Made by a program: the position numbers and the translations under genes | In this document: positions 1 through 56,038 of the stretch, piece after piece | Position numbering within the stretch: the stretch's first letter is position 1 | Layout of the letters: the number at the start of each line of letters is the position of its first letter | The notes under the pieces: model-generated | Told to the model about the DNA's origin: nothing | The model's database searches: none | Seen by the model: only the letters and a program-made list of their open reading frames with translations | NCBI RefSeq assembly: GCF_003403295.1 | Contig: NZ_QUWV01000131.1 | Span: forward strand, 1 to 56,038 | DNA: 56,038 bases | Direction: 5' to 3' | Source of the DNA: Komagataeibacter melaceti | GTDB taxonomy: Bacteria; Pseudomonadota; Alphaproteobacteria; Acetobacterales; Acetobacteraceae

Positions 1-58
1 ATATAATGTTGGTCCTGTCCCGCCGCGTAATCCGCTCCCCTGCCCCAGGACCCCATAC

Positions 59-1234
59 ATGCCCCACTGCCCTGCCGCCCCCCAGCCAACACGGCGCATG
101 GTCATGGCTTCAGGCATGGGCCTGATCGTATCCGCCTGCGCGCCACGTGCGGGCCGGAGCACTCCGGTGGATATGCGCGATGTTGACGACAGGTTGCGCC
201 GGGCGGTCAGCACGCATGAGACACCGGGTGTTGTCTGCGCGGTGGGCCAGCATGGCCGTGTCGTGCATCGTGCGGTCTATGGCCAGCGCGCCATAGACCC
301 GGCGCCGGAGCGCATGACGTGGGACACGGTGTTCGACATGGCATCGCTGACCAAGCCCCTCATTACCGCGCCGTGCATCATGCAGTTGTGGGAAAAAGGG
401 CTGATCGAACTGGATGTACCTGTCAGCACCTATGTGCCGGAATTCGCGGCCAATGGGAAAGCCGGCATCACCATCCGCCACCTGCTGACCCATTACTCCG
501 GCCTGCCCCCCGACCTTGACCTGACGGAGCCATGGCAGGGTCACGATCAGGCCCGCAGCCGCACCATGAACGCCCGCCCCGACCAGCCTGCGGGCCGGAA
601 ATTCATCTATAGTGACATCAATTACCTCGCGCTGGGCTTTGTGCTGGAGAAGCTGACCGGCCAGCCGCTGGAGGTCTATGCCACACAGAATATCCTGCGC
701 CCGATGGGCCTTGGCCATTCTTACTTCCGGCCCGATGCCAGCCTACTGCCCCGGATCGCGCCCACGCAGGCGGATACGGATGGCCACATGCTGCGCGGCA
801 TCGTGCATGACCCGACCGCACGCCGGATGGGCGGGGTGGCGGGCCATGCGGGGCTGTTTTCCAATGCCGATGATATCTGCCGCTACGCGCAGGCCCTGCT
901 GGACCGCCGCGCCGGACGCCCCGGCACCCCGTTCCCGTTGCGACAGGATACGCTCGTCCTCATGACCACGCCCCGGCAACCGGCGGGCAGCACGGAACTG
1001 CGCGGATTGGGGTGGGATATCGCCACCCATTATTCCAGTGCGCGGGGCGATGGGTTTCCGGTTGGCTCCTTCGGGCATACCGGCTTTACCGGCACATCGT
1101 TATGGATTGACCCGCAAAGCGACAGCTATGTGTTGATCCTGACCAACCGGGTCCATCCGGACGGGCGCGGCAATGTTGTGGCGCTGCGCCATGACGTGGC
1201 CACCGCCGCCGCCCGCGCCCTACATGCGGGTTGA
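59..1234 (+). CDS. Serine hydrolase of the beta-lactamase/class C family, probable lipoprotein
   Basis: A 391-residue protein of the PF00144 family (AmpC-type beta-lactamases, DD-peptidases, EstB-type esterases). The nucleophile motif SxxK is visible as S96-LT-K99, a Y-S-D motif follows at Y184, and a C-terminal FGHTGFTG stretch matches the HxG-type third motif. The N-terminus has an arginine pair, a short hydrophobic stretch and a VSAC lipobox near residue 27, so it is probably a lipoprotein facing the periplasm. An AGGA sequence lies about nine bases before the ATG. It converges on a GH20 hexosaminidase gene, which makes a role on cell-wall fragments possible, but family members cleave many esters and amides, so the substrate is open. 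Confidence 0.85.
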   Translation: MPHCPAAPQPTRRMVMASGMGLIVSACAPRAGRSTPVDMRDVDDRLRRAVSTHETPGVVCAVGQHGRVVHRAVYGQRAIDPAPERMTWDTVFDMASLTKPLITAPCIMQLWEKGLIELDVPVSTYVPEFAANGKAGITIRHLLTHYSGLPPDLDLTEPWQGHDQARSRTMNARPDQPAGRKFIYSDINYLALGFVLEKLTGQPLEVYATQNILRPMGLGHSYFRPDASLLPRIAPTQADTDGHMLRGIVHDPTARRMGGVAGHAGLFSNADDICRYAQALLDRRAGRPGTPFPLRQDTLVLMTTPRQPAGSTELRGLGWDIATHYSSARGDGFPVGSFGHTGFTGTSLWIDPQSDSYVLILTNRVHPDGRGNVVALRHDVATAAARALHAG

Positions 1235-1250
1235 GGGTGGCTGGTTGATA

Positions 1251-1283
1251 GAAGCTTTTTGAAAAAAGCTTCACCAAAAACTT
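1251..1283. repeat. Hairpin repeat copy 1 (GAAGCTTTTT element)
   Basis: A perfect inverted repeat with 10-base arms (GAAGCTTTTT, two-base spacer, AAAAAGCTTC) is followed by ACCAAAAACTT. The same 33 bases recur at 55303-55335. This copy lies between two convergent genes, where a bidirectional transcription terminator would be expected. I associate this sequence with acetic acid bacterial intergenic regions, from memory. Confidence 0.8.
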
Positions 1284-1317
1284 TCTGCTGTCAGGAGACA
1301 GTTTGCCGGGCGGATTT

Positions 1318-3486
1318 TCAGTGCGCCATGGGTGGCTGGTCTCCGCCCTGCACCAGTAGCGCGATGGCGGGCGTAATGTCCTGCAGCAGGTCGCCTGCTG
1401 GCTGGGGCTGCTTCCTGACATCCAGCATGGAGCGTGAGGCATCGAACTGCGCCCTTGCCGTGCTGACTGCCGCCTCCGCGCGTTCGCGCCAGCCTGCGGG
1501 GGCCGCGTTCAGGGCATCCAGCCCGGCCTGTGCCAGTTGCGCAAGCTGGGCGGAGGCAGGCAGGACCTCACGCAACGCGGGATCGGTTGCCGCCATCCCC
1601 CGCAGGCGGCTGTCATTGCCACGCCAGGTTTCCAGCCGCGCGCGCAGGCTGGCCACCAGATCGTGCCGACCGGCCAAATAGGCCCGCACGTCACGCTCGA
1701 ACGCAGCCGCCGCGAAACTGTCCGGGCTGGCGATATCGGCCGCATGGTCCAGCGGGCGCGCCTGTAGCGTAGGCGCGACACGGCTGGGGCCGAAAACATG
1801 GTTGTGGGCATAATTGCGCACCGGGCTGGTGACGGACAGCAGGACGGATAACGGGGCCGTATCATCCGGGGCAAGGCGCGCCATCATGCGGTGGGAATCA
1901 GCGCTGGCGCGATTGCCCAGCATCTCCAGCTCCGACTGCACCACGGGCAGACGGCGGGCAAGGCTGGCTTCGTCCCGCACGCTGGCGGGTGACCAGAACC
2001 GCTCCGCCAGCGCGGCACAGCGTGGCCACAGGCGGGTGTCCAGCATCTCCTCCGTCACGATTTCGGTCCATAACGGCGCCTCCGCCCCCATGACATGCGT
2101 GGCCAGTTCCGGTGTCATGCGGGCGGCGGGATCGAGCGTGAAGGGATTGAGCGCGGGCACATTGGCCTGTGCGACCTGATCGGGCGGCAGACCGTTGCCC
2201 TGCGGATCAAGCGGGTCAACGCGGTAATAATCGGCAGCGGGCAGCAGCAGGTCCAGATAATACCCGGCGGACACCACGACCGGGTGCCCGGCAGCCGCAG
2301 CGGCAACCGTGTAGCGTGAGCCACGCCAGGGTTCGATAACGATGCTGGCCGGGACCGGGGCGTCGATCAGTTCATCCCACCCCATCATGGTCCTGCCCTC
2401 ATGCGCCAGCATGGAATATATCCGCCGGGTGAATGCAGCCTGCAGGGCGGCGGCATCCGCATAACCATGCTGTTTCATGAACGCGGCGATATGGGGGTTG
2501 CCCGTCCATTCATCCGGCCGGACCTCATCACCGCCGACATGAAAATAGGCATCGGGGAACAGGCCCGCCATTTCATGATAGAGCCGGGAGAGGAAGACAT
2601 AGGTCTGTGGGTTGGACGGGTCCATGGCGGCCCGGACCACCCGTTTGGGGTCCATGGGCGTCGTGACCGGCTGCGCTGCATACTGCGGATAGGCCTGCAA
2701 CAGGGCGTAGCTGTGGCCCGGTGCATCGAATTCCGGCACGATCCGGATGCCCCGGTCGGCGGCATAGGCCACAAGTTCGTGTATCTGGCGCTGGGTGTAA
2801 TACGCCCCATGGGCCGCGACCTGTTGCAGGCGTGGGTACAGGCGGCTTTCCACACGAAAGCCCTGCCCATCGGACAGATGGAGGTGCAGGACATTCAGTC
2901 GTGTCAGTTCCATCATGTCGAGCTGGCGCTCAAGTGCCGTGACGGACATGAAATGGCGGCTGACATCCACCATCACGCCGCGCCATGCAAAACGCGGGCT
3001 GTCATCAATCACGGCGGCATCCAGAACGGGGCCGCTTTCTTGCCGCTCCACCAGTTGCAACAGGGTGCTCAACCCGCGCAGCACGCCCGCCGGGCCATCC
3101 GCCACCAGCGTTGCGCCTTCCGGGCCGGTCTCGAGGTGATAATGCTCCTTCATGTGGATGGAGAGCATGGCCGGATCGGCATCAAGGCACCGGATGCGCA
3201 GCGTCAGCCCGGCGGGTTGCCCCGGCGTGGCATAACGGGCCGACAGCATGGCCAGCCGCTGCGTAAAACGCGCCACCGCCCGGTCCAGCAGCGCGGATCG
3301 CGTGCCCTGCCATTCAACCTGTACCCCACCCGCCAATGCCAGCGCACCCGGCCGGGGCAGGTAGGAAACCGGCTGCGGCATAAGGGCCGGGGCCGCAAGG
3401 CAGTTACCCGCCACACCCTGCACGCCGCCCATGCACAGCAATACGGCCAGAAACCGCAAACAGCGGGCGGGATTTGCAGCGATCAT
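1318..3486 (-). CDS. Beta-N-acetylhexosaminidase, glycoside hydrolase family 20
   Basis: A 722-residue GH20 enzyme, expected to release terminal N-acetylhexosamine from chitin oligomers, glycans or peptidoglycan fragments by substrate-assisted catalysis. The signature HVGGDE is present, with the catalytic pair D320-E321. An N-terminal GH20b-type domain precedes the TIM barrel, which starts near residue 165 (RGVMVDVSRHF). I start the gene at the ATG at 3486, because this gives a normal signal peptide (hydrophobic core ending near AGNCLAAP). The frame could extend upstream to 3579, but that would overlap the preceding gene. The symporter gene ends only 25 bases upstream, so the two probably form an operon for taking up and cutting amino-sugar oligomers. 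Confidence 0.92.
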   Translation of the reverse strand: MIAANPARCLRFLAVLLCMGGVQGVAGNCLAAPALMPQPVSYLPRPGALALAGGVQVEWQGTRSALLDRAVARFTQRLAMLSARYATPGQPAGLTLRIRCLDADPAMLSIHMKEHYHLETGPEGATLVADGPAGVLRGLSTLLQLVERQESGPVLDAAVIDDSPRFAWRGVMVDVSRHFMSVTALERQLDMMELTRLNVLHLHLSDGQGFRVESRLYPRLQQVAAHGAYYTQRQIHELVAYAADRGIRIVPEFDAPGHSYALLQAYPQYAAQPVTTPMDPKRVVRAAMDPSNPQTYVFLSRLYHEMAGLFPDAYFHVGGDEVRPDEWTGNPHIAAFMKQHGYADAAALQAAFTRRIYSMLAHEGRTMMGWDELIDAPVPASIVIEPWRGSRYTVAAAAAGHPVVVSAGYYLDLLLPAADYYRVDPLDPQGNGLPPDQVAQANVPALNPFTLDPAARMTPELATHVMGAEAPLWTEIVTEEMLDTRLWPRCAALAERFWSPASVRDEASLARRLPVVQSELEMLGNRASADSHRMMARLAPDDTAPLSVLLSVTSPVRNYAHNHVFGPSRVAPTLQARPLDHAADIASPDSFAAAAFERDVRAYLAGRHDLVASLRARLETWRGNDSRLRGMAATDPALREVLPASAQLAQLAQAGLDALNAAPAGWRERAEAAVSTARAQFDASRSMLDVRKQPQPAGDLLQDITPAIALLVQGGDQPPMAH

Positions 3487-3511
3487 GATTCCCCCAGTGT
3501 CAGGCGCACCC

Positions 3512-4804
3512 TCATGCCCCTTCTTCCAGCCCCACCGTCCCACGCCGCAGGGCAAGTGCGTAAAGCAGCACAGCGGCATAGGACAGCATCATAAGCCCCA
3601 TGAAGGCGGCTTTCACCCCAACGCAGGGAATCAGGGCCGCGAAAACCTGCGGCATCACCCCGCCCCCGGCAAACGCCATGACCAGAACGGCGGTGGCCTG
3701 CGCCTGCCACCGGCCCGCCAGCCGCAGCACAAGCGGGAACAGGATGGGCATCATCATGGCATTGGCCAGACCAAACAGCGCAACGCACAGGACCGACCCC
3801 ATGCCCTGTGTCAGCGCCGCCGCAAGGCACAGCCCCATGCCAAGGAAGGCCGATAGCGCCAGATAGCCCATCTGGCTGAACACCACGGGCACCACGACCG
3901 TGCCGATCACGTAACCACACAGCATGGCCGCGAGCGTAAGCGCGGTAAGGAACCTGACCTGCCCCAGCGACAGGCCAAGATGACCCGCATAAAGCCCGAT
4001 GCCATCGCCCGCCATGACCTCGGCCCCCACATACACGAACACCACCCCCACCCCGGCCCATGCCCGTGCGCCCATATGCACGGGCAGCAGGGCAGTACCG
4101 GACGATCGCGCGGCAGGCGCAGCAGACAGGCGCAGATCCGGCAACCCGGCACGGCGCAGCCCGACCGCCACAAGCAGCAGGATCAGGGCCATGATGCGGT
4201 AAGGCCCCACAACCGCATGGGCAAAGGCCGCCAGAACGGGGGCGCGCGCCTGCGGGCTTCCCGCCATGGCCAGACGGCTGGCGACGCCCCCGATATCGCG
4301 CATGACCCATATTGAAAATACAACAGGTGCGATAATACCGGATACCTTATTGGCAATGCCCATGATCGCGATACGCCGCGCGGCATGCTGCGCCGCCCCC
4401 AGCAGGGTCACATACGGGTTGACCGTAACCTGTAGCAGCGTCAGCCCGCCCCCCAGCACGGACAGGCCCGCCAGCGCGCCGGGATACCACCGCCTGCCCA
4501 CACATTCCCCAAAGCCCAGCGTTCCCCCCGCCATGATGACAAGGGCCGCCACAATCCCGTGCAGCAGGCCCGTGCGCCGCGCCAGCGCCATTGCCGGAAG
4601 CGCGCAGAAAAAATAGGACAGGTAAAAACACAGCGGCACCAGAAATGCGCCCACCGGCCCAAGGCCGAAGGCAACCTGCACGAAGGTTATCAACGGGCCG
4701 TTCAGCCATGTCACGAACCCGATGATAAAGAACAGGCCAGCCATGACCGCCAGCGGCCGCATGCCATGCCCCCCGCAGGGTGGTTCCTGATAATGTCCGG
4801 CCAA
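3512..4804 (-). CDS. MFS sugar:H+ symporter, FHS family (FucP/GluP/NagP type)
   Basis: A 430-residue integral membrane protein with about twelve hydrophobic segments. The opening stretch (FFIIGFVTWLNGPLI) and the FYLSYFFCALPAMALARR segment are typical of the fucose/glucose-galactose/N-acetylglucosamine symporter family. The downstream hexosaminidase gene, 25 bases away, suggests that the substrate is N-acetylglucosamine or a related sugar, as for NagP transporters. That substrate is inferred from context. The start could also be at internal methionines such as MRPLAVM, because the first 14 residues are not family-typical. A GntR/MocR-type regulator gene is divergent, 158 bases away. Confidence 0.85.
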   Translation of the reverse strand: MAGHYQEPPCGGHGMRPLAVMAGLFFIIGFVTWLNGPLITFVQVAFGLGPVGAFLVPLCFYLSYFFCALPAMALARRTGLLHGIVAALVIMAGGTLGFGECVGRRWYPGALAGLSVLGGGLTLLQVTVNPYVTLLGAAQHAARRIAIMGIANKVSGIIAPVVFSIWVMRDIGGVASRLAMAGSPQARAPVLAAFAHAVVGPYRIMALILLLVAVGLRRAGLPDLRLSAAPAARSSGTALLPVHMGARAWAGVGVVFVYVGAEVMAGDGIGLYAGHLGLSLGQVRFLTALTLAAMLCGYVIGTVVVPVVFSQMGYLALSAFLGMGLCLAAALTQGMGSVLCVALFGLANAMMMPILFPLVLRLAGRWQAQATAVLVMAFAGGGVMPQVFAALIPCVGVKAAFMGLMMLSYAAVLLYALALRRGTVGLEEGA

Positions 4805-4962
4805 ATCCTGCCCCCCACGGCCACGGCGCGCGACCGGCGCGCCCTTATGCCGGAAGCGTAACAGAAACAGGTGCGGCCGACAGCCTCCCGCCCCATATTC
4901 CGTGCGGGTGCATCACCTGCTATGGCTGGCAGTCCTTTGTAACCGGACAGGCTTTAGGGGTC

Positions 4963-6324
4963 ATGCGCCTGCGCTCACCATGGCACGCCCATCTTCCGGC
5001 GGGTGATACCTCCCCCGCCGAGCGTCTGGCCGATGCGCTGGCGGGCGACATACTGGCTGAAAAACTGGATGCGGGCGACCGCCTGCCCGCGCACCGGGAT
5101 CTGGCGTGGCAACTGGGCATAGGAGTTGGCAGCGTCACCCGCGCCTATGCCATGCTTGAACGGCGCGGGCTGGTGCGCAGCGTGCGCGGGCGGGGTACCT
5201 TTGTCGCCTCGCGCCCCGGTGGGTCGGGGCGGATGCTGGACCTGTCCGCCAACATGCCGCCGCCCATGTTCAGTGACCGCGCACTGGCGCGCACGCTTTC
5301 ACGTCTGGCCCGCACGGTCGATCCGGCGCTGTTCAACGTGTACCCGCCTGTGGCCGGACATATCGAACACCGCCGCATCATGAGCCACTGGCTGGCGGAA
5401 CTGGGCGTGGACCTGCCGCCCGAGCGCCTGCTGCTGGCCAGCGGCGCGCAGCAGGCGCTGGGTGTGGCGCTGGCGGCGGCGCGCCCGGCCGCATCCGCCA
5501 TTGTGACCGAGGAACTGACCTATCCCGGCATGCTGACCCTGATCCGCCAGGCGGGCATCGGGGCGCACGGGGTGGGCATGGACCGACATGGCATGCGGCC
5601 CGACAGCCTTGAGCGCGCCCTGCACGGGCAGGCTCCGGGACGGTGCATCGTTTATGTGACGCCCACCATGCACAATCCCACCACGGCTACCATGGACCAC
5701 GCGCGCAGGCAGGACATTGCCCGACTGTGCCGCGACCATGATGCCCTGATCATTGAAGATGACGTGTATGACTGCGCCCGTGATGACAGCCTGCCGCCAC
5801 TGGTCACGCTGGCGCCGGAACGGACATTCTATGTCAGCAGCCTGTCCAAGACCCTCAGCCCCGGCCTGCGCATCGGCACACTTGTCCCGCCCGCTGCGTT
5901 CATGGAGGCAGCGCAGGGGGCGCTGCTGAATTCATCACTCATGATCGCCCCGCTGTCTTACGCCATGATGGCGCAATGGATGCAGGACGGCACGGCGGCT
6001 TCGGTGCGCCGGGCATTGCGGGGGGAAGCAAAGCGACGGCGCGAACTGGCCCTGCGCATGATGGGCCCCTACCTCACCCCGCCATCCTATGACGCCTTTC
6101 ACGCATGGATGCCGCTGGGGATGGAACAGGCCGTGCGGTTCGCGGCGCTGGCAAAGGCGCATGACGTAATGGTGACACCGTACCAGCCCTTCATGGTGGA
6201 ACCGGGGCGGGCCATGCAGGCGGGCATACGCCTGAGCCTTGGGCCCGCGACCCTGCCCGACCTGACCGAAGCCCTGCGCCGCCTGCGGCGGTTATGTGGA
6301 GAGAGGGCAAATAGTGTCACGTGA
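4963..6324 (+). CDS. MocR-type transcriptional regulator (GntR wHTH fused to PLP aminotransferase fold)
   Basis: A 453-residue protein with a GntR-type winged helix (about residues 15-85) joined to a fold-type I aminotransferase domain. The lysine expected to bind PLP is K296 in the motif SSLSKTLSPGLRIG. I choose the ATG at 4963 because it has AGGGG just upstream and puts the HTH at the N-terminus. The frame is open back to 4780. MocR proteins usually control a neighbouring gene set and sense an amino acid-like or PLP-related ligand. The likely target is the operon starting 75 bases downstream. A perfect 16-base palindrome overlaps this gene's stop codon. Confidence 0.88.
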   Translation: MRLRSPWHAHLPAGDTSPAERLADALAGDILAEKLDAGDRLPAHRDLAWQLGIGVGSVTRAYAMLERRGLVRSVRGRGTFVASRPGGSGRMLDLSANMPPPMFSDRALARTLSRLARTVDPALFNVYPPVAGHIEHRRIMSHWLAELGVDLPPERLLLASGAQQALGVALAAARPAASAIVTEELTYPGMLTLIRQAGIGAHGVGMDRHGMRPDSLERALHGQAPGRCIVYVTPTMHNPTTATMDHARRQDIARLCRDHDALIIEDDVYDCARDDSLPPLVTLAPERTFYVSSLSKTLSPGLRIGTLVPPAAFMEAAQGALLNSSLMIAPLSYAMMAQWMQDGTAASVRRALRGEAKRRRELALRMMGPYLTPPSYDAFHAWMPLGMEQAVRFAALAKAHDVMVTPYQPFMVEPGRAMQAGIRLSLGPATLPDLTEALRRLRRLCGERANSVT

Positions 6325-6352
6325 CACTTTCTTCGTGGATGAAAAGTGTCAC
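6313..6352. promoter_or_regulatory. Candidate operator: AGTGTCAC palindrome plus extra half-site
   Basis: A perfect 16-base palindrome AGTGTCACGTGACACT (6313-6328) covers the stop codon of the MocR gene. A further identical half-site AGTGTCAC lies at 6345-6352, exactly 32 bases (about three helical turns) from the first. The site sits 48-87 bases before the start of the downstream operon. This spaced arrangement suits a MocR dimer. The assignment to that regulator is inferred. Confidence 0.55.
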
Positions 6353-6399
6353 CCGGCCTTATGCTGCCCGACAGGATATCAGGTCAGGCAGGAGCCTTC

Positions 6400-6696
6400 A
6401 TGTCAGAACAGCCCATTACGGTCATCGCAACCCTGCGCATCCACCCCGCGCAGGAAAAAGCGGCACTTGACGCCATCCGGCATTGCGTTGCGCAATCCCG
6501 GCAGGAAAAGGCCAACCTGTCCTACCAGTGCCACCGCGACATCACGGACCCGGATGTTTTCGTATTCGTGGAACGCTGGACCAGCCCCGAAGCCCTGAAG
6601 GAACACGAAACCACGCCGCATTTCCGTGCGATGGCGGAGGTGTTCCGGACCGCGCTGGCCGAGCCGCTGCATGTGCGCATCACACGTGAAATCTGA
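6400..6696 (+). CDS. Antibiotic biosynthesis monooxygenase (ABM) domain protein, YgiN-like
   Basis: A 98-residue protein of the dimeric alpha-beta ABM family, which includes quinol monooxygenase YgiN and cofactor-free oxygenases. Family features are the opening ITVIATLRIHPAQ strand, the central SYQCHRDITDPDVFVFVERW segment and a final EPLHVRITREI strand. The ATG at 6400 is preceded by AGGAGC, a good ribosome site. It is the first gene of a four-gene operon with an MFS transporter, a Tm-1-like protein and a PEP-hydrolase-like protein. Its likely role is oxidation or binding of a small aromatic or reactive compound. The substrate cannot be read from the sequence. Confidence 0.85.
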   Translation: MSEQPITVIATLRIHPAQEKAALDAIRHCVAQSRQEKANLSYQCHRDITDPDVFVFVERWTSPEALKEHETTPHFRAMAEVFRTALAEPLHVRITREI

Positions 6697-7858
6697 CCCC
6701 GCGCCACTGCGGCTGCTGGCCCGCCTCGCCATTGCGCTGTTCCTGTCCTACATGGCGGTGGCGCTGCCGCTGGCGGCCATACCGGTCTCCATCCTGCACT
6801 GGCCCGGCTATGGCAACGGGCTGGCCGGACTGGCGGTCGGGATCGCGTTTTTTTCCACCATCCTCAGTCGCAACCACTCCGGCGCCTTTGCCGATACGAA
6901 GGGCGGCCGCCCGTGCATGCGCGCGGGGCTTGCCATCTATGTCGCGGCCAGCCTGATCTGCGCACTGTCCGGGCTGACCACACTGCCGGGGGCCACGCGC
7001 TACCTGATCCTGCTGGCGGGCAGGCTGCTGCTGGGCGTGGGGGAAAGCCTGACAATCGTGGGCATGCTTGGCTGGGGGATCGGTCTTGTGGGCCAGCAGC
7101 GTGCGGGGCGGGTCCTGGCCTGGACGGGGGCGGCCATGTACGGCGCGTTTGCGGTGGGTGGGCCGATCGGGCTGGCCATTTACGAACGGGCGGGCATGGG
7201 CGCGCTCATGCTGGTCTCGGCCCTGCTGCCCCTGATCGGGCTGGCGCTGGTCCACGGCATCCCGGCCACCCCCACGCATGCGGGCGGCAGGGCGCCCTTC
7301 TGGCATATCCTTGGTACCATCCGCTGGCAGGGCATTGCCGTGGCGTTGCAGGGGGTCGGGTTCGCGGCACTCGGGGCGTTCCTGCCGCTGCGCTTCATCC
7401 ACGCGCACTGGCCCTATGCCGGGTTGGGACTGACCTGTTTCGGGGTGGCCTTTGTCGCGGGGCGCTTTACCTGCGGGCACCTGCCCGACCGGATTGGCGG
7501 GCTGCGGATGGCGGCGCTGTCGCTCACGATCGAGGCCATGGGGCAGTACCTGCTATGGTGCGCACCCTCCCCGCTCCTCGCCCTTGCCGGGGCGGTGCTG
7601 ACGGGGGCCGGGTGTTCCATGGTCTATCCCTCGCTGGGGGTAGAGGTGGTGCGGATAGTACCACCACACATGCGCGGCACGGCGCTGGGTGGTTTCGCGG
7701 CGTTTCAGGATCTGGCCTACGGCGCGACGGGGCCGCTGGCCGGCCTGCTGGCGGACCGCTACGGCTATGACATCGTGTTCCTGCTGGGCGGGCTGTGCGC
7801 AACGGGCGGGGTCGCCATTGTTCTTGGCCTGCTACAGGCACGGAGGCAGGCAGGATGA
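6671..7858 (+). CDS. MFS transporter, YhhS/YfcJ type
   Basis: A membrane protein of about 395 residues with twelve predicted hydrophobic segments. The loop motif LSRNHSGAFADTKGGR resembles the RPHAGRYAD-type loop 2-3 motif of the YhhS/YfcJ (arabinose-efflux-like) family. The start is uncertain: ATG at 6671 or GTG at 6686. Both overlap the end of the ABM gene, showing translational coupling. The stop codon overlaps the start of the next gene (ATGA). It probably exports or imports the compound handled by this operon. Confidence 0.8.
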   Translation: MCASHVKSDPAPLRLLARLAIALFLSYMAVALPLAAIPVSILHWPGYGNGLAGLAVGIAFFSTILSRNHSGAFADTKGGRPCMRAGLAIYVAASLICALSGLTTLPGATRYLILLAGRLLLGVGESLTIVGMLGWGIGLVGQQRAGRVLAWTGAAMYGAFAVGGPIGLAIYERAGMGALMLVSALLPLIGLALVHGIPATPTHAGGRAPFWHILGTIRWQGIAVALQGVGFAALGAFLPLRFIHAHWPYAGLGLTCFGVAFVAGRFTCGHLPDRIGGLRMAALSLTIEAMGQYLLWCAPSPLLALAGAVLTGAGCSMVYPSLGVEVVRIVPPHMRGTALGGFAAFQDLAYGATGPLAGLLADRYGYDIVFLLGGLCATGGVAIVLGLLQARRQAG

Positions 7859-9087
7859 CCACGGGTCATGTCTATGTGCTGGGCACATGCGATACGAAGC
7901 AGGCGGAGCTTGGCTATATTGCCCGGCTCCTGAATGAAAGCGGCGTCGCCACCCGCATTGTCGATGTCAGCACCCGCGGTGCCCCGGCGCAGGCCGAGAT
8001 AAGTGCGCGCACCGTTGCCGGTTTTCATCCACACGGGGCGCAGGCCGTCTTCTGTGGCGACAGGGGGCGTTCCATCGGGGCCATGGCCGAGGCGCTGCGC
8101 CGCTACCTTGCCACGCGCACGGATATTGCCGGGGTGATCGCCATAGGTGGGTCAGGCGGTACGGCGCTGGTGACCCCCGCATTGCAGGCCCTGCCGCTGG
8201 GCCTGCCCAAGCTGGTTGTCTCCACCGTAGCATCCGGCAATACCGCGCCCTATGTGGGCGGCTCCGATATTGCAATGCTGTATTCCGTTACGGATATGGA
8301 GGGGCTGAACCGCCTCTCCCGCGTGATCCTGTGCAATGCCGCCCATGCCATGGCAGGCATGGTGCGCTCCCCCTGCCCACGGCAGGACGACCCGCGCCCC
8401 GCCATCGGGCTGACCATGTTTGGCGTGACCACGCCGTGTGTCGATCAGGTTGTCCATCACCTATCCGGCCGGTTTGACTGCCTTGTTTTCCATGCCACCG
8501 GTACGGGTGGGCGCGCGATGGAACGGCTGGCGGATGACGGGACGATACGCGGTCTGGTTGACGTTACCCTGACCGAGTTCTGTGATCTGGTGGCAGGCGG
8601 CATATTCCCCTGTGATACCGACCGCCTGGGTGCGCCCATCCGCACGGGGCTGCCCTATGTGGGCAGTTGCGGGGGGCTGGACATGGTCAATTTCGGCGCA
8701 CGCGACACGGTGCCTGAACGCTACCGCCAGCGCAGGCTGGTCGAGCACAACCCGCAGATTACCCTCATGCGCACCAGCGCGGATGAATGTCGTGAAATGG
8801 GCCGCATGATCGGCCAGCAACTGAACCGGTGCGAAGGTGAAGTCCGCTTCCTGTATCCGGAGGGAGGGTTTTCGCTGCTCGACCAGCCGGGTGGCCCCTT
8901 TTACGACCCGGATGCGGATGAGGCCTTTTACACCGCGCTGGACCAGACACTGGAACAGACCGCGCGCCGCCGCCTTATCCGCCTTCCCCATGCCATCAAC
9001 GACCCGGCCTTCGCCGCGGCGCTGGCACATGAATTTTCCTGCATATTCAAGGAGAGCACCGATAATGCCCAGTATCCCCCGGAGTGA
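7855..9087 (+). CDS. Tm-1-like ATP-binding domain protein (UPF0261)
   Basis: A 410-residue member of the UPF0261 family, related to the N-terminal half of the tomato Tm-1 virus-resistance protein. The start ([21 protein letters not shown]) and the [22 protein letters not shown] loop are family-typical, the latter being a likely nucleotide-binding loop. It overlaps the upstream MFS gene by four bases, and the next gene starts 23 bases before this one ends. In many bacteria this protein is paired with a PEP-hydrolase-like TIM barrel, as here, and in some eukaryotes the two are fused. The biochemical function in bacteria is not known to me. Confidence 0.88.
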
Positions 9088-9895
9088 CATCCTCGCCCGC
9101 TTCCGCAGCCTGATCGCCGCGCGCAAACCTATCGTGGGCGGTGGCGCGGGGACCGGCCTGTCCGCCAAATGCGAGGCGGCGGGCGGGATCGACCTGATCG
9201 TAATCTATAATTCCGGCCGTTACCGCATGGCGGGCCGGGGTTCGCTGGCGGGTATCCTTGCCTATGGCAACGCCAACCAGATCGTGATGGAAATGGCGCG
9301 CGAGGTGCTGCCCGTGGTGCCCAATACGCCCGTTCTGGCCGGGGTGAACGGCACCGACCCGTTTGTGGATTTTGATGTGTTTCTGGATGACGTGAAGCGC
9401 GTGGGCTTTTCGGGCATCCAGAACTTCCCCACCGTTGGCCTGATTGACGGCAACTTCCGCAAGAATCTTGAGGAAACCGGCATGAGCTACAGCATGGAAG
9501 TTGACGTGGTGGCCCGCGCCAACCGCAAGGACCTGCTGACCACGCCCTATGTGTTCGACCCCGCGCAGGCGGTGGACATGGCGCGTGCAGGCGCGGATGT
9601 GCTGGTTGCCCATATGGGCCTGACCACGGGCGGTGCGATCGGGGCGGAAACCGCCTTCACGCTGGAGGACTCGATCACGCTGATTAACGAGATTATCGAA
9701 GCGGCCCGCAGCGTCCGCCCTGACATCATCATCCTGTGCCATGGTGGGCCGATCGCCATGCCCGCCGATGCGCAGAAAGTGCTTGCCGCCTGCCCCGGCT
9801 GCCATGGCTTCTATGGCGCATCCAGCATGGAGCGCCTGCCCGTGGAGATTGCCCTGACCGAGCAGACCCGCAACTTCAAGACAATGACCCGCTGA
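9065..9895 (+). CDS. Phosphoenolpyruvate hydrolase family TIM-barrel protein (Tm-1 C-terminal-like)
   Basis: A 276-residue TIM barrel related to PEP mutase/isocitrate lyase and annotated in databases as phosphoenolpyruvate hydrolase family. Visible features are [17 protein letters not shown] near the start, [19 protein letters not shown] in the middle and [15 protein letters not shown] near the end. The ATG at 9065 lies inside the end of the Tm-1-like gene, so the two are translationally coupled and probably form one complex or pathway. It is the last gene of the operon and is followed by a strong hairpin. The true reaction is unknown. Confidence 0.87.
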
Positions 9896-9913
9896 AAACA
9901 CGGGTTTGCGGGT

Positions 9914-9939
9914 GCCGCCTTTTTTCCCGAAAAGGCGGC
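9914..9939. terminator. Bidirectional hairpin terminator
   Basis: A perfect 10-base stem (GCCGCCTTTT and AAAAGGCGGC) with a six-base loop lies between two convergent genes. A weaker outer stem, GGTTTGC at 9903-9909 with GCAAACC at 9957-9963, could extend the structure. The A/T runs inside the stem can serve as U-tracts in either direction. Confidence 0.7.
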
Positions 9940-9976
9940 GCTGCCCGCTTACGGGGGCAAACCGGCAGAAAAGATG

Positions 9977-10747
9977 TTACTGGGCGGTATATCCGCCATC
10001 AATGACCAGTTCGCTGCCGGTCATGAACTTTGATTCGTCGGATGCAAGGAACACGATGCCATAGGCGATATCATCCGGCTCCCCCAGATGGCCCAGCGGG
10101 TGCAGGTCGATCAGTTTCTGGCGGGCGGCGACCTGATCGGGTGTCTCGGCGGTAAATCCCTGGACCATGGGTGTCCAGATATAGCCCGGATGGATGGAAT
10201 TGACGCGGATCTTATAGCCTGAGCGCGCACAGTGCAGGGCTGCGGATTTTGTGAAAAGCCTTACACCGCCCTTGCTGGCGTTATAGGCGGCAAGGGTGGG
10301 ATCACCGATCAGCCCCTCGATGGATGAGAGGTTGATGATCGAGCCGCCCCCATGCGGCTTCATGGCTTCCACCGCGTAGCGCGTGCCAAGGAAGACCCCA
10401 TCCAGATTGACCGACTGCACGCGCCGCCAGTCGGCAAGGCTGGTGGTCTCGACCGAGCCGCTATACAGGATGCCCGCGTTATTAACCGCGATGTCCAGCC
10501 GCCCGAACCGGCTGAGGGTGGCGGCCATGGCTTTTTCCCAATCCGCTTCCACCGTCACGTTCAGGGATACGAACAGGGCTTCCCCACCGGCGGACTCGAT
10601 TTCAGCCACGGTGGCCTGGCCTTCCTTTTCCTTCATGTCGGCCACAACCACCCTGGCGCCCTCACGCGCCAGCAGCAGGGCCGTGGCCCGGCCGATACCC
10701 AGTGCAGCGCCCGTGACCAGCGCCACTTTTCCTGAAACACGCCCCAT
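9977..10747 (-). CDS. SDR family NAD(P)-dependent alcohol dehydrogenase
   Basis: A 256-residue classical short-chain dehydrogenase. The cofactor motif TGxxxGIG is at residues 12-19, NNAG at 89-92, and the catalytic S142, Y155 and K159 are in place. The C-terminus GGYTAQ is typical of the R-specific alcohol/cyclopentanol dehydrogenase subgroup. An acidic D37 after the second strand (VVVADMKE) favours NAD over NADP. The ATG at 10747 has AGGAGA upstream, so the longer frame to 10825 is not used. It stands alone, with ugd ending 144 bases upstream, and the substrate is not evident. Confidence 0.88.
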   Translation of the reverse strand: MGRVSGKVALVTGAALGIGRATALLLAREGARVVVADMKEKEGQATVAEIESAGGEALFVSLNVTVEADWEKAMAATLSRFGRLDIAVNNAGILYSGSVETTSLADWRRVQSVNLDGVFLGTRYAVEAMKPHGGGSIINLSSIEGLIGDPTLAAYNASKGGVRLFTKSAALHCARSGYKIRVNSIHPGYIWTPMVQGFTAETPDQVAARQKLIDLHPLGHLGEPDDIAYGIVFLASDESKFMTGSELVIDGGYTAQ

Positions 10748-10891
10748 GATGTTCTCCTGAATGAATGTATTTGAAAATATAAGGAGTTCTTTGTTCGCGA
10801 TGTAGAAAACCTGCCCACCTACCATGTATTGACACAGCTTTGTGATCTGGCGCCTGTTGGTCGGGGGCAGGAATATTTCCTTCTATTTCAG

Positions 10892-12232
10892 CTAAATATC
10901 CGCCTGCTCGGGCCGGCCGAGGGAAATATATTCAAACCCCGCCTCCCGCATCACCTGCGGGTCCCAGATATTACGCAGGTCCGCAATCCTGCGGCCCTTC
11001 ATCCGTTTTTTCAGCTTGTCGGGCGAAAGTGAGCGGAATTCGTTCCACTCCGTCAGCACAACGACAATATCCGCCCCTTCAGCCACCGCCACGGCATCCC
11101 CGCAATAGGTCACACCGGGCGGAAGCACGGCGCGCGCGGTCTCCATGCCAGCAGGGTCAAAGGCGCGGATATGCGCCCCGGCCCCGTCAAGCTGGCCAAG
11201 GATGGTGATGGATGCGGCCTCGCGCATGTCATCCGTCTCGGGCTTGAAGGTCAGCCCCAGCACGCCGATCGTCATGCCCCTGACATCCCCCCCGGCAAAG
11301 GCGATGATCCGCTCGGCCATGGCCTGCATGCGTGCTTCATTGACCGCAACCGTCGTCTCGATCAGGCGCACGGGAGACCCCGCCTTGCGGCCGATTGCCG
11401 TCAGCGCGCGTGTATCCTTGGGAAAGCAGGAGCCGCCAAAGCCGGGGCTGGGGTGCAGGAACTTCTTGCCAATGCGCCCGTCAAGCCCGATGGAACGCGC
11501 GACATCCGTCACGTTCGCCCCCACCTTTTCGCACAGATCAGCGATTTCGTTGATGAAGGTGATCTTCATCGCGAGGAAGGAATTGGCGGAATACTTGATC
11601 AGTTCCGCCGTTTCCAGCCCGGTGAACACGATGGGCGTTTCAAGCAGGTAGAGCGGCCGGTACAGCCTGCGCAGGATATCCTGTGCCCGCGTGGCGCCCC
11701 CCGGCCTGCTCTCGTCAATGCCGATGATAACGCGGTCAGGGCGCATGAAGTCCTGTATGGCGTTGCCTTCACGCAGGAATTCGGGGTTCGAGGCGATGTC
11801 AAAATCAAGGTCGGGCCGGGTCTCGCGCACGATGCGGGCAATTTCACGGCCCGTGCCGACCGGCACCGTGGATTTTGTCACGATAAGGGTATAGCCATCC
11901 GCCGCGCGGGCGACCTGTTTCACCGCCGCATGGACGTAGCTTGTATCGGCCTGTCCATCGCCCCGGCGCGATGGCGTGCCCACGGCCAGGAATACCGCGT
12001 CAACACCCTTGATGGCGGCGGCAATGTCATCACCAAAGGTCAGGCGGCCCGCAGCCACGTTATCTTCAACCAGACGGTCGAGGCCGGGTTCATAAATCGG
12101 TATCCGCCCCTCCCGCAGGGCGGCCAGACGGTCGGGATTGGTTTCGACAATGGCAACATCCGTACCAAATTCCGCGAAACATGTGCCGGAGACTAAGCCA
12201 ACATAGCCTCCACCGATCATAGCAATGCGCAC
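10892..12232 (-). CDS. ugd: UDP-glucose 6-dehydrogenase
   Basis: A 446-residue enzyme that oxidises UDP-glucose to UDP-glucuronate with two NAD, feeding acidic exopolysaccharide and lipopolysaccharide synthesis. The N-terminal Rossmann motif is GGGYVG (7-12). The catalytic cysteine is C269 in GFGGSCFPKDT, and the active-site lysine is in ELIKYSANSFLAMKI. I start at a GTG at 12232, because it gives the family-typical RIAMIG opening and has an AGGGGA ribosome site. The frame is open upstream to 12295. A GT87 membrane glycosyltransferase is divergent, 407 bases away. Confidence 0.93.
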   Translation of the reverse strand: MRIAMIGGGYVGLVSGTCFAEFGTDVAIVETNPDRLAALREGRIPIYEPGLDRLVEDNVAAGRLTFGDDIAAAIKGVDAVFLAVGTPSRRGDGQADTSYVHAAVKQVARAADGYTLIVTKSTVPVGTGREIARIVRETRPDLDFDIASNPEFLREGNAIQDFMRPDRVIIGIDESRPGGATRAQDILRRLYRPLYLLETPIVFTGLETAELIKYSANSFLAMKITFINEIADLCEKVGANVTDVARSIGLDGRIGKKFLHPSPGFGGSCFPKDTRALTAIGRKAGSPVRLIETTVAVNEARMQAMAERIIAFAGGDVRGMTIGVLGLTFKPETDDMREAASITILGQLDGAGAHIRAFDPAGMETARAVLPPGVTYCGDAVAVAEGADIVVVLTEWNEFRSLSPDKLKKRMKGRRIADLRNIWDPQVMREAGFEYISLGRPEQADI

Positions 12233-12639
12233 CTGGGTCCCCTGGTCTGTTTCAGGAATTGTTATCCCGAACAGGATCGGAGATGACAATTCCAAAACTG
12301 TCTGAAGAAAATAAAAGCAATCGTCCGGCCCGTGCCATCCCCTACCACTATCGCGGACATTATAGCCCTGCGCACGAATTCATAATGCATGGCATGATCG
12401 GAGCACAACCGGCCCCTGCCATGTGGAAAGCAGTCAGAGTGACTTCGTATGGCCTATCGCTCCGTCAGGAACATCGGGGGCCTTTCTGTCTGTTGTCCTG
12501 CCAACCTGATTTTCCGCCTTATTGGGGCGGGTTATGGGAAATTCCTTCACACCCAGTTGATTTCAGCCAAATGAAACAATTCGTTGCAATGGCGTTAGGG
12601 ATAGCTGTCGGCTTGGTCCTCTCCCATTAATGGAGGCGT
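12233..12639. other. Intergenic region between ugd and the GT87 gene
   Basis: About 400 bases between divergent genes, with lower GC than the flanking genes. A 123-codon plus-strand frame (12259-12630) crosses it, but its composition and sequence are not protein-like. The region probably holds both promoters. I saw no clear operator or structured RNA. Confidence 0.5.
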
Positions 12640-14004
12640 GTGTTGCGCAACGTGACATGGCTATCCACGGCAAGGCAGGCAGTTTTATTTATCCCTGTCT
12701 TCCTTACGGCAATAAATGCTTACAACTCTTTCCCACTATTCGGCCACCATCCCCTTTTTCAGGTTGATTTTGAAAAAGCGTATTATGCCGCAGCGGTGGC
12801 GGTACATCAGGGTGGCCCGCAGGCATTATGGCCGCTGATTGAACAGGCCGAGTTCGTCAACTGGCCAATCGAGGTCTATCTGTTCGTCCCCTTCGCCTGG
12901 TTCGGGCAGGATGTGGCGGAGCGGATTTTTCTTTTCCTCGGCATCGCGGCAACAGCCGGTGCATTTGCATTACTTGCACAGGGCAGTAATTTAAGGACAA
13001 AGACGGTTCTTCTACTGCTGTTTCTGGCCAATGGCCCGCTATGGTACAGCCTCATGACCATGGGCAACACCACGCATTTCATACTGCTTGCACTGGTCTG
13101 CTCATTGCTGCTGTTGCAGCGCAGGCAAATGTACATGGCTGGCCTGCTGATCGGCATGGCGGCAGCAATCAAACCGATGATCTCGATTTTCATCCTGTAT
13201 TTTTTCTATCGCCGCAATTACCGCGCTACCCTGTCCAGCGCGGCCGTTATCGCGGCAATGGCTGTATTGTCCCTGCTCTTCTTTGGCTTGCCAATAACAC
13301 GCGAATGGTACCAGCACTGCATTGTGGAGTTTGCAAGACACCCGATTGGCGCATTCAACAACCAGTCCGTCAGTGCATTCCTGTTGCGTTTACAGACAGG
13401 GCCAGCATATCTGCATGACTGGCATGGTCAGGCACTTGCAGGCAACTTTCATATACTTGCAAAAACCGTTCCACTCTTTCTTCTGCTGCTTACGGGTTAT
13501 GCCGGGTGGAAATGGCGCAAGGAATTCATGGCCGCTCCCCAACCTGACCAACATAGCGCGGATATATTTGATTTCAGCCTGCTGACCACCCTGTGTGTCG
13601 TGACAAGCCCGCTTTCATGGACGCATTATTACCTGCTTCTTTTACTGCCGTGGTCCTTCTACATTACCGGACGTCTGCCACATGATGACGGACCGATGGC
13701 GTCATGGCCGGTATGGGGCAGCATTGTCCTATCTTCCCTGCCGGTCCTCTATCCTGCGCACCTGCCTGAGCCGGTTGCGACATGGGCGGCGCGCTCCGTG
13801 GCCTCGGCGTGGTTTATGGGGGGGATGCTCCTGCTGTCTGCCCTGCTGTGGCGTAGTCTTTATACATCCCGCGCCAGTCTGCCGCCTCTTGTGATCAATG
13901 TGCCGTCGCTCCTTGGTAATGAGGAGGGCGTGACACTGGCGGTAAGCGCCAATGACGACCTGCTTGCCCCGGCCCGGCTGGACCGGACTGGTGGGCCCCC
14001 GTGA
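12640..14004 (+). CDS. GT87-type (DUF2029) polyprenyl-phosphate-dependent membrane glycosyltransferase
   Basis: A 454-residue polytopic membrane protein with ten or more hydrophobic segments. Its layout resembles the GT87 mannosyltransferase family: a first TM helix, a periplasmic loop with the acidic motif VDFEKAYYAAAVAV, then a long run of helices including GMAAAIKPMISIFIL. The GC content is clearly lower than in neighbouring genes. The start is GTG at 12640 or TTG at 12643, with GGAGG at 12632-12636 favouring the TTG by spacing. It may add sugar to an envelope glycan. Acceptor and donor are not evident. Confidence 0.75.
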   Translation: MLRNVTWLSTARQAVLFIPVFLTAINAYNSFPLFGHHPLFQVDFEKAYYAAAVAVHQGGPQALWPLIEQAEFVNWPIEVYLFVPFAWFGQDVAERIFLFLGIAATAGAFALLAQGSNLRTKTVLLLLFLANGPLWYSLMTMGNTTHFILLALVCSLLLLQRRQMYMAGLLIGMAAAIKPMISIFILYFFYRRNYRATLSSAAVIAAMAVLSLLFFGLPITREWYQHCIVEFARHPIGAFNNQSVSAFLLRLQTGPAYLHDWHGQALAGNFHILAKTVPLFLLLLTGYAGWKWRKEFMAAPQPDQHSADIFDFSLLTTLCVVTSPLSWTHYYLLLLLPWSFYITGRLPHDDGPMASWPVWGSIVLSSLPVLYPAHLPEPVATWAARSVASAWFMGGMLLLSALLWRSLYTSRASLPPLVINVPSLLGNEEGVTLAVSANDDLLAPARLDRTGGPP

Positions 14005-14112
14005 TCCCGCCACCGTAAATACCATGCGGGTTCAGGGCATCATTCAGCAATTTCCGTAACCGGGTTTATGATGGTTTCCTGTCGCTGACCAGAAACAGGA
14101 ACCTGCGTAACC

Positions 14113-14895
14113 ATGCTTCTCAATACAATCGAACTCGGGCCGGAAAATGGTGACCTGTCCCGCCCGCCTGTCGTTTTCCTTCATGGTCTGTTTGGGCGCG
14201 CGCGCAATTTTGGCTTTTTCCAGCGGCGTATCGCGGCCACACGCCGCACGCTCGCGCTTGACCTGCGCAACCACGGGAAAAGCCCCCACGGCCCGATGGA
14301 TTATCCCACCATGGCAGCCGACGTACACGAAACACTTGCCGCGCATAATGCCCTGCCCGCAACGGTCATCGGCCATTCCATGGGCGGCAAGACAGCCATG
14401 ATGCTGGCACTCCAGCACCCGGCTGCCGTCCATTCGCTGGTGGTTGCCGATATCGCGCCGGGTCAGGGCGGGTTCGCGCAGTACAACCAGCTTGCGCGGG
14501 AACTGGCGGCATTGCCCCTGCCCGGTTTTCTGGACCGCGCCGGGGCCGAAGCATGGCTGGGACAGGTCATTGCCGACAAGCCGGTACGCGACCTCATGCT
14601 CATGAACCTTGACCTGGGGGAAAACCCGCACTGGAACATCGGGATAAACGAAATCACGGCCTCCATGCCCGCGATTGTCGGGTGGCCTGCCATTGCGCCG
14701 GGAATACATTATGATGGCCCCACCCTGTTTATCGCAGGCGGGCGCTCACATTATATCCAGCCCGATAATTACCCCGTCATGCGCCAGCTTTTCCCGCATT
14801 ACCGGCTGGACACCATAAAAGATGCCGGACACTGGGTACATGCACAGGCTCCCGCCGCCTTTCTGGCGCTTGTGGACGCATTCCTGTCCACCTGA
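14113..14895 (+). CDS. Alpha/beta hydrolase, YbfF-like esterase
   Basis: A 260-residue alpha/beta hydrolase. The oxyanion-hole segment is VVFLHGLFGRARNF. The nucleophile elbow GHSMGG places the serine at S89, and the catalytic histidine lies in DAGHWVHAQAP about 25 residues from the C-terminus. The order and spacing fit the small acyl-CoA/ester hydrolases such as E. coli YbfF. It is monocistronic, begins 108 bases after the GT87 gene and converges on an acetoin reductase-like SDR. The natural ester is unknown. Confidence 0.87.
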   Translation: MLLNTIELGPENGDLSRPPVVFLHGLFGRARNFGFFQRRIAATRRTLALDLRNHGKSPHGPMDYPTMAADVHETLAAHNALPATVIGHSMGGKTAMMLALQHPAAVHSLVVADIAPGQGGFAQYNQLARELAALPLPGFLDRAGAEAWLGQVIADKPVRDLMLMNLDLGENPHWNIGINEITASMPAIVGWPAIAPGIHYDGPTLFIAGGRSHYIQPDNYPVMRQLFPHYRLDTIKDAGHWVHAQAPAAFLALVDAFLST

Positions 14896-14983
14896 TGGTC
14901 CTTTGCCCCAAACACCATACGCCCGCGAAACCGGCCTGACCGTGGACAAACCGATATGCGGGCGCATGTGTGGCGGTGGCGGA

Positions 14984-15763
14984 TTAACGGAACACAAGCC
15001 CCCCATCGATCAGCACGGATTGCCCTGTCATGTAATCTGAATCCGGCCCGGCAAGCCATGCGACAAAGGCCGCCACGTCATCAGGCGTCTCGGCCCGGCC
15101 AAGCGTGATCCCGCTGACATATTTGCGGTAGGTCGCCCCCACTTCGGCACCGGTAGCTTCCGCCATGCGTTTGTCTATTTCCACCCACATGTCGGTTCCG
15201 ACCACACCGGGGCAATAGGCGTTGACGGTAATGCCGAAGGGGGCAAGTTCCTTGGCCGCCGCCTGCGTCAGTCCCCTGACGGCGAACTTTGTCGCGGAAT
15301 AGACACCAAGGAACGCATATCCTTCATGCCCGGCTATCGAGCAGGCATTGATGATCTTGCCGTTACGCGACTGTTTCCTGAACGCCTGGGCTGCGGCCTG
15401 TATGCCCCATAACGTGCCTGCCACATTGATCTGGAAAATACGGTCCATGTCATCAGGGGTAACGTCAAGCAGGGCTTTCACCTGTGCGATCCCGGCATTG
15501 TTGACCATGATGTCAACGCCACCCAACTGGTCCACGGCCTGATCAACAACCGAGAAGACCTGTTCACGCACACTGATATCCGCGCTGAGGGTCAGCGCCT
15601 TACGGCCCAGCGCCTCCACTTCCGTGCGCACATTGCCCAGACGCTCATGATTAAGGTCAACCAAGGCCAGATCCGCCCCCTCCCGTGCCAGACGCAGTGC
15701 GATACCACGCCCGATCCCCTGTGCGGCACCCGTAACAACGGCAACTTTCCCGACGAGAGACAT
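14984..15763 (-). CDS. Acetoin/diacetyl reductase or 2,3-butanediol dehydrogenase (SDR, BudC-like)
   Basis: A 259-residue SDR with TGAAQGIG at 11-18, NNAG at 88-91 and the catalytic S142, Y155, K159. The block SIAGHEGYAFLGVYSATKFA and the segment NAYCPGVVGTDMW are characteristic of the (S)-acetoin-forming diacetyl reductase/meso-2,3-butanediol dehydrogenase group. It would interconvert diacetyl, acetoin and 2,3-butanediol with NAD(H). An 11-base inverted repeat lies 109-141 bases upstream and may be its operator. An acetoin dehydrogenase locus is present at 37729-42077, so acetoin metabolism is a theme of this window. Confidence 0.82.
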   Translation of the reverse strand: MSLVGKVAVVTGAAQGIGRGIALRLAREGADLALVDLNHERLGNVRTEVEALGRKALTLSADISVREQVFSVVDQAVDQLGGVDIMVNNAGIAQVKALLDVTPDDMDRIFQINVAGTLWGIQAAAQAFRKQSRNGKIINACSIAGHEGYAFLGVYSATKFAVRGLTQAAAKELAPFGITVNAYCPGVVGTDMWVEIDKRMAEATGAEVGATYRKYVSGITLGRAETPDDVAAFVAWLAGPDSDYMTGQSVLIDGGLVFR

Positions 15764-15871
15764 GAATGTTCATCTTTCTTTTCAAGCCCATGCCACATGA
15801 TGCGGCGGGGTACGAAAAACGCGCAGGCCATGCAGAAAGTTCAGGAAACCATAGTATTTACCCATGAATAC

Positions 15872-15904
15872 ACTGTTACATTGACTGAACAGGAATGTAA
15901 CAGT
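15872..15904. promoter_or_regulatory. Candidate operator: 11-base inverted repeat upstream of the acetoin reductase gene
   Basis: The arms ACTGTTACATT (15872-15882) and AATGTAACAGT (15894-15904) are perfectly complementary around an 11-base centre. They lie between the end of the OprB gene and the start of the SDR gene. There is no T-run, so a protein-binding site (TetR-like in style) is more likely than a terminator. Confidence 0.5.
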
Positions 15905-15944
15905 CAAATACTGAACGACATGATATGGATACGCCTGCACCCTG

Positions 15945-17564
15945 TCAGAACGCAACGTTAAGGGCCGTGCTGAGCACAACGGCATCCTTGAACACCGTCG
16001 TGCCGCCTACGTGGTTGACGTACTGGAAGTCTGGCTTGATCGACAGGCCATCGAGAATATGAACACCGTAATAGGCTTCATATATCGTCTCATGGCCCTG
16101 AATACCGTACGGCACGCCAAAATTGCCGCCCGGCAGGGCCAGGCCATGGCTGGCCGCCAGTTCCTGAGACCTGATGGCGGAGCGGCTGAAACTTGCCCAC
16201 AGGACGGCAATGCCCACGCTGTCCAGCGGGCGGTGCCACAGCGCGCCCGTATCCATAAGCACGGCGACAAGGGTATGATTGACCTGTGATGTCTGGCCGG
16301 ACGCATAAGCGTAATATCCACCCAGAATAAGGCCGTTCATGTCACCCGCGCCCCGACGCACCAGCATCTGGTCGGTTATGACCCAGACCGATGTCTGCCC
16401 GCTCTGCTTGCGCGGGGCCAGACCGCTGACCACCCATGGTTCACCGTTCACACCTTCATAAAGGTCATTGTAGCGGGAATTGTCATACATCCCCCCCAGC
16501 TTGTAATGGCCGACAAGATGGTCACGGCCAAATGCCGGTATCCAGCCGATTTCAACCTGCGTGGAGAGCTTGCCCAGCCCATCCTGCCCCCATGACCAGC
16601 CGGAAATGCCGCCGTTGTACGCATGGGGTGAAACCGCAAACAGCCCCCCCATGACATAGACCTGCTTTATCGGCATGACACGCAGCACGGTGCCAATATT
16701 ACCTGACGGCCACCCCCGCGCACCCGCCAGATACTTGGTGGGGGATTCCCCACCACATAGCCAGACGTTCATGTAGTTGCAGACCCATGGGGAGTTCTGG
16801 AAAAACGCGCCGGTGGGTATCCAGCCAACCGACAGGTCAACCCTGTGGTCAAGCCATGCCTTCTCGAAATAGGCCCAGACAAGATGGGCGATGACATTGC
16901 CACGGCTGCCATAAATCTGCTGCACCTGGTTGCCGTTATCCCCAAAGATACGGCTCAGATTGCGGCCATTACCGTTAATGACCAGCAGATGCAGCCAGAA
17001 ATCCTTGGCCCATGCACCGGGGTGCAGAAGCTTGTCCCAGTCAACATCCAGCGTGGATGCCACCTGGCCGGTCCCGGTGTAATCCTGTTTTTTGCCGCCC
17101 GCCACATTGCCTGCAATGTCCTCATACACATCAAAGGCCAGATAGAGCCCGCGCTTCTGGAGCCATGGCTGCGCGCCGCCCCAATCCCCCAGCAGGTGCG
17201 TCGTGCCGAAGGGCGGACCGAACGAGGGCGGACCATAGGCCGCGTTCAGGAAGCCCGGAATTGCTTCATAAACAGGGGTTGTGGGCTGGGTTTCGGCATA
17301 TGGTGTGGGGTTTGATACCTGTGGAATCTCCGGCTGCTTTTTCGGCCCTACAATGCCGCGCAGCCACGCAGGCAGGTCAAGATCCTGCAGGGCGGTTGCC
17401 GGGGGTATCTGCGCCGTCGCAGTACTGGCCGCCATGCCCGGATTACTGGACAGGAGCATCAGGCCAAGACACGCCGTCATCACACATTGCAGAAGACTGG
17501 CCCTGACAGCATAAAAGGATCGACAGGCAAGTGACATAAGTAATGATTCATGAGGAACGTGCAT
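15945..17564 (-). CDS. Carbohydrate-selective porin, OprB family
   Basis: A 539-residue outer-membrane porin. After an N-terminal signal peptide (cleavage near GMAA-STA) and a proline-rich linker come the OprB hallmarks: LLGDWGGAQPWLQKRGLYLAFDVYE near residue 110, VAYFEKAWLDHRVDLSVG-like strands, and a final aromatic-rich strand ending in F. The C-terminal FLNVAF-like end (STALNVAF) is typical of BAM-recognised barrels. It would admit sugars or polyols for periplasmic oxidation. The ATG at 17564 has GAGG upstream. A shorter start at 17537 is possible. Confidence 0.88.
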   Translation of the reverse strand: MHVPHESLLMSLACRSFYAVRASLLQCVMTACLGLMLLSSNPGMAASTATAQIPPATALQDLDLPAWLRGIVGPKKQPEIPQVSNPTPYAETQPTTPVYEAIPGFLNAAYGPPSFGPPFGTTHLLGDWGGAQPWLQKRGLYLAFDVYEDIAGNVAGGKKQDYTGTGQVASTLDVDWDKLLHPGAWAKDFWLHLLVINGNGRNLSRIFGDNGNQVQQIYGSRGNVIAHLVWAYFEKAWLDHRVDLSVGWIPTGAFFQNSPWVCNYMNVWLCGGESPTKYLAGARGWPSGNIGTVLRVMPIKQVYVMGGLFAVSPHAYNGGISGWSWGQDGLGKLSTQVEIGWIPAFGRDHLVGHYKLGGMYDNSRYNDLYEGVNGEPWVVSGLAPRKQSGQTSVWVITDQMLVRRGAGDMNGLILGGYYAYASGQTSQVNHTLVAVLMDTGALWHRPLDSVGIAVLWASFSRSAIRSQELAASHGLALPGGNFGVPYGIQGHETIYEAYYGVHILDGLSIKPDFQYVNHVGGTTVFKDAVVLSTALNVAF

Positions 17565-18358
17565 GCCCTAAACCTCACGTAAATGAATATCGTGAACCAG
17601 GAAGCAAACCTGTCCTGCATGGCCGCGCACGGGGCGCGACCACGAATGGACCGCACGCCATGACCATTGCCAGACCAGCCTGCCCCCTCCCGGTGGGCAT
17701 GGCTGGGACATCGGGAATGTCGTGCTTTTTATGGATGTGTATGTGGGTCTGTTTCTGTCTGGCCCGTGATTATTTTATTTTTTGTTGAACCATGAATGGG
17801 ACGACCTGTTACTTTTGCAAGTATTCCGGACAGGCCATGATGGCAGCATGTATGTCCATACCCCGCCATCACGGCCCCTGCCTTCAGCACTCCGGCCCAT
17901 AGGGCAATCGTGATTATTGTGGCTGCGGATTATCCTTTTTCTTCTTGCCTGAAAATCATTGCAGCCAACCAACAAACGTCAGGTGATCCAATCCGTTCGC
18001 CCCCGTTCCCGGAAACGGAAATTTTCTTCATGCCATCCCCACCGGGAAGATGCCCTGCACTTGAAAATTTCTGCCCTTGATAACGGTATTTCCCATATCA
18101 GGTTGCGCCATGCCGTTTGGTTATCTGCAATCCGCAAACAACTGCAGAAACCAGAAAAGTGCAGGAATACAGCCATTTTCCTGTATCCATACAGCACGCC
18201 CTACCCCGCATGCGCGAAGACGTGATCCGCGCTGCCTTTCGTTGCAGTCATAAGATTTGTCAAAACAGTTTCACAGCACGTCGCCTTTTGCGGAAAAGAC
18301 GGTGCCCAGAAACTCTTCTTGTTTTTCAAAGGCAGGTTATTTCAAAACGGCCTTCAGC
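17565..18358. other. Gene-poor intergenic region between OprB and recombinase genes
   Basis: About 790 bases with lower GC than the surroundings. Only short frames without recognisable protein sequence are present. It must contain the OprB promoter near its left end. Because a tyrosine recombinase gene ends at its right edge, an attachment or resolution site could lie here, but I found no convincing direct or inverted repeat pair. Confidence 0.5.
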
Positions 18359-19402
18359 TTACAGGCCGACCTTGCCCGCAGGTGTATCGAGAACAAGGTC
18401 CAGCAACTCGATATAGCCGCGCGTGCTGCGCGGGTCACGATGGCGGACATGGCGGCGGATTTCTTCTTCACGCACATCAGCCAGATAGGCTTCAGTAATA
18501 AACCCTGAACGCAGCCCGTGCGGGGTCAGGCGGGACAGCACTGCATCCGGCAGGCCCGCCATCGCACCCCGGCGTTGCAAAATCTGGCGCACGGCATCAG
18601 GGTGCAGCGCCTTCGCCCACACCCGGCCATGCGCATCCACCTTGCGAAACAGTGGTCCCGCCCCACGCCGGGCCACGGCCTGCCATGCTTCCAGCGCCCG
18701 GACCGGGCAGGTCTGGGCCTGCTGCCCGCGGGCAAGGCCGATTGTCACCCCCTGCCCGGTCTGGTCGGTCTTGCTTGAACGGATGTGTAGTTGCACGCCC
18801 TGTGTGGTGGGTGTCACATCCTCCACACACAGTCCCACCAGTTCGGAACGGCGCAGGGCGGCCGCAAAGCCTACAAGCAGCAGTGCGCGGTCACGGCGGC
18901 CACGGGCGGACAGGTCACAGGTGGCCAGCAACTGGCGCAGCAGGTCCCGCCGCACGGCCACCGGCTTGCTGACCGCCCGGCGCTGCGTACGCAGCACGCC
19001 CTGTAGCGGCCCCTGAATGTCGCGATGCCCCGGGTTCCACGGCAGGTCCCCAAAACGGTGAGCCTTGCCAATGGCGGCCAGCCTGCGGCGGATGGTGGTG
19101 GGTGCGAAATCTTCGGCCAGACTAGCCAAATAGGCCCCGACCACCCTTGGCGCGGCAGGGAGCGGGCAAAAACCGGTTTTCTGGCACCAGGACTGGAAAT
19201 GCGCCCAGTCGGCACGATAGGCGCGCAGCGTGGCGGGGGAAGTCGCACGCCGGGCAAAGCCGGTCGCCACATCCAGCGCCGCGACCCCGGCTGGCGTCAG
19301 GGCCGCATGCGCCGCCCCATCAACCGACAGGCCGTGCGTAGGGAGGGGAGACGGATCGGACGACATGGGGAGCACGATGGCAGGCAGGCCAGCATAACTC
19401 AA
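18359..19402 (-). CDS. Tyrosine-type site-specific recombinase/integrase
   Basis: A 347-residue tyrosine recombinase with a SAM-like N-terminal domain (about residues 35-150) and a catalytic domain. All catalytic positions are seen: R184 (ALRRSELVGL), K211, H295-xx-R298 (HGLRSGF), H321 and the nucleophile Y330 (TRGYIELL). A start at the internal ATG at 19366 is also plausible. No excisionase, relaxase or phage genes are adjacent. It ends the block to the left of the catabolic operon at 19435-32750, so it may be a scar of the event that brought that block in, or a solitary recombinase. Confidence 0.88.
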   Translation of the reverse strand: MSYAGLPAIVLPMSSDPSPLPTHGLSVDGAAHAALTPAGVAALDVATGFARRATSPATLRAYRADWAHFQSWCQKTGFCPLPAAPRVVGAYLASLAEDFAPTTIRRRLAAIGKAHRFGDLPWNPGHRDIQGPLQGVLRTQRRAVSKPVAVRRDLLRQLLATCDLSARGRRDRALLLVGFAAALRRSELVGLCVEDVTPTTQGVQLHIRSSKTDQTGQGVTIGLARGQQAQTCPVRALEAWQAVARRGAGPLFRKVDAHGRVWAKALHPDAVRQILQRRGAMAGLPDAVLSRLTPHGLRSGFITEAYLADVREEEIRRHVRHRDPRSTRGYIELLDLVLDTPAGKVGL

Positions 19403-19434
19403 GCCTGCCCGATACCAGCGCCTCGCCGTGTGCC

Positions 19435-21081
19435 CTATTTGACGCCGAGGTAATGGATGCCGCGCCTGTCGGCCTCGTCATGGGCTTCCTCGTAGCCCGC
19501 ATCGGCATAGCGCATGACACCAAGGCTGGTATCATTGGTCAGGGTTTTCTGAAGCCGTTCATCCGCTTCCGCCGAACCGTCAGCAACCACGGTTATGCCC
19601 GAACTGGTCATGTAACCGGCATATCCGCCACCGCCGGAATGGATCGCAACAAGGTCCGCCTGCGAGGAGCAGGCCAGCATGGCGTTGAGCAGCGGCCAGT
19701 CGGCAATGGCGTCCGAACCGTCCTTCATGTTCTCCGTCATGATGTTGGGATGCGCCATGGCGCCGGCATCCAGATGGTCGCGCGTAAAGGCCACCGGGCC
19801 GGACAGGATGCCCTCACGCACCATGCGGTTTACGGCAAGGCCGACCATGGTGCGGGATTCATGGCCGATCCATGCAATCCGCGCGGGCAGCCCCTCAAAG
19901 GGAATGTACTGCCGCGCAAGGGTGATCCAGTTGACGACGGATGCATCATCCGCAAACGTTTCAAGCAGGTAATCATCTATCTTGCGGATGTCCTCGGGAT
20001 CGTTGGACAGCGCAATCCAGCGGAACGGACCAATGGCGCGGGCAAAAAGCGGGCGCAGATAGGCTTCGGTAAAGATGGGGATGTCAAACGCATCGCTCAC
20101 CCCGGCCTTGTGCGCCTGCGTGCGGATGAGGTTGCCATTGTCAAAAACAACCGACCCGTTTTTGCGGAACGCCAGCATGGCGCGCACATGCCGCACGATG
20201 GACTGTGAGGACAGTTCCATCAGCCGCTGCGGCTCATCACGGCGCAACTGCTCGACATCCTCAAGGCTGATCCCGGCAGGAATATAGCCATAAACCAGAT
20301 CATGGGCCGAAGTCTGGTCGGTCACGATGTCGGGCGTGATGCCGCGTGCCAGAATCTCGGGGAAGATTTCGGCCGCGTTGCCGGTAAGCCCGATCGAACA
20401 TGCCTCCCCACGGGCCTGCGCGGCCGTGACCATGGCCAGCGCCTCATCCAGCGTATCGGCCCGGTGCTGGAGATAACCGGACTGGATACGCTTTTCGATC
20501 CGTTCAGGATTGATCTCGACACACAGGATGACCGCACCCGCCAGCCGCCCGGCCAGCGGCTGTGCGCCCCCCATGCCCCCCAGCCCGGATGTCAGGATCA
20601 GGCGACCGGCAAGGCTGCTGTCAAAATGCTGCTCGGCAATGCGGCGGAAAATTTCATAGGTGCCCTGAATGACACCCTGTGAGCCAATGTACTGCCAGTC
20701 CCCCGCCGTAAGGCCGCCCCAGCAGATCAGGCCCATCTTTTCCAGCCGGTAGAATTCCTCCGCCTTCGCCCACTGGCCGATCATGTTGCAGTTCGCCATG
20801 ATGATGATGGGCGCGCCCGCATGCGTCTTGACCACGCCAATCGGCTTGCCTGACTGGACAATCAGCGTCTCGTCATCCGCCATGGTCTTCAGTGTCGCTA
20901 CAATGGCGTCATGCGCGGGCCAGTTGCGCGCGGCGCGGCCAAGGGCTGCATAAACGACCAGGTTGTCCGGGTCCTCGCCCACGCTCAGCACGTTTTCCAG
21001 CAGGCGCAGCAGCCCTTCCTGCCGCCAGCCCCGACAGCGCAGCGTGTTGCCCGATGTGACTTCAAAGCGTCGCTGCGTCAT
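19435..21081 (-). CDS. Urocanase-family hydratase, probable thiourocanate hydratase
   Basis: A 548-residue urocanate hydratase homologue. The NAD-binding GLGGMGGAQPLAG and the DIVTDQTSAHD block are conserved, so the fold and NAD chemistry are kept. Two signature sites are changed. The RICWLG motif of histidine-pathway urocanases (the Cys410 region in Pseudomonas putida, from memory) is RIAWIG here, with A403. The HHGGGVGMG loop is HSGGGGYAG, starting at H481. With a MIO-less lyase, DUF917 protein, hydantoinase and carbamoylase in the same operon, I infer that it hydrates thiourocanate (or S-methyl-thiourocanate) rather than urocanate. It overlaps the upstream DUF917 gene by four bases (ATGA). 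Confidence 0.82.
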   Translation of the reverse strand: MTQRRFEVTSGNTLRCRGWRQEGLLRLLENVLSVGEDPDNLVVYAALGRAARNWPAHDAIVATLKTMADDETLIVQSGKPIGVVKTHAGAPIIIMANCNMIGQWAKAEEFYRLEKMGLICWGGLTAGDWQYIGSQGVIQGTYEIFRRIAEQHFDSSLAGRLILTSGLGGMGGAQPLAGRLAGAVILCVEINPERIEKRIQSGYLQHRADTLDEALAMVTAAQARGEACSIGLTGNAAEIFPEILARGITPDIVTDQTSAHDLVYGYIPAGISLEDVEQLRRDEPQRLMELSSQSIVRHVRAMLAFRKNGSVVFDNGNLIRTQAHKAGVSDAFDIPIFTEAYLRPLFARAIGPFRWIALSNDPEDIRKIDDYLLETFADDASVVNWITLARQYIPFEGLPARIAWIGHESRTMVGLAVNRMVREGILSGPVAFTRDHLDAGAMAHPNIMTENMKDGSDAIADWPLLNAMLACSSQADLVAIHSGGGGYAGYMTSSGITVVADGSAEADERLQKTLTNDTSLGVMRYADAGYEEAHDEADRRGIHYLGVK

Positions 21082-22184
21082 GATTCCTGTGTCTTTCCTG
21101 CTATGGCATAGGATGCAAGTTCGATACCCAGCGCGCGCTCGACCGGGGGATAGACCGCCGGGTCAACGACGCTGGAAGAAAGGGGAAACTTCGTTTTCTC
21201 GACATGAAGCACAAGGATCTCCATGCCTTCCTCCACCTCGCCCACGCTCAGCGGGTAGCCGGTGGGGTCGAGTGTGGTGATGACATCGGGAAAGGAGGCA
21301 AGACGCTGCCCGTCCGGTGTTTCCACCGCCATGTATTCGTTCATGACATGCAGCACCACGGCGGATTCACCGGAACCGACGGTTATGGTCCCGATATCAA
21401 ACGCTTCATCGGTGTAGCGCACATTCTTGGCGGTGACGCGCCCCTGCGCCATGATCCGCCCGTCCAGTTCGCGCACGATGGCGTCGATCACGGCATGGCC
21501 ACTCTTTTTTTCCGCCTCCAGCACGACTTCACCCAGCTTCAGCGCGCGTGAAATACCTCCGGCGGCGGCATGGGCGCGCACATAGGAGGCTGGCAGGGGA
21601 TTGCGGCATGAGGCGATGAACCCGCCCGACATGTCCGATGCCGTGCGCAGGATGGGCGAGATACGGGCCGTGGCCCCTTTCGCCACCATCTCGATATAGG
21701 CGTTATGCGCCCGGTTGCCGCCCACGACCGCCTGGATCATGGGCAGGGGGGAATTGGCCATGCCGATCGAACCCATGTCGCCCGTGGGGTGGGCGCGCAT
21801 GTCACCCACCGCATCGACCACCTTCGTGCCCAGAATGGCACCCGGCAGCCACGCATTGAGGGTGCTGGACTTACCGTTCTGGCCAATCATCAGGCCATAT
21901 ATCGGCGCACCCAGTTCCTTCTGCACCAGTCGCACGGCATTGACGTAATCAACGCCCAGCATTTCCCACTGCGTGGTGCTGGCAGGTGCGCCGATGGCGG
22001 CCGCCGTGGCGATGATGGCGCCATCGGCAATTTCATCCATGCTGACCAGTTCGGGCCGCCCGGCATTGACGGCGGCGGTGCCCAGCATGCGGCCATGTTC
22101 GACCCATCCGCCACCGCCACAGGCAAAAATTGAACCGCCGCGAATGGCGGCCTCGACATCTCTGGCTACAAGTATTCTACCCAC
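21078..22184 (-). CDS. DUF917 family protein, probable (S-methyl-)thiohydantoin desulfurase
   Basis: A 368-residue protein of the DUF917 family, recognised by the glycine-rich N-terminal segment FACGGGGWVEHGRML, the SMDEIADGAIIATAAAIGAP block and the ACRNPLPA-type/MSGGF centre. From memory, this family is now described as S-methyl thiohydantoin desulfurase. In this operon it would remove sulfur (as sulfide or methanethiol) from the imidazolone product of the urocanase-like enzyme, giving hydantoin-5-propionate. Gene order supports this: it sits directly before the hydratase (four-base overlap) and 44 bases after the carbamoylase. The exact sulfur substrate is inferred. Confidence 0.8.
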   Translation of the reverse strand: MGRILVARDVEAAIRGGSIFACGGGGWVEHGRMLGTAAVNAGRPELVSMDEIADGAIIATAAAIGAPASTTQWEMLGVDYVNAVRLVQKELGAPIYGLMIGQNGKSSTLNAWLPGAILGTKVVDAVGDMRAHPTGDMGSIGMANSPLPMIQAVVGGNRAHNAYIEMVAKGATARISPILRTASDMSGGFIASCRNPLPASYVRAHAAAGGISRALKLGEVVLEAEKKSGHAVIDAIVRELDGRIMAQGRVTAKNVRYTDEAFDIGTITVGSGESAVVLHVMNEYMAVETPDGQRLASFPDVITTLDPTGYPLSVGEVEEGMEILVLHVEKTKFPLSSSVVDPAVYPPVERALGIELASYAIAGKTQES

Positions 22185-22228
22185 AGTCGGACCTCGTACA
22201 GGAAGTAAGGGGTTAATTTCGTATGTAT

Positions 22229-23491
22229 TCAGCTACTGGCGTCGGTCGCCATGATTGCATCGGCCAGCACGCGCGTGCCGTTGGCGGCATCATGTGCCGT
22301 GATCCATTCTTCCGGGTCATGGCTGCGGCCGTCACGGCAGGGAATGAAAACCATGGCGCTGGGGGCCACGCGCGCAATGAACGCCGCGTCATGCCCCGCA
22401 CCCGAGACCATGCGGCGCGATGACAGGCCCAGCGCACCCGCCGCCGCCTCAAGCCTGCCGGCAAGGACCGGGCTGCAGGCAACGGGGGGTGAGTCGGACT
22501 GGATTTCAAAGCGTGCCAGTGTCACGTCACAGGCCACGGCCTGTTCTGTGGCGACGGCGCGCAGCCGGGCCAGCAGGCGTTCACAGGCATCGCGTTCGCT
22601 CACGCGGATGTCGATCACCAGCCGGGCCTGACGCGGGATGACGTTGGATGCATTGGGCAGTACCTCCACAATGCCGCATGTTGCCGTGACATGCCCCCTG
22701 CCCGCCCGCGCCGCATCGCGCGCCAGATGCGAGACGGCGGTAATCAGACCCGCCGCCGCGACCATGGCGTCACACCGGCAGTCCATGGGGGTCGTGCCCG
22801 CATGGTCCGCGCGACCGGAAAAAATGACCTCGATGCGGGTGACGCCCACAATGGCCTCGACAATGCCGATCTCCGTGCCCTCACGTTCCAGCACGATACC
22901 CTGTTCGATATGCAGTTCCATGAAGGCTGCAATATCGTGGCGCTGCGCGTGAGACAGCCGGGACGCATCGCCCCCCATGCGGTCTATCGCAGCAGCCAGG
23001 GTTTCCCCCCATGGCGCCTGCAGGGCCAGGTGCTGTGGGGTCAGGCAATCGGTCATGCCGCGACTGCCGATGCATGACAGGCCGAACTCGCTCGGCTCCT
23101 CCGCCAGGAAATCGGTCACTTCAAAATGATGCGCCAGCGTAACACCGGCATCACGCATCGCGCGCGCGATCTCCAGCCCCGCCAGCACGCCCAGTATGCC
23201 ATCAAACCTGCCGCCACCGGGCACGGTATCGGAATGGGAGCCGGTCATGATCGTCCGCGCATCGGGCGACTGCGCGCCGCGACGCCCGATCAGGTTGCCC
23301 GCCGCATCAATCCGGCACGCCAGCCCCGCCTGTTCGAAACGATGGCGAAGCCATTCACGCCCTTCGAGAAAACGCGGGGAAAAGGAGCGGCGGGTATAAG
23401 GCTGACCGGGGTCGGTCAGCGTTCCCAGTTCCATCAGATCATCCCACAGCCGCTCGGGCTGGATATGGGGTGAAAGGGCCTGCATGCTCAT
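22229..23491 (-). CDS. M20-family Zn-dependent amidase, probable N-carbamoyl-glutamate hydrolase
   Basis: A 420-residue member of the hydantoinase/carbamoylase (AllC/AmaB) branch of M20 peptidases. Metal ligands are in place: H86 and D97 in GSHSDTVPGGGRFDG, E131-E132 in LAEEPSEFG, H194 in MELHIEQG, and a C-terminal histidine in RDGRSHDPEEW. Family members cut N-carbamoyl amino acids or allantoate, releasing CO2 and ammonia. After the adjacent hydantoinase, the expected substrate is N-carbamoyl-L-glutamate, giving glutamate. Its start overlaps the stop of the hydantoinase gene (ATGA), so the two steps are coupled. Confidence 0.86.
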   Translation of the reverse strand: MSMQALSPHIQPERLWDDLMELGTLTDPGQPYTRRSFSPRFLEGREWLRHRFEQAGLACRIDAAGNLIGRRGAQSPDARTIMTGSHSDTVPGGGRFDGILGVLAGLEIARAMRDAGVTLAHHFEVTDFLAEEPSEFGLSCIGSRGMTDCLTPQHLALQAPWGETLAAAIDRMGGDASRLSHAQRHDIAAFMELHIEQGIVLEREGTEIGIVEAIVGVTRIEVIFSGRADHAGTTPMDCRCDAMVAAAGLITAVSHLARDAARAGRGHVTATCGIVEVLPNASNVIPRQARLVIDIRVSERDACERLLARLRAVATEQAVACDVTLARFEIQSDSPPVACSPVLAGRLEAAAGALGLSSRRMVSGAGHDAAFIARVAPSAMVFIPCRDGRSHDPEEWITAHDAANGTRVLADAIMATDASS

Positions 23492-24852
23492 GCGCCATGC
23501 CTTTCGGGGGTGGTGAACCGGCCCGTTCCCGGTTCCGCCAAAACCTCCACGCCATCAAATACGCGCTGGCCACGCAGGTAGGTGGCGGCGATGCGCCAGT
23601 CCAGCGTCCGCCCCTCATAGGGGCTCCATGTGGCAAAGGCGTTGCCGCTGGCGCGCGGGTCATAGATCCATGTTTCAGGCCGGGCGACCGTGATGTCGGC
23701 ATCACGCCCGATGGCAATGCCCCCCTTGCGGTCGGACAGGCGGAACAGGCGCGCCGGATTTTCCGCCAGCAGCCTTGCCGCGAAGGTGGCCGGAAGCCCA
23801 CGGCGCGACAGTTCGGTCAGGAAAAGCGGGTACAGAACCTCAAGCGATGGCGCGCCGGAGGCGTTTTTCAGCATGTTCGGGTCGGTCTTGCGTTCCTCGC
23901 TCCATGAAACATGGTCGGTTGAAACCACCGTCACGTTCCCCGCCACCAGATGCGCCCATATGCCCTCGACCTCGCTCCGGGGGCGGATGGGCGGGTTGAT
24001 CTTGGCCTTGCCGCCCAGACGCGCGACATCATGTTCCTCATCCAGCGTCAGGTAGTGGATGCAGGCCTCGATGGTAGTATCAAACCCCTGCCTGCGGTAC
24101 GCGGCGCAGAGTTCGTAGCCACGAGCGATGGAGGCATGCACCACATGGGCCGAACAGCCGGTCGCCGCCGCGATTTCATAAATCTCGGACGTAGCCAGTG
24201 CTTCGGATAGTGGCGGGCGGGACAGCCCATGCGCACGCCAGTCGGTAATGCCGGATTCCGCCACGCGGCGGATATGGGCGCGCACCATCGCGTCATGCTC
24301 GTTATGCACACCGGCGGCCAGACCGCAGCGGGCAACCGCGGTGAAACATTCAGCCAGAAGATCAGCGGGGATGCGCGGGAACCGCTCGGGGTCGGTGCCG
24401 AAGGTGGAGAACTTGAAGGCACAGGCCCCCGCCGCCGCCATGTCGGCAATATGGGCCGGGCCATCGGCGGGTGCTATGGTGCCCCACAGGGCAAAATCCA
24501 CACGGGCCTGTTCGGCAGCCTCCCGCGCCTTGAGCCGCAGGCGGTCAGCGGTACAGACCAGAAAGCCATCATCATACGGCATGTCGGCAATGGTGGTGAT
24601 CCCCCCCGCCGCGGCGGAACGCGTGGTCCAGATGAAGTCTTCCTGCCCCTTCTGCGAGCGGGAATGGACCTGCGCGTCAACCCCGCCGGGAAGAAGCAGG
24701 GCGTCACCATAATCCTGCGTTTCCGCCGCCTGTGGGGCTGCCCCCTGCCCGAAGCGGGAAATACGGCCATGATCGACCGCGATCCAGCCATCATGCAGTA
24801 TTCCCGCGCAGGTCACGACCGTTCCGGTCAGGACAAGTTCATGCATTTTCAT
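23488..24852 (-). CDS. Cyclic amidohydrolase (dihydroorotase/allantoinase/hydantoinase family), probable hydantoin-propionate hydrolase
   Basis: A 454-residue amidohydrolase. The beta-1 metal motif, normally HxH, reads D59-A-Q61-V-H63, so the first histidine is a glutamine. The likely carboxylated lysine is K147 (AFKFST), followed by ligand histidines in HNEHD and HVVHAS and an aspartate in STDHVSW. The Q-x-H variant occurs in some dihydroorotase-like enzymes, so the gene need not be dead. In this operon it would open the hydantoin ring to an N-carbamoyl amino acid for the next enzyme. I start at 24852 (MKMHEL). It overlaps the lyase gene by 14 bases and the carbamoylase by four. Confidence 0.84.
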   Translation of the reverse strand: MKMHELVLTGTVVTCAGILHDGWIAVDHGRISRFGQGAAPQAAETQDYGDALLLPGGVDAQVHSRSQKGQEDFIWTTRSAAAGGITTIADMPYDDGFLVCTADRLRLKAREAAEQARVDFALWGTIAPADGPAHIADMAAAGACAFKFSTFGTDPERFPRIPADLLAECFTAVARCGLAAGVHNEHDAMVRAHIRRVAESGITDWRAHGLSRPPLSEALATSEIYEIAAATGCSAHVVHASIARGYELCAAYRRQGFDTTIEACIHYLTLDEEHDVARLGGKAKINPPIRPRSEVEGIWAHLVAGNVTVVSTDHVSWSEERKTDPNMLKNASGAPSLEVLYPLFLTELSRRGLPATFAARLLAENPARLFRLSDRKGGIAIGRDADITVARPETWIYDPRASGNAFATWSPYEGRTLDWRIAATYLRGQRVFDGVEVLAEPGTGRFTTPERHGA

Positions 24853-26392
24853 GATGCTCCTGCAAGATGCCGTCAGCCCCGAACAGAAGGGCGGAAGGGC
24901 CAGATATTTCGGTTGCGCCGGTGAACAGGACCTCACGCGCGGCGTCAAAAACTGTGCATAGCGGGACCAGGTCGGTCACGGGCGCGATCCGGGTCGCCAG
25001 TCGCGCATGCAGCCGCCCGGCCATGCCGTGCAGGGTGCTTTCATTGCCCGCCAGATGCACGGCCTGAAAGGCGGTCACGGCTTCCTGCGCGACCAGCCGG
25101 CGCAGCAGGCCGATCTGCAGTTCCAGCGCGCGCCCGGCCATGGGCAGGTAAGAGGCTTCATCCTCCACCCCGTTGGCCACCGGCACCTGATAGAGCGAGG
25201 CAGGCGCCGCCTCACGCAGGATTCGGGTGCCCAGATCGACCGCCAGCTTTGTCGCGGCGCCGAAGGCGATGTCATATCCCGCATGCAGGGTAAGATTACG
25301 CGGCAGGCCGGACAGGTCATCACGGCACAGGGTCAGAATACGCCCCATGGACCCGCGCGCGTAATGCGCGACCGCCTGCAGCAGCATCTGCACATCCAGC
25401 GTCAGTTCCAGCGGGAGCGACCCGCCGGAGGTCAGGATCTCGTCACCCACCAGCAGCGGGTTGTCATCACAGTGGTTGAAGGCATGGCGCAGCGCCGCAT
25501 CCACCCGCAGCAGGGCCGAAAGCAGCGCGCCCCCTGTCTGGGGCAGGCAGCGGAAGCATAACGGGTCCTGGATATGCCCGCGTGAAACCCATGCGTCATC
25601 ATCCATCGCCTGCATGACGAAGGTGGCCACGCGCCTTTCGGCAGGCGTGCCATTGGCCCGCACCGCCTGCCATGGCGCACGGAACGCACCAAACCCGGCG
25701 CAGGACAGGCCATACACCCCAAGGCTCACCGGCAATGCCTGCCGCAGTTCCATCACCGCAAGCGCAACGGTGGCGACCGACAGCGCATTGCTGGACAGCA
25801 CCGTCATGATGTCCTTCGGCCCGGGGACGAAGGGCGACAGGCCATGACGGCGCAGCATGGCCATGGCGGGCTGGGGCGTGTCATACCCCGGTACCATTAC
25901 ATCCCCATCGCCCAGCAGCGCCTTGCCGATATGTGACATCAGCCCGACATCCGCACACCCGATGGAGCCATAGATGCGCACAACTGGCGTAATACCCGCA
26001 TTGAGCAGGTCACGCAGCGCCACCGCCAGGGCGGGGGAAGCCCCCGTCTGCCCACTGAGCAGCCCGTTGAGGCGAATGGCCATGGCGGCCCGCACCTCAC
26101 GCACGGCAAAGGCGGGCCCGGAACCCAGTGCATGCGAACGCAGCAGCCGCCGGGCATAGGCGGTCGTGTCATCCGTGGGAATGTCACGGTCCTTGAAGGC
26201 GCCGACCATGCTGGTGGTGCCATAGACCTCACCGCCTTCCGCCAGCAGTTCCAGCAGGACGGCATGGCTGGCGGCCATCCGTTCCATCCCTTCGGCCGAA
26301 AGGATGACGGGCGCACCATCCGCTATCGCGGCAACCTGTGCCAGGCACAGGTCATGTCCCGTCAGGACCACATCGGTGGCGTGCTGCATCAT
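24839..26392 (-). CDS. MIO-less aromatic ammonia-lyase homologue, probable ergothionase
   Basis: A 517-residue protein with the histidine/phenylalanine ammonia-lyase fold. The conserved tyrosine motif is present as VYGTTSMVG (Y57). The Ala-Ser-Gly triad that cyclises into the MIO cofactor is absent: where lyases have GSxGASGDLAPL this protein has GSIGCADVGLM (C146-A147-D148), without the serine. Such a protein cannot make canonical MIO. Ergothionase, which eliminates trimethylamine from ergothioneine to give thiourocanate, is reported to be a MIO-less member of this family, and the operon partners fit that route. The start at 26392 has GGAAG upstream. 26404 is also possible. Confidence 0.8.
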   Translation of the reverse strand: MMQHATDVVLTGHDLCLAQVAAIADGAPVILSAEGMERMAASHAVLLELLAEGGEVYGTTSMVGAFKDRDIPTDDTTAYARRLLRSHALGSGPAFAVREVRAAMAIRLNGLLSGQTGASPALAVALRDLLNAGITPVVRIYGSIGCADVGLMSHIGKALLGDGDVMVPGYDTPQPAMAMLRRHGLSPFVPGPKDIMTVLSSNALSVATVALAVMELRQALPVSLGVYGLSCAGFGAFRAPWQAVRANGTPAERRVATFVMQAMDDDAWVSRGHIQDPLCFRCLPQTGGALLSALLRVDAALRHAFNHCDDNPLLVGDEILTSGGSLPLELTLDVQMLLQAVAHYARGSMGRILTLCRDDLSGLPRNLTLHAGYDIAFGAATKLAVDLGTRILREAAPASLYQVPVANGVEDEASYLPMAGRALELQIGLLRRLVAQEAVTAFQAVHLAGNESTLHGMAGRLHARLATRIAPVTDLVPLCTVFDAAREVLFTGATEISGPSALLFGADGILQEHHENA

Positions 26393-26458
26393 GCAATCTT
26401 CCATGCAGGTAGTTTCGCATTTATATCATTGGCGGTCTTATGCTTATCCCTGCGCAAG

Positions 26459-27739
26459 CTATGCCTCCGGCTGCACATCATGCGTCGGGCCAACATATCT
26501 TGCGCAGGCCACCAGGGCCGCCAGTGCGGGAATGGCCGCGAACGCGACATAGAAAGCGGGTGCCAGAAGCATATGCTGCCGTGCGCCGAGCATGCTCAGG
26601 AACGCAGGCGCAAAACCGCCAAAAACCGTCATCGCGGCATTGTAGCTGATGGCGATGCCACTGGCGCGGACCTGACGGGGGAAAAGGCTGGCAATACCCA
26701 GCGGGGCCACGCCCACATACAGCGCCACGAGCAGGCACAGCCCGGTCTCGACCCCCACCATGGCCAGCAGGCCGGGATGAGGTGGCAATGCCGCGGTCAG
26801 CATCATGGGCACGACCGCCAGCGCAAGCGCGCTACCGGACAGCATGCGCCATGCCCCGATCCGGTCCGCCATCCTGCCCGCCAGCAGCGATCCGCCCACC
26901 AGCGCCAGGTTCCCGGCCATGAAGGCGACATAACTGGCATGGGCCGAAACACCAAAGGCCGTCTGCATGTAAAGCGGGAAATAGATGATAAGGCTGTACG
27001 GCGCTGCTGCCCACAAAATGGACATGCACAGCGCCAGGGCAATATTCCTTTTGTATTTACCAAACAGTTCGGACAGGACCGATATGTTCCGGCCTGCCGT
27101 GGGCGCGGGCATGTCCGGCATCATGGAGCGACGCAGGTAGATCCCGACAGGGATGATGGCCAGTCCGATGGCGAATGGCACACGCCAGCCCCACGCACCC
27201 AGTTGCGCATCCGTAAGGATGGTCGTCAGTACTGCCGCGACACCCGCGCCAAGGATGTTGGACAGCCCCATCGTGGCCTGCAGGAACGAACCCGACAGCC
27301 CGCGCAGGTGACGTGGCGCCTGTTCATTGAGAAAGGCCGTGGCACTGCCAATCTCACCACCCGCGCATATTCCCTGCAACAGCCGCGCGCAGCACAGCAC
27401 GAGAATGGACAGCCGCCCGATGTGGGCATAGGGCGGGTCCAGCATGATCAGCGCCGCCCCCACCCCCATGAGAACACATGTGACCGACAGGGCCTTGCGG
27501 CGTCCATGCCGGTCCGCATAAAGCCCCAGCACGAACGCACCCAGCGGGCGCGCCACCGCGCCCAGACCGAAAACCAGCAGGCTCTGCGCCAGTTGGGAAA
27601 ACCCGTCGGCCGAGCGGAAAACCGCCTCCCCTATATAGCGGGCAAACAGCGCATAGACCGTAAAATCGTACCATTCCAGAAGGTTGCCGACGGAAGCCGC
27701 CATAATCAGGTTACGATGTCGCATGGGGGGCGTCTGCAC
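26459..27739 (-). CDS. MFS transporter, metabolite:H+ symporter (MHS/ProP) family
   Basis: A 426-residue twelve-helix transporter. The opening GNLLEWYDFTVYALFA, the loop DRHGRRKALSVTCVLMG and RLLQGICAGGEIG are hallmarks of the MHS family that includes ProP, ShiA and KgtP. ProP itself carries proline and betaines. Ergothioneine is a histidine betaine, so import of this substrate is a reasonable inference from position, directly before the lyase gene. It follows the TonB receptor gene by 76 bases in the same operon. Confidence 0.85.
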   Translation of the reverse strand: MQTPPMRHRNLIMAASVGNLLEWYDFTVYALFARYIGEAVFRSADGFSQLAQSLLVFGLGAVARPLGAFVLGLYADRHGRRKALSVTCVLMGVGAALIMLDPPYAHIGRLSILVLCCARLLQGICAGGEIGSATAFLNEQAPRHLRGLSGSFLQATMGLSNILGAGVAAVLTTILTDAQLGAWGWRVPFAIGLAIIPVGIYLRRSMMPDMPAPTAGRNISVLSELFGKYKRNIALALCMSILWAAAPYSLIIYFPLYMQTAFGVSAHASYVAFMAGNLALVGGSLLAGRMADRIGAWRMLSGSALALAVVPMMLTAALPPHPGLLAMVGVETGLCLLVALYVGVAPLGIASLFPRQVRASGIAISYNAAMTVFGGFAPAFLSMLGARQHMLLAPAFYVAFAAIPALAALVACARYVGPTHDVQPEA

Positions 27740-27815
27740 GGCGTTTGTCCTTCATCACGTAAAATTCCTTCCTGCCCCAACTGCATCAGCGGGGCAGGAA
27801 GGCATGCCGGATGGA

Positions 27816-30161
27816 TCAGAAATTGGTGCTGATCGTACCGAAGAACTGCCGGGGCGCCCCCATCAGGAAGTAGTTGTAGCCCGCGGTAAAGGTATTCCCC
27901 AGTTCGTTCGTGGTTGCGGCATAGGTCTTGTTGAACAGGTTATAGACATTGAAGCTGGCGTTGATGCCCTTGAGGAACTTGTAGTCCCCGAAGTTGTAAT
28001 GCATGCCGAAATTGGCCAGGAAGTAACCGGGCACATGCGCATCGTTGGTATAGGTAAGCTGGCGGCTGGAGATGTAATTCCCATCCAGGTTCGCCTTGAA
28101 GTGGTGCCAGCTATAGGAAATGCTGCCCTTGTACATGAACGTGGGATAGTTCGGTATGAGCTTGCCACGGGTCGGCTCAAGGCCGGCACTCGTCATGACG
28201 TTCTGGTCGTACGTGGAATGGGCATAGGAAAAGGAGTTGTAGATCGACAGCCCATTGGTCGGGCGCACGGTAAAGCTGGCTTCCGCCCCGTTGGTGGTGA
28301 CACCGCCCACGTTGCTGATCGCGGTCTGCGCGTTGATCCCGTGGTTGGATGTGATCAGCTGCAGGCGGTTGGAGAAGTTGACGCGGTAGAGCGAGACCAG
28401 CCCGCTGAGCATGGGCGTGGTGTAGCGGTAACCCAGTTCGTAAACCCAGTCCTTTTCCGGGCGTAGCTGGTTCTTGGTGGACTGGAAGGCGGTCTGCGTT
28501 TCCGTCCACGGGGTGGCGGAGACGTTGGTGGTGAAGCCATCTTCAGGATAGGTACGCATGTTCTTCGAGACATCGAAGAACAGTTCATGATGCGGCAGGA
28601 AGCGCCATGCGGCGGAGACCTGCGGCAGGAAGGCATCAGCCGCCGTCAGGTTGCCCTGTGCGATCAGCCCGCCATTGGCCGCGACATTCTGTGTCGGCAC
28701 GGTATTGCCCGCTGAGACGATCATGGATTTGAAACCTGCATTGATCTTCAGGTTCTTCATGACCTGGAATGTATCCTGCAGGTGGAACGTGAACGTGTTG
28801 CTATGGAAGATTTCCTGCCATGGCGTGGCGAAGACGTTGGAGGGATAGCCATCGGTCGGGTTGCCCAGCGTACCCTGCCCCAGCAGCGGGGCCTCGGCAA
28901 AGGAGCGCCCTTCGGTAAAGCGGCCATATTCATACCACACACCGGCATTGATCTTGTGCCGCGCAATGCCATAGGTCACGGCGGAAAGGAAACCGCCGCG
29001 CTGGATGCCCGGGTCCTGCACACGCTGCGACAGCGGCGCACCGTTGGGTGAGGGCATGTACGGCGTGGTCCATGTGCTGTAGCCGCTATCGCCATGGCCA
29101 TAGACCGTTGTTTTCCAGTTCAGGTGGGATGTCAGGTTTTCATCAAGCGTGATCCCGCCAAAGTAATCCACGCGGTTGGCGGTGCCTGCATAGTAAGCGG
29201 CATCATACGGGTCGTTGGATTTCTGGTACTGCGCGGGATAGATGCCCTGCGCGGCCTGATAGGCGGCAGTATAGTTGGGGTAATAGTTGGAAAGCTTGGG
29301 GCCGATCGTGCTCAGGTAGTTCTGGGTCATGTCCTGGTAGTCGAACTGCTGGGTCGAGCTCCAGTCAAAAAACGCCTTGATGGATGACCCGTTGGCCAGT
29401 GGCTGCACGATCTTGGCGTTGACCTGATCGGAATAATCGTAGCCGCCACCCTTCCACAGGTTCATGTCCGTACGGGCATAGGATGCGTAAAAGCGCGTGC
29501 CGCTGCTGTTCAGGTCACCACTGTTGATGCGCGCGAAGGTGCGGAAGGTCTGGTTGCTGCCGAAGGTCTGTTCCACCGTGCCCCCACGGGTGTGGGAGGG
29601 GTCGATGGAATGGAACTGAATCGCACCGCCAAGGTTGCTGTTGGACGCCACATCCACCGCACCGGCACCCTGTGACACATCTGCCCCGCCCACGTTGTCG
29701 GTCGTGATGGCGCGGTTGATGCTCAGCCCGTTATAGTTGTTGAACTGCTGGTCACCCAGCGGGATGTCATCAAGCGTGAAACCGATCTGGTTCTGTGAAA
29801 AGCCGCGCATGTACAGCGAGCTTGAATATTCATACGACCCGAACGGATCGGCGGACTGGTACACAATGCCCGGCAACTGGTTCAGCACCTTCATGGGGGA
29901 GGTGCCGGGCACGCTCTGTTCCATCATCGAGCGGGTTACACTGGTCATCTGCCGCGTTGACCCATGGCCGAAAACCGCAATGGTCTCGCTTGCCTGATGC
30001 TTCAGGACCGCCTGCGCGCGCTTGGTGTGCGCCTTTGTTGTGTCAGGGGAATGGGTGGCATGCTCCGCTGGCGGTGCATCAGCGCCCCATGCGTGGTAGG
30101 GTGCAAATGCTGCTACGGTGGCCATTAGTGTCGAACGTGCCAGATTTTTCCGGAAGTCCAT
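27816..30161 (-). CDS. TonB-dependent outer-membrane receptor
   Basis: A 781-residue receptor with a signal peptide ending near AWGA, a TonB-box-like segment ETIAVFG about residue 60, a plug domain (about residues 75-210: MKVLNQLPGI, SSLYMRGFSQNQIGFTLDDIP) and a 22-strand-type barrel ending in ISTNF. The C-terminal phenylalanine is as expected for BAM insertion. It lies inside the catabolic operon between two MFS genes, so it is likely to import the operon's substrate, possibly as a metal complex. Small-molecule rather than siderophore uptake is an inference from the neighbours. The start at 30161 is chosen over 30185 for its better signal peptide. Confidence 0.88.
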   Translation of the reverse strand: MDFRKNLARSTLMATVAAFAPYHAWGADAPPAEHATHSPDTTKAHTKRAQAVLKHQASETIAVFGHGSTRQMTSVTRSMMEQSVPGTSPMKVLNQLPGIVYQSADPFGSYEYSSSLYMRGFSQNQIGFTLDDIPLGDQQFNNYNGLSINRAITTDNVGGADVSQGAGAVDVASNSNLGGAIQFHSIDPSHTRGGTVEQTFGSNQTFRTFARINSGDLNSSGTRFYASYARTDMNLWKGGGYDYSDQVNAKIVQPLANGSSIKAFFDWSSTQQFDYQDMTQNYLSTIGPKLSNYYPNYTAAYQAAQGIYPAQYQKSNDPYDAAYYAGTANRVDYFGGITLDENLTSHLNWKTTVYGHGDSGYSTWTTPYMPSPNGAPLSQRVQDPGIQRGGFLSAVTYGIARHKINAGVWYEYGRFTEGRSFAEAPLLGQGTLGNPTDGYPSNVFATPWQEIFHSNTFTFHLQDTFQVMKNLKINAGFKSMIVSAGNTVPTQNVAANGGLIAQGNLTAADAFLPQVSAAWRFLPHHELFFDVSKNMRTYPEDGFTTNVSATPWTETQTAFQSTKNQLRPEKDWVYELGYRYTTPMLSGLVSLYRVNFSNRLQLITSNHGINAQTAISNVGGVTTNGAEASFTVRPTNGLSIYNSFSYAHSTYDQNVMTSAGLEPTRGKLIPNYPTFMYKGSISYSWHHFKANLDGNYISSRQLTYTNDAHVPGYFLANFGMHYNFGDYKFLKGINASFNVYNLFNKTYAATTNELGNTFTAGYNYFLMGAPRQFFGTISTNF

Positions 30162-30231
30162 ACTTGTGTATCCTTTATCCTGCACCCGGACCCGATGGAT
30201 ATGAGGGTGAATATTCCGAAAGGCGCCTGAA

Positions 30232-31458
30232 CTATTCGTTCAGGCCGTACTGATAAATTCCGGCGCACAGAAAACCGATGGCGCCAGCAACAAGCAGGGA
30301 CGGAACAAACGAGCCGAAGTGATCGGCAATCATTCCGGTCAGGGCGGGCGCAAGCGCGCCACCCAGTGAGCCCCCTGTATTCTGAATTGATTCCATGGTG
30401 GCCACGCGGTCCTCGGCCACGATGACCGCCCCCAGCGCCCAGCCGCAGGTCATGGCGATCCCGCCGGAAAACAGCGCCACGCAGATCAGGGCAACGGACA
30501 CGCCCAGCGATGGAATGACCGCCGCCATGACGGTCGCGACAGAGGCGCAGACCAGCCCCCAGACAAGGGGAATACGGCAGGCCGCGACGGGCGACATGCC
30601 CCTGCGTCCCAGCCGGTCAGTCAGGAAACCGCCCAGCACGCTACCAAAGAAACCGAACAGCTGGGGCAGCGCGGATAACAGCGCCGCCTGCCGTAGCGTA
30701 AGGTGATGAACCTTCTGCAGGTAAGCAGGCAGCCACGCGCCATAGAGCCAGGTAATATAGATCACCCCGACAAAACCCGTGGTCAGCACCCATGTCGAAC
30801 GCTGCCCCAGCAGATAGGACAGATGGGCGCGTGTGGGGATCTGCCGCACAGGGGCGGGCACGATCCGGGCAGGGTCGCGATAGACGGCAAGCCAGACAAA
30901 GGCCACCACCAGACTGGCGCACCCGACAGTAATGAACATGTCCCGCCACCCCCACACGCTCATGATGGCGAGCAGCAGCGGCGGCGCGATGGCTGGCCCC
31001 AGCGTGGAGGATGCGTTGAACAGCCCGATGGGGCCACCACGTTCCTCCGGCCGGAACCAGCGTGTGATCACGCTGGTTCCGGCAAGGAAAAGCGGGGCCT
31101 CCCCTGCCCCGAGCAGCGCACGGCAGATGAAGAAAGCCCACACGCCCGAAGCCAGGCCGAAAGCAATCTGTGCCAGTGACCAGACAACCAGGCTGATCCC
31201 CAGCACAAGGCGGCCGCCCCAGCGATCGGACAGAAGCCCCGCCGGAATCTGGAACACCAGATAGGCCCATGCGAAGGCCGAGAGCATCCAGCCCATCTGC
31301 GTATCGGAAAAGTGCATGTCGGCCACGATTGCCGTATTGCCCACCGATAGCGCGGAACGGTCGATGTAGCTTATGCCACCGGCTACGACCAGCAGCGCCA
31401 CGACCCCACGCCGCCGCCACAGGCCGCCAACCGGACCGGAAAAGGTCATGGCGTTCAT
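30232..31458 (-). CDS. MFS transporter, anion:cation symporter (ACS)-like
   Basis: A 408-residue twelve-helix transporter. The motifs GGISYIDRSALSVGNTAIVADM, AYLVFQIPAGLLSDRWGGR and ALLGAGEAPLFLAGTSVITRWF are typical of the ACS family (ExuT, GarP, phthalate permeases), which moves organic anions with protons. It may carry a carboxylate intermediate or product of the operon, such as thiourocanate. Its ATG overlaps the stop of the LysR gene (ATGA), placing it directly after the regulator in one transcript. Confidence 0.84.
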   Translation of the reverse strand: MNAMTFSGPVGGLWRRRGVVALLVVAGGISYIDRSALSVGNTAIVADMHFSDTQMGWMLSAFAWAYLVFQIPAGLLSDRWGGRLVLGISLVVWSLAQIAFGLASGVWAFFICRALLGAGEAPLFLAGTSVITRWFRPEERGGPIGLFNASSTLGPAIAPPLLLAIMSVWGWRDMFITVGCASLVVAFVWLAVYRDPARIVPAPVRQIPTRAHLSYLLGQRSTWVLTTGFVGVIYITWLYGAWLPAYLQKVHHLTLRQAALLSALPQLFGFFGSVLGGFLTDRLGRRGMSPVAACRIPLVWGLVCASVATVMAAVIPSLGVSVALICVALFSGGIAMTCGWALGAVIVAEDRVATMESIQNTGGSLGGALAPALTGMIADHFGSFVPSLLVAGAIGFLCAGIYQYGLNE

Positions 31459-32750
31459 GCCGCACTCGCCTGCGCCGGGCGTGAACGGATGGTGGCGTTG
31501 CGTGAGCGCTGTGACTGTATTTCCATGATGCTGTTCTTCAGGCGCTCAATACTTGCCATGTCGGCATGACTGGCTTTCCACACCAGTCGGGTTGTCATCC
31601 GGTAGCGCCGTGGCAGGGGAATGGCGCGCACATTGGCCGCATGGAACGACCCGGCCGGAAGCAGCGCACAGCATGTGCCATCAATGACAAGGCGCAGCAG
31701 CAGCGACAGGGACTGCGTTTCCACCACGCCCGCCGGTACGATGCCTTCGTTTTCAAGGAACATATCGGTCAGGCGGCGCAGGCCGGTACCAAAACCGGGC
31801 ACGGCGAGTACATGCGCGCCCATGATGGTGGGCAGCGACATGGCGGCGGATTCCGTACTGTTCATGGGCAGCACGAGAAAGAGGTTCTGCGTTTCCACAT
31901 CAACCGACTGGAAGTGCGATGGCAGGTCAACCAGATCGCACAGCCCCACGTCATAATCCGCATTGACCAGACCCGTTATGATGGTGGGCGCTGCGGTGGT
32001 GGAAATGGTCAGGGATGGTGAAAAGCGTTTTTCACGCCAGTAACGCACCAGCCTTGCCAGCAGGATGGTAAGCGAACTGTCGGGGCTGGAGGGCATCATG
32101 GCCGCAAGGTGCAGCGCCCGGGTCTGAAGGAAGTAGCTGATGTTTTCATCCTTCATGATCCGGCGGTACATCCGGTCTATGGACTGGCAGCCCTGAATGA
32201 GCAGGCGTGCGGCGGCAGTCGGCTGCACGCCGCAGGTTGAACGGACCAGCAGCGACGTGCCGACAATGCTTTCCAGCTTATGGAGCTGCCGCGTAACCGT
32301 GGGCTGGGTCAGCAGCAGCTTGCGCGCCGCCCCCGCGATGCTGCCCACGTCGCACACGGTCAGGAAATGACCGATCATGCGCAGGCTCAGGTTGGAGCGC
32401 AGGATGCGTTGCAGGCTCTCATCCGACAGGCCGGGAAAGGTGACGCGCCGGTCGGAATAAAGATTGAGGGCAAGCCGGGGGGCACGCATCGTCTTGCCCG
32501 AAAGCAGGTCGGCGCACCAGTGCAGCAGCATGACGGAGGAACGGTAGAGATTCTGCCCATACGCCGTGGTGATGCCGGTATGGTTCCGCCGGCGCACGCC
32601 ACGCGTAATAAGCGGGGCCGCCATGGCGTGTTCCAGCGCGGATACGGCGTGACTTATGGTGGACTGGCTGACATTCAGGACGGACGCGGCATCATGGGTT
32701 GATTTATGGTCAACCAGCGAGACGAAATAGATTAACGCGGACAGTTCCAT
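31455..32750 (-). CDS. LysR-family regulator with two tandem HTH domains
   Basis: A 431-residue protein, over 100 residues longer than usual LysR regulators. It has one LysR-type winged helix at about residues 2-62 (HDAASVLNVSQSTISHAVSALE) and a second at about 122-183 (GAARKLLLTQPTVTRQLHKLE), followed by a periplasmic-binding-protein-like effector domain. Both HTH units retain the helix-turn-helix pattern with Q-(S/P)-T-(I/V). It is the first gene of the catabolic operon and is translationally coupled to the next gene, so it is likely to be co-transcribed with, and to regulate, this operon. Palindromes at 32837-32881 are candidate targets. Confidence 0.85.
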   Translation of the reverse strand: MELSALIYFVSLVDHKSTHDAASVLNVSQSTISHAVSALEHAMAAPLITRGVRRRNHTGITTAYGQNLYRSSVMLLHWCADLLSGKTMRAPRLALNLYSDRRVTFPGLSDESLQRILRSNLSLRMIGHFLTVCDVGSIAGAARKLLLTQPTVTRQLHKLESIVGTSLLVRSTCGVQPTAAARLLIQGCQSIDRMYRRIMKDENISYFLQTRALHLAAMMPSSPDSSLTILLARLVRYWREKRFSPSLTISTTAAPTIITGLVNADYDVGLCDLVDLPSHFQSVDVETQNLFLVLPMNSTESAAMSLPTIMGAHVLAVPGFGTGLRRLTDMFLENEGIVPAGVVETQSLSLLLRLVIDGTCCALLPAGSFHAANVRAIPLPRRYRMTTRLVWKASHADMASIERLKNSIMEIQSQRSRNATIRSRPAQASAA

Positions 32751-32836
32751 CTCTTCCCCATCATGCTTCTCGTGGCGTCCGGCCGGTCCGGCAACGCAGG
32801 TTGTATGTTACAGGCAAAATACACACAAATCATTCT

Positions 32837-32881
32837 GTTATTTTAAGATAACTCCACATGAGTGTGTCTTATTTTAAAATA
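32837..32881. promoter_or_regulatory. Candidate LysR operator region with two AT-rich palindromes
   Basis: A near-perfect palindrome GTTATTTTAAGATAAC (32837-32852) and a perfect one TATTTTAAAATA (32870-32881) share the core TATTTTAA and lie 87-131 bases upstream of the LysR start. Two related sites would suit a LysR tetramer, or a regulator with two HTH units. The link to the regulator is inferred. Confidence 0.4.
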
Positions 32882-33224
32882 CAGAGAATTTACGTTTAAT
32901 TCATCATGTATGATTTCCCTGATCCATGATCCCCATGTTCAGCAGTTTTCAGCCATTTTTACGATATAGCAGGAAGTTTCTGACCCGCAACAAATACGCA
33001 TAAAAAGGTATAGAAAGTGCAAAATAAGGTATAACCCTTCATGTGCTCATGGGGTGCGGGAACGGAAAACCGATCTGAAATCGTAACATATTATCCGCAC
33101 ATACCCGAAATCCGCCCGGTAGCCGAACGTGTTTTTTCACAAAGCCGGGGGACCCGCCTGCCGGGCGGGAACGGTAAGCAGGCGGGAAGAAACCTGCCCG
33201 CATCCCTGCCACCAGATACGACAT

Positions 33225-33253
33225 CGGCCTGCCCCCACTGTAGGGGCAGGCCG
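33225..33253 (-). terminator. GC-rich hairpin downstream of the sugar porter gene
   Basis: A perfect 11-base stem (CGGCCTGCCCC and GGGGCAGGCCG) with a seven-base loop lies 28 bases after the stop codon of the minus-strand sugar porter gene. There is no clear T-run, so termination may be weak or the hairpin may protect the mRNA end. Confidence 0.55.
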
Positions 33254-33280
33254 TGTATCAGGTCATGGGCAGGAGGCGTG

Positions 33281-34648
33281 TCAGGTCAGGTCACGGAAAG
33301 TCCCGGCCTTCAGGCTCGCCTCGATCTTCTCCAGGGAGTGCCCGCGCGTTTCCGGCACGTAACGCCAGACGAACATAAAGGCGAGGAAATTGATGCCGGC
33401 ATACATCCAGAACGTACCCGCCGCCCCCAGCGCCTGCACCAGCGAAAGCGTGGTCAGTGAAATCAGCAGGTCCGCCGACCAGTGGGTCGCGGCCACAAGG
33501 CTCATGCCCTTGCTGCGGCATGACAGGGGGTAAACTTCCGCCCCCACCAGCCAGATGGCCACCGACAGGCTGCCCACGTTGAAAACGGCATAGCACACGA
33601 CCGCCATGGCCGTGATCCATGTATTGATCCCGCTGGTCGAGCCGATGGCGAACATCACCCCCAGCACCACAAGCGAAATGACGGCACCGGGAATGAGCCG
33701 CAACAGCAGCCTGCGCCGCCCCCATGCATCCACCGCCCAACTGCCAAAGGCGGTGGAGATGACCATCGCAACGCCAATGGCGATGGATGTCAGCAATGCC
33801 GAATTCTGGCCAAACCCCACCCCGGCAAAAATGGTGGGGGCATAATACAGCACCGCGTTGATGCCGGTAATCTGGCAGAACAGCGCCACCCCTACCGACG
33901 CCACCACGGCCGGGCGCACCCATGGCTGCAGTAGCGCGGACCATGGGGCCTGCTCATCATGCATGGCTACGATCGTATCAAGCTCCGTACGCGCCGCAGC
34001 CGGGTCACGCCGCAGCCGTTGCAGGACCTCGAACGCCCCCTCCAGGTTGCCTTTCATGGCCAGCCAGCGCGGGCTGCGCGGCAGCAGCGACATGCCGACA
34101 AACAGGATGACCGCCGGTATGATCCCCAGCCCGAACATGAGCCGCCAGCTCTGGTTACGGCACAGATACCCCGCGATGAAGGAGACCAGAATCCCGAACA
34201 CCACCGCAAGCTGGAACAGGACAACCATCTGCCCGCGCGTCTCACGCGGGGCAATTTCCGCGATATAGACCGGCACGATCTGCGAACACATGCCCACGGC
34301 CAGCCCGAGGATGAACCGCGCCAACACCAGCAGCCCCACCGATGGCGAAAGCGCGGCGACCAGCGTGCCAATGATAAAGACCAGTGCCGCGAACATGATC
34401 ATGTACCGCCGCCCCAGCCGGTCGGACAGGGGTGCCGCCACCAGACAGCCCCCCAGCGCGCCCGCCACGATGGCCGAGGTCACGACCTGCTGGCCCAGCG
34501 TATCAAGCGCGAAATCGGGCGTGATCTGCAGCAGGGCGGCGGATATGATGCCGGTGTCATATCCGAACAGCAGGCCACCCGTGGCGGCCACCGCCGCGAT
34601 CAGGTTGACGATGCCGGAGCCCGAAGCCGTCTGGCCGTCATGCGCCAT
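33281..34648 (-). CDS. MFS sugar porter (GalP/XylE type)
   Basis: A 455-residue sugar:H+ symporter. Family motifs are visible in order: GGLLFGYDTGIISAALL in helix 1, DRLGRRYMI in loop 2-3, VPVYIAEIAPRETRGQMV after helix 4, PRSPRWLAMKG in the central loop, QITGINAVLYYAPTIF in helix 7 and VPETRGHSLEKIE at the C-terminus. It is the last gene of a unit with a royal-jelly/yellow-type protein and xylulokinase, so a pentose or pentulose such as D-xylulose is a likely substrate. The gap to the upstream gene is 36 bases. Confidence 0.9.
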   Translation of the reverse strand: MAHDGQTASGSGIVNLIAAVAATGGLLFGYDTGIISAALLQITPDFALDTLGQQVVTSAIVAGALGGCLVAAPLSDRLGRRYMIMFAALVFIIGTLVAALSPSVGLLVLARFILGLAVGMCSQIVPVYIAEIAPRETRGQMVVLFQLAVVFGILVSFIAGYLCRNQSWRLMFGLGIIPAVILFVGMSLLPRSPRWLAMKGNLEGAFEVLQRLRRDPAAARTELDTIVAMHDEQAPWSALLQPWVRPAVVASVGVALFCQITGINAVLYYAPTIFAGVGFGQNSALLTSIAIGVAMVISTAFGSWAVDAWGRRRLLLRLIPGAVISLVVLGVMFAIGSTSGINTWITAMAVVCYAVFNVGSLSVAIWLVGAEVYPLSCRSKGMSLVAATHWSADLLISLTTLSLVQALGAAGTFWMYAGINFLAFMFVWRYVPETRGHSLEKIEASLKAGTFRDLT

Positions 34649-34684
34649 CTATCTGCGTTCCTTCATCCTGCCGCCGCCGGGACT

Positions 34685-35812
34685 TTATTTCAGGGGTATG
34701 CGCACCACGAGCCAGGGGCGTTCCTGCATGTCGCGTCCGTTATGGAATACGGGCAGCCGCCCCCACTGCCCCACCGTCAGCCACAGGCTGTCCCCTTTGA
34801 TCGCAAGCCCGTCCGGCGCGATCAGGCGCGGGTCATGCGCCAGGACGGACAGGTGCCCGTCCGCCGTGCGGCGCAATACGGCGTGGCGTTCAATATCGGT
34901 CAAGTACAGAGTATTGTCGGGTCCGGTCGCCATGCCATCGACAACCGCATCCTCTCCCTCATCCCGCACGGACTGTTCCAGTTGCGCGGGGGACACGGCG
35001 GCATCGGCCAGCATGGCCGTAGGCGCGCTGTACAACCGGCGGCTGGAAAGGGGCTGCCAGTAAAGCCGTCCTGAATCCGTACTCAGCGTCACGCCATCTA
35101 TCCCCCCCTGCCCCATGACCGGGTGCGCCATGTCATAGCGCAGCATCTGCCCGTCAAGTTCCATGGCAAAACCCGGCTCGGCACGGGTCGAGGGTGCGTT
35201 TTCCAGCACGCGGCGCGCGTAACCTGTTGCAATATCAACAACAATAATGGCCGGATGGTCCATAAGCGACGTATCGCTTACATAGGCCGTGCCCTGTGCC
35301 CCATGCGTCATGTCCACGCGCACGTCATTGACGTGGCTGTCCGGGCGGGTGGCCCCACTGCCCAGCGCGATGGTGGCCACGATCCGGCCGGTCTGCCCGT
35401 CCAGCCCGATCAGCGCGGGGGTGGGCGGCTGTTTCTGCCCCGCGACGGTTCCCTCATCCACCACCCATAACCGGCCTGTGGCATCGACCGTCATGCCAAG
35501 GGGGGAAATGAAACGCGACTGGGTTGCCGCATCGGGAAAGGGAACGGCCTTCCCGTCACGCAACTGGGCCAGGCGGGGGCCGGCATGATCGGCGGCACTA
35601 CGGGGAAAGGCGAGGATGATCCGCCCGTCACGCAGTACCGCGATGCCCGATGGCTGCATGTCCGCAAAGCGCGCCATGACCGTGATATTGCCGCTGGGCG
35701 CTGCCCCATGGTCCACACTATCCGCCGCGAACGCGGTGCCGCAGGCCAGCATCGCCAGCACGGCGGCAGCACCGCAGCGATGGAAAACCGTGTATAACAA
35801 GCCTTTTTTCAT
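34685..35812 (-). CDS. Secreted major royal jelly/yellow-family protein (SMP-30-like beta-propeller)
   Basis: A 375-residue protein with a clear signal peptide (CGTAFA-ADS) and a six-bladed propeller fold, recognised by PSGIAVLRDGRIILAFPR, DATGRLWVVDEG, HVNDVRVDMTHGAQGTAYVSDTS and a C-terminal PDGLAIKGDSLWLTVGQWGR. Bacterial members are often annotated as L-dopachrome tautomerase-related or gluconolactonase-like. Between a sugar porter and xylulokinase it may act on a sugar lactone or bind a sugar in the periplasm. This is an inference. The ATG at 35812 is chosen because it begins the signal peptide. Confidence 0.82.
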   Translation of the reverse strand: MKKGLLYTVFHRCGAAAVLAMLACGTAFAADSVDHGAAPSGNITVMARFADMQPSGIAVLRDGRIILAFPRSAADHAGPRLAQLRDGKAVPFPDAATQSRFISPLGMTVDATGRLWVVDEGTVAGQKQPPTPALIGLDGQTGRIVATIALGSGATRPDSHVNDVRVDMTHGAQGTAYVSDTSLMDHPAIIVVDIATGYARRVLENAPSTRAEPGFAMELDGQMLRYDMAHPVMGQGGIDGVTLSTDSGRLYWQPLSSRRLYSAPTAMLADAAVSPAQLEQSVRDEGEDAVVDGMATGPDNTLYLTDIERHAVLRRTADGHLSVLAHDPRLIAPDGLAIKGDSLWLTVGQWGRLPVFHNGRDMQERPWLVVRIPLK

Positions 35813-35901
35813 AACAGTCCGTCCACTTTCCTGTTCCTGCACGATTTTTGGCCCCATGGCCCGGAAGTGGCCACCTGTTTTTTTCACCCATGCCCGCGCC
35901 G

Positions 35902-37371
35902 TCAGGCCACGGGGGCATCCATTGCGCCACGGATGGCGGGGTAGAGCGCACGGTAACGGGCCAGCGAAGCCGCATAGCTGGCGGCAAGTTCCCTATCGGG
36001 CACCAGTGTTTCCTCACGGGGCTGTGGCAGGCAGACGGCATCCACGGCTTCGCCCGTTACGGCGATGCGCGCAAGCCGGGCCGCGCCGAACGCGCCGCCC
36101 TGTTCCCCATGCGCCAGCCGGTGCAACGAAAGTCCCGTGACGCTGGCCAGTATGGACACCCAGATACGGCTGTTGGAACCACCGCCAATCACATCCGCAT
36201 CGCGCAGGGTGGAGCCTGCATCCGCCAGCGCATCCACGACATCGCGAAACGAGAACGCAACCCCTTCCAGCACCGCCTGCGTCATGTCGGCACGGCTGGT
36301 ACCATGCGACAGACCGGCAAAAACCCCACGGATATTGCCATCATTATGCGGTGTGCGCTCACCTGAAAGGTAGGGCAGGAAAATGACGGGGGATGGCCGC
36401 GCAATATGTTGTGGCAGTTCCGCCAGCAATGCCTGTTCTGCCATGCCGGTGGTCCGCGCCCACCATGCAAGGGCGGACGCGGCGGAAAGGGTCACCCCCA
36501 TCTGGTGCCACATACCGGGCACCGCATGGCAGAAGGCATGGATACCGCCCTGTGGATGCGGGCGGAAGCGATCCGTCGTAACCCACAGCACCCCCGACGT
36601 TCCCAGTGAGAGGAAAGATGACCCGGCCGTAACCGCGCCAAGCCCCACCGCACCGGCGGCATTGTCACCCGCGCTACCCGCCAGCACCGGGCGCGACGCC
36701 ATGCCCCACCGCCCGGCCAGACCGGCATGCAGCGTGCCCGCCCGCGCCGTTCCTTCCACCAGTTCTGGCATGGCGCTGCGCGGGAGTTCGGTTGCCGCCA
36801 ATGCCTCATCCGACCACTGGCGCGCGCCCACATCCAGCCACAGGGAGCCGGATGCGTCGGACATGTCGTCAATCATCTCGCCGGTCATGCGGTAGCGCAG
36901 CCATGCCTTGGGCAGCAGGACATGCCGGGTGGCGCGAAAGATGTCCGGCTCATGCTCCGCCACCCATATCAGCTTGGGGGCCGTAAAACCGGGCATGGCC
37001 ATGTTGCCGCAGATTTCCCGGCTTTGGGGAAACCTGTGCTCAAAGGTCAGGCATTGCGGGGCCGCACGCACGTCATTCCACAAAATGCACGGGCGCAGCA
37101 CGTTTCCATCCCCACCCAGCAGGACCGCGCCATGCTGCTGCCCGGACAGGCCGATGCCCTTTACCGCCGCCATTTCGCGCGGGTGGGCGTGGGCAAGGGC
37201 ATCCATTGTGGCAAGCAGGCCGGTCCACCAGTCTTCCGGCGCCTGCTCGTTCCAGCCGGGATGCGGGGAACTGACACGTAATGGATATGTGTGGCTGCCG
37301 ACAACACGCTGGCTGTCATCCACAAGAACGGCCTTGAGGGCGGACGTACCCAGATCAATTCCGACAAACAT
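35902..37371 (-). CDS. xylB: Xylulokinase
   Basis: A 489-residue FGGY kinase that phosphorylates D-xylulose to xylulose 5-phosphate, entering the pentose phosphate pathway. The N-terminal ATPase motif GIDLGTSALKAV, the substrate loop SGQQHGAV (residues 76-83) and the catalytic D236 in GSAGDNAAGAVG are all xylulokinase-like. The ATG at 37371 has GGGAAGA upstream. It is the first gene of a unit with the secreted propeller protein and a sugar porter. Acetic acid bacteria make D-xylulose from D-arabitol outside the cytoplasm, so the unit probably takes up and uses that product. Confidence 0.9.
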   Translation of the reverse strand: MFVGIDLGTSALKAVLVDDSQRVVGSHTYPLRVSSPHPGWNEQAPEDWWTGLLATMDALAHAHPREMAAVKGIGLSGQQHGAVLLGGDGNVLRPCILWNDVRAAPQCLTFEHRFPQSREICGNMAMPGFTAPKLIWVAEHEPDIFRATRHVLLPKAWLRYRMTGEMIDDMSDASGSLWLDVGARQWSDEALAATELPRSAMPELVEGTARAGTLHAGLAGRWGMASRPVLAGSAGDNAAGAVGLGAVTAGSSFLSLGTSGVLWVTTDRFRPHPQGGIHAFCHAVPGMWHQMGVTLSAASALAWWARTTGMAEQALLAELPQHIARPSPVIFLPYLSGERTPHNDGNIRGVFAGLSHGTSRADMTQAVLEGVAFSFRDVVDALADAGSTLRDADVIGGGSNSRIWVSILASVTGLSLHRLAHGEQGGAFGAARLARIAVTGEAVDAVCLPQPREETLVPDRELAASYAASLARYRALYPAIRGAMDAPVA

Positions 37372-37728
37372 TATTCTTCCCATACCGTGACTGTTGTTTC
37401 AGTCCGGCTTTTTCTTTTTGCCGCGTCTTTAATCAATACAAGTGAACACACATGACCTGCCATGTGGCAAGCGTGCCTTACACACCTTGTGGTGAGGATC
37501 ATTACGGGAAATTTCTTCCCACATCCCTGAACCCGGCAGGTGCAACGCAAAGTATGTAGCCGGGCGAAATCTGTTTTAATTGTGGAACTGGCAGTAAAAT
37601 CAGTTTTACTTTTCGGGCTGGCCCATAAGCCATTCCCCGTAACGGACAAAGGGGAGAAGCCATCACGCCCCTCCCCTTTCCCTGTTCATGGATGATATGG
37701 ATGGACCTGGGTCCGAACAGCCTGCCTG
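37372..37728. other. Intergenic region between xylB and acoC
   Basis: About 355 bases. It should carry the xylB promoter near its left end and the end of the aco transcript near its right end. Apart from the hairpin at 37648-37679, I see no structured element or protein-like frame. Confidence 0.5.
37648..37679 (-). terminator. Hairpin downstream of acoC
   Basis: A nine-base perfect stem (AAAGGGGAG and CTCCCCTTT) with a 14-base loop lies 50 bases past the acoC stop codon. On the minus strand the stem ends in TTTGT, giving a weak U-tract, so a modest intrinsic terminator is plausible. Confidence 0.5.
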
Positions 37729-38877
37729 TCAGGCCGTTTTGACAAGATCCGGGCTTTTGATGAAGTCGGTCACCAGCGTGTTGAATGTGCTGGCGGCTTC
37801 CAGTTGGGGCATGTGGCCGATATCGGGCAGGATATGCCGCACGATGCCTGCGGGCAGGTTTTCCGCCTCGGCCGCGGGCAGGATCTCGTCTTCACGCCCC
37901 CAGATCACGGTTATGGGCAGGCTTGCGGATTCCAGCACCGGGCGCAGGTCATCACCCTGCCTGCCATTGGGGAAGCACGCGGCCGAAATGGTGCGCAGTG
38001 CGGCTTCCGCCCCATCAAGACGCTTGTAACGCAGCACGTCATCCGCCATGCGCCGGCCAATGAGCGACTTGTCATGCACCAGGTATTTCAGGACATCCTG
38101 AAGTGTGCGCACGCGATCGGCCTCGATAAAGCCATTGATGAATTCCATGTTGATCTGCTGCCCCAGCCCGGCCGGGGCGACCAGCGTAAGCGAGGCGACG
38201 CTTTTCGGTGCCGTATGCGCCAGCGTCAGGGCGATACCGCCGCCGAGTGAATGACCAAGCACATGCACCCGCTCCAGCCCGAGATGGGCCAGAAGCTGCG
38301 CTGTGACCTCCGCAAAGAAGGCCAACGTTCCGGGGCCGACATCCTTGGATGAACCACCATGCCCCGGCAGGTCGAAGGCGATGACACGCCGCCCCTGCGC
38401 CAGTGCGGCATGGTTGAGCATCCAGTTCTTCAGGTCACCGCCAAAACCGTGAATGAGCACAAGGGGCGTCTCCTCCCCCTCACCCCGGTCATGCACGCGC
38501 AGCGTGTGGTTGCCCACCGTCACCATGACCGGCTCATCCGCCGGGGCATCCGCGTCCGCCCCGCCGGATGTGGCGGCGAAATCCGCCTGGAAACGGGTAA
38601 TGAACGCATCAATGTCCGCATCCGGCACGGCTGCGTCGGCCACCACACCGATCAGCGCGCCAACCGGCAGCATCTCGCCATTCGCCGCGACCTGACGGCG
38701 CAGCCTGCCGGTCACGGGGCTTTCAAATGTGTTGGTGATCTTGCTGGTCTCGATATCCACCAGTTCATCACCGGTTTTTATGTCCGTATCGGCAGGGGCC
38801 ATCCAGCCGGCAATCTTGCCTTCCGTCATGGCCAGGCCGAATTTGGGCATGGTAATAGGGATGATGTCCTGAGCCAT
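37729..38877 (-). CDS. acoC: Acetoin dehydrogenase E2 (lipoyl domain plus alpha/beta hydrolase)
   Basis: A 382-residue protein with an N-terminal lipoyl domain (about 1-80, lipoylated lysine K46 in DIETSKITN) and a C-terminal alpha/beta hydrolase domain with the nucleophile elbow GHSLGGG. This fusion is typical of AcoC, the acetyltransferase component that passes the acetyl group from acetoin cleavage to CoA. The usual E2 peripheral-subunit-binding and CAT domains are absent, as in other AcoC proteins. It follows acoB by one base. No dihydrolipoamide dehydrogenase gene is adjacent, so the complex must borrow E3 from elsewhere. Confidence 0.9.
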   Translation of the reverse strand: MAQDIIPITMPKFGLAMTEGKIAGWMAPADTDIKTGDELVDIETSKITNTFESPVTGRLRRQVAANGEMLPVGALIGVVADAAVPDADIDAFITRFQADFAATSGGADADAPADEPVMVTVGNHTLRVHDRGEGEETPLVLIHGFGGDLKNWMLNHAALAQGRRVIAFDLPGHGGSSKDVGPGTLAFFAEVTAQLLAHLGLERVHVLGHSLGGGIALTLAHTAPKSVASLTLVAPAGLGQQINMEFINGFIEADRVRTLQDVLKYLVHDKSLIGRRMADDVLRYKRLDGAEAALRTISAACFPNGRQGDDLRPVLESASLPITVIWGREDEILPAAEAENLPAGIVRHILPDIGHMPQLEAASTFNTLVTDFIKSPDLVKTA

Positions 38878-38878
38878 A

Positions 38879-39907
38879 TCAGACTTTCTCCACTACACGA
38901 TGGTTCATGGTTGCGGTCACCGCCGCCTCGATCTTTTCCACGCTGGGCAGGTACAGCGTTTCCAGAACCGTGGCGAAGGGCACCGGGGTATGGGGCGGCA
39001 CGACGCGGCGGATGGGCGCGCGCAGGGTATCAAACGCCTCTTCCGCCACCAGGGCCGCAATATCGGTCGCCATGTTGCAGCGCGGGCTGGATTCGTCAAC
39101 AATGACCAGCCTGCCCGTATCGGCCACACATTCCAGTATCGTTTCCCGGTCAAGCGGGGACGTGGTGCGCGGGTCGATGACCGTGCAGCTTATGCCCTTC
39201 TTCTCCAGCCGGTCAGCGGCCTGGTTGGCAAGCCCCACCATGCGGCCGAAGGCGACGATGGTGACATCATCCCCCTCACGCGTCAGGTTCGCTTCCCCCA
39301 GCGGGATGGTATAGGCCTCATCGGGCACTTCATCCTCGTCATCATACATCACCTTGTTTTCAAGGAAGATGACGGGATCATCATCACGGATGGCGGAAAT
39401 CAGCAGGCCCTTGGCTTCATAAGCCGAAGACGGCACGACAACCTTCAGCCCGGGGATGTGGGTGAACAGCGGATACAGCGCCTGGCTGTGCTGGGCGGCG
39501 GCATTGAACCCGGCACCGTACATGGCGCGGATGACCAGTGGCGTGCGCGCCTTGCCGCCAAACATGTACCGGAACTTGGCCGCCTGATTCATGATCTGGT
39601 CGAGGCAGCTCCCCACAAAATCGACAAACATAAGTTCCGCAACCGGGCGCAGGCCCGTGACGGCGGCCCCGGCGGCAGCACCGATATAGGAGGCTTCGGT
39701 AATGGGGGTGTCGAGTACGCGGGTGTCGCCAAATTCCTCCAGCAACCCCTTGGTCACGCCCAGAACACCGCCCCACGCATCCGTTACGCCAGCCGACCCG
39801 CCACGGCCACCGGCCACGTCCTCACCCATCAGGACGACGGTGGGGTCACGGCGCATTTCCTGCCGCAGGGCCTCGTTAATGGCCTGACGAAAGCTTTTCC
39901 TGCTCAT
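38879..39907 (-). CDS. acoB: Acetoin dehydrogenase E1 beta subunit
   Basis: A 342-residue transketolase-like subunit. The segments ALRQEMRRDPTVVLMGEDV, TPITEASYIGAAAGAA, GGKARTPLVIRAMYGAG and VIDPRTTSPLDRETIL are conserved in E1 beta proteins, and the neighbouring AcoC fusion identifies the acetoin system rather than pyruvate dehydrogenase. With AcoA it cleaves acetoin to acetaldehyde and an acetyl group carried on thiamine diphosphate. The gene lies between acoA (32 bases) and acoC (one base) in one operon. Confidence 0.9.
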   Translation of the reverse strand: MSRKSFRQAINEALRQEMRRDPTVVLMGEDVAGGRGGSAGVTDAWGGVLGVTKGLLEEFGDTRVLDTPITEASYIGAAAGAAVTGLRPVAELMFVDFVGSCLDQIMNQAAKFRYMFGGKARTPLVIRAMYGAGFNAAAQHSQALYPLFTHIPGLKVVVPSSAYEAKGLLISAIRDDDPVIFLENKVMYDDEDEVPDEAYTIPLGEANLTREGDDVTIVAFGRMVGLANQAADRLEKKGISCTVIDPRTTSPLDRETILECVADTGRLVIVDESSPRCNMATDIAALVAEEAFDTLRAPIRRVVPPHTPVPFATVLETLYLPSVEKIEAAVTATMNHRVVEKV

Positions 39908-39939
39908 TGTTCGTTTCTTTCGTTCTTGAAGGGATCGGC

Positions 39940-40905
39940 TCAGTACCGGACATACACATCAGCCAGCAGGTCGGGGGCCTGCGGCAGCGGGTCGTCCTTC
40001 GCCTTCATGACGGCGGCCTCGATCTCGTCCGCCACGGCGGCGTCGATTTCATCCAGCACGCTGGCGTCAAGCAGGGCCGCCTGTGTCACACGCTCACGGA
40101 ACATCTTGAGGCAGTCATGCTCGCTCCGGGCCTTCGGCACTTCATCCGGGGCGCGATAGGTCATGGCGTCCCCTTCAAAATGGCCGTACCAGCGTGTCAG
40201 GTGCACATGCAGCATGACCGGCCCCTTGCCCGCGCGCGCATGGGCAATCGCCTCACCCGCCGCCTGGTGTACGGCAAAATAGTCCGACCCGTCACATTCA
40301 AGATACGGCATGCCAAACCCCGCCGCACGCGCCTGCTGGGTGCCTGCACAGGCGTAGGACGAACTTGTGGCCTCGCCATAGCCATTGTCCTCCACCACGA
40401 AAACGGCGGGCAACTGCCAGACCATGGCGAGGTTGAGGCTTTCGAGCGTCGTGCCTTCGTTGGAGGCTCCATCCCCGTAAAAGGCAACGGCGACCCCACC
40501 ATCACCCAGGGTCTTGTGCGACAGCGCCGCCCCGCAGATCAGCGGTGGCCCGCCCCCCACGATGCCATTGGCCCCCAGCATGCCGCAGGTCAGGTCGGCT
40601 ATGTGCATCGAGCCGCCCTTGCCCCGGCACACGCCGGTGCTGCGCCCGTAAATCTCGGCCATCATGCCGCCCACTTCCACGCCCTTGGCAATACAGTGGC
40701 CATGGCCGCGATGGGTGCTGGCGATGGTGTCATTATCCGTCAGATTGGCGCACACCCCCACGGCGGAGGCTTCCTCGCCGCAATAAAGGTGAACGAAACC
40801 GGGAATTTCGCCGGTTGCGAATTCAACATGCAGACGCTCTTCAAACATGCGGATGGTGCGCATGGCCCTGTATGAGCGCAGCAGCGTTTCACGCGCTATT
40901 TGCAT
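39940..40905 (-). CDS. acoA: Acetoin dehydrogenase E1 alpha subunit, thiamine diphosphate-dependent
   Basis: A 321-residue E1 alpha protein. The ThDP motif starts at YGDGASNEGTTLESLNLAM and ends at VEDNGYGEA. Upstream, GFVHLYCGEEASAVGV and STHRGHGHCIAKG are the substrate/cofactor channel segments of the family. It is the first gene of the acoABC operon. The ATG at 40905 has GGGGAAA upstream. It is transcribed away from an AcoR-like regulator gene across a 224-base gap that contains a perfect inverted repeat. Confidence 0.9.
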   Translation of the reverse strand: MQIARETLLRSYRAMRTIRMFEERLHVEFATGEIPGFVHLYCGEEASAVGVCANLTDNDTIASTHRGHGHCIAKGVEVGGMMAEIYGRSTGVCRGKGGSMHIADLTCGMLGANGIVGGGPPLICGAALSHKTLGDGGVAVAFYGDGASNEGTTLESLNLAMVWQLPAVFVVEDNGYGEATSSSYACAGTQQARAAGFGMPYLECDGSDYFAVHQAAGEAIAHARAGKGPVMLHVHLTRWYGHFEGDAMTYRAPDEVPKARSEHDCLKMFRERVTQAALLDASVLDEIDAAVADEIEAAVMKAKDDPLPQAPDLLADVYVRY

Positions 40906-41050
40906 GGGTGTTTCCCCTGTTCTTTACTGGTCCCGCCCATCGGGCACGACAGGGCCGCGAGCGGGTACACACGCAGCACACACCCCCGGTGAACAACCGG
41001 GCAAGCATGGCCCGCTGGCTTTCACACCCATGTGACGGACACGGTACGAA

Positions 41051-41070
41051 GTGTCGCGAAACCGCGACAC
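41051..41070. promoter_or_regulatory. Candidate AcoR operator: GTGTCGCG-N4-CGCGACAC
   Basis: A perfect inverted repeat with eight-base arms and the four-base centre AAAC lies in the divergent gap between acoA and the AcoR-like gene, 145 bases from the acoA start and 60 bases from the regulator start. A Fis-type HTH dimer would recognise this kind of site. The pairing with this regulator is inferred. Confidence 0.55.
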
Positions 41071-41129
41071 ATGGCTACGAGTTTACGCGCCACCCTTCAT
41101 GTCCATCATGGTCAGGAACAAAATATAAC

Positions 41130-42077
41130 ATGCTGCGTAACGCGCGTTTCCTGTCTGTATCCTCTCCCCCGCCCGCAACGCAGGCGGGGCTGGAAGCCTC
41201 ATGGCGGCGCTGCCGGGATGACTACAGCCTTGACCCCGCAACACCCGCCCTGCCTGATGTGCTGTCCGGCGCGGAACTGCGCCAGTGCTGCCAGAAGATG
41301 GGCCGGATACTGCATTTCGCGGGACCTGAAATGGAGCGGGTGCTCGCGGCGGTGGAACCTGCGGGCTATTCCGTGCTGCTGTCCGATGCGGGCGGGGTGG
41401 TGGTGGCGCACAAAACCGGCGCGAACATGCAGCGGGGGTGCCGGCGGTGGCAGCTATGGCCGGGCGCCGTATGGCATGAGCGCGGCGCGGGCACCAATGG
41501 CATCGGAACCTGCCTGGCCGAACACCGGGGCGTGCGCGTTCACCGCAACCAGCACTGGCGCAGCAGGCTGCATGGGCTGACCTGCATCGCCATGCCGCTT
41601 TATGATGCGGCAGGCCGCCTTGCCGGGGCCATAAACGCCAGCACGTTCCATTCCACGCATGATGATGCCAATGGCATGCTGATCGCGACCTGCCTGCTAC
41701 ACGCGGCCCGCCAGATCGAACATGCCTGTTTCATGGACAAATACCGCAACCACGCCATCATGATCCTTGGCGCGGCGGAAGGTACGTCCGTGCCGATGCT
41801 GGCGCTGGATCAGGAGCGCCGGGTGGTGGGCGCCACCCATGCCGCGCGCCAGCACATGGGCATTGCCCCCGCGCAGGATGTGGACCTGTGCCTGCTGGAC
41901 AACATGGGCACCACTGCGGCCCCGTTGCGCGACGCCCAGATCATGGCGATTGACACGGCACTGGCCAGTGCGCGCGGCAAGGTTGCCGTGGCCGCCCGAA
42001 TGCTGGGCATAAGCCGCTCCACCCTGCACCGCAAGATACGCAGCCTGACAGGCGCGCCCACGCCACGGCGCGCCTGA
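41130..42077 (+). CDS. AcoR-like transcriptional regulator lacking the AAA+ domain (GAF plus Fis HTH)
   Basis: A 315-residue protein. The N-terminal SWRRCRDDYSLDP motif and the following GAF domain (AGYSVLLSDAGG, WHERGAGTNGIGTCLAEH, GLTCIAMPLYDAAGRLAGAI) match the acetoin-sensing half of AcoR-type activators. A short PAS-like region follows. The C-terminus is a Fis-type HTH (ARMLGISRSTLHRKIRSL). The sigma-54 AAA+ ATPase domain, normally about 230 residues between them, is missing and no frameshift is needed to explain this. It probably acts on an ordinary sigma-70 promoter of the divergent acoABC operon. The start at 41130 is the first ATG that gives a family-like N-terminus. Confidence 0.8.
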   Translation: MLRNARFLSVSSPPPATQAGLEASWRRCRDDYSLDPATPALPDVLSGAELRQCCQKMGRILHFAGPEMERVLAAVEPAGYSVLLSDAGGVVVAHKTGANMQRGCRRWQLWPGAVWHERGAGTNGIGTCLAEHRGVRVHRNQHWRSRLHGLTCIAMPLYDAAGRLAGAINASTFHSTHDDANGMLIATCLLHAARQIEHACFMDKYRNHAIMILGAAEGTSVPMLALDQERRVVGATHAARQHMGIAPAQDVDLCLLDNMGTTAAPLRDAQIMAIDTALASARGKVAVAARMLGISRSTLHRKIRSLTGAPTPRRA

Positions 42078-42128
42078 AACACGCCCGGTAGCGCGCCCTG
42101 TCGCACGCTCCGGGTATGCTGCCCCGAT

Positions 42129-43910
42129 TCAGGCCCGGGGCTGGAGGGGATCGCGCGCTTCACCCGCCACACACGCCATTTCCGCTGGCGATGGCGTGGC
42201 GTCAGGCAGATGCGCGCCCGCCACGCGCAGGCACAGCGCCAGCGACAGGGCGCCCGCATCAGGGTGGCCCAGACTGCGCGCACCGTGCGTACGGGCACGG
42301 CCCATGCGGGGCATGAGGTCGCGCGTGGCGTCAGCCGCCTGTTGCGCGGCCTCCACGGCACGCCGCCACGCCTCGGGCAGGGCGTGGCCCATGGCGTGTT
42401 CATGCTCCAGTGTCTCGACAAAGGGTACGAGCGCATCCAGCAGGGTCTTGTCGCCCCGCCGGGCCTTTCCCAACTGCATCACGCGCTCCATCGCACGTCG
42501 CGCACCCTGTATCAGTTGCGCCGCATCTGGCAGGCTGGCGTCATCCAGCGCCATGCTGAAGGCACGCAGCCCCTCACCCCACAATGCCCCGGACGTACCA
42601 CCCGCCCGGTCGGCCCACGCATCGGCCGCGGCGGCCAGCACGGTGGCGGCTCCCGCATGGGCCATGGCGGCGATGCGGGCGGCATGGCGCGCGGCACCCG
42701 AACCCCGCGCCATGCCCTGCCCGTGGTCGCCATCGCCCGCCACGGCATCAATCTGGCCCAACTGCGTTTCCGCCGCCGCCAGCGCCTGCGCCAGTCCTGC
42801 CATTACCTCCGCCACGCACAGGCCGCCGCGTCGTCCCTCCGCCGTTGGGGCGGGGGCATGGGCGGGTGGTGGCTCGGTTTCCATCACGGTGTCCGTCATG
42901 TCCGGCTCGTCCTGTATGCCCGCATGGCGCAGGGCCGCGGTCTCGACCGGGGCACGCCAGTAATGCTCGAGCTCCGCATCCAGCCATGTCATGGTCAGCG
43001 AACAGCCCGCCATATCAAGGCTGGTCACATATTCCCCCACCAGTGGCGCAATTACATGCAGGCCCGCCCGGGCAAGCAGGGGAAAGAGGGCTTCCCACAG
43101 CACAAAGAGTTCTTCCGGCGTGGTGCTGCCCAGACCGTTGAGGATAATGGCGACACGTCGCGGCGCATCATCCGGCAGTTCGGCCACCACACGGTTAAAC
43201 AGTATATGCGCCAGTTGGGCGGGCGTGGGGATGTCCTGCTCATCCACCCCCGGCTCACCATGCACGCCCAGACCAAGCGCCATACGGTTGGGGGGCACAT
43301 GGAACAGGCGGTCATGATCACCGGGGAGCGTGCAGCCATCAAACGCCACGCCGAAGGTCCGGGTCTGGCGGTTGGCGCGCTGGCCGATGGCCTCGACCGC
43401 ATCAATATCCAGCCCAGCCTCCGCCGCCGCCCCCACGATCTTGAAAACCGCCAGATCGCCCGCAACGCCGCGCCTGCGCGCCGCATCGGCGGCCTCCGCG
43501 CTGGCCACGTCATCGGTGGTGGCAAGCAGGCGTGTATCAATCCCGGCTTCACGCAGGCGCTCGGCGGCGATGCCGAAGTTCAGGACATCACCCGCGTAAT
43601 TCCCGAACCCCAGAATGACACCGCCACCGCGCTCCGCCCTGCGGGCCACGGCATGGATCGCCTGGGTGGAGGGAGAGGCAAAGATGTCCCCCGCCACGGC
43701 GGCATCGGCAAATCCGGCGCCGACATATCCGTTAAAGGCGGGGTAATGGCCTGAACCACCCCCCACCACAACCGCCACCTTGCCCGTCCTGCCCGGCGTT
43801 GCGCGTACGACCCCGCCGCGCACCATGCGCACCAGATGGCGGTTCGCAAGGCTGTAGCCATGCAGCGCCGAAAGGGCGAAACCGGAAGCGTCACCACAAA
43901 TTATGGTCAT
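42129..43910 (-). CDS. DAK-family kinase (DhaK-DhaL fusion), dihydroxyacetone or erythrulose kinase
   Basis: A 593-residue ATP-dependent kinase with an N-terminal DhaK domain (GGGSGHYPAFNGYVG, substrate-binding H217 in GLGVHGEPG) and a C-terminal DhaL domain (DAVAGDGDHGQGMARG with its Mg-binding aspartates, GGTSGALWG). Single-chain members phosphorylate dihydroxyacetone, or in tetritol pathways D- or L-erythrulose. The neighbours here (ribose-type ABC transporter, TIM and RpiB paralogues) favour an erythrulose kinase. Glycerol-derived dihydroxyacetone remains a real alternative. It is the last gene of an operon, 37 bases after the ABC permease. Confidence 0.86.
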   Translation of the reverse strand: MTIICGDASGFALSALHGYSLANRHLVRMVRGGVVRATPGRTGKVAVVVGGGSGHYPAFNGYVGAGFADAAVAGDIFASPSTQAIHAVARRAERGGGVILGFGNYAGDVLNFGIAAERLREAGIDTRLLATTDDVASAEAADAARRRGVAGDLAVFKIVGAAAEAGLDIDAVEAIGQRANRQTRTFGVAFDGCTLPGDHDRLFHVPPNRMALGLGVHGEPGVDEQDIPTPAQLAHILFNRVVAELPDDAPRRVAIILNGLGSTTPEELFVLWEALFPLLARAGLHVIAPLVGEYVTSLDMAGCSLTMTWLDAELEHYWRAPVETAALRHAGIQDEPDMTDTVMETEPPPAHAPAPTAEGRRGGLCVAEVMAGLAQALAAAETQLGQIDAVAGDGDHGQGMARGSGAARHAARIAAMAHAGAATVLAAAADAWADRAGGTSGALWGEGLRAFSMALDDASLPDAAQLIQGARRAMERVMQLGKARRGDKTLLDALVPFVETLEHEHAMGHALPEAWRRAVEAAQQAADATRDLMPRMGRARTHGARSLGHPDAGALSLALCLRVAGAHLPDATPSPAEMACVAGEARDPLQPRA

Positions 43911-43947
43911 TGTCGTGTATCCCTGCTTTCAGGAGATGCCCGTACGC

Positions 43948-44964
43948 CTACGCATCACGATGGATGTAGCGACGCGCCAGCGAATCAAAGGAAATGGCAA
44001 GCACGACGATCCCGCCACTGACGATGGACTGCCAGTACGGCGAGATGCCGAACAGCACGATGATATTTTCAATAATGCCGATGATCACGGCCCCCAGCAC
44101 CGCGCCGACCGGGCTGCCCAGCCCGCCCGTTGTCGCCACACCGCCAATGACGGCGGCCGCGATCGGGGCCAGCACCCATGTATCCCCGATGGAGGGCTGC
44201 GCCGTGCCCAGTCGCGCCACCATGAGGATGCCCGCAAGGGCGGACAGGAACCCCGCCGTGGCGAAGGCAGCAACCCGGATGGCGTCAACCCGCAGGCCCA
44301 GCATGCGCGCGGCCTCGGGGTTGCTGCCAATGGCATAGACATACCGCCCCACCGGCGTGCGCGACATGACAAAGCCCACAACGCCAAGACACGCCAGCAG
44401 GATGAGGAAGGGCACCGGCACGCCATACACGACCCCGCGCCCCAGAAAGGAAATATCCCCCGGCACGCCGGTAATGGCGACCCCTTTGGTCACGACCAGG
44501 TTGGCCCCGCCATACACGCCTGCCATGCCGATGGTCAGCACCAGCGAATGGAGCCGCAGCCGCGTGATCAGCACACCATTGAGCATGCCGCACAGCGTGC
44601 CCAGCAGCAGGCACAGCCCAAGCGACAGCCACGGATCAAGCCCCGCCTGCACCATGAGCATGCCGCCCGTAATCCCGGCCAGCCCGCCAATCGCGCCAAC
44701 CGACAGGTCCAGTTCCCCCAGGATCATGAGTACGGACTGCCCGATCGTGACCAGCCCGATGAAGGCCAGCGCGCGCGCCATGATCATGAGGTTGAAGCTG
44801 GTCAGGAAATGTGGCGACAGCAGGCATGATACGCCAAATATGATGACAAGTGCCGCAACCACGCCCCCCAGCGGGCTGCGCATGCAGCGTGCGGCCAGCC
44901 TGCGCAGGGGCGGCAGGCGCGGTGGCGTGGGCGGGGTGGTGGGAAATGTGGTTTCAAGCGACAT
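43948..44964 (-). CDS. Ribose-type sugar ABC transporter permease
   Basis: A 338-residue permease of the RbsC/AraH family with eight to ten hydrophobic helices. The family block GELDLSVGAIGGLAGITGGMLM is near residue 85, and NPEAARMLGLRVDAIRVAAF is near residue 215, the EAA-like coupling loop. I start at the ATG at 44964 (MSLETTF), which overlaps the end of the ATPase gene by 11 bases. It should move a sugar or polyol with the adjacent ATPase and binding protein. Erythritol or erythrulose is the inferred substrate. Confidence 0.88.
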   Translation of the reverse strand: MSLETTFPTTPPTPPRLPPLRRLAARCMRSPLGGVVAALVIIFGVSCLLSPHFLTSFNLMIMARALAFIGLVTIGQSVLMILGELDLSVGAIGGLAGITGGMLMVQAGLDPWLSLGLCLLLGTLCGMLNGVLITRLRLHSLVLTIGMAGVYGGANLVVTKGVAITGVPGDISFLGRGVVYGVPVPFLILLACLGVVGFVMSRTPVGRYVYAIGSNPEAARMLGLRVDAIRVAAFATAGFLSALAGILMVARLGTAQPSIGDTWVLAPIAAAVIGGVATTGGLGSPVGAVLGAVIIGIIENIIVLFGISPYWQSIVSGGIVVLAISFDSLARRYIHRDA

Positions 44965-46462
44965 GACGAACCTCCGGCGCGCCAATGATCGCGCCCACAA
45001 GTGTATTGATGTCGGTCGTGGCCTGATCGAACGAGCCGGTAATCTGGCCCGCATGCATGGTGATGATGCGCGTGGCGCAGCGTTGCAGTTCCGCCATTTC
45101 GGATGAGACGAGGATGATCCCTACCCCGTCCTCGGCCAGTTGCTGCATGATCCGGTAGATCTGGAACTTGGTGCCGATGTCGATGCCCTTGGTCGGTTCA
45201 TCAAAAATCAGCACACGCGGCTGGCAGGCCATGGCGCGGCCGATGATCGCTTTCTGCTGGTTGCCGCCCGACAGGTACATGATCTTCTTTTCCACCGAGG
45301 ACGTGCGCACATCGAAGCGTTCGACCGTATCCGCCACCACCTGACGCTCCCGCCCCGATGAAATGACGCCGCCCTTCATGATCTGTCCCAGCACGGAAAT
45401 GCCAATGTTCTCGCGCACGCTCAGCAGCGGGAAGATGCCGTGGTGCCTGCGTTCCTCGGGCAGGTAGAGCATGCCCAGTTCCACCGCCCTGTCCGGCCGG
45501 CCGGGGGGGATTTCATGCCCGTGTACGACACACCGCCCCGCCGTGGCGCGGTGGTAGCCGAACATGGTCTGCATGAGTTCCGACCGCCCCGCGCCAACCA
45601 GCCCGGCAAAACCCAGTATCTCGCCCCGGCGCAGCGTGAATGACGCATCGGCAAAGCCGGGGCCGCTCATGTGCTCCACCTTCATGATGGTCTCGTCATC
45701 CGCGCAGGGTATCGCGTGCGGCTGGAAGCGCTCATCAAGCTGCACGGTATTGCCGGACATGAGGCGGACAAGTTCCTGCTCCCCCATTTCCGCCATGGGG
45801 TATGTGCCCACGCTGCGGCCATTGCGCAGCACGGTCACGGTATCGCCCAGCGCGAATATTTCCTCCATCCGGTGCGAGACGAATACGATCGCGCATCCTT
45901 CATCACGCAGCGTGCGCAGGATGGTGAACAGGTGTTCCGTCTCGCTGGAGGTGAGCGAGGATGTCGGCTCATCGAGGATCAGCACGCGGAATTCCTCCCG
46001 GCTGGCGGCGCGCGCGATCTGGAGGAGCTGCTGGTCCGGCACGCTTATGCGCCCGACCGCCTGATCGGGGCGGGCATGCATGCCAAAGCGGGTCATGAGC
46101 CTGCGCGCGGCGGCCTGCATCGCCCGCCGGGACAGCAGCATGCCGCCAAAGCCGGAGCGCGAAAACGGCATGAACATGTTTTCCGCCACGGTCATGGAAG
46201 AAAACAGGTTCAGTTCCTGCGGCACGTACGCCACGCGGGCAAACAGGCCGGGATCGGCCAGCGCGTCCTCCCCCCCGATCAGCACGCGCCCCTGATCGGG
46301 CGGAACAAGCCCGGTCAGCACCTTTATCAGCGTGGACTTTCCCGCCCCGTTTTCACCTGCGAGGATATGGACCTTTCCCGCCTCGAGCGTCAGGTCAACA
46401 TGATCGAGCGCGACAACGCCGGGATAGACCTTGCGCAGGGATTCAACCTGGAGAACCGTCAT
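44954..46462 (-). CDS. Ribose-type sugar ABC transporter ATPase (two ABC domains)
   Basis: A 502-residue protein with two tandem ABC domains as in RbsA/MglA. The first has the Walker A GENGAGKSTL (residues 36-45) and Walker B LILDEPTSSLT. The second has the degenerate GLVGAGRSELMQ, a signature LSGGNQQKAIIGRA and VLIFDEPTKGID. It energises the adjacent permease. The gene overlaps the permease by 11 bases and starts 28 bases after the binding-protein gene. Confidence 0.92.
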   Translation of the reverse strand: MTVLQVESLRKVYPGVVALDHVDLTLEAGKVHILAGENGAGKSTLIKVLTGLVPPDQGRVLIGGEDALADPGLFARVAYVPQELNLFSSMTVAENMFMPFSRSGFGGMLLSRRAMQAAARRLMTRFGMHARPDQAVGRISVPDQQLLQIARAASREEFRVLILDEPTSSLTSSETEHLFTILRTLRDEGCAIVFVSHRMEEIFALGDTVTVLRNGRSVGTYPMAEMGEQELVRLMSGNTVQLDERFQPHAIPCADDETIMKVEHMSGPGFADASFTLRRGEILGFAGLVGAGRSELMQTMFGYHRATAGRCVVHGHEIPPGRPDRAVELGMLYLPEERRHHGIFPLLSVRENIGISVLGQIMKGGVISSGRERQVVADTVERFDVRTSSVEKKIMYLSGGNQQKAIIGRAMACQPRVLIFDEPTKGIDIGTKFQIYRIMQQLAEDGVGIILVSSEMAELQRCATRIITMHAGQITGSFDQATTDINTLVGAIIGAPEVRHVA

Positions 46463-46490
46463 AACCGTTACTCCATACTGACTGGCCTGT

Positions 46491-47411
46491 TCAGATATTC
46501 TTGCGGGTCAGCACATCTATGCCCGTGTCGATATACTTGGGTGTCTTCTGGCCCAGCGCGCGCTGCCATGCCGCGACCACGGCCCAGTACCCCTGCATCT
46601 CTGGGCGGCTGGAGGCTGATGAATCAGCCACGCCATCATGGATGAGCTGGATCATGTCATTAAGGTTATCAAGGCCGACCTCACGCACCTTGCCCGTGCG
46701 CCCGCTTTCACGGATGGCCTGACCGATCCCGACCGGGCCGGACGCATCGCACGCCACCCATCCCGCCAGGTCCGGATGCGCCTGCATGACGGCGGCGGCC
46801 TGTTTCTGCGCGGTTTCGATGCTGTCGTTATCAATGCCCGTCGCCACCACCGTAATGCCCGGATACTTCGCGAAGGCCGTGCGTTCACACTGGGCGCGCA
46901 GGCTGTGGTTGGGCGCGGTCGGCACACCCATCATGATCGCGACCTCACCCTTTCCCCCGATCAGGCTGGCGAGGCGCTGGGCCGCGATGGTGCCCTGTTC
47001 ACAGAAATCCGCGCCCACCGCCGTCACATCCATGCCCTCGGGCGGCAGGGAGTCAAACACGGTCATGGGGACCTTTTCATCCACCGCTTCCTGCATGGTG
47101 GCGTGATTGCCCTTTTCATCCAGCAGGTCGAGAATGAGCCCGTCGGGATGCGTGGCGACCGCGCGCTCGATAATATCATTCTGCGATGAGACATCGGCCG
47201 TCTGCGGGGCGCGGTATTCGATCTCGATCCGCCGCCCCGTCAACCTTGCCAGCAGGTCGGCCGCCGCGTGCGCGCCCGTATTGACCTTGTCAAACCACGG
47301 ATGCACCGTTTTGGGGATCAGCACGAAGCGCAGGGGCGCACCCGTGTCAGCCGCCCTGGCGGCCAGCGGCGCGCATGCAAGCAGCGCGGAAAACAGAAAA
47401 GCCATTTTCAT
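46491..47411 (-). CDS. Periplasmic sugar-binding protein (RbsB-like)
   Basis: A 306-residue type I periplasmic binding protein. A signal peptide (MKMAFLFSALLACAPLAARA) is followed by the family opening RFVLIPKTVHPWFDKVNTGAHAAA and the hinge segments PDGLILDLLDEKGN and WVACDASGPVGIGQAI. I start at 47411, the ATG preceded by GGGAAAG. The frame is open to 47498 without signal features. It would deliver sugar to the following ATPase/permease pair. Confidence 0.9.
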   Translation of the reverse strand: MKMAFLFSALLACAPLAARAADTGAPLRFVLIPKTVHPWFDKVNTGAHAAADLLARLTGRRIEIEYRAPQTADVSSQNDIIERAVATHPDGLILDLLDEKGNHATMQEAVDEKVPMTVFDSLPPEGMDVTAVGADFCEQGTIAAQRLASLIGGKGEVAIMMGVPTAPNHSLRAQCERTAFAKYPGITVVATGIDNDSIETAQKQAAAVMQAHPDLAGWVACDASGPVGIGQAIRESGRTGKVREVGLDNLNDMIQLIHDGVADSSASSRPEMQGYWAVVAAWQRALGQKTPKYIDTGIDVLTRKNI

Positions 47412-47463
47412 TTTTATTATTCTTTCCCATTGCCGTTTTTCTACCGGGCATGACCTGCCCGGT

Positions 47464-47946
47464 TCAGCATTCCGTAGTGGCGGGCGCGTGGCAGGCATAT
47501 TTCAGGCCCAGCGCGTCAATCGCCGCGACATTGCCAGCCGATGGCCCGTGCGGGTCAAAGGTGCAGGCCAGCCAGGCATCGACAATGCCCTTGGCCACTT
47601 CCACGCCAATAACGCGCGAACCCATGGTGATGATATGCGCGTTGTTGGACAGCGCGGCCCGCCCGGCAGAATACGTATCGTGTGTAAGGGCCGCGCGGAT
47701 GGCCGGTATCTTGTTCGCGGCGATGCACACCCCGATCCCGGTGCCGCAGCACAGGATGCCGCGGTCGAATTCACCGGACAGGATGGCAAGGCCAACCCGC
47801 TCGCTCAACGTGGCATAAGGTTCCGCGCTGCCCGGGGACTGCGCGGACATGTCGAGCACATCATGCTCCCCCCGGTCTATGACGTGCTGCACGAGAATTC
47901 CGGCCAGCCCCTTACCGACGCTGTCGCCGCCAATGGCTATACGCAT
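47464..47946 (-). CDS. RpiB/LacAB-family isomerase, probable tetrulose-phosphate isomerase (EryI-like)
   Basis: A 160-residue member of the RpiB family of sugar-phosphate isomerases. The active-site cysteine pair C66-C67 is in [16 protein letters not shown], and the following [26 protein letters not shown] block is conserved. In Brucella-type erythritol catabolism an RpiB homologue (EryI) turns D-erythrulose 4-phosphate into D-erythrose 4-phosphate. The dedicated transporter, TIM-like enzyme and kinases here support that reading over general ribose-5-phosphate isomerase. It overlaps the end of the DeoR gene by ten bases. Confidence 0.87.
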
Positions 47947-48800
47947 GGTTCTTCTCCCTGTTGGGCAATCCGTTCCGTTTTCAGGTCATCCTTAACGGTG
48001 TCGGACGTGTTGGAACGCGCCACACGCAGCATGATGTCATGATCCTGCAGGCGGTCGCGTATATCCGGGGCCAGGCCATCATCGGTGATCACCACATCGA
48101 ATTCAGCAAGGTCGGCCAGGCGGTTGAGAGCAGTCACGCCGAACTTGGTGCTGTCAGCCAGCAGCACGCGCCTGTCGGCTGCGCGCATGAGCGCGAGCTT
48201 GACCTTCACGATGTCCTGTTCCTGATGATAGGCGCCCAGCCCATGGATGGCGGAAACCGACATGAACAGTGTATTCACCCGCAGCGCGCCAATGGCCTGT
48301 TCGCATAACAGCCCGAAAAACGCATCGAAAGTAGGATGATAACACCCGCCCAGAGCCATCAGCCTGATATCGGGCACACCCGCCAGCATGGTCGCGATGC
48401 CAAGGCTGTTGGTCAGCACCGTCACCGCGCCAATGCCAGCCAGATGGTCCGACAGGAACCGCGCCGTGGTTGAATCATCCAGCGCGATCACGTCACCCGG
48501 TGCGATCATGCCTGCCGCGAGTGCGGCTATGGCCTTCTTTTCACGCACGGCGCGGCGCAGGCGGTAGAGCACGCTGCTTTCAACAATGCCGTTGGGCAGT
48601 GTCGTGACACCCCCATGCACCTTACGTACCAGTCCCTGCCCGGACAGGGCATGCAGGTCACGGTGGATGGTCATGCGGCTGGTTTCAAAGCGGAGCACCA
48701 GTTCATCAATCTCCGCACTGCCACGGGTAATGACGTAATCGACAATGGCGCGCCTGCGCGCGGCAACCGTGCGGGATTCAGCCAGATGGGTCATGTTCAT
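47937..48800 (-). CDS. DeoR-family regulator A of the tetritol locus
   Basis: A 287-residue DeoR/GlpR-type regulator. The HTH is at about residues 15-70 ([24 protein letters not shown]). The sugar-phosphate-sensing domain carries [22 protein letters not shown] and LLADSTKFG. It shares these blocks with the DeoR protein at 54259-55065, so the two are paralogues. The ATG at 48800 overlaps the stop of the TIM-like gene (ATGA). It is likely to repress this operon in the absence of a phosphorylated tetrulose or triose. Confidence 0.87.
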
Positions 48801-49561
48801 GCCGCCACGCTCCTGATCAGTTGCACGAAATCCGTTACATTCCACGCCGCCCGCCCGACAAAGACCCCATCTATATTTTCAAGCCGGGTATAGGTGCGGG
48901 CATTGTCACGCGTTACACTGCCGCCATACAGTAACGGCACGTTCCGCCCCGCCTGCTCCCCCGCGATCTGCACCAGCACCGCACGCAGGCTGGCATGGAT
49001 GTCAGCCACAAATCCCGCCTCCGCCGCGCGGCCGCCCGTGCCTATGGCCCATATGGGTTCATAGGCCACAAGCACCCGTGCCATCCTGGCGGGCGAGACA
49101 CCATGCAGCGCAATCCTGATCTGGCGGGCCAGCACATCACGCGTTACGCCAAAATCATGTTCCTGCGCGCTATCGCCAATACAGACCAGCGGCCGCATGC
49201 CGTGACGCAGCACGGCATGGACCTTCAGGTTGACGGTCCAGTCCGTCTCACCAAAATGGGCGCGCCGTTCGGAATGGCCGATTTCAACCAGATCCGCGCC
49301 ACATTCCGCCAGCATGGCGGGAGAAATCTCGCCCGTCCACGCACCCGCATCCTCCCAATGCGTATTCTGCGCGCCGGTCAGTACGGGTGTGTCGTGCAGG
49401 ATGGCGCACACATCCTTGAGTGACGTAAAAGGCGGCACGACAAACGGTGTCACACCTTCAGGCGGGGTAAAGGCGGCCAGTGCGCGCGCCGCCTCAATTG
49501 CCGCCGCGGGCCCCTTGTTCATTTTCCAGCTTGTGCCGACCCATATGGGTGCTGGGTGCAT
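48797..49561 (-). CDS. Triosephosphate isomerase paralogue, probable erythrulose-phosphate isomerase (EryH/LerI-like)
   Basis: A 254-residue TIM homologue. The catalytic residues K13, H96 (IGHSERR) and E168 (AYEPIWAIGTG) are kept. The usual NWKMN motif reads T10-S11-W-K13-M-N, so the active-site asparagine before the lysine is serine. This change and the operon context suggest the EryH/LerI group that isomerises L-erythrulose 1-phosphate, rather than the housekeeping glycolytic enzyme. It is the first gene of the left operon of this locus. The DeoR gene overlaps its end. Confidence 0.85.
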   Translation of the reverse strand: MHPAPIWVGTSWKMNKGPAAAIEAARALAAFTPPEGVTPFVVPPFTSLKDVCAILHDTPVLTGAQNTHWEDAGAWTGEISPAMLAECGADLVEIGHSERRAHFGETDWTVNLKVHAVLRHGMRPLVCIGDSAQEHDFGVTRDVLARQIRIALHGVSPARMARVLVAYEPIWAIGTGGRAAEAGFVADIHASLRAVLVQIAGEQAGRNVPLLYGGSVTRDNARTYTRLENIDGVFVGRAAWNVTDFVQLIRSVAA

Positions 49562-49696
49562 TTTCCGTCTCCACCCCTGTCAGAGCGTTCATACGTAACT
49601 CTCCATGTGTGATATATCTCATTTAAGGGGATATCGTTTCCTACGCCCGCGCAGGCGGCCCATCACGTTCCCATGAGCCGCGATGGCGTATAAATA

Positions 49697-49715
49697 AATC
49701 CGGATATTCCGGATT
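49697..49715 (-). terminator. Hairpin between the aldolase-like gene and the TIM-like gene
   Basis: A perfect palindrome AATCCGGA-TAT-TCCGGATT lies 39 bases past the stop codon of the aldolase-like gene. On the minus strand it is followed by TATTTATA, a weak U-rich tail. It probably separates the right and left operons of the locus, although an operator role cannot be excluded. Confidence 0.5.
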
Positions 49716-49753
49716 GAATACATATAAAGAAATACGTCACCGGGGCGGAATTA

Positions 49754-50752
49754 CTATCCCGTAACTTCCGCACGCATGGGTCCATCCTGCAGGCTGGATT
49801 CCGTAATCTGGCGGTCAGCGCCCAGTGGGCGGGTCGTGCTGCGCCCCTTCCGCGCCAGGGCTTCGTGATAAAAACAGGTGGCTTCATCGGGCAGCAACTG
49901 GCCATCCGTTACATGGCGCATGGCCTGTACAAGCAGCAGCGGGTCATCGGCATCCAGTATCTTGCGCCCGAATAGCGCCGCGCGTGCGCCACAGTTCTGG
50001 GCCTGATACAGCAGTTCCAGGCAGTCACGTGTCGTACCACTGCCGCCCCCCATGATGCCCACGACCAGACGCGTGTCAAAAGCGCACAATTCCGTCAGCG
50101 CCGCCGCGCCATTATAGGGGATTTTGAGGAAGGCAGGCCGCTCCGACTGCCGCAACCCTGCAAGGCTGCGTACAATCATGTCATTCATGAACACGCCATA
50201 ATCGCGTGGCGCGATCCGCCCCTCATTGGGGTTGAACACCTCCAGAAAATAGGAAAACCCGTAAGTGGAGGCATCTTCACGAAAGCGCTGGAAACATTCC
50301 AGCGTGTGGACATCCTGGGCTGCATCACCATTGAAGGTCAGGGAATACAGGCCAAGCCGGGTCTGCGCGCGTGACAGGGAGGCCGAGCGGAACGGTACTG
50401 ACTGCTGGGTCGTATAGGGACTGGCGCGACCACGCCATAACTCACTGGTGTCATTGGCGCGGATGGCGGGTTGCACACGGCCCCCCTCAAATGCGCCTTC
50501 GCCAGCCAGCGTTTCCAGTGTGGAGGCGGAAACCAGCATGATATCAACAATATCCTGCTCCAGCATGGCGCGTATATCATCCAGATAGGCCCCGCGCGGC
50601 CGGTAGGCGGACGCTGCCCCCGTGCTGCGGTTACGGCCCATGGCGCTGATACCGGCGGCCATGTCGGCATCCTTCGCATCGGCCAGGATGAAATCGGCGC
50701 GCGTGTCGGTTCCCGCATGCATGCGGGCGATCTTCTGTTCATACCTGTTCAT
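49754..50752 (-). CDS. Class I aldolase-like TIM-barrel protein (LacD/DeoC/Cgl0159-like)
   Basis: A 332-residue TIM barrel. The segment FLKIPYNG (K210) looks like a Schiff-base lysine strand of class I aldolases. GIMGGGSGTTRDC (about 233-245) and AALFGRKILDADDPLLLVQA form the phosphate-binding end. I do not recognise a characterised orthologue. It follows the GlpD-like gene by three bases and is the last gene of the kinase-dehydrogenase unit. It could cleave or isomerise a ketose phosphate, possibly taking the place of EryC, which is missing from the window. Confidence 0.7.
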   Translation of the reverse strand: MNRYEQKIARMHAGTDTRADFILADAKDADMAAGISAMGRNRSTGAASAYRPRGAYLDDIRAMLEQDIVDIMLVSASTLETLAGEGAFEGGRVQPAIRANDTSELWRGRASPYTTQQSVPFRSASLSRAQTRLGLYSLTFNGDAAQDVHTLECFQRFREDASTYGFSYFLEVFNPNEGRIAPRDYGVFMNDMIVRSLAGLRQSERPAFLKIPYNGAAALTELCAFDTRLVVGIMGGGSGTTRDCLELLYQAQNCGARAALFGRKILDADDPLLLVQAMRHVTDGQLLPDEATCFYHEALARKGRSTTRPLGADRQITESSLQDGPMRAEVTG

Positions 50753-50755
50753 GGC

Positions 50756-52468
50756 TTATGCTCCGATCGGTTCAGGCCGCGCGGATTCAGGCATGGGTCG
50801 GGACGCTATGTGGTGGCATGTCCGGGCCTGCTGCCAGGCGTCATCTGCCTGACGCCGGATTTCATCTCCGTCCCACCCCAGCGCGTCACCCGCCACCTCC
50901 GCCACTTCGCGCGCGACAGCAGGCGTTAACGCACCAGACAGGGCAATGGTCGTGCGCCGGTACAGAATATCCGCTACCTGCCGCACCTGTTCATAACGTG
51001 CAATAAACGCGATCTCGCGCCGGGTATAATCGGGCAGGCTGTGCAGCGGCGCATCAGGTGCATGGGCGCAGAAGCGCGCAATGTCCTGCGCCAGCGTTCC
51101 ATAGCGTGCAAGCAGTATGCCCGCGCGTTCGTGTGATATGCCGTAGGCTTCGGCAATACCGGCAATATAGGTGGCCTGCCGGGCAGGTGTGGGGAAATTC
51201 CTGCCACCCCCGATGGGCAGCATCCGGGTCGAGACCTGTCGCGTCCGGCCCAGATGGGGCAGGATGAGATCAGCGACTTCTTCCGCAAGGCCCCGGAAGG
51301 TTGTCCACTTCCCCCCCACCAGTGAGAAAAGCGGGACCGCACCCAGCCTGTCCTCATGCACGATATGGTCACGGCTGATCGCGCCGGGATCGGATACACT
51401 GGCAGCGGGAAGCGGCCGCACACCGCAATAACGGTAAATCACGTCATCCGCACTAAACTTGAAACCGGGAAACAGCGCGCCCAGCCGTTCGAGCATATAG
51501 GCCTGCTCATCATCCGTGCATACGGCGCTGTCCGGATCGCTCACGCGGATATCCGTTGAGCCGACAAGCACATGTCCCAAGAACGGATAGACAAGGCAGA
51601 TACGTCCATCCGGCGTGCCGAAATAGACCATGTGACCATCCAGTTCACGCAGCAGCGCATCATGACGCAACAGCAGGTGCGACCCTTTCGTACCGCCGAT
51701 GTAACGGGTGCGCAGACCCAGAACGGCATTGATCTGGTCAATCCATGCGCCGCCCGCATTGACCATGACCGGCGCACGCGCCCTCCATGATCGGCCGGAC
51801 AGGCGATCACGCAATGTCAGCGTTCCATCATGAAATCCCTCGATGCGGGTATAGGTGGCGATCACGCATCCGCTTTCGGTCATCATGGCATCGCGCACAC
51901 ATTCATAGCCCAACCGTTCGGGCTGGGTGATCGCGGCATCGTAATACATGCCCGTCGCCATGACGGAACTGGCCATGTGCGGCCAGCGCGCCCGGGTCCG
52001 CCCGCGCGTGAAGAAACGGTGGCGGGGCATGACCCGGTTATGCCGACCGAGAATATCGTACATCAGCATGCCCAGTTCGGTCACCAGGGCACCCCGATCA
52101 GTCATCTTGCCACCCAGCCCCACAAACCGCCGGAGGGAGGGCACGATCCCCCCGAACCATGACTGAAGCGGCACGGTGGTGGGGAGTGGATGCACCATAT
52201 GCGCGGCGTTGCGCAGCAGCAGGTTACGCTCCAGCGTGGATTGCGCGACCAGACGGAATTCACCCGTTTCAAGGTATTTGATGCCGCCATGGATCAGGCG
52301 TGATGGCGCGCATGACGCCCCCGAGCAGATATCCCCCCGGTCCACCACCAGCCCGCGCACATTCTGCAGGGCCAGTTCGCGCATCAGCCCGACACCATTA
52401 ATTCCCGCGCCGATGATGATGACATCAAATTCCGTGCGCCCCTGATCAGGGAACATATAAGTATTCAT
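50756..52468 (-). CDS. GlpD-family FAD-dependent dehydrogenase, probable erythritol-phosphate dehydrogenase (EryB-like)
   Basis: A 570-residue flavoprotein of the glycerol-3-phosphate dehydrogenase family. The FAD motif is GAGINGVG at residues 20-27. The GASCAPSRLIHGGIKYLETGEF block and a late LVGGKWTTFRGLAEEVADLI block are typical of the family. It would pass electrons to ubiquinone at the membrane. In erythritol loci the same family (EryB) oxidises erythritol phosphate. The adjacent kinase and tetrulose isomerase genes support this, although glycerol 3-phosphate is the alternative. Its ATG overlaps the end of the kinase gene (ATGA). Confidence 0.85.
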   Translation of the reverse strand: MNTYMFPDQGRTEFDVIIIGAGINGVGLMRELALQNVRGLVVDRGDICSGASCAPSRLIHGGIKYLETGEFRLVAQSTLERNLLLRNAAHMVHPLPTTVPLQSWFGGIVPSLRRFVGLGGKMTDRGALVTELGMLMYDILGRHNRVMPRHRFFTRGRTRARWPHMASSVMATGMYYDAAITQPERLGYECVRDAMMTESGCVIATYTRIEGFHDGTLTLRDRLSGRSWRARAPVMVNAGGAWIDQINAVLGLRTRYIGGTKGSHLLLRHDALLRELDGHMVYFGTPDGRICLVYPFLGHVLVGSTDIRVSDPDSAVCTDDEQAYMLERLGALFPGFKFSADDVIYRYCGVRPLPAASVSDPGAISRDHIVHEDRLGAVPLFSLVGGKWTTFRGLAEEVADLILPHLGRTRQVSTRMLPIGGGRNFPTPARQATYIAGIAEAYGISHERAGILLARYGTLAQDIARFCAHAPDAPLHSLPDYTRREIAFIARYEQVRQVADILYRRTTIALSGALTPAVAREVAEVAGDALGWDGDEIRRQADDAWQQARTCHHIASRPMPESARPEPIGA

Positions 52469-54060
52469 GACGGAATCCTTCCCATTACGGTCGCACCCGA
52501 CAGGTGCAGGGGAATGGCGGTATGGGTAGAGGGCTGCTGCTGGGCCTCCGGCCGGGGTGCCATGTTGTACAGTGATGGCCAGAACGGGCGCATGGCGCGC
52601 GCCAGCGCGACGTAACGGTGATACAGGCTGTCATAAACCGCCGCGCGCGCCGCATCGGGGCAACAGGTGGCATGCGGCACCTCCAGCCCGTCCACGGCAT
52701 GTTCCAGATCAGGATGGATGCCAACGGCAACCGCAGCCGTCAGCGCCGCACCCAGCGCCCCGGCCTCCTGTACTTCGGAAATATTGACGGGCATGTCCAG
52801 CACATCGGCAAAAAGCCGGGCGATGCCGGGTCGGGCGCTACTGCCGCCCGATACACCCAGGCGCATGACCGCGCCAGTCTGGCGCAGGGCAGTGACATGC
52901 ATGCGGTGGTTGAAAACCACGCCTTCCACCGCAGCCTGAAACAGGTCCGTACGGTCATGCCATGACTGCACGCCAAAAAAGGATGCACTGGCCGGGGCAT
53001 CATAAGGGGAGCCGAACAGGAAGGGATGGAATAGCGGGAGAGGCCGGGCATCACGCGCGCTGGCCAGACGCCCCTCCACTTCCTGCATCAACGTTCCCAT
53101 GGCGTCCCCATCATGCGGCAGCAGCAGTTTCGCCACCCATTCCAGATTGCTGGAGGACGCAGGCGAGATCGCCATACAGTTCCACAACCCGCGCCGATAT
53201 CCCGCGCGGCAGGCCCAGCCATCGCCCGTGGCCGGGTGATCGCGAAAAACCTCGTTGATGGAAAAAGTCCCGGCGGTAAGCGACATGTCACCAGGGCGCG
53301 TATGGCCCATACCCACGGCGGCAGCGGTTACGTCATGCAATCCGGCTGCCACGGGCGTCCCGGCCAGCAGCCCTGTAACCGCTGCCGCTGCCGGGGTGAC
53401 ACACCCCGCGCGCGTGCAGGAATCCAGCATGGGGGGCAGGCAGTCACGTATCGCCTCAAGCCCCAGTATATCCAGTATTGCCTCACTATACTGCTGCGTG
53501 TGCAGGTCCGTGAACGCGGTACTGGCTTCCGTTATGTCAGTTGCGATTTGCCCGGTCAGGCACAGCCTGATCCAGTCCTTGGCAAACAGGACGGAACCGA
53601 TGGCGTGATAACGCTCGGGTTCATGGTCACGTATCCACGCCAGCAATGTATTGGCTGAATAGACATAGGGCCGCTGCCCCGCGACCGGCAGCATCTGGTC
53701 CAGCAGGCCGCGTTGCCGCCAGTTGTCATGCAGCGCGGTCGCACGGCTGTCGAGCGACATGATGCCACGCCCGAGCGGGTTGCCCATGCGATCAAGCATG
53801 AATACGCCATCACCATGGGCCGTAACCCCCACGCCGGCGATGTCCCGCCCCGACAGGCCGGCATCCGCCAGTGCCGCGCGTATGGTCCCAGCCACGCCCA
53901 GCCACATATCGCCCATATCGCGCTCGACATGGTGGGGCCTGTCCATGTGCCGGGCCAGGCGCGTGCGCCCTGTCCCCACGACCTGACCGGCTGGTGAAAA
54001 AATGACTGCCTTGGTCGCCGTTGACCCACAGTCAATGCCAATGATGAAGTCCCGGCTCAT
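52465..54060 (-). CDS. FGGY-family carbohydrate kinase, probable erythritol kinase (EryA-like)
   Basis: A 531-residue FGGY kinase. The N-terminal phosphate loop is GIDCGSTATKAVIF. GVTAHGDGVFMLD and ILSLDSRA-like (GIMSLDSRATAL) form the substrate region, and AAGLHDVTAAAVGMG holds the catalytic aspartate. The C-terminal GVSGGSSARPGIARLFADVL is the second family signature. It resembles EryA/L-xylulose kinase more than GlpK, which opens with DQGTTSSR. First gene of a three-gene unit with the GlpD-like and aldolase-like genes. Two AT-rich palindromes lie just upstream. Confidence 0.83.
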   Translation of the reverse strand: MSRDFIIGIDCGSTATKAVIFSPAGQVVGTGRTRLARHMDRPHHVERDMGDMWLGVAGTIRAALADAGLSGRDIAGVGVTAHGDGVFMLDRMGNPLGRGIMSLDSRATALHDNWRQRGLLDQMLPVAGQRPYVYSANTLLAWIRDHEPERYHAIGSVLFAKDWIRLCLTGQIATDITEASTAFTDLHTQQYSEAILDILGLEAIRDCLPPMLDSCTRAGCVTPAAAAVTGLLAGTPVAAGLHDVTAAAVGMGHTRPGDMSLTAGTFSINEVFRDHPATGDGWACRAGYRRGLWNCMAISPASSSNLEWVAKLLLPHDGDAMGTLMQEVEGRLASARDARPLPLFHPFLFGSPYDAPASASFFGVQSWHDRTDLFQAAVEGVVFNHRMHVTALRQTGAVMRLGVSGGSSARPGIARLFADVLDMPVNISEVQEAGALGAALTAAVAVGIHPDLEHAVDGLEVPHATCCPDAARAAVYDSLYHRYVALARAMRPFWPSLYNMAPRPEAQQQPSTHTAIPLHLSGATVMGRIPS

Positions 54061-54108
54061 CCCTGACCTCCTGATATCCGACAGATGGCAACGGATTCAG
54101 GAGGCAAT

Positions 54109-54151
54109 AAATAACACCTTATATGTTATTTATATCACATAAATATGTGAT
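54109..54151. promoter_or_regulatory. Candidate DeoR operators between the kinase gene and the DeoR B gene
   Basis: Two perfect inverted repeats lie in the divergent gap: AAATAACA (54109-54116) with TGTTATTT (54124-54131), and ATCACAT (54134-54140) with ATGTGAT (54145-54151). They are placed where a repressor would block the kinase promoter and possibly its own. The regulator is inferred from position. Confidence 0.5.
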
Positions 54152-54258
54152 CATATACCACGGGAACCGGAACGCAGGTTGCGCATGGTGGAATGAATGG
54201 TATTTTTTCAGACAGGAACCGCCTCCCCTGCCCTTATGGACAAAGATCGCTTTCGCGC

Positions 54259-55065
54259 ATGACCGATGATCTGGCCCTACACTGCCCTTCCCTCCGCCGC
54301 CGTGATAACGCCGGGCGCCAGCATCGTATCCTTGACCTGCTGTTTGAGGCGGGGAACGCCACGATTGATGATCTCGCCGCACATTTTGGCGTCAGTCGCA
54401 TGACCATCCACCGTGATGCCAATGCACTGGTGCAACAGGGGCTGGTTGAAAAACTGCACGGCGGCATTGCCCTGCGTGATCGTAATGCCACCCGCAAGAC
54501 CGTTACCTACCGCAAGGCACGGGCAACCGGCAGCAAGCAGGCCATCATTACCCATGCCGTATCCCTGATCCGGCCGGAGCAGATTCTGGTACTCGATGAT
54601 TCCACCACGGTTGCCGAAATGCTGCCCCTGCTGCCCGCACTCGCGCCGCTGACCATCATCACCAACGCCATGGGGGTGATTACGGCCCTGGTCCCCTGCT
54701 CCGGCCTACGCCTGATCTGCCTGGGGGGCGATTACAACCGGCCGCGTGACGCCTTTTTCGGGCTTGTGTGTGAACAGGCCGCGCGCGGGCTGCATGCCGA
54801 TATGATGTTCATGTCCACCTCCGTCATCCATGGCACGACCGCATTCCAGAACAATCCCGATGTTGTAAAAATCAAGCGGACGCTCATGGACATATCCGAC
54901 CGGACCATCCTGTTGGCGGATAGTTCCAAATTCCATACAGGTGGCCTGTATCGACTGGCTGGCATGGATACGTTCGACCTTGTCCTGACCGATACCCACC
55001 TCAAACGCAGCATACATGACAAGCTGATTGCCGCTGGTACGGCACTTGAAGTGTGTGGAGAATAG
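54259..55065 (+). CDS. DeoR-family regulator B of the tetritol locus
   Basis: A 268-residue DeoR-type regulator, divergent from the kinase operon. The HTH ([24 protein letters not shown]) and the ligand domain (LDDSTTVAEML, DAFFGLVCEQA, LLADSSKFH) closely parallel regulator A at 47937-48800. I start at the ATG at 54259, which leaves a normal N-terminus. An upstream ATG at 54193 is in frame, and neither has a strong ribosome site. It probably controls the divergent kinase-dehydrogenase-aldolase operon through the palindromes at 54109-54151. Confidence 0.84.
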   Translation: MTDDLALHCPSLRRRDNAGRQHRILDLLFEAGNATIDDLAAHFGVSRMTIHRDANALVQQGLVEKLHGGIALRDRNATRKTVTYRKARATGSKQAIITHAVSLIRPEQILVLDDSTTVAEMLPLLPALAPLTIITNAMGVITALVPCSGLRLICLGGDYNRPRDAFFGLVCEQAARGLHADMMFMSTSVIHGTTAFQNNPDVVKIKRTLMDISDRTILLADSSKFHTGGLYRLAGMDTFDLVLTDTHLKRSIHDKLIAAGTALEVCGE

Positions 55066-55781
55066 ATATTTTTACCTGATTTCATCACGGTTCAGGATAT
55101 TATTTTATCGCAGGCAATATTTCTGTGCAGCAGGACAGGCGAAATCTGCATTCTATAATTCGGTTATCATCCCGTCTCTTTTCACATGATGAGGAGGCTC
55201 AAGCCATCTGCTATGCCCATGCTGCCAGGCTCACAGCAGATGGTCAGAGCACCTTGCGGCCATTTCTGGATGTCGCTTTTTTCAAATAAGGTGGCGTTTC
55301 CTGAAGCTTTTTGAAAAAAGCTTCACCAAAAACTTCCTTATGATTACAGGATGTTCCGTGGATTGGCTTTTCAAACAGTGTTTTAGAAACCGACGCCTCT
55401 TTTCAGACAATCGGCCAGACAGGATCACTCCGTCACAACATCCGCTACAGGAAAAAGCCGCAACGCCGCCTGTCCAATTCTATTGTCGGATACAGCACCC
55501 GACCGGAATGGAAGCTGGAAATCGAGGCCATTGGGCAGCCGCCGTTCCTGCCCCGTCACCACCTGGCGATCATATCAGCCAATGGTGGCGCGACATCCCA
55601 TATTCCGGTTCTGGGCATGAGCCTGATTACATAATCGCTGTCTTACGGAAGAAAACCGGATACAGAGCATGAAATGCCCACTGCACCGGTTCTCCTGCCC
55701 ACCTTGGTTAAAGGTGGCATTACACAGCACCGGCCAGTGAAAAAAGCATTACCTATTTCACCGACCGGCTCAATCAACACA
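55066..55781. other. Intergenic region with hairpin repeat and an unexplained open frame
   Basis: About 715 bases between the DeoR B gene and a chemotaxis receptor gene. It contains copy 2 of the GAAGCTTTTT hairpin repeat. A 96-codon stop-free frame on the plus strand (55344-55634) has a protein-like composition but no start codon, so it may be the remnant of a lost gene. I do not recognise it. Confidence 0.5.
55303..55335. repeat. Hairpin repeat copy 2 (GAAGCTTTTT element)
   Basis: Identical over 33 bases to the copy at 1251-1283, with the same 10-base-arm inverted repeat and the same ACCAAAAACTT tail. It lies 237 bases after the DeoR B stop codon, in non-coding sequence. Confidence 0.8.
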
Positions 55782-56038
55782 TCAATCCAGAGCAGGCTCA
55801 AGCTGAAGCTGCGATACGTCAGCGGCAGGATGACTCTCGTCCTTCCTCCTGACCATATCCGTTACACCCGAAGCCCCTCCCTCAAGCGTGAAGGAGTCCA
55901 GCAGGGTATTGAGCTGCTCGGCCTCGTCGGCAAGGCTGCGGCCAGCGGCGGAAGTCTGTTCGACCATGGCCGCGTTCTGCTGGGTGTTGTGGTCAATGGC
56001 GCTGACGGCCGAGTTCACATCCTGCAGGGCCGCGGCCT
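55782..56038 (-). CDS. Methyl-accepting chemotaxis protein, C-terminal fragment cut by the window edge
   Basis: The frame runs off the right end of the window, so only about 85 C-terminal residues are seen. The signalling-domain segment INSAVSAIDHNTQQNAAMVEQT-like (here VNSAVSAIDHNTQQNAAM followed by VEQTSAAGRSL) is the well-known end of the MCP cytoplasmic hairpin. The remaining tail, about 50 residues, ends in QLEPALD and has no CheR-docking pentapeptide. The sensory domain and ligand are outside the window. Confidence 0.85.
   Translation of the reverse strand, partial: AAALQDVNSAVSAIDHNTQQNAAMVEQTSAAGRSLADEAEQLNTLLDSFTLEGGASGVTDMVRRKDESHPAADVSQLQLEPALD

Follow-up and report, generated by a model that had tools for sequence, protein, structure and literature searches.

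A nine-gene run of Komagataeibacter melaceti with the predicted functions of ergothioneine uptake and degradation

We describe a run of nine genes in Komagataeibacter melaceti that very probably constitutes a dedicated system for the uptake and degradation of ergothioneine, a sulfur compound that is made by fungi and that people take up from food as an antioxidant. The assignment is based on sequence, that is on the family identity of four enzymes, the clade of a lyase, a conserved gene order and the absence of a match to EgtD. Degradation proceeds from ergothioneine via thiourocanate, thiohydantoin propionate, hydantoin-5-propionate and N-carbamoyl-glutamate to glutamate, and all five enzymes encoded in the run correspond to members of this five-step pathway. 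The ergothioneine reading of these enzymes, which had been put forward in an initial annotation of this DNA, is supported for each of them: four of the five exceed the curated cut-offs of NCBIfam equivalogs for the pathway (hydratase, desulfurase, ErtD and ErtE) and the lyase is placed by phylogenetic trees.

Organization of the gene run

The window, that is the whole stretch of DNA analysed here, comprises 56,038 nucleotides (positions 1-56,038 of contig NZ_QUWV01000131.1, assembly GCF_003403295.1). All nine genes lie on the minus strand between positions 19435 and 32750 as a run on one strand, as initially annotated, and the families originally assigned (LysR, ACS-type MFS, TonB receptor, MHS-type MFS, lyase, hydantoinase, M20, DUF917 and urocanase) hold. 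The features are as follows:

31455..32750, minus strand: LysR-type regulator, first gene of the run; two stretches of Pfam HTH_1 (2.5e-29) and one substrate-binding domain
30232..31458, minus strand: ACS-family MFS transporter; TIGR00893, 240 bits, below the cut-off of 395; ATGA overlap with the LysR gene
27816..30185, minus strand: TonB-dependent outer-membrane receptor; Pfam barrel and plug
27767..27802, minus strand: hairpin in the 76-nt gap that separates the TonB and MHS genes, from the minimum free energy (MFE) fold
26459..27739, minus strand: MHS-family MFS transporter; TIGR00883, 274 bits, below the cut-off of 443; the ProP model also matches below its cut-off
24839..26404, minus strand: MIO-less lyase, proposed ergothionase; best PDB match 6s7j, and trees
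23488..24852, minus strand: hydantoin-5-propionate amidohydrolase ErtD; NF058538, 755.6 bits, cut-off 600; start ATG at 24852 or 24846
22229..23491, minus strand: N-carbamoyl-L-glutamate amidohydrolase ErtE, M20 family; NF058540, 563.7 bits, cut-off 520
21078..22184, minus strand: thiohydantoin desulfurase (DUF917 / S-Me-THD fold in Pfam); NF058529, 600.2 bits, cut-off 440
19435..21081, minus strand: thiourocanate hydratase, urocanase family; NF058530, 1010 bits, cut-off 930

The earlier description of the genes as mostly joined by ATGA overlaps was overstated: such overlaps occur at three of the eight junctions (LysR/ACS, hydantoinase/M20 and DUF917/hydratase), the overlap of the lyase and hydantoinase genes measures 14 nt or, with the alternative start, 8 nt, and the remaining four junctions are gaps of 44-76 bp. 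The 76-nt gap between the TonB and MHS genes folds with an MFE of -35.3 kcal/mol (z -4.8; 0 of 200 shuffles as good), and this strong hairpin makes it uncertain whether the run is read as one single transcript. The hairpin, for which a role as terminator, attenuator or mRNA-stabilising stem may all fit, is also present in the closest relative (genome G060) and, with changed bases, at locus L035; in other genera the corresponding gaps are, wherever readable, short and without such a hairpin. Scanning for sigma-70 promoters upstream of the LysR gene returned two sites, none on the strand of the operon, and base composition along the window displays no clear break at the operon.

Assignment of the lyase and its partner enzymes

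The lyase lacks the MIO-forming Ala-Ser-Gly, carrying GSIGCAD where HutH has GSVGASGD, and its initial description as MIO-less is thus supported by the alignment. Its best sequence match in the PDB is ergothionase 6s7j (1.6e-55), followed by 7tqr (9.6e-36) and the histidine ammonia-lyase of P. putida (1.1e-27). The HutH model TIGR01225 reaches 200.8 bits, far under its cut-off of 539.15; the NCBIfam search listed no ergothionase model for this protein. In trees of 53 and 40 rows, the lyase groups with the ergothionase of Treponema denticola (support 100/97 and 99/94, respectively), and the HutH rows form a group of their own (92/79 and 100/100). Placement of the lyase with true HutH, which had been named beforehand as the outcome that would speak against ergothioneine, was not observed. 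A clade that unites HutH with the lyases of acetic acid bacteria and those of rhizobial type, defined after inspection of the first tree, is rejected by an AU test (p 2.3e-5). In addition, at 15 positions of the alignment a single residue is shared by at least 21 of the 22 rows on the ergothionase side and by none of the 10 HutH rows, e.g. Lys71, Asn206 and Lys386. A fold search with the lyase model also returned 6s7j first (TM 0.88); however, histidine ammonia-lyases score nearly equally (0.84-0.87), and we therefore discarded the fold as a discriminator of lyase type.

In the 53-row tree, the lyases of acetic acid bacteria occupy a deep branch of their own; after the conserved Tyr-Gly they carry TTSMVG in place of NTGVG or NTGFG. 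The window lyase shares about 29-40% identity with ergothionase-side lyases from outside this group. The deep branching and the replaced motif would fit a related 2-thio- or 2-seleno-imidazole betaine such as selenoneine, or several such compounds, with ergothioneine as only one substrate, and sequence families cannot resolve the substrate at such a level. We nevertheless consider this unlikely, as the four partner enzymes each exceed a model of the ergothioneine pathway and one pathway family spans the distance from rhizobia to acetic acid bacteria. The desulfurase model alone is no proof, since stand-alone desulfurase genes exist: the model is exceeded in seven genomes of the family, and in three of these (G064, G044 and G124) the gene stands by itself; the latter were dismissed as further carriers because the other pathway genes were not found in the fetched stretches.

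Catabolism of S-methyl-ergothioneine, which the initial annotation had offered in brackets, would employ the same fold families on an S-methylated substrate, and the corresponding models indeed score high, albeit below threshold: 751.3 bits against a cut-off of 880 for the hydratase (NF058531) and 279.9 against 450 for the desulfurase (NF058532). The non-methyl models of both enzymes pass where the S-methyl ones fail. References that do pass the S-methyl hydratase model are found on the A. tumefaciens pAt plasmid (975.8) and in Acetobacteraceae genome G168 (973.5). The hydratase tree sets the two types apart and groups the window hydratase with PDB 7ned, away from the S-methyl pair. Moreover, the genes for a GST and a molybdopterin S/N-oxide reductase of the pAt cluster are absent from the nine genes, leaving the S-methyl reading unsupported and very improbable. 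A second histidine utilisation set, converting histidine via urocanate to imidazolonepropionate, can be practically dismissed: lyase and hydratase are members of the superfamilies of HutH and HutU, respectively, and the hydratase exceeds the generic hutU model (716 bits, cut-off 375), but the lyase has neither the MIO motif nor a place in the HutH clade, the hydratase falls outside the HutU group (100/100), the outcome named in advance for this enzyme thus not occurring either, the run holds a desulfurase and no imidazolonepropionase or formiminoglutamate gene, and hutI, hutF, hutG, hutC and hutU lie elsewhere in the host genome, each above a model cut-off. The separate HutU reaches 967 bits, and the window hydratase is therefore not needed for urocanate.

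The hut cluster of the host is differently arranged and carries another, distantly related MIO-less lyase (the C199 lyase, YLTH type), which we rejected as an ordinary HutH because the MIO motif is absent; in four sister species, the hut clusters that we inspected contain an MIO-type HutH instead. It is conceivable, though doubtful, that the host lives on two fungal histidine betaines, with the C199 lyase eliminating trimethylamine from hercynine and the resulting urocanate passing to HutU. If so, the hercynine branch would be one not described before, and the genome would lack histidine ammonia-lyase.

Proposed route, transport and conservation

In the ergothioneine pathway that we propose, the substrate would enter through the TonB receptor in the outer membrane and subsequently through the MHS transporter in the inner membrane. 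The lyase would split ergothioneine into thiourocanate and trimethylamine, a reaction for which MIO would not be needed because the leaving group is quaternary already. The hydratase would convert thiourocanate to thiohydantoin propionate, from which the desulfurase would remove sulfide to yield hydantoin-5-propionate; ErtD would then open the ring to give N-carbamoyl-glutamate, and ErtE would release glutamate, ammonia and CO2. No match to EgtD was found in the host genome, suggesting that ergothioneine is probably supplied from outside. The TonB receptor, a candidate entry port for ergothioneine, is 69-97% identical across the conserved acetic acid bacterial operons and matches the PDB only weakly (FecA, E 4.8e-9). 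For the MHS protein, a role as importer is suggested by homologues of 41-45% identity that adjoin the lyase in the clusters of Burkholderia arboris and Paracoccus denitrificans. The regulator, which presumably controls the run, has two HTH_1 stretches in the window copy and in all seven others checked, these seven being a selection from 15 loci at which LysR was matched.

All 13 further loci examined in acetic acid bacteria (Gluconobacter, Acetobacter and Gluconacetobacter) keep the nine genes in one order, as does G060, which belongs to the genus of the host; this conservation is more than chance. Between genera the lyase is the most divergent enzyme (54% identity versus 79-82% for hydratase and desulfurase). 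Distribution is patchy, with a lyase above 700 bits in 8 of 397 family genomes. Not all copies need be in use, since one of the 13 loci, that of Gluconobacter albidus NBRC 3250, has at least two broken frames, TonB and MHS. In Gluconacetobacter asukensis LMG 27724 and Gluconobacter potus R-71646, all nine frames are open. In genome G184 the conserved flanks (window positions 33.3 kb and 10.8 kb) are parted by other DNA that includes an inverted copy of the gene at 10.9-12.3 kb; this arrangement marks a variable region without showing gain or loss of the operon, for which no clean empty site was found. Scanning genome contigs with a single protein gave no relatives, and scanning with alignment A1 did. 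Among 67 further loci, mostly rhizobial, 47 combine a related lyase with all four other enzymes within a flank of up to 9 kb, and 15 have none of the four partners within the flank.

Comparison with known systems

A 2026 paper (PMC13405746) names only few organisms in which an ergothionase has been definitively identified, and states that more thorough analysis may be required for divergent homologues. The operon yields ergothionase candidates in Gluconobacter, Acetobacter, Gluconacetobacter and the genus of the host, with a related lyase in many rhizobia, and it supplies candidates for transporters and a regulator. If the system is active, carriers growing on fungal material would deplete the ergothioneine there and give off trimethylamine and sulfide. 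Searches of one open-licence library, in which the main pathway papers did not appear, gave no report of ergothioneine breakdown in acetic acid bacteria, consistent with the initial statement that none was known.

A five-step bacterial catabolism of ergothioneine was reportedly described by Beliaeva, Leisinger and Seebeck in 2021 (doi 10.1021/acschembio.0c00968). The present run resembles it in that four of five enzymes pass the equivalogs and the fifth groups with ergothionase in the trees; it differs in having a TonB receptor and two MFS transporters where ABC and TRAP genes lie near the clusters of Paracoccus aminophilus and Thalassospira, in a regulator located within the run in the same direction, and in its diverged lyase. 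The T. denticola ergothionase (6s7j/6s7q), the best PDB match in sequence and fold, likewise lacks MIO, and the equivalents of its Tyr53 and Glu411 are kept, as they are also in HutH; however, identity is about 29%, and the MIO site reads EGD there and CAD here. The pAt cluster of A. tumefaciens Ach5, of S-methyl type by its hydratase (975.8 bits, cut-off 880), shares the five enzyme superfamilies, but its lyase belongs to another clade (GSVGYLTH) and genes for a GST and a molybdopterin reductase are present. The clusters of Rhizobium sp. SL42 (plasmid) and Shinella sp. PSBB067 contain lyase, hydantoinase, M20, desulfurase and hydratase genes in the same order with a LysR gene nearby, which in Shinella has two HTH_1 stretches; in contrast to the window, the rhizobial LysR genes, where found, lie on the opposite strand and their products are about 24-31% identical. 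The 67 loci from outside the acetic acid bacteria showed no homologue of TonB, ACS or MHS in their flanks. Taken together, the pathway is already known from other bacteria, and it is the hosts that are new, with their TonB and MFS genes and the tandem-HTH LysR.

Organization of the operon

As the initial annotation claimed, a nine-gene operon with the expected gene families is present.
19435–32750, minus strand: genes for a LysR regulator, an ACS-type MFS transporter, a TonB receptor, an MHS-type MFS transporter, a lyase, an amidohydrolase, an M20 hydrolase, a DUF917 protein and a urocanase
31455–32750, minus strand: the LysR gene
18359–19402: a gene for a tyrosine recombinase, immediately downstream of the operon and present in the nearest relative too (G060, 84%)

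The description of the junctions as mostly ATGA overlaps was overstated: such overlaps occur at three of the eight junctions, one further overlap measures 14 or 8 nt, and the remaining four junctions have gaps of 44–76 bp. The 76-nt gap between the TonB and MHS genes contains a strong hairpin (z -4.8, equalled by 0 of 200 shuffles), and a similar hairpin with changed bases is found at this position in the nearest relative (locus L035). The gap is short in other genera, except in Gluconobacter albidus NBRC 3250 (locus L126), where it is unreadable because frames are broken. Judging from junction spacing, a single transcript across the predicted operon is likely, and the hairpin makes this less certain.

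Assignment of the five enzymes

When scored against curated NCBIfam models (bits/cut-off), the hydratase passes thiourocanate hydratase NF058530 (1010/930) as well as the generic hutU model (716/375), the DUF917 protein passes thiohydantoin desulfurase NF058529 (600/440), the amidohydrolase passes ErtD NF058538 (755.6/600) and the M20 protein passes ErtE NF058540 (563.7/520). Hydratase and DUF917 protein remain below the S-methyl models NF058531 (751/880) and NF058532 (280/450), respectively. NF058531 is passed by the hydratases of the A. tumefaciens plasmid cluster pAt (975.8) and of another member of the Acetobacteraceae, G168 (973.5; locus L041). In the hydratase tree (41 rows, one of which partially duplicates the window hydratase), a 100/96 branch sets apart 25 rows comprising the window hydratase, PDB 7ned and other rows more than 60% identical. 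The 7ned protein, which we take to be a thiourocanate hydratase, carries the database title urocanate hydratase. The 13 HutU rows, including the second copy of the host genome, form a 100/100 group, and a Deinococcus row stands alone beside the window's side. The pAt and G168 hydratases group separately, and the G168 copy represents a second pathway type within the Acetobacteraceae.

The lyase passes no NCBIfam model (hutH: 200.8/539). Among PDB entries it matches T. denticola ergothionase 6s7j best (1.6e-55), followed by 7tqr (9.6e-36) and P. putida histidine ammonia-lyase (1.1e-27). At the MIO site it reads GSIGCAD as compared to GSVGASGD in HutH; the residues CAD are replaced by EAD in the Burkholderia arboris and Paracoccus denitrificans lyases and by EGD in T. 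denticola. In a 53-row tree, a 100/97 branch splits the ergothionase side (9 acetic acid bacterial, 17 rhizobial-type, 2 Burkholderia/Paracoccus and 1 T. denticola rows) from 13 HutH, 6 YLTH-type (also MIO-less) and 5 other rows. A second tree of 40 rows, excluding most long rows, supports the ergothionase-side branch at 99/94. An AU test on a clade chosen after the first tree had been seen rejects a grouping of HutH with the lyases of acetic acid bacteria and of the rhizobial type (p 2.3e-5). Moreover, at 15 alignment columns, 21 or more of the 22 ergothionase-side rows share a residue that all 10 HutH rows lack. Tyr61 and Glu414, equivalent to T. denticola residues 53 and 411, are common to ergothionase-side, HutH and YLTH rows. 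The AlphaFold model (pLDDT 84.8) has 6s7j as first fold match (TM 0.88); as histidine ammonia-lyases reach TM 0.84–0.87, this match is consistent with an ergothionase, but is not discriminating. By eye, the B. arboris (L073:16142) and P. denitrificans (L080:16236) lyases have signal-peptide-like N-termini, which suggests that ergothionase may be periplasmic there.

Taken together, the trees place the lyase and the hydratase apart from true HutH and HutU; a grouping with these had been named beforehand as speaking against the proposal. The ergothioneine reading is borne out by four enzymes that pass pathway models and a lyase that groups with T. denticola ergothionase; on sequence grounds, the operon very probably encodes an ergothioneine catabolic pathway.

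The only other lyase returned by a PF00221 search of the host genome, C199 (L042:11139–12620), lies with genes that exceed the cut-offs of hut models (hutI 443.9/298, hutF 557/413, hutG 322/279, hutC 264.5/220, hutU 967/375). It is of the YLTH type, lacks the MIO motif (GSVGYLTH), scores 409.5/539 on hutH and falls into a separate 100/100 clade with copies from pAt, Burkholderia pyrrocinia and Rhizobium phaseoli. With these two lyases as the only ones listed, the search gave no MIO histidase for the host, whereas four sister species (G060, G135, G254 and G699; L225–L228) have differently arranged hut clusters with a MIO HutH. We propose C199 as a possible hercynine lyase; a search of one open-licence library on lyase-mediated degradation of hercynine to urocanate returned no paper.

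Distribution, proposed uptake and regulation

Scanning genome contigs with the lyase alignment yielded 275 relatives, the best 80 of which were analysed. Acetic acid bacteria account for 13 of these 80 (five Gluconacetobacter, four Acetobacter and four Gluconobacter, of which one is an uncultured MAG), and all 13 loci carry the nine genes in identical order. In 12, every gene is a single, nearly full-length open frame; L126 has early stops in its TonB and MHS matches and a split hydratase match, reflecting either decay or sequencing errors. Among the other 67 of the best 80 loci, the flank contains all four partner enzymes in 47, one to three in 5 and none in 15. The desulfurase of Rhizobium sp. 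CC-CFT758 (L082:12001–13081) matches in three pieces and the hydantoinase of Deinococcus sp. KNUC1210 (L079:7533–8767) in two, which are frameshifts in gene or assembly. The stretch retrieved for the Microvirga ossetica locus (L077) has desulfurase, hydantoinase and M20 genes and neither a lyase nor a hydratase match; the three genes perhaps serve another thiohydantoin substrate.

Within the family, the lyase reaches 725–882 bits in 8 of 397 genomes (next best 288), namely two of the 14 listed genomes from the host's genus and six from genus g43. The desulfurase exceeds its cut-off in 7 of 299 family genomes, four with the operon and three stand-alone, and the hydratase in 5 of 337 class genomes, the host's own counted. 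The stretches retrieved around the three stand-alone genes (L038, L039, L040), which pass the NCBIfam desulfurase model, contain no further gene of the pathway. G060 is collinear with the window over 0.05–44.6 kb, operon included (pieces of 74–88% DNA identity, mostly 85–88%); the operon sits in a region that differs between genomes of the genus, and in G184 it is absent from this region.

In B. arboris and P. denitrificans, the lyase gene has an MHS homologue (41–45%) as neighbour, which points to the MHS protein as candidate ergothioneine importer. The MHS family includes the betaine transporter ProP, whose model matches the window protein below threshold. In its acetic acid bacterial form, the gene set always includes the TonB receptor. 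Overall, the putative transporter roles have about an even chance of being correct. Two HTH_1 stretches occur in the window LysR and in all seven others checked (L074, L075, L128, L137, L167, L160, L081), drawn from the 15 loci that gave a LysR match; L137 has the lyase and none of the four partners. These eight cases indicate that, in acetic acid bacteria as in rhizobia, the pathway comes with a tandem-HTH protein, a putative regulator. The EgtD model has no match in the host genome and exceeds its cut-off in 0 of 14 control genomes, a comparison without positive control.

According to one article (PMC11219324), ergothioneine is produced by Aspergillus oryzae and has been measured in two vinegars, so acetic acid bacteria can come into contact with the substrate. 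Titles and abstract openings listed by one open-licence library contain no report of ergothioneine breakdown in acetic acid bacteria, Acetobacter, Gluconobacter or Komagataeibacter, the main pathway papers lying outside the results of this search. A known pathway is well supported here in hosts new to the literature searched, and its acetic acid bacterial version comes with transporter genes and a type of regulator of its own.
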